Shown here piece by piece: positions 1 to 64,000 of a DNA stretch of 64,000 bases. A program made the position numbers and the translations under genes. Source of the stretch: Thelephora terrestris (taxonomy: Eukaryota > Basidiomycota > Agaricomycetes > Thelephorales > Thelephoraceae); the NCBI GenBank assembly GCA_015956445.1, contig WIUZ02000022.1, positions 1-64,000 on the forward strand, in the 5' to 3' direction. The notes under the pieces were generated by a model that was not told the origin of the DNA, did not search any database, and saw only the letters and a list, made by a program, of their open reading frames with translations. The number at the start of each line of letters is the position of its first letter. The stretch's first letter is position 1.

Positions 1-817
1 GGTATCATACCACCTACCGACAACAAGGGATGCGTAGAGTTCCTTCGATCTCTAGCCAATCACAGAAGCTCAGAGACGGTGCTCACCTGACCCTTGGGTG
101 TGGTCTAGATTCAGGTACGAACTTTCATGACCCATGCCCCTTTTTCTTTTAGGACTAGTGTTATCTTTACTCCTATGTTTCATGCGGACATTCCTTATCT
201 CTTATGCAATCCTTCGCACGCTAGTAAGGCCCTTTGTCTTTCATTCTCCCACGCGTCATATTTGTTCGCTTCCCTTACTTAGCGTTCTCACACTCCTTAT
301 CTCCCTTTGTTCTGGACTTGATAAGGGTATATTAGGGTATTGACGTCATGGCCACTCCTTTAGTATAAGTAGCAACTGTGGCTGTATCGTAGTACCTTAG
401 TTTTGTTACCTCAGGAAATCCTCTGCCCTTCTCAGCCCAGTTGCAGTTAAGGCCAAGTCAGAGTTTCTTGTTTGATCCAAGACATCCCTCATCTGCTCTC
501 CCTCCCGCTCTGCGCGTCAACTGCGCCTCGTAACTATAGACTCCCAGCAGTCATATTAGAATACCTCGAGCGTCCAGTCGATCAACTGGTGGAGTCATCA
601 ATCCTGTTGTAGAGATAAACCCTTGCTTGTTAAACCGAACGAAGTACGGTTTAGGTTGGGTTTCTCTTTAGGATCTCGACCTGACTTGTAGTGACCTCGG
701 ACAACCTACCGGAAGAATAGAGACGTGATCGTTCTCTCACAAACTAGTCGGACTAGTGAGTACTCTGCGGAGTCGGCTCAGTGCACTGGTAGTTGTTGGG
801 GTAGAGTGGCCCTGACA
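1..817 (+). mobile_element. Right end of a gene-carrying LTR-like element (partial at window edge)
   Basis: This stretch is nearly identical to 14913-15728, the right part of the nested element at 12402-15728; differences are scattered single bases and a few indels. It contains the same TATA box (about 364-369) and ends with the same CTGACA terminus at 817. The left part, including any antisense gene, lies outside the window. It abuts a KDZ transposase reading frame that has lost its 5' end exactly here, so the element inserted into that gene. The target duplication cannot be checked because the left end is missing. Confidence 0.75.
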
Positions 818-818
818 A

Positions 819-2274
819 TTGGAGTCACTTTTTGACTGTGACCACAATGTAATCACAATGTGCCCGGTGGGTATTCGGGCCCTTGCCCCCAGTGAGTGGG
901 ATGATGACAAATATCAAAACCTGGCCTCAATGCTTTTCAACAATTACAGACAGGCGCTATCGATCATTGATGTTGAGGGCCCTGCTGTTGAGGAGACCGC
1001 ACACGCATTAGGAATCAGCTTATCCGATCTTGAAACTTGGCACCATCAACAAGCTGAGTTCTTCGAAACGATCGGCAAAGAATCACCCTGGGACATCCAT
1101 GCCGTCACATACGTCGAACTCCTCCAAGACCTCGACTCTGCCACGTAAGTGTATTTCCATTTCAATGCGCAGCTCCATCTAACAATACATATCTGTAGAT
1201 CTCGGGCCGAAACTTCGTTGGCGAAGTTCCTCAATGCTGTCCCGTACGACTATCAATTCAACCTCCCTTCCGGTAATGCCCCTACCCCCACCACCTACAG
1301 CTCTGAGTTATCAAGGACTCGTCGCCTCGAATCCGAACGACGGTATGCTCAAGAGCGCCAAGACCGGCTCCTCCGTCAGGCATTGGAACTTGAAGTCCAG
1401 ATGGGGATAGCCAAAAGATGGACACCAGATACACCAGAGTATGTGGAGACCGCATGCTACATTCATGAACGGCGATATCATCAGGCTCTCAATCACCTGC
1501 AACGTCTTGTTGTACAGAGGCTCTTTGAGCTTCACAGGCTCAATCTTAGTGGTATAGGTAAGTGTGAATCCAATCTAAAAGGTTTCATTGTCTGATCGTT
1601 TCCTAGGTTACAAGGCTCGTACACATCTCGCCAAGTCACTCCAAACACGGTGCAAGACCATCCGCAGTGCCACTGAGGCATACAACCGCGCCGCACGTGC
1701 TCTCGATCCTCCACGACCTCCACTTGATTGGTCCCAAGTCTCCCACTATAGTTTCCTTGATGAATTCAATCTGCTACGCAATACTCGGCACGACATAACC
1801 AACGCCCCCTGGGCAAATCCAGTGGTTTGTGAGGCCATCAAAAAGTTTCTCCGTGTCCGCCGTGCCCGTGAAGAAATCGATTGGTGTAACGTTGAAGTTC
1901 GCCGCCTGTATACTTTGATCTACGATGAAGACCGCAAGTTCGATGACGTCCTCAAGGGATTAATCGACAGAAACGACTCCATCCTCGGTGCAACAAGGGA
2001 TTATTGTGTGTGTCGTTGTTGCGTGAACGCCTTCCTCCTGGAGCGGATCAGGTGTACATTTGGACTTGATGGTTTCACTGGCAGCAGAACACTCGGCTCT
2101 AGAAAGGGGACTCACCCATCGTGCGTGGACGTCGGAAAACTTGCAGGTTATGGTTACGTGATTGGGGATGATGATGACGACGTTGATGGCCTGAAGGATG
2201 TTGGAGGTGAAGAGATTGACGAAGCAGATACTGACCAGCTCGACGGACTTATAACTTTTGTTTCAAGCTTGTGA
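819..2274 (+). pseudogene. KDZ-type transposase, C-terminal fragment
   Basis: A 5'-truncated gene of three exons: 819-1144, 1199-1557 and 1607-2274. The two introns are 54 and 49 nt with GTAAGT donors and YAG acceptors, and joining them gives one frame of 450 residues. There is no ATG at the start; the frame begins at the junction with the LTR-like element. From family knowledge, the C-terminal half of Agaricomycete KDZ (Kyakuja-Dileera-Zisupton) transposases carries similar blocks, for example the MLFNNYRQAL and LDWSQVSHYSFLDEFNLL stretches, followed by an acidic tail. The catalytic core and the N-terminal cysteine cluster would lie upstream and are absent. The spliced frame has no internal stop, so the break is recent or the remnant is young. 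Family assignment is by recall of motifs, not by search. Confidence 0.7.
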
Positions 2275-2310
2275 CCAGCTCCCTTTTAATGTCATTAAAC
2301 TACACATGTA

Positions 2311-2315
2311 CACGA
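2311..2315. repeat. Target-site duplication CACGA, left copy (Copia)
   Basis: CACGA directly precedes the 5' LTR and recurs at 8392-8396 directly after the 3' LTR. Five base pairs is the usual copia target duplication. Confidence 0.95.
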
Positions 2316-2668
2316 TGTTGAACCGAAGGTCTGTGCCCGGCAACGGGTCAACCGGCTCCACCGCTTCAAGCGAGAGCCGATGCCGGAGAGTGCTGAATAA
2401 GCGACCCAAAGAGACGGTGTCACATCAGTGACCCGATCGATCGGTATGACGCGCGCGTGCCTTAAGCCGCCGCACAGACCATGCATCAGTCACACTGTAT
2501 AGATGTGACGTTAATAGAGTAGATAGTATATATACCCCTCATGTGTCCATAGATCAATCAATCGCTTCTCTCTCTCTCTGCCCCACTAGCAACTATAAAC
2601 CTCTCCCCTTCAGGTAAGGATTAGAGTATCCATGTAGTAGTATAGTATTATACTCTACCTGCTCAACA
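2316..2668 (+). repeat. 5' LTR of the Copia element
   Basis: Starts TGTTGAACC and ends CTCAACA, with TGTTGA/TCAACA inverted termini. A TATATATA promoter box is at 2527-2534, followed by a CT-rich run that would lie just downstream of transcription start. Confidence 0.95.
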
Positions 2669-2684
2669 GGTTATGAGCCCGGGC
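2669..2684 (+). other. Primer-binding site matching the initiator tRNA-Met anticodon arm
   Basis: The bases directly after the 5' LTR read GGTTATGAGCCCGGGC. The first twelve are the reverse complement of GGGCTCATAACC, the anticodon stem-loop (CAU anticodon) of eukaryotic initiator tRNA-Met, and not of its 3' acceptor end. This is the half-tRNA priming arrangement known for Drosophila copia and yeast Ty5. Confidence 0.8.
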
Positions 2685-3073
2685 TATGCCCTGTGTTCCA
2701 AGCTGCACCTCTGTGGCTGTGCTGTGAACAGGCTCTAATCTTACCTTAGTGCGCCTTAATGGCTGCCACTGCGCTATCCACTGCGTAGGAAGGGGACTTA
2801 GAACAAAAAGTCAAAACCCCAAGAGGGGATGAAACAGTGACTAGCCAAAGCTGAGCGCAACACACATTCGTAGACCCCACAGGGGAGGGTAGTCGATTAA
2901 CATCTGCCGACGGTGTGGAATGAGGCAATATGCGATAAAGCTTCTCACCAAAGTAATCCCTGAAAGGAAAGACTGCTTCTTCCCTCTTCACTTGCTTCTG
3001 GCATAAAAGAAAAAGCGTACGATAACTGATGAAACTTGTTATTGGTTGTAGGACTTCCACCTCCCAAAAACAA

Positions 3074-5710
3074 ATGTCTTCTCAACTCACTTCCCTCGTC
3101 CCTGTCCTCTCCAGCCCAAACTACCAACAGTGGGCCGGACCAATGCGCTCATACCTGATGTCGCAAGGACAATGGAGGACGATCCAGAAAAAGGAACCTA
3201 CCCTCGAGGTATGGCCAAAAACTGAAGCCACCTATGACGCCGAGAACAATCTATTGACTCAGGCACAGGAAGGCACTGATAACCAAGACGAAGTAGACGC
3301 ATGGGCTGAGGCAAATGGCAAAGCCCTCGGCAACATCTTCCTGCGCCTTGTCCCGGATATCCAGTACAAGTACCGAGCTGAAACCAGCGCTGCCGCCCTT
3401 CTCAAAGCAATCGAGAAGGAGTATGGAAAGCCAGGAATCATCGGAATCTACCTGGAGTTCAAACATGCGATGGAGGTCAGGATCCTTGAGGGACAAGACC
3501 CCACGCCCGCCTTAGACAAGTTTGCTTCCCACATCGGCCGACTTGAGAGCAACGGGGAAGACGCCGTCATTCCCCCTTTCATCAAAGCAATGATGCTCAT
3601 GTCAAAGCTTCCTCCGTCATACAATAACATCCCACAGGCCATATGCCAGACGGAGGATCTCACCAAGCTTGATGTGGACGGTCTTCGGCGGTCGATCCTC
3701 CTCGCATGGGAGCAAACATCCAATGGCAAAGGTAGACAGCAGGCACAAAGGCTGTCCAACGTACAGCGCACTCCTGGAAATCCCAACTTCCAACAGCAGC
3801 AGCAGCACGGCGGGGATCAGTCCCAGGGCCAGGGTGGACGCGGGCGTAACCGCCGAGGAAACAGAGGTGGCCGAGGAAGGTTCCAACAGCAGGCACAACA
3901 GTCTGAGGAACCCCCCATACCCTCTCCCGTCCCCCCTCAACCTCCAGTTGCGTCTGGCTCCGGTATGTCAGTCACCGACTACGGCTTCACCTCTATGGCA
4001 GCCTTTCCCATATGCTCCCTCCCGGTCCATCGTGAAGGTGCAGGGACCCCTTCCTTCTATCCCTCCGTTCAGAAGGCAAGAGATCTCTCAGCACGACTAG
4101 GCGTCACGCCCACGATTGAGACCCTCAAACGACTGGAGTGCTCCTGCGAGCAGACGGTCGATCCTCGACCTCGCAAGAAGGCGCGTACCCCACCAAGCGA
4201 GGATGAAGTGAGCCTGGGATGGTCAGGTGATGAGATGGTTGTTGGGTCCCCCGTGTCGGTTGCCGGTCCGTCTGGCGGAAGGTATGAAACAAGTGTTCAG
4301 GTGTTGAGTAACGATACTAACGACTCCACAGCAGCTGAAGATAAACATAATTCTTCAGTAGTAGCTTCCGAATACACTTGTTTGACCTTGTCCACCCTGA
4401 GTGAAACTGAAGCCGTATGGATGCTCGACTCTGGTGCATCCCGGCACTTTACCTTCGATATGAATGATTTTGTTGAATACGAGGCAATCGAGCCCATCCC
4501 TCTGAGGACTGGAACTACTTTCACAACAATCATCGGTAAAGGAACAGTGATCCTCTACATAGACGAAAAGGCTGTTAGACTAAACCCCGTCTATTTTGTT
4601 CCTGAAATATCCCATAGGCTATTATCTCTTGGCCAGTTCCTCAAAAGCGGACTCTTCTCGAGGGGGAGTGCTCGTGAAATCTCACTCTACAAAGAAGAAA
4701 CCGAGTTTCTTACCTTCCACCCTCGAACCGAGGATGATAGCATTTACATCATCAGAACTCTCCTCGGGGCGCAACTTACTGCTGCCGAAATTGAGACCAT
4801 TTATAGTGCTGATTTTGAAATCATGCACCGCCGACTGGCTCACCCCTCAAAAGAAGTGATCCAAAAGGCTGGGAAACATGTCAAGGATTTTCCTCATGTC
4901 GAAATCCCAAAAGAGCACCTCTGCACTGGATGTGCGCAAGGAAAGATGACAAATAAGGCCTTTCCCCCATCCAACACCAGAGCAAGCGCCCCTTTCGAGC
5001 TGATCCATTCGGATCTAAAAACCTTCCCCATTGAATCCTATCGCAAGTACAAGTACTCAATCGTCTTCTATGACGACTATACCTCACACGCCTGGACCAT
5101 GAATTTGCGCACTAAGGACGCTGCACTTATGGCTACCAGACACTTCCTGGCTATGGTTGAAACCAAGTACCAGAAGAGAGTACGTCGATGGATGACCGAT
5201 GCCGGGGGGGAGTACACGTCCCTAACATTTACGACAATGCTCAAGGAAAAAGGGATTGAGATCCTCCAATCTATTCCACATGCACACCAACAAAACGGTT
5301 GCGCGGAAAGGATCATTCGAACATTGATGGATAAGGCAGAATCCATGAGATTACAGGCTTGCCTCCCTCAGTCTTGGTGGGAATTCGCCCTTGACCACGC
5401 AACTCACGTTTACAATCGAACACCGAACCGTCGCCTAAATTGGCAGACTCCATTCCAACTATTGAATGGAAGTAAGCCTTCAATTGATCACCTTCGGGTC
5501 TTTGGCTGCAGAGCCTACGTCTTCATCCCGGAAGAAGTACGGATAAACAAACTCGCGCCCCGATCAGAATTGATGACCTACCTGGGTACTCACCCGGGAG
5601 GAAAAGGATGGATCTTTATGTGCGGACCTAACAACATCATTTTCTCCGCTGCTCAGGCCACCTTCGATGAGTTGCACTTTCCAAAGTGCCCAACTGCCAG
5701 TGTGCGGTGA
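3074..5710 (+). pseudogene. Copia gag-protease-integrase, first part of a broken polyprotein
   Basis: Open from an ATG at 3074 (an ATG 15 codons upstream is in frame, but the later one has the better CAAA context) to a TGA at 5708-5710. Order: a UBN2/gag-like domain; a Gln, Arg and Gly-rich stretch (about 3790-3900) where many copia Gags have a CCHC zinc knuckle, which is not seen here; aspartic protease with DSGAS at 4427; the integrase zinc-binding HHCC module (HRRLAH ... CTGC, about 4827-4940); and the integrase catalytic core with HSDLK, TDAGGEY and the downstream Glu in the NGCAERIIRTL context. The TGA interrupts the linker between integrase and reverse transcriptase. The frame stays protein-like past the stop, so it is a disabling mutation and not the natural end. 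Confidence 0.9.
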
Positions 5711-5856
5711 AACACACGACTGCAATCTACTGCGCCACCCCTACCCAGTCATCACTGTCACAAGGACGGTGACTGCCAGTGTCCCCTTCCAGGAGGACAA
5801 GAGGAAGATGACGCAGCACCCTCAGCACGTCCCAAACCTACCCCCAAGCCTTCTCA

Positions 5857-7962
5857 AAAGGCAAGGAACGTGCTATTGAGCCAGCACCACGGCCGCAGAC
5901 GCTGGTGCAATCTAGAGCGCCCAGTTCGGGGCCGCCGAGATCGCCTACACCCAGCTCTAGCTCTGATTCCAGCCCTGAGGATGCACCACCCGCCCCGCCA
6001 ACGATTATGCCTCCGTCACCTGTTAAGACTCGGAGGCCCCAGCGTGAGCGGAAAGTACCGGCCAAGCCCGGCAATGTTTACGGTAGTAAGCATCCGGTAG
6101 AGATAATTAAGTCTACCCGGCGTATGAAGGATTGGAAGAAGGTTGTTGGAGATTTTTCCGTAGCACCTAGGCGCGGGCGAAGTTCAGGAGCAGTTCCCAG
6201 ACCTAGCGCGCAGCCACTTCCTGAGAGAGAATCCTTCGCTGAGGAAGAGACTGAAGCGGCGTCAGAATCCGAAAATGAGGTTGAGAAATCCATTGAACCA
6301 TCCGGATTCACCACCCCTGAGGAAGACACTGACGCCCTTCTAGCTAGGCTATGCCGGGAAGGGGGAGTAGAACTCCAAAACCTCTTAATTTCGAAAGCCG
6401 TCTCACCAACCGCCAACGAAAAAACTCCAAAAGAATGGAAATACCGAGACATCGCCACACTACCACAGGCAGAGCTCGAGGAATGGAGGACAGCCTGCAA
6501 CGAAGAGTTGGAAGCTCTTCGCAGGCGCAAAGTATACAACCTGGTAGATCGCCCTCGAGGCCGCAAGGTTATCAAAAACCGCTGGGTATTTGACCAGAAA
6601 CCAGATGGTCGCAAGAAAGCCCGCTTAGTAGCAAAAGGCTTCTCACAGGTTGAGGGAATGGACTACGATGCCGTGTTCTCCCCCGTTGTCCAATTCGAGA
6701 CAGTGCGCCTAATATTTGCAATGGCTGCCCTCGGAGGATGGGCCCTCAAAGGACTTGATGTTCGAAACACGTACCTATACAGCGAACTCGACGAGGAAAT
6801 ATACATGGAACAACCAGAGGGATTCGTAGCTCCAGGAAAAGAGACTTATGTTCTCCGCTTAAAGCGTGCCCTCTATGGACTGAAACAAGCTGGACTCGCA
6901 TGGTGGCGAGCCCTGAAACGGTCCATGGAAAAGCTCAGATTCAAATCCTTGAGCTCAGATGCTGGAATCTTCATCTACCAGGATAAAGATGGAAGATTCG
7001 TAATTGCGTTAATCTACGTAGACGATGCCATCTTTACCGGACCCCACACAGCGCTTACGGAGCAGCTCAAGGGGGAGTTTATGAAGATATGGGAAACCAG
7101 GGACTTAGGGGACCTAACCGATTTCCTCCGCATGAGGATCACCCGACATGGCAGCAAAATCTCCATAGATCAATGCGCCTACCTTCAAACGGTCCTTGAG
7201 CGATGTGGGATGCAAAATGCTAAAGTCGCAGCAACCCCTCTCCCGGCCGGGTATGTGCCGACTCCGTCGACAGAGGTAGCATGCCCGGAAAGACGAAGCA
7301 GGTTCCAAACCATAATTGGTTCCTTACTATACCTCATGCTGGGTACCCGACCAGATATCACCTTTGCGGTTACCAAACTTGCGCAATATGCTGCAAACCC
7401 ATCAAAAGAGCACGTTGAGAGAGCACTGTATATCTGCCGCTATTTAATCGGGACTTCCAAATATCGATTAACCTACGACGGAGATTCACGGGAAGGTATC
7501 TCAGCCTGTACCGACTCAGACTGGGCTTCAGACCCCACTCAGAGACGATCCCAAAGTGGATACTTTGTCCGAATGGCAAAAGGACTCATCTCATGGACTT
7601 CAAGAGCGCAGAAAACCATTGCGCTGTCGTCCACTGAGGCTGAATACATGGCGCTCTCCAATTGTAGCCGCCAAGTAGTCTGGATGCATACCCTTCTGGG
7701 GGAGCTCGGCTATGACCTTAAAGCCATCCCAATCTGCGGAGATAACCAAGGCTCGATCTTTATCGCCTCAAACCTGGTTACTGAAAAGAGGTCGAAACAC
7801 GTCAACATCCGCTATCATTACATTCGTGAGGTCATCAATGATGGACGCGTGGTAGTGTATTTCATTCCCGGAGATGATAATCCCGTGGATCTCCTGACGA
7901 AGAACCTTGGAGTCATCAAACTCAGAAAATTTAGAGATGCCTTAGGCCTTGAATTCTTCTGA
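5857..7962 (+). pseudogene. Copia reverse transcriptase-RNase H, second part of the broken polyprotein
   Basis: Continues the polyprotein in a different frame. The switch falls near an AAAA run at about 5856-5860 inside a Pro/Ser-rich linker. From about 6430 the RVT_2 domain is complete: the NRWVFDQKPDG block, the ARLVAKGFSQ block, the first catalytic Asp in LKGLDV, and YVDD at 7015-7026. RNase H follows with CTDSDWA, STEAEYMA and a later Asp (CGDNQGS), ending at TGA 7960-7962. Apart from the stop and frame change upstream, the catalytic residues are intact. Confidence 0.9.
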
Positions 7963-8029
7963 GCACATACCTCCAACTTACTGCAGTCCAGTTCCCACCA
8001 ATGAAGTTATACAGGGAGCTGTACTTAGT

Positions 8030-8038
8030 AAGGGGGAG
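8030..8038 (+). other. Polypurine tract of the Copia element
   Basis: AAGGGGGAG sits immediately 5' of the 3' LTR, the expected start point for plus-strand DNA synthesis. Confidence 0.9.
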
Positions 8039-8391
8039 TGTTGAACCGAAGGTCTGTGCCCGGCAACGGGTCAACCGGCTCCACCGCTTCAAGCGAGAGC
8101 CGATGCCGGAGAGCGCTGAATAAGTGACCCAAAGAGACGGTGTCACATCAGTGACCCGATCGATCGGTATGACGCGCGCGTGCCTTAAGCCGCCGCACAG
8201 ACCATGCATCAGTCACACTGTATAGATGTGACGTTAATAGAGTAGATAGTATATATACCCCTCATGTGTCCATAGATCAATCAATCGCTTCTCTCTCTCT
8301 CTCCCCCACTAGCAACTATAAACCTCTCCCCTTCAGGTAAGGATTAGAGTATCCATGTAGTAGTATAGTATTATACTCTACCTGCTCAACA
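8039..8391 (+). repeat. 3' LTR of the Copia element
   Basis: 353 bp, matching the 5' LTR at all but three positions, followed by the CACGA duplication at 8392-8396. Confidence 0.95.
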
Positions 8392-8396
8392 CACGA
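8392..8396. repeat. Target-site duplication CACGA, right copy (Copia)
   Basis: Matches 2311-2315 on the other side of the element. Confidence 0.95.
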
Positions 8397-10650
8397 TTCA
8401 TTGCTCACACATCAGCGCTGGGACTCCACCCGCGTTGTCACTGTGATCATGGGAACTTGATGGCATTCCGAGATTTCGCATGATCCTGTTTACCTGATCG
8501 CAGCCATCCTTGGTTTGCCTCTCGCGATTGTCCACACCCCACGTTTAACGCGTGAGTAATCACTTATTACTTCCAGGTCTCGATTCTCACGACCCAAACA
8601 AAAGGAATCAAGCCCACTCTGGGCTCATTCCGTCCGGTTTTCGCCCCCCACTCCAGGGCAGTCAAAATTGCAAAATTTGCGATTATGCCAGAACACGGAG
8701 AGCGGCTGCTCCGCCGTTTGGAGTGGTGATTCAGGTACTCATTCGCGAGGAAATCGCTGTACTCCCGCGCCACCGCGTCTAGATTTCCTGCCTCGGGAGA
8801 TGTGGACACATTTCCCACTCATCTTCCATTCCCACATCTCGTACGCTGTTTTCATCGCTCAGGATTTTTCTCACGCATTAAAGATATCAATTCCAGTGGA
8901 ATGACACCTTCTGCATGCTGCCTGTACCTTAGTAGAGGCCGGTGCACGCATCTCCATTCATGGGGTCTATATGTGCTCCTGGACTGTTCCCATCGTTTCT
9001 CCGTTGTGCAGGAGTCATTGGAGCTTATACAAGCCTTCATCACCTAGGGATTCCGCACATTTTTGCGCATGCAAAGTGAGTACCGTTCCCTGTATCACTA
9101 CCTTTCATCAAACCTCTCACCCTATTTTCCACCACCTCTGTTTAGTCTTTCGGCGTGTTTCGGCTCGATTCTGGGTGGTATATATGACTTATATACGCCC
9201 CAGAAACCGCTTGTATCTCGGCGCAACGATCGGTACATCATCTAGGATTTTGTGTTTTGTGTCCCCCTGAAAACACCCCGCAGGTTTTTGCTTGTTGCAT
9301 GACATTACACTTGACAATTTCTGTGTTGGAGCCTAGCTACATTTTATTTAGATGTAATTCATGTATTCTAGTACTGTGGGTATGCAAATAAAACAAGTTA
9401 GACTGTGGCATATGGGGAAAGGGATATGCCACGAAAAATGCGAGTTCTGGATGCTGACACTTTTATATATCTTACCACGCTGTAAAAACACCTGGGATTA
9501 CACCCCATGTGACCTCACTTTCAAATTGTAAAAAACCCGCTAGTGGTCCTCTCCCCCATTCCTGAAATGTCCACTTGTTCAAGTGCGGAACTGGACGCAA
9601 TGGCAGTCTGGGGGGTCAACATAAATACTTATTTTCCCATTCTAAAATTTGACACATATATTCTTTGCGTACATACAAATGCTTTCTAGCATTTACAGCC
9701 GAACCGGCTCAGTATTGCATTGTTGGCGACAGGCAAATCTGAGGCTGATCATGTTGGCGCCCACACAAGAATTCCGTGTGTGGCACTGATCGTGCGATCT
9801 CCAAGTGACCGACAATGCTCCCCAGGCTCACTGGTTACCTGGCACAACGTGCATGATTGGGTGGCCTGTAATTTTAGTAGGCTACTGTCATAGACTTAAC
9901 TACCATGTGTGTTATATTTTTAATAACAGATGGTGAGAATAATATAAGTTCTCCACAGTTCTCAAAGGCGTGTCTCGAGAATGGGGTAGGAGATCATCTG
10001 TCGCCCCAATGTTGTACCCCAGATTGTCTCGAATAAATTAATGCCAGCATACACGAATGACGTGTAATCTATTATGTACAATGAACTCCTACATAAAACA
10101 CAAGCTTTAACACGACGGAAATAAACTGGTGCATCAAGGGCAGGATGAAACAAAAATCAAATTAATAACAAATCACTAAGCTTCCGTACCTATCCCGATG
10201 GAGAAAGTGTTGAATTGGTGTATTGAATGGGTGGAATAACGTACCAACCTTGAGACTGAAAATGTGGAAAAAAAACATCGTCACCACCAGCACTCATTCT
10301 ACCTGACGTGCGTGGGATTTGTGGCGCAAACGTGTTGCAATGCACACCTTAGCACGGACTTGAGTCACAGACCTTGTGTTGTGAGCGGGATGAATGGCTC
10401 GCAAGCAGAGAAATTACCACCAGTGAACGATCCTTGGACTTGGTGACGAAAGGCTTTCTTGTGGACCCCTCTGCTCACCGGGGGAGTCTATTTTCCCAAA
10501 GAGGAACCTCTGATCAATCTTGTGGCGGGTTGGCAAGCCCTGGGACGTAAATTAAGCTTTGGGAAGAGTCACAAGAAATGAATTGTTTGGTATTTTAGGT
10601 ACATTATTGCGATGAAAAAAGGATCATTGTAGGCGTCCTCATGGGCATCC
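8397..10650. other. No convincing gene
   Basis: Only short, unsupported frames on both strands. The stretch past about 9300 is AT-richer than its surroundings. The left part is presumably the 3' flank of the KDZ fragment pushed away by the Copia insertion. No terminal repeats or RNA gene recognised. Confidence 0.6.
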
Positions 10651-10800
10651 TCACTGGCCGCCTGTACCCTCAACTAGAGGAATATTCTCTCTACCTGCCA
10701 TGGACTTCTTTGCTCGCTTCTCCTTCCGCCCTTTCCGTGGTACCTTGGCCATGCGCGTATTGAACAGTTCCAGCGTGACAACCTCAAACTCTCCCCGGTC

Positions 10801-13800
10801 TCATTTCTTGCGGGTAATGGGAGGACTGGGGAGTGGAGGATGATTGAGGGTCGAAACTGGGCTGACAGTCGTTAGATGATGAAAACCTTGTGTCACACCT
10901 GCCATAATGAGGGCAGGATCGATCGCCTGCAGGGTAGGGTCTAGACGTATCATTTCCGCAAGCAGTTCGGGGGGTGCTGGCAGTTGAGTTGTCGAAGGCG
11001 TGATCGAAGTAACTTCAGCGTCATTGGAGGTAGGTGATGGGGCGACCTGTTCAGCAAGCTCGGTGCATAGCATCATCTCAGTCACAATAGAGACTTGAGG
11101 TAACGTCGCTGGGGGTTCCGTAGAGGCGGAAGGGGACAGCATGATGGGATTGAGGGCGGGGGAAGCTGAAGAAGCGGATGGAATGGAAGCAGCGGGCGGC
11201 AATGACATCATCGAGACCTTGGATGAAAAATGTTTGTTCTTCCAGGCACGCTTTTCTTCCACAGAAAGTTTCTCGAATCGGGTCGCCCCTGATTCCCATG
11301 AATTGAGGAGGACTCCCAACTCGATGCGGGTGAGGGCGACGCTTGGATTGCAAAATTTCTGTCCCAGTGGCCAGTTTTTGATGACGACATTGTGCTTCTC
11401 AGTGATGAGATCGTCGAATCGATCGTACTGCGTGTGGAGGTCGGCAACACCGGTGATAGCCCCTACCAATGACAATTCATGTTTGAGAAATCAACATACA
11501 GGGGTCTGCACTCACGTAGCTTCTGACCAATCAACGCGGCCGTTCGTTTCTTGAGGTCTAGAGTCTGCATCTTGGAATTTTCAATGACACCTGGACCAGA
11601 CCCATTAGAATACAAACTGGGAGCACGCAGGAAACGAGTGAGACATACCTTTCAAACCAAACATCACGTAGGCCTCAATTTGAAGCGAGAATTCCTCGAC
11701 TGATCGTTTCAATGACGAGTTAAAGAACCCCTGGATCGTGTCACTTGAGAAGTAGGCATAGGGTTTGATGAAGTCCTCTGTAGTAGAGCGACAGGCCACC
11801 AACAGGTATTCGAGACCGGTCCTTGCGTGCAGCTGCGCTAACTAGGGAGGTTGAGAATGTGCAGACCAATGAATGAATTCTGTGATGATTTCGCCGTTTA
11901 CCCCCTTTCATTTCCTTTATTTAACGCCTCATCACCACTAAGTCAGTTGGTGCCCTGCCCTAAACACGGCGGTAAACTGTTTATTATGCAGTATGCCCTA
12001 TGCTTAACGACTCAAAGTCCAATACGTGGAAAGTGCTACTAGTCAAGATACCCCAGAAGACCCGAGGTATAATACATGAACATGTACTGGCGGACCTTCA
12101 TACGAAGATCCCCCCTACCTGGCCCTCTGTTGCCCCTGGACGACTAGTAGATATTCAGGCTACCGACAACAAGGGATGTATTAATAAGCGTCGCGCGTTG
12201 ACCTCTCGCAGAAGTCAACCGGCTTATTAATCTGACCCTTGGATTGGACTTATGAAAACCATTATGCTTTACGACTCATGGATCACGCGCAATAGATAAA
12301 ATAGAAAGAAGATTCATTGGAAGCCAACAGTACAAAAGAGTTATTTAATCAATATCTCTTCGGATCCTTTGTACTACTTCCAATGCCGATCTCACCAACT
12401 CTGTCAGGAACATGGTATTTTTAAACTTTTTATAACACGCTCTTTCTTCGAACTCTTCTTATCACTTCTTATGTTTTGAATGCTTCACACTCCTTATCCT
12501 TCACACCAATCATTCAAAACACACAAACGCGCATACATTCACGGCAATACGAAACAACCTGGCTATACAAATGCTTCTACAACGTCCTCAAAAGTCGACT
12601 CTATCTACGGCAGGCCTGAAGGTCACCAAACGTCCATCTCGGAGATCGTAGTGCTGGCCCCTCCTCGCTAGGACCTCCCCGAACATGGCGTCACCATCTT
12701 CGGCACTCAGTTGAACGACTAGTTCAAGCCGATAGGAAGAGATACCTTCGAGCGGACCGATCAGCCTCCCAGATGTCACCGAACTTTGGAACACTTGGTC
12801 CCACATCGCCATCACCGGGTGACTGCTCGACAGCACTATCGACGTAGTCGGCAAGCGACCCTCCGTCTCCCTCATCGGACCCCTGGGTGGGATCCTGGAT
12901 TGCGAGTCGACGCTGGTGGCGAAGCTGGATCTCCGACTCGACCTGTCGGTAGGGACGGTTGACCTGATAGCGGAACTTTCGTCCCCCACCTCAATCAGAC
13001 TGGTCACCATCCGACTCGACTGGACGAGGGTAGGGATTAGCCGAAGGAGCCATGCGATGAGCAGGACGGCGTCGAGAGCGTTTGCATCGTTGCCCCTTAG
13101 TCACCGGACGTACCTCGGCGACCCTCGGAGCATCTTCGGCTCGGTCCACCTCCATGACCTCATCCTCGATCTTCACCAACTGATGGATCGGCTGCAAGAC
13201 ACAGCGCCCACAGTTCTCCTTGTCGGAAGCGGCCAAGGTAGAAGCCGGACCAGGAGTCGGAACGGGAACCGCGTTCTCGATCGGAGGCGTCGCATAGGAC
13301 GACGGGTTAGGAGAAGGGAGTACCACCTCGTTGGCGTACTCCAGCTCGAACGGAACATCGGCGGTCCCCTGGCCAACCAATTTGGGACCCTCCTTGCAGT
13401 TGCAGGTTTTGTCCTGCAAGGACTCGACCTGCGCTGTCAACACGGCCACCACGTTCTCAAGCTCCTCAGTCTAGAAGAAGTGTCAGCTTCCCTCATTTCG
13501 TCTTCGAGATGAGGAAAGCTACCTTTTCATCCCTCCTGGCCAACGCCCCCTTGATGTTGTTGTCCCGAACCTTCAACCCAGCAATCAACTCTTGATGGTT
13601 GGCGACCATTGCCTCCAACGCCTCGTTTGTTCCCTGTTGAAAGGCGGCCAGAGTCTCCTTCATCTGAAGACCCTCTGCCGACAGACGAAGGACGTCTGCC
13701 TTCGCCTCCTTCACCTCGTGCTCCAAACGTTCAACCTAGGCAGTTTGATTAGTCGAGAGTCATACTCGAATATTCAAACGGAGAACCTACCTTGCTCTCC

Positions 13801-16800
13801 CCTTCCCGAACGAGCAACCACAACAACGACGTGGCGGCAGTGGCATGGCGGACGGCCCGAGGAACGGTTGCTCCGTGTTCCAATAGATCCTGATCGTAGA
13901 TTCCCCTTTGCAGGGTGTACCAGAGCTCCTTCTTGATCGGATGTTCCAGCTCTCCGAACCTACCCCTCATCTGAAAGGCCACCTTCTCCGCAATAATCGT
14001 ACGGACCCAGAGCTCGTCGTCCCAGGTTAACCCCTTCAAATGAGGCATCGTCTCCCTGAGACGTTCGGCGTCCACCTCCGTGACGACCTCCAAGATCTAG
14101 AAGCCGTTAGTTTGACATCAACGCCGAAAGAACGTTCCTCTACCTAGAGGAAGGCGTTAGTGCAAACACACGAAGCTCTAGGTCTCCCCCATACCTGGTC
14201 ATCCGTGGTATAGGGAGTCCCAGCTGCACAGGCATAGGTCTTGCGAGCGGCGGCACGACGGTCGATGCGAGAGATGGTGGAGATACCATTGGCGACTTTG
14301 TAGGTATGGTTGTTGGGGAAGGACATGTTTTGGTAAGATGATAGGGAAGTTACTGGTGTTGCTGATCAAGGATGGCTCCAAGAAGACGTCCTTCTTATAG
14401 CCTAGATCGGTGATCCTTCACGTGACCTACCTCGACGAACCTCATTGGTCCGGGTCACATCAACTTCCGCCCCTGTACCATCATCGTCGGCTTACTACAT
14501 CAAGCTGACACCTCGGCCCGCGGGTCGGCCTTGGAAGAACTTCGTTCCGGAACGCCTAGAACGCGCGCGCACTAAAAATAGGTCTCATGACCTTGACGAC
14601 CCCTTAACGAACCCCCTTTATGACCCTGATGACTCATTTATGACATCATGATAACGACCAACCCTGGACCCTGGAACACTCACGTGGGCACGGGGTATCA
14701 ACATTTGGACACTGTGCTTCTAATCGGATAGTAACCCTATCTGATCTAGTTGTGCTTTGGAAGCAGAGTAGGCCCGAGCCGAGAACGGCGGCCGAAGAAT
14801 ATAATCCCTGGTGCCACTTAGGAAGAACGATATTCCCAGGTGCTATGCCTAATCAAGACTGGGTCTGATCAAGCGATTACGGTTGCAACTCCCAGGTTAC
14901 TGCCTGTCCGTTGGTATCATACCACCTACCGACAACAAGGGATGCGTAGAGTTCCTTCGATCTCTAGCCAATCACAGAAGCTCAGAGACGGTGCTCACCT
15001 GACCCTTGGGTGTGGTCTAGATTCAGGTACGAACTTTCATGACCCATGCCCCTTTTTCTTTTAGGACTAGTGTTATCTTTACTCCTATGTTTCATGCGGA
15101 CATTCCTTATCTCTTATGCAATCCTTCGCACGCTAGTAAGGCCCTTTGTCCTTTATTCTCCCACGCGTCGTATTTGTTCATTTCCCTTACTTTGCGTTCA
15201 CACACTCCTTATCTCCCTTTGTCTGGACTTGATAAGGGTATATTAGGGTATTGACGTCATGGCCACTCCTTTAGTATAAGTAGCAACTGTGGCTGTATCG
15301 TAGTACCTTAGTTTTGTTACCTCAGGAAATCCTCTGCCCTTCTCAGCCCAGTTGCAGTTAAGGACAAGTCAGAGTTTCTTGTTTGATCCAAGACATCCCC
15401 ATCTGCTCTCCCTCCCGCTCTGCGCGTCAACTGCGCCTCGTAACTATAGACTCCCAGCAGTCATATTAGAACACCTCGAGCGTCCAGTCGATCAACTGGT
15501 GGAGTCATCAAATCCTGTTGTAGGGATCAACCCTTGCTTGTTAAACCGAACAAAGTGCGGTTTAGGTTGGGTTTCTCTTTAGGATTTCGACCTGACTTGT
15601 AGTGACCTCGGACAACCTACCGGAAGAATAGAGACATGATCGTTCTCTCACAAGCTAGTTGGACTAGTGAGTACTCTGCGGAGTCGGCTCAGTGAACTGG
15701 TAGTTGTTGGGGTAGAGTGGCCCTGACAAACTCCTCATTCAACCAGTTCTGCTCCCGGATCTCGTTCGGGTCCACGTCCGACAAGTCATCGTAATCTGGA
15801 AGCTCCGTATCAGAGTTTGGTTCACTATCAGGAACGAACTCGGCGTACGGATCATACTCCAGAGCAGGCCATTGACGGCGACTACCCCAAGGAGTAGAAA
15901 CGAACTCAGAACGAGGAGTGTCCCTACGGACGACTCCTACGTTCTGGTAGAATTCGTCGCTCCCAATTTCGATGACCTCATCATCAACGGGAACCAACCT
16001 GTTCTCGTGACGAACCAACAAACGAGCGGGTGGCGACTCAGCCCGGTTAGGGATAATCGGCGACCCGGCTCGATGCAGAACCTCTCCCCCTTCTTCTTCC
16101 TCAACTCGGACCTCCGGCTCGTTACATTTCCTCTGGAGATCCCGGACTTCTCCGGTCAACTCGGAAACACGACGAGTAAGGCGAACCTAAAACGAATAGG
16201 GTTAGAAGATATCAAAAACCTTCAACCCCTACCCGTTACCTTATCGTCCTCCAATTCTCCGGTCTTAGTAACCAGAGCCCAGACCAAGTCCTTCAAAGTA
16301 GTCACCTCTCCCTAGAAAGAAATGTTGGGTTAGAAAAGTCAATTATCTCCCGACCCCACATTTACCTTCAGCAAATCAATATCGGCCCCCTGTCGAACAA
16401 CGGTATCTTCCTGTCCGTGAATAACCCCCTGCATATCCTCCTTCCAGTTTTCCAAAGCCTCGATCTCCTCGCGACGACCATCAATATGCTCATTGACATG
16501 AGCCACTTCGTCCATTAACATGGACCCAACGTTCCCCGTATGGAGAACGCTGGCCTCCAACACGGAGTTGAAGGTCTCGTTGGATTCCGTCATGAATTCA
16601 ACACCCCTATTGAGGAGTTCACTCGCATATGGGTTGGTCTCGATGCGCGCCAACTTGCGCCGAGACACCCTACGAGCGGCTTGGAGAAAGTCCCTAAAAC
16701 CTAAAAGGAGTTAGCTTGGTTTCCTAAACCGGAATGCGCAAGCAGGGCCCCCACCTAAATCAGAGAACCCCTCATTAGGGTCGGCGGTGGCGGTCCGGTC

Positions 16801-18290
16801 CATAACCGCTCCCAAAGTAGGATAAGGACGGGACGGATCACGGCGGGCATGGGAGAAGCGGTCGATGTTGTAGTTGTTCTCCTGAACAGGAGAGTAAGAG
16901 GAAGAACGACGGGTGGGATTGCGAGTAGAGGCACGAGGCATGTTGGCTGTGTAACAAAGGTGGGTTTGTTGGGAGACCAGTCATCCAACCCCCTTTGGTT
17001 ATATACCAAATGCCACGCCCCTTCCACGACTCAGGAGTTGAGTCATCATTTCTATTGTTTACTGCGCATGACCCACATGACATCATATGCCCCTATTTCT
17101 TAGTCATATGCTCCCCTTTTGCCATTGGCTGTTAGTCAGTCATACCCACATTCCTTCCGAACATTCCCAGGCTACGTCATGCTTTGTAATGCTCTCAAAT
17201 TGCTATTGGCCGCCACACTTTCGTTTATCAGCTGATAATTTGTAGCATTAGTCACCACGTAACGCACAGACCATGCAGTGCTGCGCACGGACCATGTTTG
17301 TCTGTGTTTGTATCTTTAGGGTAGTTACAAGTCACTGTCACGTCACAAATCTAAGTAGTATATATACTCAGAGTAGTTTAGCCTGTACTCCTTAGATTTG
17401 TTATCATCAGACTCTCCGTGACCTCTACTGCTGTGTGCTTAGAGCAAGAGTGCCTGAAGACCCTTGTCTCCTTCTTTCTCCTCTTCTCCAATCTAGTCTG
17501 TGAAGAGACTTCCGATATCCCTGGGTTTGCAACAGGGTTATAACTGTGTGTTTGATCCCTGTGTGTGATAGGTTTGGATAGCAAGAGTGCTATTGAACTG
17601 TAGAGGTCGCGTCGGCCTGACAAATTCACTTTACCTGGGTCTCGATGGACTGGAGTGTGCTCCTTGCATTGTGAAACACGTTGAGTGGGACACTGTGTGC
17701 CACGAGCTTCTTGCCCATGCGTTGCTCTTCAATCCTTTGGATCGCCTCAGCAGTAACGTCCTCACGTTGAGCGGGTGAGAGGGTCTTCCACTTTTCGCTG
17801 ATCTGCTTATTGACTTCTGTCAAGTTAATCTGTGACACGTTTTCGCCGGCTTCGCCTGGAAGGTGCATGTTAGAAAACCCACAATAGATGTTCCGGGTGA
17901 CTTACTTTTCATTCTCTCCAACTCAAGCTTTTGGTACGCGTTCCATCCGTTTACCTTTCTCACTGACCGTGATGTGTGGGCCCAGTGTATCAGTTCATTG
18001 AAGTAATGTTCCACGCTGAACTTCCCGAAGCGATTCCGAAGGCCTTCGGCGAGCTCTCGTATTGTGGCCTGGGCTTCCTCCAAAGTGTCTTGGTACTCAA
18101 GACGGTACTGCACGTGTTTCTTCGCTTGGACCAGACAGTCACCTGCAGTGAGAGCGCGCTTCGGCTTTCGTTGCTGTGTCCTCCTCCGCCAGAAAGTAAA
18201 TGTCTTGTTAGTCGTGAGCTTAGGTGCCTTCTTCGCAACTGCGTGATGACGGGAAACAGTGTTGGGGTCAGGGGGCAACACGTGAGCCAT
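10801..18290 (-). CDS. HMG-box-like protein of unknown function, split by a 5.7-kb nested insertion in an intron
   Basis: Five exons on the minus strand: 18290-17906, 17855-17635, 11841-11649, 11590-11516 and 11462-10801, giving one frame of 511 residues. A TATA-like TTATAAATATTA lies about 55-60 nt before the ATG. Residues about 100-200 resemble an HMG box (VNGWNAYQKLELER, then ISEKWKTLSPAQRE). The rest matches, from memory, a large mushroom-specific family usually found among transposons, with an LHARTGLEYLLVACRS block; its function is unknown. The intron between exons 2 and 3 holds the element 11881-17622; without the element and one target copy it is a normal 46-nt intron. The frame continues past the TGA at 10803-10801 for 49 basic, protein-like codons to another stop at 10653-10651, so the annotated stop may be a premature CGA-to-TGA change. 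Whether the enlarged intron is still spliced is unknown. Confidence 0.65.
11876..11880. repeat. Target-site duplication AATTC, left copy (outer element)
   Basis: AATTC precedes TGTGATG at 11881 and recurs at 17623-17627 after CTGACA. Removing the element and one copy restores a 46-nt intron with a GTAAAGT donor and a CCTCCCTAG acceptor. Confidence 0.9.
12397..12401. repeat. Target-site duplication AACTC, left copy (inner element)
   Basis: AACTC precedes TGTCAGG at 12402 and recurs at 15729-15733 after CCTGACA. Confidence 0.92.
12724..14326 (-). pseudogene. Antisense coiled-coil gene of the inner element
   Basis: Exons 14326-14195, 14096-13791, 13735-13523 and 13470-12724 form a frame of 465 codons broken by a TGA at 12993-12991. 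Comparison with the copy at 20601-21612, which reads through here, marks this TGA as a CGA-to-TGA change. The protein begins MSFPNNHTYKVANG, has a helical domain (about residues 45-146, LTWDDELWVRTIIAEKVAFQ), a coiled coil (about 147-230), a Cys-containing stretch (CNCKEG; DKENCGRC), an acidic motif (KIEDEVMEVD) and a basic patch (GQRCKRSRRR) that could be a nuclear signal. The first intron is unusual: two complete intron-like units back to back between 14194 and 14097. TATAAG at 14399-14394 lies about 70 nt upstream of the ATG. Function unknown. Confidence 0.6.
14394..14399 (-). promoter_or_regulatory. TATA box of the antisense gene in the inner element
   Basis: TATAAG on the minus strand about 70 nt before the ATG at 14326, the usual spacing for a short 5' leader. 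Confidence 0.5.
15275..15280 (+). promoter_or_regulatory. Sense TATA box near the right end of the inner element
   Basis: TATAAG on the plus strand, conserved in the copy at about 364-369. The TATA-to-end distance of about 450 bp would be R plus U5 if the element is an LTR. Confidence 0.45.
17000..17005 (-). promoter_or_regulatory. TATA box of the antisense gene in the outer element
   Basis: TATATA within TTATATAACC, about 60 nt upstream of the ATG at 16941 on the minus strand. Confidence 0.5.
17359..17366 (+). promoter_or_regulatory. Sense TATA box near the right end of the outer element
   Basis: TATATATA about 260 bp before the CTGACA terminus, matching the position of the sense TATA box in the inner element. 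Confidence 0.45.
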
Positions 18291-18559
18291 GGTCAGACAG
18301 AGTGGTGGGGGGTGGAGAGGCGTCCTCTCCCGTGTCCCTGCAAAAATAATATTTATAATAAGGTTCTGAGAATGCGCGGGATGTTCAAAGGAGGAGACTT
18401 TATGTCTAAGAAAGTACCTGTCAACTTAGCATGACGCATCACACAGGCAACAGATTTGTTGCTCCGCTCCGGGCGTGGATAAGGGAATGGGGGTGGCATA
18501 TATGATAAGAGCACACGACTCCTATTTCCAAGCACAAGAAATACTCGTCAATACATTTG

Positions 18560-19651
18560 CTAAAAGGACCAAGAGAATTCCCAAAACCATTCTAGCTCCA
18601 CAACCGACATCCCGCACCCGGACGCCGCAGCAACAAACTCCTCCGTCCTGTTAGCAGACCCGTAAGCTTCCACAATCATGTGAACAGTGTCTGCCCCATA
18701 TCCATGAGCTTCGAGGTATCGGGCACGCATCGCACCAACAACATTTTCGACGTCGGAAAAGTCGAACAAAGCTACGCCTGAAGGATCGGTGATGGAACCA
18801 ACGACCCCCGCGGAACTCCGAATATACTTGTACACCCTGTGGGGTGAGGAGGACTTCTTGGCGCGGGCCAAGTGGGAGCGGGTAGCATGATTAGAGGTTG
18901 GTTTGCGGCCCCTTTCAACGACGTGGTGGCTTTTGATGGTTGAAGAAGAAATGGTGGAGGAGGTCACTGCGATGTAGCAAGAACGTCAGCTTTGAACCTT
19001 TGGGGCGTTACATAATATTGATCCGTACCAGAACTTTCAGTAGGGCTGTCTGAGCCTGCATGCCTCCTAGAGACGTTGGGGTATGACCCCACACGCTCTG
19101 TGAAGCTTATTGTGAGCAATGTGAACGGTGATGCGGGGAAACAGGTTTACCTGGTGCCCTACTGTTGTGGTAAGATGCTGCTACCAATGAGAGGCGGTCC
19201 ATAGGGAGGGAGAGACACATTTGAGTAACCTCATCGAAAGCCTCGTTGTCGCCGCTGAGGATGATGTGGATAAGGGTGTTGCGGAGATTGTAAGCTTTGC
19301 GGACACTAGCCCATTCGTGGTTCTTTGTCTGCTCCTCTTTGTCACTATAATCAAGTTAGTTCAGGCCAATGAACAAGGTGTGTATCCTGAAACTCACGAG
19401 TCCGAGAGCAACATACCCTTGAATGAAACCCCATTGAGAATGGTCCACCAAATATCATGTTCGGTCATAGCACTTGGAAGTTGAGACAAGACGTAGAGCA
19501 AGGAAGCGAGTCTTTTGGGTGAGGGTCTAGCCACACGCAACCGCTCAAGTTCCAAGTCGAAGGCAGCAATTTCATGCCCCTGCCTAATAGAGTTGCATTG
19601 GATGTGGACTGGGAACGGCGGTGACTTGCGACCTATGAACTTCAATTCCAT
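18560..19651 (-). CDS. Hypothetical protein, three visible exons, possibly 5'-incomplete
   Basis: Exons 19651-19398, 19344-19151 and 18966-18560 join in one frame of 284 residues, with GTGAGT and GTAAAC donors. The first visible exon opens with ATG (MELKFIGRKSPPFPVHIQCN), but the protein probably starts further up: an ATG at about 19943 heads another protein-like stretch that I could not join cleanly. The middle is helical (RKAYNLRNTLIHIILSGDNE). The C-terminal part is a Ser/Lys-rich linker followed by a compact domain (SITDPSGVALFDFSD ... VVELEWFWEF). I do not recognise the family. It lies head-to-tail with the HMG-box-like gene (270 bp between stop and ATG), so both may belong to one repeat-associated unit. 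Confidence 0.45.
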
Positions 19652-20546
19652 TCGGGGGCTGTGACGGTCCGTCAGTGAGGGTCACGATTGAGAAAAAAAC
19701 GATACTCACAGTCTGTCCTGTGAAAACACGGCTGGGTCACCACGGCCTAATATCACCCAGTGCAGCATCTTGGGGCTCTGATGGTGGGAGGTGGAGAGGG
19801 GAATGGCGCGATTTTTCGCACTGATATAGTGGCACCGGAAAGTTGCGACACAGATGAGGAAACTGACTTTCTCTGTTGGCTGAGACCACCAGAACTCCAA
19901 CCGCGAGACCCCCTGCCTCTTCCGAATATTTGCCTTGGGCATGGCAGACGTCCGTGGCGTAAGGCGCAGTAAGAGAGAGAGCAGCCGCTTATCTTGAACC
20001 TTGAGCATGCGACTGATGAGGGGGGCGATAGGTGAGCTGGCACCCGTGAGAAGATATCGCAATGGCATCAACAAATCAATGGCAGAATCATGTGCAGGGC
20101 AGACACGTGCCACGCCTCCCAGTGGACGCAGGAGGGGGGAATAAATGAACCCTTGGACGCGACTGAGGCCCATAAGCCATGGAACCTATGTATTTATTAT
20201 TGTAGATTAACCTACACTATAGAAGATAAGCCTAGGGAGAAACCTGATCCACCCTTGCATGACCCGGCCAGCACCACCCCTCGGTTTGCCCATGCCGGTC
20301 TGCCGGCAGTTCGCTCCCATGGAAAGTTCAGTAACCGGATCACGTGTGGTTTGACTTAGAGGAATTTTTGGAACGCGCGAAGGCCTCACAAAAAGGGAAA
20401 GGAGTGTGTTACCAAAAAAGGGGTTTTTTCGAATCGATCTCAAAGAGAAAGATGCACCGAAAATTTCCCCTCGTTAGGCAGTGCATATTCGCTTCTTTAC
20501 ATCCCCTACTTAGGCATCGATCTTGTGAGAACGAGGTGGAGCCGGG
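19652..20546 (-). other. Possible 5' exons and promoter of the hypothetical gene at 18560-19651
   Basis: Minus-strand coding-like pieces lie between 20043 and 19706 (for example MPKANIRKRQG, followed by an intron-like GTCAGT...TATCAG), but no combination of splice sites joins them in frame to the exon at 19651. The part above 20200 shows nothing recognisable. Confidence 0.3.
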
Positions 20547-21932
20547 TAGGTTCTCTGTTTGAATATTCGAGTATGACTCTCGACTAATCAAACTGCCTAG
20601 GTTGAACGATTGGAGCGGGAGGTGAAGGAGGCAAAGGCAGACGTCCTTCGTCTGTCAGCGGAGGGTTTGTTGATGAAAGAGACCCTGGCCGCCTTTCAGC
20701 AGGGGACGAACGAGGCGTTGGAGGCAATGGTCGCCAACCATCAGGAGTTGATCGCTGGGTTGAAGGTTAGGGACAACAACATCAAGGGGGCTTTGGCCAG
20801 GAGAGATGAAAAGGTAGCTTTCCTCATCTCGAAGATGAAATGAGGGAAGCTGACACTTCTTCTAGACTGAAGAACTCGAGAACGTGGTGGCCGTGTTGAC
20901 AGCGCAGGTCGAGTCCTTGCAGGACAAGACCTGCAACTGTAAGGAGGGTCCTGTGTTGGTTGGTCAGGGGACTGCCGAGGTTCCGTTCAAGCTGGAGTAC
21001 GCCGACGAGGTGGTACTCCCTTCGCCTAACCCATCGTCCTATGCGACGCCTCCGATCGAGAACTCGGTTCCCGTCCCGACTCCAGCTCCGGCTTCCACTT
21101 TGGCCGCTTCCGATAAGGAGAACTGTGGGCGCTGCGCCTTGCAGCCGATCCATCAGTTGGTGAAGATCGAGGATGAGGTCATGGAGGTTGACCGAGCTGA
21201 AGATGCTCTGAGGGTCGCCGAGGTACGTCCGGTGACTAAGGGGCAACGCTGCAAACGCTCTCGACACCGTCCTGCCCATTGTATGACTGCATCGGCTAAT
21301 CCTTACCCTTGACCAGTTGAGTCGGATGATGACCAGTCTGGTCGAGGTGAGGAGCGAGGATTCCGATATCGGGTCAACCGTTCTTACCGACAGGTCGAGT
21401 CAGAGATCCAACTCTGCCACCAGCTTCGCCTTGCAAGACAGGATCCCGCCCAGGGATCCAATGAGGGAGACGGAGGATCGCTTGTTGACTACGTCGATAG
21501 TGCTGCTGAGCAGTCACCCGGTGATGGAGATGTGGGACCAGGTGTTCTGCAGTTTGGTGACATCTGGGAGGCTGATCGGTCCGCTCGAAGGCATCTCTTC
21601 CTATCGGCTTGAACTAGTCGTTCAGCTGAGTGCCAAAGACGGTGACGCCATGTTTGGGGAGGTCCTTGCGAGGAGGGGCCATCACTACAATTTCCGGGAT
21701 GGACGGTTGATGACCTTTAGGCCTGCCGTAGATAGAGTCGACTTCTGATAGGACGATGATAGCACCGTATATAGCTCGTTGTGGATTCGCTGGGAATAGT
21801 ACGCGCGTGTGTGTGTTTTGAATGATTGGTGTGAAGGATAAGGAATGTGAAGCATTCAAACATAAGAAAGGGTAAGAAGAGTTCGAAGAAAGAGCGTGTA
21901 ATAAAAAGTTTAAAAATACCATGTTCCTGACA
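20547..21932 (-). mobile_element. Truncated, inverted copy of the inner LTR-like element
   Basis: Homology to 12402-13790 in the opposite orientation. It starts at or near the GTAGGT donor of the second intron of the antisense gene and runs to the terminus CCTGACA at 21932. The rest of the element (first exons, promoter, sense TATA region) is absent, and no target duplication is found because one end is lost. With the copy at 12402 it forms a large inverted repeat with roughly 6.8 kb between the arms. Confidence 0.75.
20601..21612 (+). pseudogene. Antisense coiled-coil gene, second copy (5' truncated)
   Basis: Exons 20601-20813 and 20866-21612 match exons 3 and 4 of the gene at 14326-12724 with the same lengths (213 and 747 nt). 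The first two exons and the start codon are missing. A TGA at 21310-21312 interrupts the frame where the other copy has an Arg codon (CGT); after it the frame continues protein-like to the shared stop at 21610-21612. At the place where the other copy carries its own TGA, this copy reads CGA. Each copy therefore shows the undamaged state of the other. Confidence 0.65.
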
Positions 21933-23152
21933 GGTACCAGTCTTCCATTTCGACAATGTTTGAGACGAAAATGAACCAAAGTGTGGACGGGTTAACAGCC
22001 TCTCTCTTTTCTTCACCCTTGCTGAAACCAGATCCAAAACTGTTCCTCTTGGAAAGTTTCTGAGCCTTCCAACCATCAGCGTCAGGTTTTTGTTTGAGTC
22101 AGATAGTGTTTCGCTTAGCAAACAGCTCCCCATCCAGGTGGACTAGTACGTTGTTGCAGTTTCTCGGTCGGACGACTTTTGGATTCAGCACCTCCGGGAG
22201 TTTGCTACTGAGCATTGGAGACAAGTCCTAGCGGCCTTGGAGCGTTTATAATATGTCCCCGGTCACCATCCCTCCACACCAATTATTTGGTATTGTGAAG
22301 GTAGAAGGGGAGATATTTGCATTGAGAGGTCTGCATGAATGAGTGAGAAGATGGAGGACCCCTGCGCCTAAGGGGACATTCGTTGTCCAGGGAAACTTGG
22401 CGGTGAAAGGATGGAACGGAGGGAAAGAGAAACGGCGCGCATCAAACTATTAGGTTTGATGCCAAAAGTACATCCGCGGATGCATATAACCATCGAGTTG
22501 CGTGCCAATGCCCCACTCCTCCCAATTCTCCCGCACTGTTTTGCGCACTGGAACCGGTTGCTTGGGAGGGCAACCGCGAGTGTTGCTTCATCGGTACCCT
22601 TGCCCGTTGACAGGCCAACGAAAGTCAACGAGTTGCACCACGGATCCTCCAGGGCACTTCGACTTGCTGCTGACATACCCGGAACGACCGTCATAGCAGA
22701 CGTCTTATCCACACCACTTCCTGTATTCACAAACACCCCATTCTCAACCTCTGCCTCAAGTACTTGAAGCATCGTCTATCGTCCCCCCAATTCATCCCGA
22801 AGAGAAGGACAGGGCAATATGTTCGGATGACAGGCTCTCGACAGAACCGAAATGCTGTCTGACGGCTTGTGAAAGCATGGAACAGGGGAAAACTCTAAAG
22901 TAAGCCCAATCCAATTCTCATACTCAAGGCGTGCCTCAACCTTCAGGAACCCGTATTCCTTAGAATCTATCTACCAAGGGGCCACGGAGAAGGCGCCTAC
23001 CACAAGACACAGATGGAAACTTGCATCGAAGACCTCAAAAATGTCTCTGATGCCATCCACACCATTCACAAAGACGTGGAAGCCTCCAAAGTTGGAGGAA
23101 CTTCAAATCTACCAACTCTAGAGAAGTACTAGATACAACGCTCCCCTCTCGC
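21933..23152. other. No convincing gene
   Basis: Frames of about 120 codons overlap on both strands around 22370-22770, but neither has a recognisable domain, start context or splice structure. Probably decayed repeat DNA. Confidence 0.5.
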
Positions 23153-23659
23153 ATGAATCGCATGCTCTCGGAGGAAGAGGTGGAGGAGTGACATGCGGCT
23201 GAGATTCACCAAAGCGAAAGCAGGGACACGCAAAAGTCGAGCCGAGGATATGGTTGGCCCGAAAGAGAAAGGGATAGGAAAGTGGGATTGCTTGGGGAGA
23301 AATGCGCCAAACCCGAAAACGATAGGCCTTTCAGAGAAAAGGGAGATGATGTTTTTGTCAAGGCAGACGACCGCACTCTGATGGGCGTTGGGATAGCTTC
23401 AAGATTTTTCCACAAAGATCCTGACTTACACGTTCTACATTGGTCTACGGTCACTTCGCAGGTGTTTCTGTCACCCAATCCACACGGACTCCCAGAGTCA
23501 CAGCTACTCCAGGGTGTTGTCAAATCCGAATGGATTGCAGTGACACAAGTGAAGTGTGGTTCCCCACATCTCGATGAGTTTACGAGGGTATCCTGCGCGA
23601 GAATATTGTTGGGGATGTGCGGCTTCTGTAGGCACATATTCCATGTTTCCTCGTACTAG
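23153..23659 (+). pseudogene. Relic of an unidentified coding sequence
   Basis: One frame is protein-like from ATG 23153 to TAG 23657-23659, interrupted by a single TGA at 23189-23191. The downstream part has regular composition (for example KADDRTLMGVGIASRFFHK and SEWIAVTQVKCGSPHLDEF). No family recognised. The setting suggests a repeat-derived relic. Confidence 0.35.
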
Positions 23660-23869
23660 AGGACAACCGGCAGTAGCACTGGTCTGTCCTATTATTTCAA
23701 ATACTACAGTAATTTATTTCAAGTATCCTGCGACCCAGCGTGATCCTCTGTCACTGGGTCCCAGGACCCCAGGACCCCGTGATACCCACCATCAAAATAG
23801 ACCTGACCCTGCTCACCAACCGTACACCTAGCTTCACCATGGGAATCTGTGTTCTGATAGGAATGGAGT

Positions 23870-24720
23870 TCCTGACTCAAGGATGGACCTTGAGGCTGTG
23901 CTTGAGGCTGTATAATAGTCCTGTGCTTAGGCTGTACCTAAAGCTGTGTTGAGGCTGTGCCATGAAGCTAAACCAAATAAGGAAGGTGTACGCTTATACC
24001 TGAGGCTGTGCTTGATATGTTGTAAAAGTGACAAGATATGTTGTAGAGCTTATAGAGGTATGTCAGATACCTTAAACTTGCTACAGATGACGCCTAGTAT
24101 GTCAAACAAATATAACTTCAAATAAACTTGGGATAAAACGGTATGTTGTAGAATATGTCAGAGACCTTTGTGGGACTTGCTAAATCTGGCTGTCACCTAG
24201 ACAATCACTCTTCTGAGGTGGAGGGCTATCTGCCTAAAGTATCAGACTTCAGCAATACAGACACCAAAAACTCCGATGTCACAAGTGTGCTAGGCTTAAT
24301 CAGTACTTCTGACTTAGTGCTTCTTCACACAGAGGGTGAGGCTGAAAGTGGTATGTGATTACTCAAAATCACTCAACCAATCAGTCCTAAGGGGTAGGGG
24401 ATAGATGCAAAGTTGTTGGGGGGAAAACTAGCAAAGAGAGCCTCAGTCTAGGTGAAGACTGAGCTGTTGGTGATTCTCCCTGAGCAGTGGGTGAACTAAC
24501 TGTCCCTTAGAAGTGTGGTTGAGGTCTATATATACTAATTTACAGGAGAATGTCCCAGAACATTCCATCATGTTCCGTGGCATTCCGTCTTGTTCCTTTG
24601 GGTGACCAGTGGTCACATCTGTGACATTCCGTCACCTTCTAGAATGTTCCATTACCTTCTGATATGTTCCAGTGTTCTCCAGTAGGCTCCAAGGAATTCC
24701 ATGATTTCCCATGAATTTCC
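23870..24720. repeat. Degenerate short-repeat region
   Basis: About six variants of GAGGCTGTGC fall between 23885 and 24015, then several TATGTTGTAGA/TATGTCAGA variants to about 24170, then repeated CATTCC and GTTCC words between 24555 and 24690. A TATATATA lies near 24530. After 24720 comes a TTATC-rich run. It may be the regulatory end of an unidentified repeat element; no boundaries could be fixed. Confidence 0.45.
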
Positions 24721-24859
24721 AGGCTTATCTTATCTCTTATCTTATCTATTTGTCCTTATCTTATCAAATGAATAAACAATCTTTTACCCATAGAATATTC
24801 TTCCTTGGGCTGTAAGTACACTATTAATTGTGCGAAAAATCGTAAACAAATCATGATTA

Positions 24860-25151
24860 ATCCAGGGGTCTGACAACGTACAGAACCCAATCTCACTATG
24901 CGCTTAGCTCTCTCCGGAGGATCTTCATCTTCTTCCGCAGGCCGTTTTCCCAGGAGAGGGGAAGTCCCAGATCCGGAATTATCTCGGGAGAGATCATTAT
25001 CACGACGGATGGTGTCGATACGACTCTGGCATTTGGCAAGCCAGGTAGCTTTTTTCCCTCCCAGGTTGTGCGTATACCAGGTGGATCTTGCTACAACCTG
25101 CGGAGTCCCGTGGCATCTAACACACATATTGCAGCGACACAGCTCGGACAT
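24860..25151 (-). pseudogene. N-terminal fragment of a CACTA/Plavaka-like transposase gene
   Basis: From an ATG at 25151 the frame reads MSELCRCNMCVRCHGTPQ, then RSTWYTHN, then a charged, Ser-rich region (KRPAEEDEDPPERAKR). The N-terminal cysteines followed by a R...H motif are typical of the first exon of Plavaka-type (CACTA-like) transposases in mushrooms, from family knowledge. The sequence becomes non-coding by about 24860, where the short-repeat region begins, so only this exon remains. The catalytic part is not in the window. Confidence 0.4.
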
Positions 25152-26024
25152 CGTTGCGGGATCCGAGGGATGGTCTTGGTACAAGTGATGTGGACTTGAT
25201 TTTTTTTTTTTCCATACCATAAAATTTATTCCCACATTTTAGTGTCTCGTGAATTATTTGAGAGACCAGAAGAAGGCGGTGTGACGTCAATTTTGTTCAT
25301 TATTCTACATGTACAAATTCTAATAAGGGTCCTGGTGGCCACAAGTCGCCATCAGTGGATCCAGTTGCTTCGAACCGCCGCGCGTCACCATCAATTCCCA
25401 AACGTTTCACTGGGGCTGAAGGCCTGAAGGCCTGACACGTTGAGCCGCCAACATGAATAACCTATTGCCAAAAGGTCACACGCTTCCCTTCAGCGACCTC
25501 CGCCCCGAACTAAGACAACCCTTTCAACATCCTTCCCTGCGTGCGGGGTCAACTGAAATCTTGAACCTTCAAATCCAAGGGACACTTGTGCGTGGGGCAA
25601 TTCAGCAGGTGCTAGGGCGTCTGATTCCAAATGGGATGGACTAATTATATCCGCTCACAGGAGTAAAATCGAACGTACTCAATCACATCTCAAATGTGGG
25701 GACGAAAGCTGGGTGACCGTCCCTAGGCGTATCTTGTGTGCACACCCGTGTAAACAAATATCTGAGGAAAACGTAGGGATCCTGACCATGTGTCGGGTCA
25801 GGAACTGGCACCCTTCTACGACATCGACGTTTAGAGCCATACCGGTGTTGAGATAGCCACCCAAGGCACTCGGTACAAGATGTCGGAGATAATAGTTTGG
25901 AGAACCTGGGCTGGCGGAATTGAAGCTCAAGTTTCGTCTGGAATTCAAAAATGCTCACTGTTCGTTGGCGCCGATTAATACATTGTCCTCAACAAGTCCA
26001 TAGATGCGCCATCGACACCTGTCG
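25152..26024. other. No convincing gene
   Basis: Short frames only; minus-strand pieces at 25680-25958 resemble no family I know. Includes the 3' flank of the kinase-like gene. Confidence 0.5.
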
Positions 26025-28162
26025 TCACAGTTCACGAGATGTGAGCTTGTAGAAATGGTATTCGTCGTGCGCCTGATTTATCAACCCTCCCCTTTGCACC
26101 TCAGAGTGCCAGGTCTCCCCTTCCAGGATAATATCACTGGGATACCGTGCCTCACCTGCCTTTCCACACCAGTCAAAGTCGATCAGCACAACCTTGTCAT
26201 CCACAATCAGCACATTTAGCGGCCGCAGGTCGCCAAACACGAGCCCCTGGCTGTGCAACTTCTTGAGCGCAACCCGGAGCGATTCGATATGGACAGTTTC
26301 CTTCAGCACATCGTCAACCCCGAGCTCTGAACTCTCCACATAGTCCATAACCACGACCCACATGCCGACACTAGGTTCAAGTGCGCAATATCGCAACTTC
26401 GGTGCTTGTGACGGTTCTGCGTTCGCAAGTAGCTTGTGTGCTTCGCGGTTGTATGTGTGCGCGAACTTTACGACGACCTTTTCGGTCCCAGACCTACTCT
26501 TGGCCTCTGCAACGAAGACCGCCTTCATAGGGAGGTATGGCTGAAGGCGCGCCCGGTACGTGAGAGCGACCTCCTCGCCTTCACTGTCGTGGTATGTGGT
26601 GAAGTGAGGACCAATGAAAGAGGGGGATGTCAGAGTTCGAGAGGCACCAGCGGAAACGCGAGCGCGGGGGCGCCCGACAAAGACACCAGCCGGCGGCGGC
26701 ACAAGGGGAGGAGTCATCGTCTGCACCAACTGCGAGTAATACACGTGGAGGTTGTGGGTACATTCCTTCAACGCGCGGAAGAGGTGTGCAATGCGGTATC
26801 CTGCGTCGTCGAAAGGTGAACGGTTATTACCGTTCAGGCGAGGAATGACGGAGATGTAGTCCGTGAGCGTTTGTGCGATGATGTTGTCAGCAAAGACTGC
26901 ACCGCTGACAATGATGTTGGGGCCCGCCATGCCGATGAGGAGCGCTGGACAGCAAGATACTTCCCGGATATGTCGAGCCTATGATCAAGGTATCAGCAAC
27001 AGGACTAACAGCGCCACAAGCGAAATACCTCCTCAGATGAGTAGATGGCCACATATGCGCACTCAGCCTGGGCGATTGGATCGCTTCCACCCTCTCCGAT
27101 CTCGGCCTTCACTTCTGTTATTGCGGCAATGGTCGAGAAACCACTTGGCGTTTTCTGTGAGAACACGACGCCGTCTGGTGCGAGTTTACTGGATTTGTAG
27201 GAAAGTGTTTGGATCCCAAGAATGCCGTTATACACTGCCGCATTTAGGTTGCGCGACAAATTTTCAATTCGTCCGGCTTCATCTCTGTAATAGGCTGAGG
27301 CCAAGCAAACGAATTCATGCGCTTGTCCAAGCTCTTCGTGCGTGGGGTCTGGCGGTTCTGCCATCAACTGGAGGAACTTGGCGAACACCGGATGATAAAT
27401 GGTGATTGGCGGGGGTATCAACTCGGGAGGTCGATAGTTGTACACAGCGTCATCACGGGTTTCTCTCTGGGTCAGAACGCGTTGTGTAAGAGAGGCACCG
27501 GCCGAAGGAGAGACCCGTTTTCGAGCGTCGGCAGCAATTCCTTCACGACCTGAAGGGTTTCCGTTAATAGATAGGACATTCGGGAGAGGGGGTAGACTGA
27601 CGAATTTGTGCATCCGACTCATTCACTTCATGCATTACGGCAAGCGGTGTGTTTGAGGGAGCTGGGTGCGGGATAGCTTGTTTGGGCGCCGTGAGTGATA
27701 GTGTAGATAAAATGGCTTGTAGACCCACTAAGCAATGCAATTATATTCTCCGATTCTAACCCGTTCAAACTTCGAAAATGGGACAGGTGTATTGCCTTTT
27801 TCTTCAGGTAATCCTCATTGATGATCTCGTATGCATTCTCCATATCATCCGGGGTACCCGTGGTGGGTGGACGGGGTTCGATTAACTGCAGGAAAAGCGG
27901 GATGAACAAGGTAGCTCAGGTGAAGCAGCACTCGCCGTACCTCCCATATATCCACTAACATCGTGCTGTCTGAAGCGATTTTAAGAAGATGCGCGCCATG
28001 GCGAACCGCATCGAGGGCCCTGTCCTCCAAGCTGGATACCTTGACGCGTTCGGGGGGCGCATACTCGTATTCAGTCGTGAGTAGGTGCCGGTACTGCTCG
28101 CCAGAGCCGGGAGGAGGAACAAGCAGGACAGGAAAAGTGAAGGTGTAACACTCTTCGGCCAT
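26025..28162 (-). CDS. Protein-kinase-like protein of a mushroom-expanded family
   Basis: Five exons, 28162-27941, 27885-27729, 27676-27602, 27549-27029 and 26978-26025, give 642 residues (a CAG acceptor at 27662 instead of 27677 would shorten it by five). The N-terminal half is family-specific (residues about 100-420, with ITEVKAEIGEGGSDPIAQAE). The C-terminal half is a kinase fold: the ATP-binding Lys in VVVKFAHTYN, a catalytic-loop variant GDLRPLNVLI in place of HRDLKPEN, and DFDW in place of DFG. The catalytic Asp and the metal-binding Asn and Asp are kept, so activity is possible, but the Gly of DFG is lost. From memory this is a family present in many copies in Agaricomycetes and related to fungal FunK1-type kinases; substrates are unknown. 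It marks the edge between the repeat island and the conserved genes. Confidence 0.75.
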
Positions 28163-29915
28163 GGCGACAAGGTGGATGTGGTTGAAAAGTGGCGACTAGC
28201 TATAGCGTGACCAGGAACGGGTTATTCCGAACTGCCGAGGCAAAGCCGGATAGAAAGTAGCTCACTGCCCATGTTTACACGGAGTTCTCTGGAACATACG
28301 TACGGAACCGCGACACCTCTTGGGTGAGATAGGTCCTGCACCCCCCTCATTACCTACGTTTGTTTACACTCACATAGTAGGGCCATCATCGTGGTGCTAT
28401 CTCCAACGGGCGTGATTGGCTCATCATGGCACTCTCCCGCAATAAGAACGACCGAGGAGTTGTTACGGGCATCTTGTCGTACTGGATATGCGGTTGCTCT
28501 TTTCCGTCAGCACAGTGGATTGAATGCAAACACATCAAGCGATGCGTAGCTTCGGTCCTCTCGACAGAAATTATTGGTTTCCGTATGGGTTTGTCCAGGA
28601 AAACTGGGTGGATGAAAACTTGGCGGATATCGTATGCTCCACCGCAAGGTCGCTACGATGTCTGCGATGCCCGGCAAATACAATTCGCTTCTTCACCATT
28701 GTCCTCATGCTGCCCAACATCCCTACAGCGACGAGGCATGTGATGCGGCAGCTCGGCGCACCTTCCCCCTATTGGCGCCCTCCACTCCCAGAAAGTTGAC
28801 CTTCACAAGGCGTCCACCGCTCCCCAACTGGAAAACCTCACGTGAGCACACCTTCCAAGGGGATACGACGATCGCAACTACCTCTCTCTTATGCTTCGGC
28901 TGATCTTTCGAATCGAATGCACTGGTGAGATGTGCAGCAGAGAACTGGACCGACACCACAAAGAGATATCAGAATGGTCAACACTGTCCAGGTGGCGAAG
29001 AACCTAACTTCCTATTAGGTGTTATGCACCCCGTCAGAAGCCGTAGAGGTCCGGCTCGCACCTCGGCATATCTTGGAAGGTTACCTCATGATTAATCCCG
29101 ACAGCCGAAAGACAGCAAACATACCACGCCAGAGCAGAGTGATGCTCTCGACCAACAGCTGGGGAGCAATGGGATTGTTCGGGACTCTTCAACGTGGCAT
29201 CTCTACGACGAGCTCCATGAGTGGCAGCAGGAGGCAGCAGGTCCATTGGCACCCCTCTGTCTCCGAGCCGAGGTCCCCATTATCAACACTTTCGGATGGC
29301 TATAGGCGAACCAAATATTGATAAAGGATAAATAGTATACGTCAAGTAACAGAGCGGAACGGTTTTCACCATTAACGACCCCAACGAAAGAAAAGTCTCC
29401 TTACAGCGGAAGAAACTATTGCTGAAGGGCATTCAGACCCGAAGGTGAAGCAGAACGAGTATGAGAAACATTCAAGGCAGGTTCGATGCGGCGATGTGTC
29501 CGAGGGTAAATAAAAAGTGCAATTCTACTCCCTGCCCTGTCTAGCAATACAACTCACGAACCGGCGTATGCACACAAAATTCAACACCCAGCAACAGAAG
29601 GGAACACAGATAACGAATTTGCAGGGATGTTCTGAATGGAAAACGTGGGGTATCGTGAATTGTACTGGGGGTGAAATATCCATCTACGCAACCGTTGTCG
29701 ACGAGGTGGATGGAAAGTTGGTACCTCCAGAAGAGTAAAAACGAAAAGAAATTTGGGTGACGATCGACGATTGTTCTGCAGCACTGGGGACGTGGATGAC
29801 AGTAACTGACCCATCCACGATGCATTGCGCAGAAGAGTGTAAATTGGAGCATCGGGGAGGCGGTAGTGTCAAAAGGGGGCGAGAGAACAGGGGGACGACG
29901 GCGTTTGAGCCGTCC
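28163..29915. other. Intergenic, nothing recognised
   Basis: Overlapping short frames on both strands around 28430-28900 and 29020-29320, without splice support or known domains. The right end holds the 3' flank of the mucin gene. Confidence 0.5.
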
Positions 29916-32829
29916 CTAGAAATTCAGGCTGTTCTCCCTCATCACAGGGGGGCCAATGTTTCCAGCAATTGGACGCCTATTCAACCCTGGTGTTTGCTCA
30001 GGGCTGAGCCTGGCGCCGTCATTGTTGTAATTATAATCCGAGAACCCGCGCAGCGAATCCTCTGCGAAGTAGAAGCTTCTGCGCCTCTGGCCACCGATGG
30101 AGTCTTGGTCGAAGTTGCGATTGGGTGGCGCCTCTCCAACAAAATAGTCGGTGGGGGGATCGGATAAGCGTCGGTGAGCGAGCTCCCTACGTTTTTGGAC
30201 GGCGCGGTATATCAGGTAGCCGAGCACCATCAGGGTTATACCTCCCAACGCGCTGACCACACCAATGATGGCGTTCTCTCGAGTGCGCGAGTGGTTGGAA
30301 GCCCCACCAGATGAGCCACCAGAACCCCCAGACCCAGGAATTCCGGTCGTAGTCGTTACGGTCGTGATGTCATACGCCGGATTGACGTGGGCTGCCAAGT
30401 CTGAATATGGGGAGGACAAGTCCATGTAGAATCCAGAGGATTTGACTTTGATCTGAGCTGCGAGGGCGTCAACGAGAGGAGTGGGAATGTAGCCCAGCCA
30501 GGTCGTGCCCAGCTGAGAAACATCCGAAGGGCCCTGGTAAGAATTCGGAATATAGACCTGCAGAGCAAACGACTTGACCTGGTCACCTAGGGGGGATGTC
30601 AGATGCTAGAGACGGCCAGAGAGGAAACGCCGCATACTGGTGATGCTCAAGGCCGACTGAATCAATGGCGGGAGCCAGGCAAAGATCTGACCAGGAGAAT
30701 CTGTGTTCTGCACAACCGTAGCCCAATTCAACCCTTGATCGAACAAGATAGCTATCAGGGAAAAGCCACTCAAGTCGACATCTGCGGGGTCGACGCCGCC
30801 GGAGCCCGGAACTATTCGAGCAGGGTACCCAGATGGAAGTGAAACAACGCTGGGAGCAGCGGTAGGCGTCCCAGTGCTCGAAAACGACGTGGGTGTCGGG
30901 ACCTGGTCCGGATCCGTGAGCGTCATACTGTCGAGTTCAGACGTGCTGATGCTTGAAAAGATCAGGGATGACTGGGTCAACCACTCAAATTGGGTATTGC
31001 TTGGTGGAGGCAAAGAGGTGGACGGAGTTGGTGACACAGGGTCGGGAGCTGACGACGAGGAGGGAAGTAGAGTACTGGAAGGGAAGCTAACGGTGTCACT
31101 GTTTCAAAGTCAGCATCGAGAAACCAATTCGCAAGAGTCGCACTTGCCTTGGGAAGGAGATGGAATTATATGGAGGTGAAGAGATAGCACTTGTAGGAAG
31201 CGGCTCCGAGGAAGAAGACCCGGGAAATTCAGAGCTTGAGGGAAGTGTACTCTGAGTCGAAGCACCACTGCTTGCGGTCGAGGGACATCCGATGCCAAGC
31301 AAGGCACACAGGTCGCTGGTCGTAGTGGAAGATGGCGGGGTAGTAGCTGTGTCAGTGCTTGCTGGAGGGGATTGGGTCGAGGCCGGGTCAGTGCTAACGG
31401 GGGTTGAGGAAGAGGAGCAACCAATGCCTAGTAGAGCGCACAAGTCTCCGGTAGAGCTAGGGGACGGGGTATCAGTGGTCGAGGGAGGTTGGCTCGTCTG
31501 AGAAGGAGGCGAGTCCGAGATGGAAGTAGAGGATGAAGGACATCCTATGCCGAGCAAAACACACAAGTCTCCAGTGGTGCTGGGAGATGGGGAATCGGTG
31601 GATGAGGGAGGTTGACTCGTCTGAGAAGGAGGTGGGTTCGAGACGGTGTCGCTGCTCGCTTGCGTCGAGGAAGCGGGACAACCTATTCCGAGCAAAACAC
31701 ACAGGTCGCCGGTCGTAGTGGAAGACGGCGGCGGCGTAGTGGCCGTGTCAGTGCTTGTTGGTGGGGATTGGGTAGAAGCTGGGTCAGTGCTGATGGGAGT
31801 CGAGGAAGAGGGGCAACCGATGCCGAGCAACGCACACAAATCCCCTGTAGTGCTAGGGGCAGGGGTATTCGTGGTCGCAGGTGGTTGGCTCGTTTGGGAA
31901 GAAGGCGTATCACTGCTGACAGGAGTCGAGGACGAAGGACATCCTATGCCAAGCAGAACACACAAGTCTCCAGTGGTTGTCGTGGTGGGAGGTGGGGTGC
32001 TAGTGGTTGCGGGAGGTTGGCTCGTTTGGGTCGAGGCCGGGTCACTGCTGACGGGGGTCGAGGACGAGGGACATCCTATGCCAAGCAGGACACACAAGTC
32101 TCCAGTCGTAGTCGTGGTGGGAGGCGGGGTACTAGTGGTCGTGGGAGGTTGGCTCGTCTGGGAAGAAGGCGAGTCACTGGTAGCCGAGGTCGAGGATGAG
32201 GGACATCCGACACCAAGCAAAGCGCACAGGTCTCCGGTCGCGCTGGGAGGTGTATCGGTGGTTGACGGAGGAGGAGCACTCGTAGAAGGTGAAGGTGATG
32301 CATCCGTCGACGAAGGGGTTGGACTGGACGAGGCAGGACAGAGGATTCCACCGAGGAGACCACAATCCTGGGAAGTTGAACTCGAGGGCGACGGCGCGGG
32401 GTCAGAGGACGTGGGAGATGGTGTGGAGGTCGGTGGAGGGTCGGATGATGAAGGACTTGGACTGGGACTTGGCGGCGTCGACGAGGGTGTATCTGACGAA
32501 GACGGGGGTGGTGATAAGACTGAGCCTGCAGAAAAAGACGTTATGACACATTAGTTATAGTAGATGTAAGTCCGTCGGGGGACTAACCCAGGACATTGCC
32601 CAGATCTGGAGAAGAAATGGACGTCAGAGGGCTGTAACCAATAACAACAGGTTCACTCACTGTCGATGGTATCGACGAGAGAACGACGAGAAAGGTCAGC
32701 GTCTGGTGATACATAAGTGTCATCTAACCTCCTCTTGTGAGCGGCAGACCTCCTGAGGCCGGCGGGGGTAGGTGGGAGGTGGGCCAAGGTTAGGTTGACC
32801 AACAGAAAGAGGGCGAGAAAACGGTTCAT
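29916..32829 (-). CDS. MSB2: Msb2-like signalling mucin
   Basis: Exons 32829-32661, 32605-32588 (an 18-nt microexon), 32525-31148, 31098-30638 and 30586-29916 give 898 residues. In order: a signal peptide (MNRFLALFLLVNLTLA); a Ser/Thr/Pro-rich mucin region with about eight tandem units containing DLCxLLGIGC; a conserved extracellular domain (SLIAILFDQGLNWATVV ... VKSFALQVYIPNSY ... LGTTWLGYIP) typical of Msb2 homologues; one transmembrane helix (IIGVVSALGGITLMVLGYLIY); and a cytoplasmic tail of roughly 110 residues. Msb2 proteins sense surface or osmotic cues at the plasma membrane and act through Cdc42 on MAP-kinase cascades. The third intron (31147-31099) appears to use a GC donor. The exact mucin repeat and cysteine pattern is unusual; the transmembrane and HMH-like parts carry the identification. 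Confidence 0.85.
31270..32380 (-). repeat. Coding tandem repeat in the mucin gene
   Basis: Eight units of roughly 40-48 codons plus one divergent first unit, each with a DLC(V/A)LLG(I/V)GC core followed by Ser/Thr/Pro-rich spacer. Cores lie near 31309, 31438, 31558, 31699, 31837, 31963, 32095 and 32227. High DNA similarity between units suggests copy-number change by recombination. Confidence 0.85.
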
Positions 32830-33085
32830 CGTGGAGTTTTGTTGGCGTTATTTATTTCTTTTAGAAAGCGGCTTCCGGTGAAGCCAACGACACCTGAAGA
32901 GAGCCAGCAGAAATAAAGAAAAACGAAGATAAACGAGCGTGTAGCGTCGGTCTGACGTTGAGAGCGGGTGGAGGGTGATGGAAACGGGCAAGGGAGGAAA
33001 CTTCGCGCGCCCAACGGTCGTCGGCTTCTTCTCGTCGCCGTTGTGGCTCAAGGGGAAATTCTTTATCCGTTTCGTCTCACACATC

Positions 33086-34194
33086 ATGAGCGTCGACACC
33101 GGTGAACCTCTGACCATCCTCAGGATCAAGAGGAAGAGGGGCGAAGAACCAGTTGACGCTCTCGTCCTCTCAGACTCCAAGCGAAGGAAGAAGGGGCTCG
33201 ACGTCTTTCACTTTGTACAGACGGTTGAACTGGAGGATTCTTGGAACGCTAAGGATATTCAGGTATCCTTTCTCATCTCCCCCCGCTGTTCAATCAACTT
33301 AGCGCGATTAGGAGCGAATCACTGCGCTCGCAAAAACAACACCAGCAGAAACCGAGTCGCCATCTCCCTCAACCAAGCCTGGCAAGGATCTGGCCCCTTC
33401 AAAGGCCTATGCCATCGTCGACCCATCTCCGGCTACTGCGAGACGACCGCCGAACGCACCTCCAAAGGTTGTTTCACACAAGGAGCTGCTGAACCGCGCC
33501 CAAGATGTCCAATGCTACGACGCCGTCCCCGTGAGCGAACCCGAAGAGACCCAGGCCGAAGTAGAAAAGTTCATCCCGATGCTAGAGGAGTATCTTAAAC
33601 GTACGCTCGAGGCCGCTTCTCCAATCGCATGCACAATCAATATATGCTGCATGTCCGTTTAGTGTCAGACATCCAGCCAACGACGTCAGGTGCCTCGTCT
33701 GCGAACGACTATGTCTGGGACATTTTCTATCACCGAACTTCAAAGTCGACGGACTGGAACAAAATCTCCCAAAATATTGGGACGCTGTGCGTTTTGTTCT
33801 GCAGTTTGGGTCGCGCTACGATCTGACCTTCCGTTCCCGCAAGTACTGGGCTTCCCGCTTCATTTGGTGACCCGGACGAGTCAGACTCAGATTCCGAGGT
33901 TGAAGACGAGGGCGACGAAGATTCCAACGGTCGGTTCATACTCCCGGTTAATCTACTTCCGCTCATAACTTGGCTGAGCAGCGGAAGATTGGTTCACCAA
34001 CGACTACCCGGACGAGGAAGACGTTGATTCTGAAGAAGGGGCTCCACCAGACACCGGTGAGTTTCGCCATGCCTCTCGCGATCCACCGCATTAACTTCTG
34101 TCCAGACGAGGCATCGGAGGAGAGCGGACCTGATGTCGGGAACGACAACGACTCTGACGAAGAATGGATGACATCTCGCATGTATAGGCGATGA
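33086..34194 (+). CDS. IWR1: RNA polymerase II nuclear import factor Iwr1
   Basis: Six exons, 33086-33262, 33312-33600, 33669-33786, 33844-33929, 33982-34056 and 34106-34194, give 277 residues. The N-terminus has the family signature (EPLTILRIKRKRGEEPVDAL) with a basic nuclear-localisation cluster. The C-terminal part has the conserved DYVWDIFYHR and NIGTL blocks followed by an acidic tail (DPDESDSDSEVEDE, NDYPDEED). Iwr1 binds assembled RNA polymerase II between its two largest subunits and takes it into the nucleus with importin alpha. It is divergent from the mucin gene, with about 260 bp between the start codons. The start is the first ATG in frame with the motif. The intron at 33787 ends in AAG, a weaker acceptor, but it gives the expected protein. 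Confidence 0.9.
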
Positions 34195-36900
34195 TAAACC
34201 CCTACCTCCCACTATGCACCTTTGACTTGAACAAAAGCTACCTACACACGTCAATCCGAGTCTCCATTCTCCTTGACCGTCCGTCATGCGTGCACGCACG
34301 GACCCGGGAAGGCATGTTCCATCACACGTCAACAATACCCTATCACTTAAGCTTTGACCCCGACCCGTTTTTAGACTCGCACTTTTTGCTGGTCCCCAAT
34401 CTACGCCGGTCCGCCATAGTTGTACAGGGAACACTGACCGCCATCCCGCAGCAGTAGGTTCTGTGTTCTCTATATGTATACATTTATGCACATTTTCGAA
34501 TTCACCACATTGACGAATCACTCGCTCGTGTCCATACACGAGGGAACAATATCTGGGGTGGGCGAGAACGCACAACGCAATAGGGGGCCAATTACATACT
34601 GGGCAAAGGTTCCATGCTACGAGGGTAAGCTTCGATTCCTCATAAAAGATGCACGCAGGGAAGCTTGGCCGAGCGGTATGCAAATCTCCCTGTTACGACC
34701 CTCAGATCAGTAGACCTGTTTCTTCCCTGCGAATAACCCTCAGGCGAATAAGAATAAGAATAAGAAGGGAAAACCTATGTAATGATGACCGAGACGCCCA
34801 TAGTACTCAAAAATCAAATTAAAAAAATTTCCATCAGGCTCCCCCCATACAAATTCTTGAAATACTTACCAAAGCACCCACGCGTCATAGGGACTGGGTT
34901 CAGACGAGAAACCCAGATCACGGCAGAGCCCCCACAAGAGGTTTCCAATGCAAAAGGGCAATAATTTCGAGTTTGGCAGGGGGATCCCAAGACTGTCCCC
35001 AAGCACTGAGAGTGGCCCAGGGCCCTCCGGCGAGGCTAGCTGGAGGCTTGGGTTCCAGATCATCCTCGGTAACTGGGCGCAGATGAGAAATAAAAGGAAG
35101 CCTCTTACCCCACGATCAGCGACAGACAAATCAATTGCCAGGGCATGTGACGTACGGCAGACCAAATCGTACCGGTGACGGGGGATCGACCGCGGTCAAC
35201 AAGAGAAATAGGGCCAAGGGTGGGCATTGGGTCTCTCTCTCGTGTCGGGCGGCGATGCAGAGCTGGGGACGTACACTGGTTTGAATCTCCCCTGCAAAGC
35301 GGTTTGCCGGTCCCGAGGAATTTCCACACTGCATAAGAATAATGATGAGAATGATAACGCTCGACTTCTTTTCCCACAGCCAATATATCAGTGCTTCGAC
35401 CCCGGTTCGGGCTACAACGCAAGGGAAGGTCAAAGATATAGAGCCGCACGTTCAAGGTCGATGATGGGGACAGATTAAAGAGGACGTAACCCTCAAGCCG
35501 TAAGGGACGGATTCTGTAGGGTCGATGCTTATCTTCCGAACCAAAGGCGTAAGTTCCTAATTCCAGCAATGAGTGATCTTTGCTGGAATACTAGCGGCGG
35601 ATTTTAACCTGAGTCCCGGTGCCCTAAATGGAGAATAGCTCGAGTGGCGCTTCGCTTGGGACATGTTGGCCCAGGGATGATTTTCGTGAGAAAAGTCGAG
35701 GTCACGACGGACGGCGTCTTGAACACCGGCTTGAGAATCACAAAGACTGTATTGGCACGGTCAGAGCTATCGCCGCAGAATAGCGGTGGCGAACTCAAAT
35801 TCAGGGCAGCGAATACAACCCGTACCGACCTCCCCCATCTAGGGCTCCACATAGAGGCAGACGGACTCGAGAAGTGGCCGGCAGGTGACTGAGAGTGATC
35901 ATACCCATACAATGTGCGATCGCGAGTTGGTATCCCCGAGGTAAGGATCAAGATTTATTCCGCTGAATCTCTAGTGGTCGATAGGGACGGAAGTCACAGG
36001 AAGGGGTTATCGCGCAGGGATGGGAGTTGGGTCGAAGCTTTGTAGTGAGACAGCCGGGGCTGGGTCACTCTTGAAACTGGCGAGTACCGTGAATGTGCAC
36101 CGTTGGTAGAGTCACCTGGTAGCGGTAGCGGTCCTGAAGTCGGCACAGAGAGCTACAGCTGAGACGTGGCGTCAGGCGCGCCACAGCCGAAGGCTTGGAT
36201 CATAGATTCCGTAGCGTTGGGCATAGGGCTCCAATTCCCTGACCATGACCACAAACAGTTGCTCTGACCGGGTTTGTCAGGACATGTTACAGGAATGCAG
36301 GCGTGGTCTTCGTATCAGGAGCTTGAGACAGGGGTCAGCGGTCAGGCGCGATGGAATGATCCAAGGGACTTGGTAGGCTCACGATTCATGCAGTTGATGT
36401 TGCAAAAATGCCAAGGGCAAGCGGGAGTGCAACGAGGCCTGCGGGCACTGTGATTCTAGGTTGAAGCGATGGTGCAGAAGGGGCACCGATTCTGGTGTGG
36501 GAAAAGTGCGCGGATGAGGCGGCCAAACGAAGATCGACGACCGAAACAACCGCCCGGTGTAGCTGATGGTCACATTAATTAGTGAGAAAGGGCAGCTGAC
36601 CCAAAGACAGGCTAGCGTATAGAAAGAGAGGAGACCAATGAGGGGGATCACCGTCTGCGCTACGAGCTCTCGGAGGATGAGACGGATTGGTCAAAGGGTT
36701 TCATTACTATCATCTCCAGGGAGCAGGGGAATAATATGAATCAGGGATTATTGTGTTTCGGTTGTATTGTAAGAAACGTAAGGAATTTTTTAAGGCACTG
36801 GTTGGAAGATGGAATGAGTTGAGGAGGAGAGGGATACCCCTGTGACGACAAAGAGATCGCTTTCCAGAGCAAGCTTCCATGCCACCTATTTAGGCCCAGG
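34195..36900. other. Long intergenic stretch, no convincing gene
   Basis: Nothing recognised on either strand. A 10-bp perfect inverted repeat (CGCAGGGAAG at 34654-34663, CTTCCCTGCG at 34722-34731) brackets a TGGCCGAGCGG word that looks like a tRNA A box, but no B box is present. Short frames around 35100-35950 lack domains. Confidence 0.5.
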
Positions 36901-37712
36901 ATGTCGTACCGATCCGAAGTTTCTATACACCGATCCGACCCGCGCTTCGCCTCACGGCTCCGTCCAAACAATACGCTTGCCGCCTCATTTGCCAGATCGA
37001 TCGATTTTTCTCAATCAGAAGGCACAGTCTCGACCGACGGGTGATGCTCCGACGTCGACTATGCACTAACGACAGTATCAGGAATGAGGGTCACCCGACA
37101 GCCTTTACTACATCCAGCGCTCTCAATGTCTGAGCCAGGTATAACGCCTCTCCAAACGGGGTTTGTACCTACCCTGGAGGCAAGCCTTGAGGACGCCCCC
37201 AGCCCTGGACCATCAATTTCGTACGTTTTACTCACCAGCCACCTGATTAATTGTCAAAAAATACGTTGCGATCTTTGCTCACCCAGGGAGATATTGGATC
37301 GCAGGGTAGATCTGGTGACAGCGACAGGGGTCTGGCCGTGCCTCCTTCCTTCGTGGCGTCGTCGCCTTCGACAGAGTTGGACAGCTTGGACACCCGATTC
37401 GAGGCTCGCTTGAAACCTGCTCGAGAACGATCGACATCACAGCCTGCGACGTCGCAAAGAGTGATGTGGGGACAACCATCACCAGGGCTCTTGCCTAGTC
37501 CCGCTCCTTCGACGCTTCCATGCATTCGAAATTCTCATCAGTCCAGACGTGTTGACGCTGGCGCAGGTGATCTAAAAGACATCTCTCGGTTTTCGAACAA
37601 GGCAAGGCCTTTTAGACGCGCGCATATACGCCACATGAACGGGGCAGCCGCGGTTTGGGAATTTTGGGGGGACAAAGTAACCATGGAAGGTGTTGCGAAC
37701 CCGATATGGTAG
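36901..37712 (+). CDS. Hypothetical protein, uncertain splice model
   Basis: First exon 36901-37040 (MSYRSEVSIHRSDPRF), followed by a convincing 41-nt intron (37041-37081) with a CACTAAC branch site. Further on, a phase-0 junction at about 37221/37287 (GTACGT...CCCAG) leads into a Ser/Pro-rich exon (SPSTELDSLDTRFEARLKP) and a C-terminal block (HMNGAAAVWEFWGDKVTMEG) up to TAG 37710-37712. The second exon boundary is unclear: two acceptor choices keep different frames. The same frame continues protein-like past the TAG to a TGA at 37899-37901, so the gene may be longer or damaged. No family recognised. A rival minus-strand frame at 38047-37538 looks less likely because it lacks splice support. 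Confidence 0.4.
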
Positions 37713-38527
37713 TCCGTAAGCGAGCTTCTCATCAGGCGTTGCTCGCGCGCTAGAGAAGTAGGCGTGGAGTTTGACGGGGTCACCGTCGTTGTCTTACCGG
37801 GGGAAAACAGAAGGGAAAGAGGGAAGAGCGCGGGCTTCACTCGAAGAGCATTACGCCAGAGCGGGGAGCTGAGACCGATTTTCTTGAAGCCGGTGTTTTG
37901 ATAAAATTGGTGGCCCATCTCTGATTGATGAGCACAGTCGTGTTCTGTACATGTAACCCGCTCAGGGTGAGTGGACAAGGGACCTGATCGAGGTACTTGC
38001 TGCTGGTTAGAGTTTGACAATCGTCCGTGGACGTGTCGGTAAGACAACCGAGCCAGCGGCTAAAACGGTCAATCCCATCAAATTCATGTTCGGTTTGCTT
38101 CCGTGTATTCCCCCGTTCATCGGCCTATATATGCATGGGAAAATACCTCGGACTTTATTCAGATTACTATGTATACCTGTACTAGGGGAGAAAAGTCTAT
38201 CGGCCGATAAAGGTAGAGATACAGAGACCTAATGCTTGGGAAAGGGGATATGCACGAGTGAACAAGGACGACGAAAACAAGTGGCAAATGGTTGCAAACG
38301 GAGACGGAACGCAGGCACAACACCACGAAAAGAAGGGGATATATCACCCATCACCTGATGATAGGGGGTACCGCAAGGGTCGGAGAGAGAAAGGCCGAAA
38401 AAAGGAAAGACCAAGAAGAGATATCGTCCAGACTTTACCAGATGTGATGCGCATTCGTTTCAATTTTCTCTGTACACAGAATGCGGGTGGGTATCCAGGG
38501 ATGTGACAGCTGAACGCAATAGCCTGG
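37713..38527. other. Intergenic; first 190 bp may be coding
   Basis: 37713-37901 continues the frame of the preceding gene beyond its TAG. The rest, up to the stop codon of the homeodomain gene, shows nothing recognisable. Confidence 0.4.
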
Positions 38528-40034
38528 TCAGCCAGCATACGCAGCGGTAGCTGTACCCCGCGTGCTCGGCGTTCCCGTTAAATCTGGGTTTCCGTCAGCG
38601 TCGTTGGTATCATTCGCGTAGGTCGAGTAGCTTCTCGTGCTGCTGAGGGAGTACATGTCACCGTTGCTCCCCCGATGATGGCCGTGCCCTCCGTGGCCAT
38701 TCATGTAGTTGTTGCTCGAGAGTCCATAGTTGTTGAGGAGGCCGGATGAAGGGTTGGAGATATCAGAAGAAAGCCTGGGTTGGGACGTCGACGAGTTTTG
38801 GTGGGAGGGGAGCGAGTGTGACATCTGGAGGGCTGCCGCAGGAGTGGGTATCGATTGTAAGGACATGGGGTAGTAGATTTGGAGATCGGTCGCAGAGGCA
38901 GGGACAGAAGCTCGGCGATAGGAAGACGGATGGAGATGCTGTTGGGCGTTTGGGTGATGGCGATGGTGCGGATTAAGAGAGGGATCCGATAAGAGTGGAT
39001 TCGATGCTGATGGGGTCCTGAAGGGACTAGAGGAACCGGCTGCGTTAGCCTGGGCGCGCTGCGCTGGCGCGAGAATCCGACGGCGAGCCTGAGGGGAAAG
39101 GTCAAACAATGGATAGGAAAGCAAAAGGGTGCGAAAACGAGCGTACGTTAATCATCCAATTGGACACCTGGCTCATACTGAGCCCCGTCGCTTGACACAG
39201 TTGTTTTTTCTCGTCTTCGCTGGGGTACGGATGGTCAGAATGACGATGTAACCAATCCTTGAGATAGTCTGTCACGGGTTTCGGCAGTTTTCCCCGTTTT
39301 CCTTTTGGCCGCTCAGCCATGGCAGCAGCAGGGGCAGGAAGCGAAGAGGAGGGATTCAAGGGCGCAGAATGCTTCGTTCCATTAGTGAGCGAGCTGGACT
39401 GAGAGTACTGTGGGAAAGCCCATGGGTCTAGCTGGTCGTCAGATTTCGACGCAGAATGACGTTCGCTCTCCGGGTTGGAATTTGGACGGCTCAGGTGAGG
39501 AGAGGGGGCAGACCATGAGTGGGTAGAGGCCAGATAACCGTTGGCGGGTTGTGGGGCAGGCTGGGAGGGAGAAAGGGACGAGGTGAAATTAAAAGACGAG
39601 GGGAAGGTGGGGTTGGGGGAGGATGAGTTCGAGTAGGAGGTGTAAGGATTGAAAGAAGGGGTAGAAGTATCTACCCTCGGACGAAACTTGTCATCCTGTT
39701 CGGGAGTAGGTGGGAACTGGTAAGAAGTGAGAGGAGGAGAATTATGGTAAGAGGAGCGAACTGGAGCAGCGCCGTTTGTGGGATAAGATTTTGAAAGTCT
39801 AGCGGAGTTGTCAGGATAGAGAGTGGGGAGGGAAGCGCGGCGAGAGTCGTTGAGGTGATGATGATCCCGCAGAGAATGGATTGGCGGGAGTTGCACGCGA
39901 TCGTCGGCGGCAGAAGAATCTAAAGAGACTCTCTGTCTCTTGTTTTGGTCAGGGAGCGGGGGCGGCGAGTCAGGAGAGTAGGGCCGCTTGTTATCCTGTC
40001 TGGAGGAGGAATCAGAGTTTGCGGAGGAGGACAT
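38528..40034 (-). CDS. TALE-class (KN-type) homeodomain transcription factor
   Basis: Two exons, 40034-39147 and 39088-38528, encode 482 residues. The long N-terminus is Ser/Pro-rich and low in complexity. The homeodomain lies at about residues 250-300: PKPVTDYLKDWLHRHSDHPY, where the HSDHPYPS segment carries the three-residue TALE insertion, then the recognition helix VSNWMINARRR, split after WMIN by the 58-nt intron. The usual WF at the start of that motif is WM here. The C-terminus is rich in Ser, His and Asn. Such proteins are nuclear DNA-binding regulators; fungal relatives include Cup9/Tos8 of yeast and homeodomain regulators of mushroom development. I do not assign it to a specific orthologue. 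The ATG at 40034 is chosen because the frame upstream has no other ATG. Confidence 0.85.
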
Positions 40035-40576
40035 GGAGACGGATCGGGGAAACTGGACAGCTGTCGCGAATGACCGGCCGAGGGAAGATCGACCAGGAAG
40101 AGACAGGGGGCAAGAGAGGGAAGCGTCCAAGATATTTGTAGCCTTGCCGCCGGAACTGTTTTTATTTTGCGAAAATAAAATAAAATAATTAGCGGATGTA
40201 TATAATATAAACCGACGGAGGAGGTGGTCTCGGAGCCAAGGTGACAGCTGCCATATTTGACATTTCCGTTCAATTCAAACCAAATTCAAATTCCTCACCT
40301 CAAAGTGTTCGCCGCCTTGGAGCAAAACTGGGAGCAGGAGAGTGAGAGAGAGAGAGAAAGGTGGGCGAGAAAACAAAAAGTCGGTATCTGCCCGAGTTCG
40401 TTCTCTCAGAATTATATAAACCCGCTGTGCTTCCCATCCTCCTCGTCTCGTGGGAAGATGCAGTGTCGATCATCTTCAATTTATCACCAGCCTAGAGATC
40501 CTCGAACCCATACTGTGGGTAAATTCGTGCCACCAATCAGGAAATCTCCGAACAATAAATTTATACCAAATATTCT
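40035..40576. other. Promoter of the homeodomain gene and 3' end of the cdc11 gene
   Basis: No coding potential. AT-rich runs near 40170-40210 (AAAATAAAATAAAATAATT, then TATATAATATAAA) may be the promoter of the minus-strand homeodomain gene. Confidence 0.5.
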
Positions 40577-43500
40577 CTAATCTCTTTTTCGCAAGATCCC
40601 GGTCAATAGTTTCTCAGCCTTCTCCCTCTCCTTCTCGCTCACCTGAATCCCGTCTAAAACTTTAACGTCTCTGCACGCCCTCATAATCAGTCCCCTGTAA
40701 GCCAGCCTTCCGACATACGACTCGTCGGGCAGGTCTCGACGGAACTTTGCGTCTAGCTCCTCCCATTGCCATGACGAGCTCTTGCCGCTTCCCTTTGAAT
40801 TCTCCCCGTGCCTTCGCCCCTGATCTCCATCCTGGTCCGACGGCTGTAGTGCGCCAGGCACGTCTTTGACCAAGAGCGGCAGGTACCACCCTAATGTGCA
40901 CGGGTTCATCCTGTTACCATCATCAATCCACAGTTAGCCTTCGCGCCAAACATCTGATCAACCCGGTATCGCGGAACTCCAGAGTTGCGTAAACTCGCGT
41001 TCTCTCACCCCTTCCCGACGGGAACTCTTCAGCCCACGTCCCGGAAGGAAATGTCCGTCCGCCTTCGACGCTTGTCTCAAAACGGAATCTCGTACCTGAA
41101 ATCGACCATTTCAATCTCCCCCATCCTCTGAACCATTCTGATCAACCCTTTCGTCCCTTTCACCCTCGACCCGATTATGCTCAACTTCTTTATCCGATTC
41201 AGCCCTTCCAATGGCCCCACGTCTTCCAGGAAATTGTAGTTCAAGTTCAGCACCCGCACGTTGGGCACAAGCGATGAAAAGTTCCCCGGTAGGCTCGTCA
41301 GTCGACATGCCGCCAACTCAAAGTATACCAAGTTGTAGCACGCTTCCGTCATGAACTTGCAACTCAGGGGATTCCCTTGATCGACATCAGTCTCGTCATC
41401 TCCCCAGCGATCGCTACACGTACCAGAAACATACAGTCGCTTGATGTCTCTCACGTCCCGTAACGAAATGCTCCTATGTGATTTCGTCAACATCCGAGTT
41501 ATTCGCATATGAAAAAAACTTCACTTACAGTTTTCCCTTGGCCTGATTCCTCACGCTCAGGTTCTCCAACCTCCTCATCCGCCCGCAATGTGATATCCCC
41601 GACAGCGCGTTGTTATCCGCATACAGCGTTCGCAGATTCGGGAAGCACTCCCCGTCCAACCGCTGAAGCTTATTCCCGCTCACCCGTAGGATTCGCAGCT
41701 TCCCTAAACACCCCCTTCCCCCGCGATCCCCACCGTCTCCGGCTTCCACTCCGAGCTCGCTCAATCCGTTGTTATCTGTAGTTTGGCACGAATACCGTCA
41801 GTCCCCAGTAATACATCACCACAGCTACCCCGCGAAAGGGCGAGCCCGGCGGCGGCGCCTCTCGATTTCTGATCGCCCATCGGGATATGGGAAGCGAGCA
41901 ATGAGACATCGTACCTAGATTCAACGCGATTAGCCCCCCGAGCATCTTCAATCCCTGGATGCTGTCCAATCGATTCTGGCTCAGGTTTAACATTTCCAGT
42001 TTCGACCTGTGAAACATCACTCGCACGTTGATCACCGATCACAAAACAATACACTCACCATCGGAATCCACTCAGATCCACCTTCCGAATCTGATTCGAC
42101 TGAAGGCTCAGTTTCACTAAACCTTCCAGCCTTTGCAGTCCGTCGATGTTCTTGATCTTGTTCCCATCTGCTCGAAGTTCCCGAAGGCTCCTCAGGCAGT
42201 CCAGTTCTGTCCAGCAACATAAATCGTAAATCACCTGTCAAATCAAGCGCTGCAAGACGTCAACTTACGTCGTAGAGACTCTATGTCATTCCGACTCAGG
42301 TCCAGGTGCTCCAAATTCGTGAGATGACCGAACGACGTGACGTCTGTCAACCTTGTTTCCCCCACATATCGCTCACATGTCAGCCCAAACTCATGTGCAT
42401 CGATTGATTGACCCACATGTTTGACGCAATAGACAGTGTCCTCACTGTACCTGGTATCCCACTCAGCCAAGATATCTGATTCTCGTTCCTGTACAACCGA
42501 TCAGCCTTTCGACTCGGTCAGTCAAATCGAAACTTTACAGAGACAGGCAGTCAAGCTGAGGGAGAAATTCCTTCAGCCGGGCGACACTCTCAATCGTCTT
42601 TTTGGATAGGTCGATCGATTTCAGAGATTCCCAATGAGGTTCAAACGGCTGAATGTCTGTTATCACCTGCACTAGCCGATCGTGCGCCACACCGAACGAA
42701 CATTCCGTCAAAAATGTCGCATTTGGATTGGCAGGCCTGTGTGTTTGCGATCGGGATAAGCTTCGCCGTGGGTCATCACCGTTGGAACGGTTCAAAGACG
42801 TGGAATTGTTCGCAGAGAGCGGCCGAATTTCGTCTACCATCGGACGTGCGGTGCTGCTCGCCTTTGAGGGAGATTCATCCAGATCTAACGAACGGAAGGT
42901 TAGAATACACAGAAGGGGAAGAGAGACCTGCACGTACAGTCATCCTGTAGCCCATCCAGCATCCCCGCTATCCGTCTGGATCGGACAGAGAGTTCAAACA
43001 GACTTCCTGTGCCGCTCACCCCCAGGTTCTCGTTCGCTGACTCGGAATCGGAAAATTCTACGACATTCGAGTTGAGCCCACGAATTGGTCCCTCGCGTTT
43101 TCCGTCCGAAAAACTGACAGATCGCCGATGTTTTAGGCCCGCAGGTGTCCTGCTGCGATTTGGGTCTTTAAGCGCGGAGACCGGAGTGGTGCTGAGGCTC
43201 TTTACCGTCCCGGATCGCCCAACAGAGGGGAACGGAGTCGCTCCGGCAGACGTTGTTGAATTGGGTCGGATGGGAAGCGGCGTACTGAAGATGGCGTTGC
43301 TTCGGGGTGGAGGGGCGGGAAACTCTCGAAGGGATATATCGTCCGTGATCTCTTCGTGTTGCCGCTCAGTGTTATCTGCGAACTCCTCGAGGCTCTCGTC
43401 CGAGTCCGTGAGTGGATCGTCATTAACGGCGCCTGAGCTATCTGAGTCCTCGTCTTCAGGCCTCGAAATACCGGTCATCACGGGACAGATTGCGGCCGAT

Positions 43501-45486
43501 GAGTCGTCGAATGAAAAGGAGTTCAAAACCGCTTCCTCGGGGTCATCGGCATCCTCAACTATCTCTTCGATTCGGCTCTCGCTTTCCTCCTCTTGCTCTG
43601 AGGGCTGGGCGGAGTCTTCATCCCTCAAACTCTCGAAGTCTCTGAAGGGATCTTCACTTTCCTCGTCCTCTTCCCGCACTCGAACGGCGGCCGAGAAGGC
43701 AGGCGCGGTGTCCTTGACCCATTTCATCTTCTTACGATCCAACACCATCTGTCCGACCTTATCAGAAAGCGCGCCAATGACGTCCTCCGGGCCGATCCTC
43801 CGCATCTGCTTTGGTCCGGCATGCTTGATGAACGACCCGGCGCTCCCTGAGGTCAGCGTGGTTCCTGTTGTTGTAGTGCTGGACGAGACGAAACGACTCA
43901 GATCTTCATTTGCGCCCGATCGATTCGATTGAGGATGCGATGGACCATTGTATTGGAGGGGAAGATGCTGTGCCTGGATTTGCTGTCGTATGGTGACAGT
44001 TTCGGTGGGTGTGGCTGGGATTATCGCAAGTTGAGGAGGTCTGGGCGTTGTTACGGCTTGTGGCTGCCAAACTTCGATAGACATGTTGCTAGCATCGTGA
44101 GCTGGATCTTCCTCCGGAGGACCATGTCCCCTCGTCGAATGCAAACTTTCCTCGAATTCCTTTGCTCGTTGGAGTCCGTTGGACGCGATTCGGGTTACAT
44201 GCGAGAGCTCAGTGTCGCTGGAAAAAAGTCGTCGCGTGGTTGTTATATCGCTCTTGATTTGAGCCATCAGGTCAGCTGCCTCCTGGCGATAACCAAGCGA
44301 CGAGTAGATTGAACGTTTTGAATTGACTGTGTTCGTCGCTGAGGATGGGGCAGATGCCTGCATAAAAGAGGGCGGTCTAAGGCGTCCTATAATAATCGTG
44401 AGCATCAATTGTTTTGGGGCAGATGGAACGCTAACTCGAAGGCGCGGGGGTGTGAGCCATACTCTCCTCAGCGGACCGGTCAATGACGCGACTGGGGGCA
44501 TTGGTTGAGATAGTTGAGAAGTCGCGCGCTTGACGGATTTGTTCCATGAGGTTTTTTGATTCGCCAACATAATCTCTCCTCGAGTTTGGGCGTTCTAGGA
44601 GGGCTGGGGACGGTGAGGTCTCTTCATCGGCATAATCCACTGCAGGACTGAGCTTTATCCGCTTTGAGCTTCTCATACGACTCAGACTCTCGTCTTCAGC
44701 TTCAGATATGTGTGAGATAAAGTGGGCGCTGACATGCGCACTAAGTGTGGGAGTGGCATTGCTGCCAGCAGAGGGTGTGCCATTGACGGCGATGGAATCG
44801 ACCATTGCGGATAGATGTTCTCTAGTGAACGTATCATATTGAAACTGGAAGAGTCGTAGGCGTGGGTCTGTCGGCGGTGGGTTGTTCGGGACGCGGGAGC
44901 GAGTCGTCGGCGTGCTTTGTGGGATCGGGCTAAGGTTTGGGGTAGACTGAGGAAAACTGAACGTAAACTGGCCATTCGAGCTCGGCTTGCGGGGGTCAAA
45001 AGCCGCAAGATGGGGCATGTCAGTTTCGATGATTTCATTTGGGTCGAGTTCGCCTATGGATTCGTCGGGGTAGTGGACCTTCGAAAGCCGAGACGGAATT
45101 GCTGGGGCGGTTGCATGGTGAGACGTGGAGGGAATAGGTGGATCGGTTGACCGCTTTGGCGGAGAGGGGGGCTCGAACATACGCTCGAGGGCCATGGGAC
45201 TAAAGAAATCCTTCATCTTGTCTTTGTTTTTATGACCGGGTGTCCTTGGGAGGAGGGACACGGCAGGTACATCCTCGCGGACGACAAATGTCCCAGGAGC
45301 CACAGAAGATGTGGTCACAGAAGAGGTGTTCTCTGGAGCAAAGGTCGAGGGAAGAGCTTCGGTCAGAGATAGATCAGATGAGGTTCCACGAGACGACACA
45401 GAGTCCTGCCAGCGAACACTGCTCGCCTCTTCGTGGTCGACCCATTCCTCAACAAGTTCGTCCGTCTGCCAGGCTGGTCGGGACAT
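40577..45486 (-). CDS. cdc11: Septation initiation network scaffold (Cdc11/Nud1-like), leucine-rich repeat protein
   Basis: Eleven exons, from 45486-44436 and 44386-42938 to 41375-41096 and 40910-40577, join in one frame of 1,383 residues. The N-terminal two thirds are disordered, Ser/Pro-rich and acidic. The C-terminal third is a leucine-rich repeat array (LKSIDLSKKTIES, LEHLDLSRNDIES, LEMLNLSQNRLDS, VRVLNLNYNFLED) closed by a conserved cap (NPCTLGWYLPLL, YRGLIMRACRDVKVLDGI). In S. pombe, Cdc11 anchors the septation cascade at the spindle pole body; yeast Nud1 plays the same part in mitotic exit. A Cdc7/SepH-like kinase of the same cascade lies 10 kb away (55537-60417). The start is the first ATG of the first exon; a GTG one codon upstream is ignored. 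The intron at 41914-41776 (139 nt) is longer than the others. Confidence 0.88.
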
Positions 45487-46222
45487 CACGTGGAGAAGGC
45501 GATAGTCTGTAGTGTACGGTGAAATGGAATGTGCCGAATATAGTGGAGATGCGCAGGGTGTGGGGAAAGTTCAAAAGCTCAAACGTGGGCACGTGACCAC
45601 CGCGTCGGCCATCTCATCTTCTCCGTCCACCCCAACGTCAGCTCTGCTCTGGGAATGAGGGAGAAAATCGCCCCTCGACCATTTGGTAAGATAGGCCGAG
45701 TAATACGAGCCGAGGTTATCTAGCATCGGTGGAGACTTCCATGCCGCGGACATTATATTATCACCTGCCAATCGTATGGTCCCACCCAACTTTGAGCTCC
45801 TTGCACAAGGACGTTTCACTATATGCGCCTATGCAGTTTAGAAGCGCTATTCCGGGAAGGTGAACCTCCACGGAGATCACTACTGCTTTTCCTTGTTTCG
45901 CGTTTAGAATGCGGGGTGGCCAATGACAAGATTATCCTCTTCTGCCAGGTCAGTCCAGTCACACTGCGAGCCTCCTCGTTTTCCGGAAACACTGGGTTCA
46001 TCGCAGCTGGTCAGATTTGTTAGAAACACCTCCCACTCACCGCTCGACGAACTACAAAACCTGGAGTCGTCTGTCAGTCAGCAGTTCTGTAGTCCCCTAT
46101 CCTCGCTCGTCAAGAATCTGGGCTTAGAGCGGTAGGCTTGTCAGGCACGACGATCGGGAATTGCTATTCATGTTTCGGTACTTCGGAGTCTCGACCGTAA
46201 AAGTAGCTCGAAGAAAATCCCT
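45487..46222. other. Intergenic between two minus-strand genes
   Basis: Contains the upstream region of the cdc11 gene and the 3' flank of the boron transporter gene. No gene, repeat or clear promoter element recognised. Confidence 0.5.
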
Positions 46223-48506
46223 TCATTTCATGTTTAGGATCCATTCGACTGGCTTTCTGAGGGTCAATGGGATGGACCGCCATGGGTGTAATCTATCCAT
46301 TACGGCCGGAAATTCATCCATAGCTACCACTGCTTCTATATCGTTCAACAACCTACGTTTGAACTCACAGCGTCCCTCCCACGGATTCCATTGTCTCACA
46401 TAGCCGTAAGCATGGTCGGACGGAATGCCCATCATAAAAGAACTCACGAACGGGGACGCAGCGGGGCCATCAAGGATCGCCAGTTCCTCCTCTGTGAACG
46501 GAAGCCTGGGGATGATCGTTTTGCGCAAAGGGATGAGCAGTGAGATGATGATTGGAAACCCAACCGCAGCTGGCAACGTCGGAGTCAGTGGATAATCTCG
46601 ACGCAGGCGAGCGAACGAGGAAGCAGAACACACCGACTGTCTGTGTGATAGCCATGGTAGCACCAAAAGCAAAAAGTTGGATCACGACGAAAAGCCAGAT
46701 TCTACTACGTCTGACCCTTTTGAATGGATCATTCGGTAACACGGTAGCGCTGTCGCGGATAAGGTAGCAGATCTTCATTGTGATCCCGTTGCAATTCAAG
46801 GCATCGAGCCCCATATACCAGCTGGATTGGTGTCAACCGAGATTAACCAGGGCGAGAGGCGTCAACGTACAATAATCCAGCAAGCACCCCTCTAGGTATC
46901 AAAGAAAGAACGTGCAAAAACGGACCCGTGAGGAGTACCAAGCATAGTCCACCCTGCAACAGGTTGCTAACCCGTTGTTCCACGACGGAGACAGGCATCT
47001 CGCTAGAGCGGTAACTGTCGTCTCCTTCGCGAGACTTTTGCACCTCCCCGTCATTCTCTTCATCACGCTTGTTGTTCGTGGGCTGGCCCCAGACGACTAA
47101 TGAAGCTGTGTGTATCGGTGCTTGGGGGATGAGGCCATTAGGAGCAGGAAGCCCCAGGAGTCCTGCAATGCACGTTGTGATTCCTAGCAGAAAGAAATCA
47201 TAGTGGAAACTAGGGGGTTTCCTGAGTGGGAACTCCGACCCTTGTGCCATGAGAGACTATAACATCCGTAAAAACGGGGGAATTTGTCGAAAGGATGCTT
47301 ACGCACAGAAACATTGTGGTCGAAGAAAAAGAGTATCCAGAGGGCGAGCCCGAAGGGTAAAGCCATTCCAACCCACTTCCCATCGAGCAACCAAAACTCC
47401 ACCAGCCAGGGTCGACCGCCAGCTGCGTTGAAAGCCCCACCAACCGGCAAAGTCGTTGGGTAAGCAGAGTTGAACCTTCCCCAATATGCAACACCGGAAG
47501 ACGCTACAAGAGCAATAGGCATTCCGTAATCTGCGAAGAATCTTCTGACTTGGCGGTGGAAATAGAACGACCGGGATAACGCTTGAAGGGAGAAGCCAGC
47601 CACGACCATTAGCAGAGCACAGATGATTCCCACTAGGGCGCCTTCTTCTCCAGGGCCAGATCGCGAGACAGGGAATTGCCTGGTGATCACTTGGACTCCA
47701 TATTGCAAGTATACCCATGAAACGTAGAAACCGAAGGTGTCGCATGAAAACAGCGTGACGTATCTCAAGAAGTTACACCCTCGAGATAGGGTGAGCTACG
47801 TTATGTTTTCGAGAGGATTATATACTCACAGTTTAGAACAGCAGATACCCAGTGGAATATAGCACCCCAAAGGTACACCCACCCCATGAACTGCAGGTAA
47901 TCAGGGGCATCGGGGATCTTTCTCAGAATCTCATAAATTGTTTTGTTCAACACGGTGATAGGACCTGCGGCGGGGAATGAGTATCATGCACTCATCAGCG
48001 CTTCGTCACCCGAAAACGTGCCCGTGACCCCAAGAATGCATAACGGTTGGCCTCCAAACGTCGAGAACACCCCAGCCGCCATTGCGGAAGAAAGCAAGAC
48101 TTCCGCGACACCGTACCTTCCAGTGGTCTCGATGAGGTCCAAAGAGAATGCAATTCCCGGAAGAACGCTAAAATAGGTCGCGTTATTTTCGTCTCCGAGC
48201 AGGTGAAACGCCGTACTTGGCAAAGAAAATCAGCGTGGTCGCTGGTACCACTCGATAGTTCCAGGCGTCGGTCCAGTCGCTGGCATAGTAAGGAACCCGA
48301 GAACGAATATCGTTCCAAATGCCAGCTCCAATCTTGAGGGATTTTGCGTGGTTATGGGTGCCTGGTCTTGATCTGGCGCCGTCAGAAGGCAGTATTGTTT
48401 CCGAGGGGCTGACACAATCAGACAGTCCGTCCACGGACAATGTCGAAAGTAAACCGCCCCCTTCCGTGGGGTGGTTTATTCCGGCGTGTTCAACGCTTGA
48501 GGACAT
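46223..48506 (-). CDS. BOR1: Boron/anion transporter (Bor1-like, SLC4-type HCO3- transporter family)
   Basis: Seven exons, 48506-48217, 48167-48022, 47964-47830, 47779-47307, 47256-46871, 46821-46634 and 46569-46223, give 654 residues. Many membrane helices. Family signatures are QPLCILGVTG followed by PITVLNKT, LFSCDTFGFYVSWVYLQYGV, FDHNVS, then MAQGSEFPLRKPPSFHYDFF, GLIPQAPIHTASL, RGVLAGLFWYMGLDAL and AITQTVAAVGFPIII. Fungal Bor1 exports borate across the plasma membrane. The junction after GVTG can be read two ways: a GC donor at 48021 gives the family-consensus GVTGPITV, whereas a GT donor 12 nt downstream would add four residues. The start is ATG 48506, since the frame upstream offers only GTG. 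Confidence 0.9.
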
Positions 48507-48774
48507 TTCACTGTGGTTGTAACTTGCAGTAATTGACGGCTTTCCCACGGCCTCCAGTCAGGTTCGAGAAGGGGGAGTTGCCAGCGTTCACGCAGAGGGG
48601 GAGTGGTCTCTTGGGAATTATCGAAGTCACGCTTTGAATAATAAAAATATTGCTCGAGGATTTCCTGAAAACCCCCTCTTCCCTGCACCCAGTGATTGGA
48701 CGATAGGGGTGGAGTGGGAACTCGAATATATCGTCTCCACGTAATACTTCGGGCTACCGATAAGGAGAAGGAAA

Positions 48775-50227
48775 TTACAGTGGTTTGACCAGGTTATACC
48801 GATCAGCCAGGATATCCTGCACTCCTTCTTGGGCAGCAATCCTACCATGACCACCGTACTTCGTTTCCAAGAAAGCCAACTTGACTCCGTCGGAGCGAAC
48901 CACTTCATTCACAACAAACGCACCATCTGCGACTCTCGAAATCGTAACTGCGTCATCCCTGAGTTTGCGGTATTCCTGATGTTTGATCTTGAGCGCGGTA
49001 AACTCCTCTTCGGATGTGGAGAGGGGAAGGGTATGAAACGAGGGAGGAGCTGGACCCAGAACCGATGAGACTAACTGGTCAAAAATAAGGACTGCATGCG
49101 AAATGGGAGTGTTGTCGTCGTCGTGAGAATGGACAATTGTCACTGGGGATTTAACGTTGGAAATGTGATCGAGGGTCCGGAGTTGTGTGTAGGTGTATGC
49201 TAGCAGTAAATCTGAGAGGGTGGGTGAGTTGGGGAATATTGGGAAAAGAATGCGATCCATACTCCACCCCCCGGGAATCAGCTTGACGGGCCGCAGGACT
49301 GGGATTCCCCTCGGAACGAACGTTTCCATTTGGTGGGGAACGCTGGCTTGACCGCCCATTATCACAAGGCCTCTAAAGGATTGGCCAAATTCTCTCTCAG
49401 CCCGCTCAACGCTTTGTGTGGCGATTCCGGCGCCAAGACTGTGCCCAACGATCAATATATCCTCAAGTTTAGCGCCCTTTTGGACCAACCACTTTATGGC
49501 AGATAATGCGTCGTCTATGACACCATGCTCGGTCGGATACCCAGCGCTCTCTGCAAATCCTCGATAATCGATCGCAAGGACATTAACTTGCACACGTGAA
49601 GAGAAGGTGGAATAGATTTGGACTCTGGTGGGGACGACTCGGGTCGCGGCATTCCCGTGGAGGTACAAAACCGTTGGGTATGCTCTTAAGGCTTCTGGGA
49701 TGCATGACTCAGCCTCAGAAACGTTGAGCGCCCTTGAGCGTATCCTGGATCTGTAGAACGGTTCGGAGAACGTGAACCATGATCCAAGGGTGACATTGTC
49801 CGTACTCGTGAGCACCAGGTTTACGGTCTTGAGAGCTACATCATCGGTCAGTAAGCTCGTGGATTAGGGCATTCAGAACGTACGAGATAGCCCAAACTCT
49901 TCAGGACGGGAGAAATTAGCACCCCATGGAAGTTTCAAGTTGTGCATGAAGATAGCACTGCATGCGGTATCAGCGCGACTGGCGCAATGGACACTTCATG
50001 GATACACACTTGCGCTGCACTGGAGGAGTGAAGAGGGAGAGGATTGCGAGAATATATACAATACCAGCTGCCGTGAGTACATGCCTAGATTATCGATCCC
50101 TCAAGCGTCAAGGCGTTGCCAACACCGAGGCTGATGGAGCAGACCTCAGTCGTTCTGATATGGATAGAAGACCAGGACGTTTTTGCGGCGAGGGTACGAC
50201 GAGCTTTTCGTCTATGCTGACACCCAT
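48775..50227 (-). CDS. ABHD12/Bem46-like alpha/beta hydrolase
   Basis: Exons 50227-50124, 50084-50010, 49957-49884 and 49835-48775 give 437 residues. A membrane segment near residue 40 (AAGIVYILAILSLFTPPV) is followed by the hydrolase fold: oxyanion-hole motif LYLHGNAATR, IDYRGFAESAGYPTE, nucleophile elbow GHSLGAG, Asp in HSHDDDNTP and His in YGGHGRI. Relatives include ABHD12, a lysophospholipid lipase, and Bem46; the substrate here is unknown. The first splice junction uses a weak GTTGGC donor and was chosen because it keeps the membrane segment in frame; the N-terminal 35 residues are the least certain part. Confidence 0.8.
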
Positions 50228-50431
50228 CGCGGCTGATGTGGTGGTCGGCTGTAAGGTTGACTGAGGGCACAGGCGCCCGCTAAGAAAGGGACTCTCGGGT
50301 CAGCGCTTCAGCTTTGGCGCTCCGTCGTCTTCAGCCGTGGAGGGAATGCTAGATGTATTGGGGAAGCGGGAAGGGATATGTACGGTGTGCCCGAGTACTT
50401 AATATTACACTGGTACTATGTGATCCATGGA

Positions 50432-52009
50432 TTATGAAGTTGTAGAAGGAGGCGGCCGGTATCTTACCACCCATGGGTGTTGTCGAACTTGGGTTAGGGG
50501 TAATCGTTCTGCGGGGTTTTTCCTCAACAACTACGCGTCGGAGGAACCGTCAGAGGCGTAAATGAAGGGAAGGGTGAAGGAGGGCTTACCCTTCGAATAA
50601 GGTCGGCCGCCTCGGGTGACACAGAGTCGGGGATGCGTAAGTCCACTTTGCAAATCTTGCGATATGTTGCTGCAACAGAGATAAGTAAAGGTGATGGGGA
50701 TTATAAGTGAGGCTCACCGTGTTGACCGCTTAGGTCTTCAAAAGGCGGTTTGCCGACCAGGAATTCATAGGTCAGGACACCAAGGGCCCAATAATCGACC
50801 TTTTCAGAATGTTCCCTCCCCTCTATCATTTCGGGGGGTAGATAGTCCAATGTCCCACACATGGTTTTCCTCCTATTGGAGGGTGCATGAACACTCCAGC
50901 CAAAGTCACCGATCTTGAGTTCACCGTTGATTCCGATGAGGAGATTTTCGGGCTTGATATCCCGATGGATGACATGTTTCGAGTGGAGGTAGATGAGGGC
51001 ATCGGCCATCTGGTCAACGTAGACGGCACTGCGGCGTTCAGAGAAACGGCCATACTTCATGAGTTGCTTGTACATTTCGCCCTTGCCAGCGAACTCGAGC
51101 ATGAGAAAAATGCGATTCTCGTCGTGGAAGTAACCGAAGAGGCGAAGGATGTTGGGGTGCCTAAGGTTTTGCTGGATTTCGATTTCGCGTCGAATCTGTT
51201 TCTCAACTTTAGACTCCACGATCTCCTTCTTGTAGAGGCACTTGAGGGCTAGGATATAATGGGGTTCGGTCTTTGTCCGAACCATGTAAACGTGCCCGAA
51301 CCGGCCTTTTCCCAGGGGACGACCGATGTCAAAGTCATACAGGTGCCAGTCACGGGTCGGCCTATCCCTGAAAAGGTTATTGAAGTTTGTTAACAATAGA
51401 AACACAGAGGATAGGAGGTACTCACTCTGAAAAGCTGGAGTTTACGTTGAGCAACTCCTCAGTCTCCTCTGAAGCAGGTTCGCGAGCGGCAGCGGCAGCA
51501 TCATTGTCTAAGCCGCCATCATACGAGCCAATTTCGTTGGCTGTGGGTCGTGGAAGCGGGGGGCTAGGAGTAGGGTCAGGTTGAGAAGATGAAGTTGTGG
51601 AGGCGATCGTCTCAGTGGGTGACTTTGATCTAGGCCCGGAAGGTTTCACTGGCACTGCCTTTAGCTTGGTAGCTGGTTTGAGGGTAGAAGAGGGTAATTT
51701 CTTGACGGCGGTTGCGGCACTCTTCGTGGGGACGAATTTGGGCTTCTGGGATTTGAGGGATGTGGTAGAGGGGACTTTTTTGACAGGAGGGGGAGCAGTT
51801 GTAGTAGGGGGTTTCTGGGGTAGCCGAGTGGAAGTGGAATTCGATCTGGTGTGCCCTGGTGCCGGAGCGGCGTACTTGGAGAGCATCTTGGAAACATTTG
51901 TCTGGGAAGGTTGTTTGCGCAGGGCCGCGGCCGTAGGTTTTGTGGACTGCTGCTTATTGAGATCTAGAGCAGACATCTGCCTGGTTACCGCTGTAATGAG
52001 ATTGGACAT
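50432..52009 (-). CDS. Aurora-family mitotic serine/threonine kinase (Ipl1/Ark1-like)
   Basis: Exons 52009-51426, 51367-50718, 50669-50590 and 50530-50432 give 470 residues. A basic, Pro/Ser/Lys-rich N-terminal extension of about 200 residues precedes the kinase domain: [10 protein letters not shown]-loop, ALKCLYK Lys, [10 protein letters not shown] catalytic loop, DFGWSVHAP, and the Aurora hallmark activation loop [17 protein letters not shown] with its phosphorylatable Thr. The domain ends with HPWVV. Fungi usually have one Aurora, which works in the chromosomal passenger complex to correct kinetochore attachment and in cytokinesis. The ATG at 52009 follows a run whose only upstream in-frame start is TTG. 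It is divergent from the MPP beta gene. Confidence 0.93.
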
Positions 52010-52527
52010 GGTGGACGGATGGTGTCGCTTGTCCACTGGTCGGAGGGTTGAACGTCGAAGGTCAACACGTAGGTGGTTCAACTTGTAGTTTCAACCTCCG
52101 ACGCGACTTGGTCACATGCGTTAGTTTCCCACGGCTGCTCATCCCACATAATCCGGTGGGTATATCGAAACGCGTATTCATGCTGTTCGTCAATTTGTCG
52201 CCCGTTAAACCCTGAATAGATCGTCAAAAGCAAACACGACATTCGCACCTAGTCTTGCTTTCTTCATCTGTGCCTCAGATATTTTCCTAGAGCTCTCCTA
52301 TAGAACTTTTCCGATTTTTCCAAGAATGTCCCGGCAAATATCTACCCGGTATTCCTTATTCACTTGCTAACTTGCCTTGAAATCGACCTGTACAACGTGT
52401 TAGAAAATGGGTGGATTGCTGTTGGCGCGGAGTTGGAAAAACTTTCGGAGAATTGCGGGTTGATTCGATTGTTCCGACTCCCACTTGACTTTCCGCTCAG
52501 ACGCATACACTCTTCCCAAAATCCTCC
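52010..52527. promoter_or_regulatory. Shared divergent promoter region, Aurora kinase and MPP beta
   Basis: 518 bp between start codons on opposite strands. No clear TATA box; nothing else recognised. Confidence 0.4.
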
Positions 52528-54116
52528 ATGGTCTCGCGAACTCTCTCTGCTTCCTTGACCCGCTCACTGAGGACAGTGTCCAGGAATTCCGTGCGTTCTA
52601 AATTATCCTCTTACGTATTACGCCAATCGTGCTCAATTCCTTCTCACAGCGGCGACCCTTGAGGACTTTCGCGACAGCAACCAACCTTTCTCCCATAACC
52701 CAAACAACCACTCTTTCAAATGGCCTTACCGTCGCCACAGAGTCACATTCCCATGCTCAGACTGCTACGGTCGGTGTCTGGATAGATGCTGGGTCTAGAG
52801 CCGAAACCGATGTCACCAACGGAACTGCCCACTTCCTCGAACACATGGCCTTCAAGGGTACTGGCCGCCGTTCCCAACACGCTCTGGAGCTCGAGGTTGA
52901 AGACATTGGTGCTCATCTCAACGCTTATACATCCCGGGAGCAAACCGTCTACTACGCTAAGAGCTTCAAGAAGGATGTTCCCAAAACTGTCGACATCATC
53001 AGTGATATCCTCCAAAACTCCAAGCTCGACGCGCCCGCGATTGAAAGGGAACGGGATGTAATTCTGAGGGAGCAACAGGAGGTTGACAAGCAACTGGAAG
53101 AGGTCGTTTTCGACCATCTCCATTCAGTCGCTTTCCAAGGTTCGCCTCTTTTCCCAATTCTCCCACATCTAACTTACCTTCCACCAGGTCAGCCTCTTGG
53201 CCGAACAATACTCGGACCAAAAGCCAACATTCTCTCCATCAAGCGTGACGACCTTTCCAACTACATTAAGACCAACTACACAGCAGATCGTATGGTCTTG
53301 GTCGGAACAGGTGCCGTCGATCACCAGGAGCTCGTTTCTCTGGCCGAGAAGCACTTTTCATCCCTCCCTGTCTCCCCCAACCCAATTCCTTTGGGGCGCC
53401 TTTCGCACCCAAAGACAGAGTTCATCGGCTCTGAGGTTCGTGTTAGGAATGACGAACTCCCCACCGCTCACATAGCTATCGCCGTGGAAGGCGTGGGTTG
53501 GAGCTCACCCGATTACTTCCCAATGCTCGTCATGCAATCAATATTTGGAAACTGGGATCGCTCTTTGGGGTCCTCCTCACTCCTCTCCTCTCGTTTATCC
53601 CACATCATTTCTTCCAATAACCTGGCCAATAGCTTTATGTCGTTCTCGACTTCTTATTCCGACACTGGTCTCTGGGGTATCTACCTCGTGAGCGAGAACC
53701 TCATGAACCTCGATGACCTCACCCACTTCACCCTCAGGGAGTGGACGAGGATGTCAATTGCCCCCACGGAGGTGGAAGTCGAGAGGGCCAAGAGCCAGCT
53801 CAAGGCTAGCATGCTTCTGGGGTTGGACGGAACCACTGCCATTGCCGAGGATATTGGGCGGCAACTGGTTACCAGCGGCAGGCGGATGACGCCCAAGCAA
53901 ATTGAGTTCGCCATCGATGCCGTTACCCCCGCAGAAATCCAACGCGTTGCCCAGAAATACCTCTGGGACAAGGATGTAGGCCATACTTTGTACCTCCTCA
54001 CCCTTCCAGTTAAACTGAATATTTTTTTGCAGGTTGCTCTCGCCGCCGTTGGTTCGATTGATGGTCTTCTCGACTACAGCCGTATCCGCACCGATATGTC
54101 CTCTATGGTTTACTGA
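52528..54116 (+). CDS. MAS1: Mitochondrial processing peptidase beta subunit
   Basis: Exons 52528-52590, 52650-53139, 53188-53975 and 54033-54116 give 474 residues. The N-terminus (MVSRTLSASLTRSLRTVSRN) is an Arg/Ser-rich mitochondrial presequence. The catalytic zinc motif is HFLEHMAFKGT (HxxEH), with the distal Glu region following, so this is the active beta subunit and not the alpha subunit. The C-terminal M16 domain is complete and ends DYSRIRTDMSSMVY. The enzyme removes presequences from imported proteins in the matrix. The introns at 53140-53187 (48 nt) and 53976-54032 (57 nt) contain no stop and are multiples of three, so a retained copy would still be translated; the spliced form fits the family better. 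Confidence 0.95.
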
Positions 54117-54385
54117 TTTAACCCTGCACACGTAGAAATACTGTTTACCGTAGATCAATCCTCAATTTCCTTCGTAGGGGATGATAATGTGAGAATCGTG
54201 TGAACGCATGAGCCAACTCGCCAGAAACTGAAGCTCTGTTTCGGAACGCAATGTGAGGACGTCTGCTGGGTAAGTTGGAGGGACGTGGGAGATGTCAGGG
54301 CTCAAAGAGGTATTTCATGATCCCCTGCATTGTATGATCGGACGCGGAAGCTTCGGAACTCGTCACGTTTCCTCCCTCTTCCTTG

Positions 54386-55294
54386 ATGAGTGCTGCCACA
54401 CCCAAAATCACGACGGCCGTCAAGGCTGCCTCAAGGGGGAGTCTGCGACCTATCCGACGCGCGCCAGAAATGCGGAAACTCCTGAAGAGGGATGAGCGTG
54501 GCTTGCCAATCCCACACATCAAGCACCTCGTCCTCCGAGACACCCACCACTCGCGGCTACAGGACTTCTACTATAACACCCTCCAGGATGACCTGATGTA
54601 CATGACTTACGTACACGAGTCCTCTCCACGTCCTCCACCACGAGCAACCCGTCTCGCCTACGATCCGGAGGACCCGTACACAAAAAACCGTCACAACCCG
54701 CCTGTCGGAGGTTCACAAATCGGAAAGAAGCTCCCTCCCCCTTCCACCGCCCACAATGTCGTTCAGCTCGAACGTATCCAGATTCACACCATGGTTAAGG
54801 AGGCGATCAACAGCAAAAGTAACCTCCTGGGCGCAATAGCTGCTTTCCGCGCCATTTCTGGAGAGAACCACCAAGCCGGTGGAGTTCACACTTCAGAAGG
54901 CGTGCAAATCGTCCGCGCCGTGAAGACCGTCGGAGGGTGGTCCCGTGCGGGAGGGCCGCTTGGTGTCAAGGTTGACCTGAAGGGCCCAAAGATGTATGAC
55001 TTCTTGACAACCCTCGTCGAGTTCGTTCTCCCCCGCCTGCGCGAATTCAACGGTGTCCAATTGCCTGGCTCCTCCTCGAATATGCAAACTCCTGCCGGGG
55101 TTAGTGGGGTCGTCAGCTTCGGTCTGCCACCGGAAGCCATGGGATTATTCCCACAAATCGAAGTCAATCTCGATTCGTACCCGAAAAGCTATGGAATGCA
55201 CGTACATCTCATCACTAATGCAGAGGGACAAGGGGCACAAAATAGGGCTAGGGCTTTGCTCAGCGGGTTTGGCGTGCCGTTCCTTCGAAAGTAA
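54386..55294 (+). CDS. MRPL7: Mitochondrial ribosomal protein uL5m (MRPL7)
   Basis: Single exon, 302 residues. The C-terminal half is the ribosomal L5 fold: IVRAVKTVGGWSRAGGPLGVKVDLKG, YDFLTTLVEFVLPRLREFNG, and the C-terminal FPQIEVNLDSYPKSYGMHVHL strand. The N-terminus is basic and suits a mitochondrial presequence. uL5m contacts 5S-equivalent and P-site regions of the large mitoribosomal subunit. The ATG at 54386 is used; one codon upstream is a TTG. It lies 270 bp downstream of the MPP beta gene on the same strand. Confidence 0.9.
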   Translation: MSAATPKITTAVKAASRGSLRPIRRAPEMRKLLKRDERGLPIPHIKHLVLRDTHHSRLQDFYYNTLQDDLMYMTYVHESSPRPPPRATRLAYDPEDPYTKNRHNPPVGGSQIGKKLPPPSTAHNVVQLERIQIHTMVKEAINSKSNLLGAIAAFRAISGENHQAGGVHTSEGVQIVRAVKTVGGWSRAGGPLGVKVDLKGPKMYDFLTTLVEFVLPRLREFNGVQLPGSSSNMQTPAGVSGVVSFGLPPEAMGLFPQIEVNLDSYPKSYGMHVHLITNAEGQGAQNRARALLSGFGVPFLRK

Positions 55295-55536
55295 TTTCCG
55301 TGGTACGTCCCCATCACATCCCGCTTTTTCCTATGCGAGCTGGTCAACTCACATTTTTTCATAGTATAATCTCTCTTTCTCGTTTAATATGATTAGTAAT
55401 CGGGGGACCCCTGTTGACCTACATTGCGAACCTACTGCTGCACTATGGACCTTAGGAGTATACATCTGGCGGAGAAGACAGCGAAAACAATATACAAACC
55501 CGAACGAAAACATTCTCGAAGTGCAATGCGAAAAAA

Positions 55537-58500
55537 TCAGGTCCTCTCGGCCTTCTCCCACTGAATTTCATTCAGCCGACTCCTCGCTAACCGACTGCGA
55601 CTACTATCGGTGCCACTGGACCCCGAGGGTTCGGGGCTAGTATTTGCTGGTTCCTGTAGGAGGGGCCGGCCCATATGCCGAGCCAACAGGACATTTTCCG
55701 ATGCGGTCCTCCTCCCTTTCTTCTGATACCTTGGAGTCCCTGTGCCCCCAGCCCTTCCTTCTCGTGAAGACGTCGAGCTCCCTAAACCAGAGGTGATACT
55801 AGGTTTTAGGGCAGGGGCAAGGGTGGGCATGATCTCTCTCGCCAACTCCTTCACCAGCACAGCTCCGTCTTCCTTGCTTAGCCTGGCAACGATCTCGTAA
55901 ATTCCGTATTTCTCCACCAGAATCGCGCGGTTGGGATGAACGTCACAGACCGTCTTGACGATCCTCAGAAGATTGAGCCGAACCAGTGCCTTGCTGTGCC
56001 CAAGCCGGTCGACCACACGTTTGAAAAACTGTGCTTTTGCAATTCCGATAGCGATGTTCGTGGACAGACGACAAATCTTCAAGAAGGGGTCCAATAATCC
56101 CTCGAACGAGTTGGCTTTGGCGGAGACGAAACATTTCAGCAACGCTTCCAATGTTTCTGGCTTCAAGAGGTGGTCTTCAACCCGGGCGGTTTCGTCTTGC
56201 AGCCTGTACAGTGTGAATTGAACCGCACACCCTTAAAACAGCGAACACCGACCAAGAATGAATTGCTTCTAGTGCGCTGACTTGGAAGTAAGGGTCGCCC
56301 AAAAGCTTCACATACATCTCCAATCCGTGGTGCTGCCATAAAAGCTTCCTGCAACTTTTCCCGGCACTTGCAAGGTCACAAAAGATTGGGAGTGCGAATT
56401 GCTTGAGAGGGGATTTTGATTCGAAGACACGCTTCAAGCTGGGAATAATTCCGGCTTGCGCTGCCTCCTCCTGTCGAGATTTGTTCAATCGGCAAAGGTT
56501 GAAACAGGTATGGAATATGTGATTAGAGACATCCTGTGGAAGGAATAAGCGCAATATGAGAAGGATACGTGAAGGCTACTTGCCGCGCTGTACGGTCCTG
56601 AACTCTGTTCATCCAGGAGCCGAATCAAGATTTCCAACGCGTTCGCATTCTGCAGTACCTCGAGTAAAGTGGCGTTCATCGAAAGGTGTTTGACTGCCTT
56701 CAGCATATTCACGAGGTATTGTGGCTCCAAGAGCTCGCACGCTCTAAGTAAACCTAAAAGAGTGTTTAACATGCAATCCCAGACTTTTGGATAATGGAAA
56801 ACTCACGCCGTACAATTTTCCTCGTCCCCAAAGCATTCCGGACGTGAATGTCAGACTGTGTGACTTGAGAGAACACTAGTACTATTTGAACGATTTTTTT
56901 CCTCATCTGATCCGCGACGTCACCACGGGTTGTCATCATATTGAGCAGAGCGGATGTTAATGGATCCAGTAAACCCTCTCGTATAAACATCCGACAGAAG
57001 TCGTTCTTGGTTGTAGGGCTCTGAAGCTCGAAAACGCTCCCGATGCCATTCAAAGCATCGACAACAAGCTCGCTTTGCTCTGCGTAATCTTCATCTAGAA
57101 GATCGACCAGCACCTTTAATCCACGGCATCTGAGAAACTTTAGTCCTCGGTAATGAATCCCAACTCCCGACGTACGAAATGAACATCTGTAGGGTGAGGA
57201 CAGATGTGTTGCACAGGAGGCGGATGAAATTTGATGCCTCGAGTCGACATTCAGAGGGGTATTTCTTTGAAGCAAACCCTGCGAGAACTCGTCAGTCTGG
57301 TGACTCTTGTGGCCGTAGACTTCAATCTACCCATCACGACCGGGATACCACTGAAGGCAATTCAACATTCTACGGCAACCAGGGAAACGGAATTGAAACA
57401 TACCCAATCAGACAAAAGCTTTCTAGAAATCCAGCATCTTCTGTGACGAGCTAGGCAGGGTGAGAACACTCCCGAGACATGAACTGGGGACGCACCAGAT
57501 TTACGATGTGGAGGAGCTTTATGTTGACCTCTCGAGAACAGTTTCCTTCCAAGACTTCCAGTATCGCGAGCATTCCATGGGAGGAAACGAGCTGCGAGAG
57601 CATTTCCGGGGCGTCCGTGAGGATCGCAAGCTGGGTGAAAGTGACTATAAGTGGGTGACACATGACGGGTAAACTGGATAGATACCAGCTGGTTACAGGC
57701 TTCCTGTAACTGGAAGTCAGGTGCAGCAGGCGTCAGTTCATCAATCAATTGGTTGACTGAGTTACAGAGGCGGGCATGTTTGTCTCTCTGGAGGTTGGCT
57801 TCCAGGTCATCTTCTGCGAACCCTTCATCGATCTTAAAGAAATCAGTGTCATGGAGCAAAAGCGAGCGAGAATCTGGCCTTACCTCTGCAAATGGATCTT
57901 CTTCATCGGAATGTTCATCCCCCAACTAGGGAAATCATGTTAGCCCGAGAAGACGACGACAAATCGGAAAATATACCAACCCAAGATTTGTTCGAGAGTC
58001 GCGTTGTGAGTTGGAGTGGTGGCGCTGCTGCTGCTGATGATGAGTCAACGGAAGGAGTGCTAATATCCACCAGGGGCACTCACTTGAGCCGCTTGGTTTC
58101 GCAAAGAACACATCGTCGTAGTCTTCATCGTCGGTTTCTGCGTATTTGTTGAACTCCGCGCTTTTTATTGACACACGTTTGGCCTCGGATCTACCATAAG
58201 ACCCAGCGCTGGAGGACGACCGTGAGTGGGAGCGAGCGGAACTGGGTCTGCTGGATGATGGTTGAATGGTTTGGGCAAATGGGCTGAGGGATTGCTGTTT
58301 AACGTCGGGTAAAGGTGCAGTCCTGGGACTGGGACTGATAGGAGCGAGCCCAACTGTCTTGATGTCATCCGGGTGGAATAACCCTCTTTTTGGAGGGTTC
58401 TTGTTCTGGTGCACGGTAAGCCGTAGACCACTGAGGAAGGATGAAAAGGGCCTACCCGGAAATCTGCAACCTTCCCAAGCAACTGCTCGTCGTCTTCATC

Positions 58501-60417
58501 GACAGCCAGGTCCGAGTAATCTTCGAAAATGGGACCGATATCGACAGAAGGGGGTTTCGCAAGAGGAATTGTCTTTCCAGGACCAGAGGGACTGCGTGTA
58601 GGTCGTATCGTCCGTGCGTTGTCATCAGTATCCTGTTTTTCCTCCTCCGTCGCAGGCTTGTCAAGGGCTGTGTGACAATATTAGTTGGGAGAAAGGCCCT
58701 CGGGGCTTGCGCCTTCGCGAAGCACTATTACCTTGCAATTTTGTCAGTGATATACCTTCCTCGAAATCGTCGTCCCAGTTGTCGGTTTGTTCCTCTGGGG
58801 GCTGGAGCACAAAATGAAGAGGCACCGGTTCACGAATCTGAGCAGAAATCAGAGGTTTCGTGTTCGTGTTAGATAGTGTGCCAGCCTTCCATGCATTAAG
58901 CGTAGAGACGGTTGTTTGAGAGCCTCCAGAAGTCGAGGACGACAGGGCGTTAGTAGACGCCGACGGAAAAACTGATTCGGTGGGGGAATGCGGAGATGCG
59001 GGTCGGTATTGTGACCCAGGGCGGCTTCGCACGGGATGCTTTGAAGGCCGGGAAGGAGCTAGAAGAGAATTAGGAGCGTCCGCCAGAAACCAAAAAGCAC
59101 GTACATCTCAGCGCTTCGTTCCACTCCTGAACTTTCAGCACCGCGTCGTCGAAGTTATAGTTACTACGCGGTCTTCTACCGTCAGCAGCAGAGGGCGTCC
59201 CTTGCTGCGCTTCGAGTTGCCTCCTTGCTTGAACCATCCACGGGTGCCGAAGGAGTTTCTTCGCGGAAATCCGCAGGTTTGCATCCTTCTGGAAACAATG
59301 ATAAAGGAAGTCCTTCACGATTGGTGAGGCTCCTTCCGGTATTGGAGGGCAGTCGTCCTGCACTATCCGGAAAAGGGCAGGCATAGGGTTCAAGAAGTGA
59401 TATGGCGGTTTCCCCTCGAGTAGTTCAATCACCACGCAACCTACGCTCCTACATGGAGTTTATTACCGAGTTCCCCCAAAGATGGGGATGACATACCAGA
59501 TATCAGAGGCAGTTGTGGCACCAGATTGTTCGATAACCTCGGGGGCCACTGCGGCGACTTGAGCGGTGTGTTAAACGATCAGAACCTCGAGACATACTCC
59601 AGTATGGACTGCCTACTACGGCATCATCGCGAGCTGCGGTGGTAGTATTTGCCGCAACCCCGAAATCGGCAAGTTTAACACAGCCATCCTTGTTTGTTAA
59701 GATGTTTGCGCCCTTGATATCTCGATGTATTACACCCTGGTCGTGAAGATACACCAAACCTTCCAGGACCTGGCATATGTACACAGCTACTAGATTTTCG
59801 GGGAACTTTCCGAACCGTTTGCAGATGGCATGTAGGGATCCATTCTCACAGAACCTGTGAGATAAAGTCTAAGGAAGGAATTTGGGAGCGTTCAAGGTGA
59901 CACACTCTAGGATGATATACAGGAATTCTCGTGTTTTGAAGAATCCTTTGTACTTGACTATGTTCGGATGCTGGAAATAGATCAGCAGATGGGGTGAACC
60001 CTAAACCGATCCACACACGTTCAAGTTCTTGAGTAGGTCAATTTCTGACTTGAGAGGGATGCACAAATGAGTGAGTGGGACGCCAGTGCAGGAGGGCATA
60101 TACCATGATCTGGGATATTTCGCCCTTTGGTATATTTGCCATCGTGATCTCTTTCACGGCAACAGTTTCCCCCGTGGCCCAATTGAGGGCACCTAAGCAC
60201 TAGTGAATAGACCGCAGGAAGTGTGGAGAGGCTGAGAGCTCACGATAAACCTGACCGAACGCGCCTTTCCCGAGACAATCGCCGAGTTGCTGAGACAGCT
60301 ACTGTGAGCGGATTCGCAAAGCAATGGTGCTTGCGGCCGTACATAGTCATTTAGCAGTTTTGGAGTGCTGTTTCCAGAACTTGAGGGTGTGTTCGCACCT
60401 GGCGATGGCGGTGGCAT
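55537..60417 (-). CDS. sepH: Septation initiation kinase (Cdc7/SepH/Cdc15-like)
   Basis: About twenty exons. The first eight are 60417-60343, 60289-60244, 60192-60104, 60048-60019, 59970-59906, 59854-59598, 59548-59497 and 59448-59105, all in frame. The kinase domain is at the N-terminus: [45 protein letters not shown] followed by MAPEV, HPWMV. A linker has the conserved [12 protein letters not shown] and WLGDE ... DEEDPFAE blocks. The C-terminal half is an armadillo-like helical repeat domain ([59 protein letters not shown]). This layout is specific to S. pombe Cdc7 and Aspergillus SepH, the Ste20-like kinases recruited to the Cdc11 scaffold by the Spg1 GTPase. The Cdc11-like gene lies 10 kb away. 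Exon borders after 59105 are less certain. Confidence 0.9.
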
Positions 60418-60944
60418 GCGGATCGGTTATGCGATGGAGGGTATATCGTCGGCGTAGGGCTTTGAAAGGATGGGGTAAAAGAAAGAAAGAGGTTATTATC
60501 TGAGCGGCTTCCACTTTGGCTGCCTTGAGAACATCCACCGTCACGATCGTGGCGGAGGAACTTTGTCAACCTTTTCAGCGTGATCACGGCAAACCTCACG
60601 ATCGTCCCGGGGAGATTGATTCACGATGTCATACATTCTACGATGCAAGCAAGCAAATAGTGATTGTGGTACCCGATGGAAGGAGAGTCGACGTGCAATA
60701 CAAGTACATCATGAGTTCCCCGTCGTCGCCTTAGTGTGGGGTAAAAAGAATTATGCTAGTTTGTCCGAGGCGTGGTAACGCGGTGAGTAACGGCACACGC
60801 TCAGCATATGGTAGATGAAGGAAAACAATACAAAGGAGGGGAGATGCGATTGAGGGGAAAAGAATTGCGTCCTGTGGATAGCAATGTCCAAACCGAATAA
60901 ATAATCCTAGAGAACAAAAGAGGCATAGATCAAGGATAAGTAGT
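60418..60944. other. Intergenic between sepH and the aspartic protease
   Basis: Upstream region of the minus-strand sepH gene and 3' flank of the protease gene. No gene or repeat recognised. Confidence 0.5.
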
Positions 60945-63499
60945 TCATGTACGATTAGGCCCCTCTTCAGGTGAATTTGAGGGAGGCAAGAGCGGGTCCT
61001 CAACCGTATGGTCAAAGGAACTCCGTAGTCTCGAATGTCGAGGCACGCCAGGTGAATATTGTCCACCTGAAGATGTCCGCGACCTTGAGGTCGGTCGTGT
61101 TGGGTCGATGCCCCCGTTGGATGACCTATGGCGGTTATGAGCGCCCACTCCAGCCATAGAATCCCTCGTTCTGAACTCCTCAGCCCAACCCGCATCCGCA
61201 TCTTCCCTCGGTCGAGTATCAGCAACGGGGAAATATGAATCGTTCCATCCAGCGGACGAACGAGATTGGGATGTGAGGAGGGGTTCTGATGGGTTGAGCC
61301 CGCTTTGAATCCGAGAGTGCGCGCTGGACTGGTCGCTCCTTCGACGGTTTGATCCCTCCATTCCAGGTTGTCCTGGTGAAGAGGGAGAAAAGGCTGTGAA
61401 CCCGAATCTTTGTGATAGCCTGGCTTCGTCCGGATCCCCGATTCCCATCCCTACCATCGTTGCTTGGTCCGGGAATGATGAAAATGAGCGGGAAGTGGTA
61501 GAATTCCTCCCTTTTTTATCTTTTCCAGGTATGCCAAAGTAGACCAATCCAAATTCGTCGACCAACATCTCTTCGCCGTAGTCCTGATTGTCTGATTCAA
61601 CCCTTGTCAGCAAGGTATCCGTCGTGTACGAGGATTGAGGGCGCTTCTGCGACATGTGTTCGTCAAGCTGGGAATCTCGCATTGTGGCTGCGGCGAGACC
61701 ACTGGAATCCTCTGGCCCTGACTGCGCTCCCTCGCGATGAGCGCCATCGGATGTGTTGTATGCGTTCTGGGCGTCTGGGCTACCACCAGCTTCGAGTACC
61801 CCTGGGGACCTCTTCCACTTCCTCCGATGCCACAAGAACCTGAGAGCGAACACTAAAAGCGCGAGAACGAAGACACCGACTAGCCCTAGGAGAACCTTTA
61901 ACCCAACTGACAATCCAGACGCTCGTTCCGATGTGGATTGTTTTGACCCATTGCCGGAAGATGACAGCGGCTGTCCGAGAACTCTGACGGTGTTGAACTC
62001 GTCCAGGGCCACAGTGGGATCCGTGAGGTTTATCAGACCAAGCCTTGGACGTATCATGAATGTCTGGTTGTTATTTACCGCCTGCGTGTTGAAGGACCCA
62101 TTCGCGAAAGGGACGTCATGGGCGAGGACTGTGTACACGTTTCGGAGGAACGGGACACCGAGGATCATGTCAGCAGTACTCGACGAGGATAGAAGTCCGT
62201 CGGCAGCCTGGATGGTACCAACGCACGTCTCAGAGGAGATACCTTGGCCAATTGTGAGGTCTAGCGGATGTAGGGGGATGGCCATGCCATTTAAAGAGAT
62301 TGTCATGTTCAGTGGGGTTTTGCACGGGACGTAGTCTAAAGGCACATTGTCATTCTGCTGATCGATGGGGGAAAACCAGAGCCACTCACAGTTCTGATCT
62401 TGAGCGGGATGGATGTCCAGCGCACCGTAGATACCGTTCGCAATGGTAGATCTCATAAGGATCACGGGTACGCCGGTGTCCAGAACAGCAGTCGGAAAAC
62501 CCGAGCCGCTGCTTGATGAACCAATGTTGACCACCCTTGGTTCCCCATCTACGTAGACAGTCACCGCTGTGACACTGATTTCCCAAAACGTTGCACCGTT
62601 GCTCCCAGAGACGATGGTAGAATAATGGACTTTGCTTGGGTCGGGGACATAATCAGAGGGATGCCTGCCAATCCCCAATAATGACGGTATTGTAGGAGAA
62701 CCAGGGCGTTCGAGGAGGAAGGAAAGGAAACGTGCAGCTGGAGCGCCGTCCATCCCGAAAAGGTTCGACGCCCATGTAGCACCGTCCGCACCGATGGGGT
62801 CACCTGCACTGAGTGTGGAAACTATGACCGAGTTGAGAGGCAATGCAAGTCCTAGGATTCCGCTGAATACATCGAGCGGCTCGTCTTGGACAAGATTAGC
62901 CGCAGCTAATGGGTGAAAAATTAGGGCGATGCAGCAGGAGAGAAAATCGACTATACCAAGAGCTTGGTGGTCAATAGTGTAACCGCCGATATTGACCTTG
63001 TCCCAGACAATCGGACCAGCCGCATTTCCAGCGATGTAATCAATCTCGAAAGATTGGCCTGTGGCAAGGGAACCAGAGGGGTCGTAGAGACCACCGCCCA
63101 CATTGCCGCAACCTGTGCACGACGTCGAGGCTACCCACTAAATCCACGTGAGATTTAGACTGTGGGAAAAAGCCAAGAAAGACTGACCAAGTCTGAGGAC
63201 CCCGTGTCGAGCTGGAGGGGGAGCTGTTGATTATTCTCCCCAATTGTAACGTTGAGGATGTAGGTGCTGAGGATTGAATTAGCAAGGGATGAAGATCTCG
63301 TGATTCAATTGGAATGTTCGGTAGAAAATGAATAGGTCGTGGATCCTTGTGGAGAAGGTACTCACGCTGAACCAGACTTGGTGTAGACGAACTCGAGGGG
63401 AATAACGATTCCGTCCGCACCGCCAGGACCTTCCGTTGAGGGTGTCTGGAGGTCGCGTAAATTAAGGCGCTGATTACTGCCTTGCGTCTGGGCGGGCAT
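60945..63499 (-). CDS. Membrane-anchored aspartic protease (pepsin family A1)
   Basis: Exons from upstream to 63366, then 63266-63188, 63137-62957, 62905-62390 and 62335-60945. The two catalytic motifs are LDTGSSDLWV (split by the 63187-63138 intron) and VLDTGVPVIL. A transmembrane helix (LKVLLGLVGVFVLALLVFALRFLW) follows near the middle, and then a long Ser-rich cytoplasmic tail of roughly 260 residues. Such proteases act at the cell surface or in the secretory route; the substrate is unknown. The first in-frame ATG is at 63499, but 20-odd codons upstream read as a good signal peptide (TLLASLFALASVTTAQ) whose only plausible start is an ATA at 63613. So the true start is either non-standard, mutated, or in an exon I could not find. 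The introns at 62956-62906 (51 nt) and 62389-62336 (54 nt) are in frame and stop-free. Confidence 0.82.
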
Positions 63500-63613
63500 C
63501 TTGAGGCGGTGAAGGGGGAAGTAAGCGAGAGACGACAGTTGGGCGGTGGTGACGCTGGCCAAGGCGAAGAGAGAAGCAAGGAGAGTAGGGGGTAGTAGTG
63601 GACGAGGGAGTAT

Positions 63614-63906
63614 TTGAGTAAGCTTTGCCCATTAGCACGATGCTGGGGGAGGCGAACGCTCCGCGCCCGCGCCTAGCCTTTGTGTTAGCAGTCACACAGA
63701 CTCGTTACGAATCGGACTACATTCTATAATAAACCGATAACAGACGATAATAAACCAAATAAGCGCCCCCCCTAAAATCCCTCCCAGCGCTGATTCGACA
63801 GGGCAGTGAACCGTGATCCTAGGACGTGACCGTGTGACAGGTCCCCCCTTTTATATTATAAGGAGGCCGCCAACAACGACAACGACTCAGACCATAACCA
63901 CCAACA
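63614..63906. promoter_or_regulatory. Divergent promoter region, aspartic protease and RHO1
   Basis: TATATTATAAGG at 63852-63863 lies about 45-55 nt before the RHO1 ATG, and a CCTTTTATA context suggests a strong core promoter. AT-rich repeats TAATAAACC and TAATAAACCA at about 63728-63760 precede it. Confidence 0.5.
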
Positions 63907-63960
63907 ATGGCTGAGATCAGAAGGAAACTCGTCATCGTTGGCGATGGTGCTTGCGGCAAG
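63907..63960 (+). CDS. RHO1: Rho-type GTPase Rho1, first exon only (window edge)
   Basis: Eighteen codons, MAEIRRKLVIVGDGACGK, followed by a GTATGC donor at 63961. The GDGACGK P-loop with the preceding RRKLVIVG matches fungal Rho1, the GTPase that activates glucan synthase and the Pkc1 wall-integrity pathway. The remaining exons lie outside the window. The context CAACAATGG around the start is a good fungal initiation site. Confidence 0.9.
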
Positions 63961-64000
63961 GTATGCCATCTCAATCATCCTTCCCTTAACCGCACCTCAC

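Follow-up and report, generated by a model that had tools for sequence, protein, structure and literature searches.

The window, the whole 64,000-nucleotide stretch of Thelephora terrestris DNA analysed here, contains a solo long terminal repeat (LTR) of a Ty3/gypsy chromovirus, nested in a second LTR-like unit. As a whole, it is probable that the inner unit represents a giant chromovirus solo LTR and the outer one, most likely, the LTR of a second family, with an antisense gene in U3 and a protein product that would help the element.

Two nested units in the window

The inner unit (3,327 bp, TGTCAG...CTGACA) is flanked by AACTC at both edges, and the outer unit (2,410 bp net, TGTGAT...CTGACA) by AATTC, with the inner unit inserted into the final exon of the antisense gene that the outer one carries. 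Both antisense genes were predicted from the sequence to consist of four exons and three GT..AG introns. The ends, lengths, 5-bp duplications, sense TATA boxes and opposite-strand multi-exon genes with TATA boxes of their own, as described in the initial annotation, were confirmed in the window sequence. Features are given below with strand and basis.

11876..11880, no strand: AATTC target duplication, left of outer unit (sequence)
11881..12401, + strand: outer unit, left part, LTR-like (sequence ends; matches elsewhere in genome)
12160..12242, + strand: shared hairpin-like module, outer copy (common to both LTR kinds)
12345..12401, - strand: outer antisense gene, predicted exon 4, last part and stop (sequence prediction)
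12397..12401, no strand: AACTC target duplication, left of inner unit (sequence)
12402..15728, + strand: inner unit, solo LTR of the chromovirus family, nested in outer unit, U3-R-U5 reading on + (ends, target duplications; same LTR paired around gag-pol on C11)
12724..13470, - strand: inner antisense gene, exon 4, 249 codons including stop (20-copy alignment)
13523..13735, - strand: inner antisense gene, exon 3, 71 codons, coiled-coil-like (20-copy alignment; weak Pfam)
13791..14096, - strand: inner antisense gene, exon 2, 102 codons (20-copy alignment)
14195..14326, - strand: inner antisense gene, exon 1, 44 codons (0 gap columns across 20 copies)
14395..14400, - strand: antisense TATA box of inner gene (CTATAA 74 nt before ATG in 16/20 copies)
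14926..15009, + strand: shared hairpin-like module, inner copy (common to both LTR kinds)
15275..15280, + strand: sense TATA box of inner LTR, TATAAG (kept in 20/20 copies)
15729..15733, no strand: AACTC target duplication, right of inner unit (sequence)
15734..16186, - strand: outer antisense gene, predicted exon 4, first part, cut by inner unit (sequence prediction)
15734..17622, + strand: outer unit, right part (sequence ends; matches elsewhere in genome)
16240..16311, - strand: outer antisense gene, exon 3, preceded by intron 2 (alignment)
16366..16700, - strand: outer antisense gene, exon 2, predicted two helices, the second of 86 residues (alignment; structure prediction)
16755..16941, - strand: outer antisense gene, predicted exon 1 (sequence prediction)
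16998..17006, - strand: antisense TATA box of outer gene, TATATA, about 60 nt before ATG (read from sequence)
17359..17367, + strand: sense TATA box of outer unit, about 262 nt from right end (read from sequence)
17623..17627, no strand: AATTC target duplication, right of outer unit (sequence)

The inner family of chromoviruses

A full-length relative of the inner unit (C11:96422-109036) consists of two direct LTRs with TG...CA ends, 3,299 bp each and with 0 differences between them, and is flanked on both sides by 5-bp ATCCT target duplications. Between these LTRs, Pfam profiles identified gag, protease, reverse transcriptase (RT), RNase H, integrase, and chromodomain, in this order. Zinc knuckle, protease, RT, RNase H and integrase all scored above the Pfam cut-offs, the chromodomain after integrase matched PF00385 with an E-value of 8.8e-18, and Retrotrans_gag, with 22.8 bits, was slightly below its cut-off of 24.1. 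By eye, a polypurine tract, GGAAGAGGATAA, was recognised directly 5′ of TGTCAGG at the 3′ LTR of the element.

An A- or B-type inner LTR was present on both sides of all internal regions found (8/8). The initial annotation had looked to full-length relatives with two direct copies around gag-pol, and these were identified for the inner unit and none for the outer; the opposite outcome, units that are always single with no internal retrotransposon, does not hold for the inner family in view of the C11 element.

Besides the window copy, the genome holds 13 further near-full inner units, and perfect 5-bp duplications were found for 18/18 further single inner copies, when a 19th row of the duplication table, being one LTR of the full-length element with one edge internal, was not counted. 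The sense TATA box of the window copy lies 454 nt from the right end, and across 20/20 copies this distance is 453-459 nt. LTR and pol have the same sense, and the LTR gene is on the opposite strand, contained entirely within the LTR rather than in the interval from pol to the 3′ LTR (aORF-3R placement).

The antisense gene of the inner LTR

On comparative evidence, the inner antisense gene is a real gene. The set of 20 copies excluded partial inner copies and included the identical C11 LTR once. In every copy the frame is 1,398 nt long in four exons, with 0 gap columns in exons versus 215 elsewhere in the alignment, and GT..AG is kept at 60/60 introns. The window copy has a premature stop in exon 4, at codon 377 of 466; 16/20 copies are free of premature stops. 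At the 8/8 internal regions, two of which are the tandem C23 pair, exon 4 of the LTR gene is intact.

Among the 20 copies, dN/dS (codons with stop or gap skipped) was about 0.10, range 0.08-0.11, with dN<dS in 190/190 pairs, a ratio that dS may flatter, since synonymous sites (pi 0.19) diverge faster than introns (0.064) and flanks (0.02-0.09); relative to introns, dN is ~0.4, versus 0.1 relative to dS. For gag-pol of the same family, dN/dS was 0.02-0.06; the tandem twin L041 was left out of this set and of the exon-4 analysis around internal regions. The strong conservation of the protein among the copies examined suggests that the element probably needs it.

The predicted proteins and the shared U3 module

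No match above the Pfam cut-offs was obtained for single exons or spliced proteins of either gene, and matches below the cut-offs were mostly to coiled-coil families. PDB queries by sequence returned no match for the inner protein and, for the outer one, 15 weak matches, most of them coiled coils (best E-value 0.026), so that the function proposed below stands without homology support. No homology to HBZ-like or VANC-like regulators appeared at Pfam cut-offs or among PDB sequences, and an IMG/VR scan with exon 2 of both genes returned no relative. The predicted structure of inner exon 2 was poor (pLDDT 49), and that of outer exon 2 comprised two helices, one of them 86 residues long (pLDDT 90).

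The initial annotation regarded the two genes as one gene kept in two diverged elements, which was not borne out: the comparison of the inner and outer proteins covered 34 columns (P 0.03), their local score was equalled by 6/500 shuffles, and there was no likeness in exon 2. As judged from these alignments, the proteins are at best distantly related.

The hairpin-like module common to both LTRs follows a pattern with 436 exact copies in the genome versus 0 for the reversed pattern. Within positions 11500-18000 no Rfam match was obtained up to an E-value of 5, and the module therefore fits no known RNA family. Its stem is without covariation support, because all six pairs are invariant.

Proposed role of the antisense gene

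In the mechanism proposed, U3 would bear an antisense four-exon gene driven by its own TATA promoter, and both the inner and the outer gene are predicted to be transcribed and spliced. Genomic RNA is expected to begin close to where the 5′ LTR ends on the right, and the gene would therefore be complementary to the 3′ part of that RNA and be present twice per element. When LTR-LTR recombination yields a solo LTR, the antisense gene would survive whole. Its protein, helical or coiled-coil with basic stretches and an acidic C-terminal part, could be an accessory factor in the nucleus with a trans effect on the copies of the family, which would most likely keep U3 active or unsilenced, perhaps via the shared U3 module. 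That the protein helps rather than restrains the element is a guess.

The reverse role, in which the gene restrains its own element and copy number is limited either by the protein or by dsRNA in which the antisense mRNA pairs with U3 of genomic RNA, appears rather doubtful. In this arrangement the 3′ part of genomic RNA has its complement in the antisense mRNA, the many solo LTRs could express the gene, which fits dosage-dependent restraint, and antisense-RNA regulation has been proposed for plant antisense extra ORFs in the review text of PMC7264820. However, restraint by RNA only predicts neither purifying selection on the protein, nor indel-free exons, nor the in-frame gaps of the outer gene, and at the protein level restraint may operate.

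The outer unit as probable LTR of a second family

Most likely, the outer unit represents a solo LTR too, from a second family of this kind, the autonomous form of which was not found in the genome. It is read as an LTR on account of its ends and target duplications, the position of its promoter, and the shared module. The family has TG...CA ends and 5-bp target duplications in 4/5 copies. The giant solo LTRs with a U3 antisense gene suggested by the initial annotation are shown for the inner unit by paired LTRs around gag-pol and a constrained frame, whereas for the outer unit, with no gag-pol pair found, the LTR reading comes from the traits above.

For the outer antisense gene, dN/dS was 0.06-0.23, with dN<dS in 15/15 pairs and dS up to 1.4 (C23_2066k left out of the set), and gaps in the protein alignments were in-frame. 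Exon 2 was without a stop in 148/150 scored matches in the genome. Among the matches listed, intron 2 is exactly absent in at least 27 genomic matches, which is consistent with a spliced antisense transcript. Purifying selection on both antisense frames agrees with their dN/dS values, and the contrary case, frames conserved in no other copy, is at odds with the indel-free inner frame in 20 copies and with the outer pairs.

At the best 40 further places, out of 244 candidates, the left 521 bp of the outer unit had 97-98% identity in 39 and 96% in one. In the genome, no outer-type LTR pair was found around gag-pol at the positions of RT, integrase, copia RT and gag profiles. Same-oriented outer pairs at C23:834-849k, C3:405-419k and C4:1102-1115k were rejected as full-length elements, as no gag/pol match was inside, and the C4 stretch also has further units in opposite orientation.

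It is unlikely that the outer unit instead is a non-autonomous element, moving with its gene as a single LTR-like unit via the enzymes of the inner chromovirus. The number of places (150 scored for the gene; the best 40 of 293 long-match candidates, window included), the lack of gag/pol matches within the same-oriented pairs looked at, and the 96-98% identity of the left 521 bp across the best 40 further places, out of 244 candidates, would suit such an element, but TG...CA ends, duplications in 4/5 copies, a sense TATA box close to the right end and the shared module are features of LTRs, and a lone LTR would be without primer site and purine tract. Moreover, the autonomous form may be lost, absent from the assembly, or unrecognised. 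The reading retained for the outer unit is that of a second LTR family, represented here by a solo LTR.

Selection mainly in active lineages

In the inner copies, replacement versus silent changes per site (N/S) were 0.257 for private versus 0.068 for shared changes (p=5e-11). Private CpG changes (22 silent:39 replacement) were as opportunity (246:406) and differed from shared CpG changes (39 silent:12 replacement, p=2e-5), and private non-CpG changes were constrained too (102 silent:63 replacement versus opportunity 1183:2224, p=6e-12). As constraint is weaker on private than on shared changes, and private changes at CpG sites are neutral, selection on the inner gene is, by these substitution counts, placed mainly in active lineages. 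Most of the constrained private non-CpG changes may predate insertion, and the solo inner copies may themselves be under some constraint.

A gene serving the host, with the solo LTRs as a domesticated gene family, is highly improbable: open frames are kept at many places, 16/20 inner copies are without a premature stop, and constraint persists on private non-CpG changes, but private replacements are relatively commoner than shared ones and private CpG changes look neutral, as if copies decay after insertion. An explanation of the open frames as chance or shadow products of a young repeat can practically be dismissed, in spite of one fairly open opposite-strand frame (4-5 stops in five copies), and is refuted by the gathering of variable sites at gene-frame third positions (4, 4 and 31 by codon position in exon 1; 22, 12 and 67 in exon 2), by the lack of indels across 1,398 exon columns, and by maintenance of the outer frame at dS near 1.

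Relation to known systems

MMTV has a protein gene, sag, in its LTR; the gene described here is likewise LTR-borne, but antisense, whereas sag is on the sense strand. The coding part of HTLV-1 HBZ lies mostly outside the LTR. HBZ is described in PMC1459196 and PMC3185765 as a spliced antisense transcript from the LTR encoding a basic leucine zipper protein; the likeness, a spliced antisense gene starting in an LTR, is one by description, splicing being predicted in our case.

The initial annotation knew of no such gene in fungi, which needs modification, as Boty/BcGypsy1 of Botrytis cinerea has an antisense gene, brtn, between pol and the 3′ LTR (Zhao et al. 2011, as reported in the texts of PMC7264820 and PMC8365987). 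Both are fungal LTR retrotransposons with an extra gene antisense to gag-pol, but on these accounts brtn lies outside the LTR, in single copy per element, and would be lost from solo LTRs, unlike the inner-family gene, which is inside U3, twice per element, and in four exons. In plants, antisense extra ORFs between pol and the 3′ LTR are reviewed for Grande (gene23), RIRE2, Retand and PvRetro13, with an own promoter and a nuclear product for gene23 (PMC7264820). These resemble our case as conserved antisense genes with no function assigned in either, but the gene here is within the LTR; the term "intron" is absent from the text of that review as available.

According to the text of PMC10398659, VANC proteins of VANDAL elements bind noncoding sequence of their own family and remove silent marks, a model for element-encoded anti-silencing that is an analogy only, VANDAL having no LTR gene. 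LTRs with gene-derived sequence are described for Cassandra, Helenus and Ajax, which carry small RNA gene pieces and a Pol III promoter, and Helenus solo LTRs have 5-bp duplications (PMC10886601); the LTRs here carry a protein gene instead. A literature search of titles and abstract openings found no retrotransposon whose LTR encloses an entire antisense protein gene. As far as these sources extend, a fungal LTR retrotransposon was already known to carry an antisense gene, and the placement within the LTR would be new.

Biological implications

Tentatively, the giant LTR may be a self-contained regulatory gene cassette, in which each insertion, even as a solo LTR, would leave a working antisense gene, the protein would recognise the conserved U3 module, and the crowd of solo LTRs would form a trans network keeping or limiting the few full-length elements. 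Solo LTRs are usually regarded as dead scars, but many of those found here keep an intact conserved protein gene, and LTR-LTR recombination therefore need not end the influence of an element. Through this layout each full-length element gets two copies of the antisense accessory gene. The many natural copies, the variants lacking an intron and a conserved candidate target site make the question of help or restraint by antisense retroelement genes testable, and LTR-borne genes of this sort could be mis-annotated as host gene families.

Inner unit as a chromovirus LTR

The positions of both units in the initial annotation were borne out, with 5-bp target duplications on both sides of each:

12402-15728: inner unit, AACTC at both edges
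11881-12401 + 15734-17622: outer unit, AATTC at both edges

A whole-region query against the genome (40.6 Mb, 60 contigs) returned at least 71 matches, 13 of those elsewhere being of near full inner length (29 scored of 781 candidates). The inner unit is an LTR. The search for full-length relatives proposed in the initial annotation succeeded for the inner family: on contig C11, a pair of inner-type units of 3,299 bp each, with 0 differences, encloses about 6 kb including gag-pol, with ATCCT bounding both outer edges and a purine tract just before the 3′ LTR copy. The internal part contains a gag reading frame that includes a zinc knuckle and scores slightly below the cut-off of the gag profile, protease, reverse transcriptase (RT), RNase H, integrase and a chromodomain, and the inner element belongs to the chromoviruses. 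The internal region of the family was present at 8 genomic places, flanked on both sides in 8/8 by LTRs of type A or B, which differ over about 300 bp of U3; more distant relatives were found at 3 places. Single inner copies are solo LTRs, and perfect 5-bp duplications bordered 18/18 of those tested, as well as the window copy.

Two further inner-type LTR pieces lie in the window, one at its left end (1-817, 97% identical) and one on the minus strand at 20539-21932 (90% identical). Along C23:1030055-1049151, two internal regions separate three copies of the inner-type LTR gene, seemingly a tandem full-length pair with a common middle LTR.

Gene on the antisense strand of the inner LTR

The gene model predicts a protein of 465 residues from four exons:

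14195-14326, minus strand: exon 1
13791-14096, minus strand: exon 2
13523-13735, minus strand: exon 3
12724-13470, minus strand: exon 4

Coding length was 1,398 nt in 20/20 complete LTR copies and GT..AG bordered 60/60 of their introns; 16 of the 20 were without a premature stop, the window copy being among the four with one. The short, compact introns agree with a fungal origin. The copy alignment by which the initial annotation had proposed to recognise purifying selection on the antisense frame gave dN/dS of 0.114 within A, 0.084 within B and 0.104 for A versus B, with no exon indels (0 gap columns in exons versus 215 in the rest of the LTR), and variable sites clustered at third positions of this frame. 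Exon 4 was intact in 8/8 LTR-flanked internal-region elements. Among 7 full-length copies (tandem twin excluded), exon 4 gave dN/dS of 0.127 with dN<dS in 21/21 pairs, and gag and pol pieces gave 0.018-0.055; gag is partly missing from one of these copies, and pol is interrupted by a stop in one.

With the majority base assumed ancestral, N/S per site was 0.257 for changes private to a single copy versus 0.068 for shared ones (Fisher p=5e-11). Private CpG transitions (22 silent, 39 replacement) fit the opportunity of 246:406 (p=0.89), shared CpG transitions were 39 silent and 12 replacement, and private non-CpG changes (102 silent, 63 replacement) were constrained relative to an opportunity of 1183:2224 (p=6e-12). 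In our reading of these counts, CpG decay would have occurred after insertion, unconstrained, and most other private changes would predate insertion, stemming from lineages still moving; solo copies may be under some constraint. At fourfold sites pi was 0.19 versus 0.064 in introns and 0.02-0.09 in flanks of the same LTR, regardless of the commonest base, and scaling to introns instead gives a ratio of about 0.4, a weaker constraint. The absence of exon indels and the codon pattern are independent of dS.

Outer unit and its gene

The antisense gene of the outer unit also has four exons. Of 235 candidate places, 150 were scored as protein-level matches to exon 2, counting the window copy; 148/150 were without a stop, and identity was 63-99%. 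Exons 2-4 of six copies gave dN/dS of 0.056-0.229 in 15/15 pairs (dS 0.37-1.43). Of the initial claim that a spliced antisense gene was kept in two diverged elements, the four-exon antisense gene in both stood; the two proteins have a common plan and a short acidic motif, by which homology is only suggested. The interpretation as giant solo LTRs held for the inner unit and is the most likely one for the outer, for which genome-wide positions of profile matches (integrase 144, RT 120, copia RT 99, gag 16) revealed no pair around gag-pol. Copia-type integrase and RT profile matches lie at window 4985-7242, plus strand.

In the window, the inner LTR is inserted in the last exon of the outer gene. 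Inner LTRs occur inside outer units there and at L013, L019 and L024 elsewhere in the genome, at four different sites with their own duplication each, which may reflect a taste for the chromatin of the family. The L013 outer unit also has an insert of about 500 bp within exon 1 of its antisense gene.

Base-by-base reading showed that intron 2 of the outer gene is exactly absent from copy L046. A search with 136 residues of exons 2-3 gave 153 matches; among the matches listed, 27 spanned the query in exactly 408 bases (one with a stop), 8 others in 462 bases, the intron being present, and most of the remainder stopped at the exon border. The intron may have been gained in the intron-bearing copies rather than lost in the others; exact absence is the expected outcome of reverse-transcribing spliced antisense RNA, and since the intron-less copies include one group 88-89% and another 63-66% identical to the window exon 2, more than one loss is suggested.

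Shared U3 module

Both kinds of LTR, otherwise unlike each other, contain a bipartite module of GACAACAAGGGATG, 40-66 variable bases and CTGACCCTTGG, with 436 exact genomic occurrences (reversed pattern 0). Pattern matches in the window are:

12160-12242: shared module
14926-15009: shared module
14-97: shared module

All distinct full versions folded (30/30) had a predicted identical 6-bp closing stem and a variable folded middle; the stem, being invariant, had no covariation support, and the module had no Rfam match. Its position is in U3 in both families, and it is therefore expected within the 3′ portion of the genomic transcript. The antisense protein may, as a guess, have its target site in this module.

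Known systems and proposed function

Retrotransposons of plants and the Botrytis element Boty are reported to carry extra antisense genes located between pol and the 3′ LTR (aORF-3R; excerpts of PMC7264820, PMC8365987), and HBZ of HTLV-1 is a spliced antisense product from the 3′ LTR (excerpts of PMC1459196, PMC3185765). The inner gene is inside the LTR, and by position is not an aORF-3R. Titles and abstract openings in the literature search contained no antisense protein gene wholly within a retrotransposon LTR.

The best-supported reading of the sequences is a U3-borne antisense accessory gene, which would be expressed from a promoter of its own and maintained by selection on the element. 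The protein has a basic stretch (KRSRRR in the inner family), a coiled-coil-like part and an acidic end, and would most likely act in the nucleus, in trans. Restraint of the element by the protein ranks below help, although the data do not decide, because element-level purifying selection is easier to explain by help; by analogy with VANC (excerpt of PMC10398659), the protein would help its element through activation or anti-silencing.
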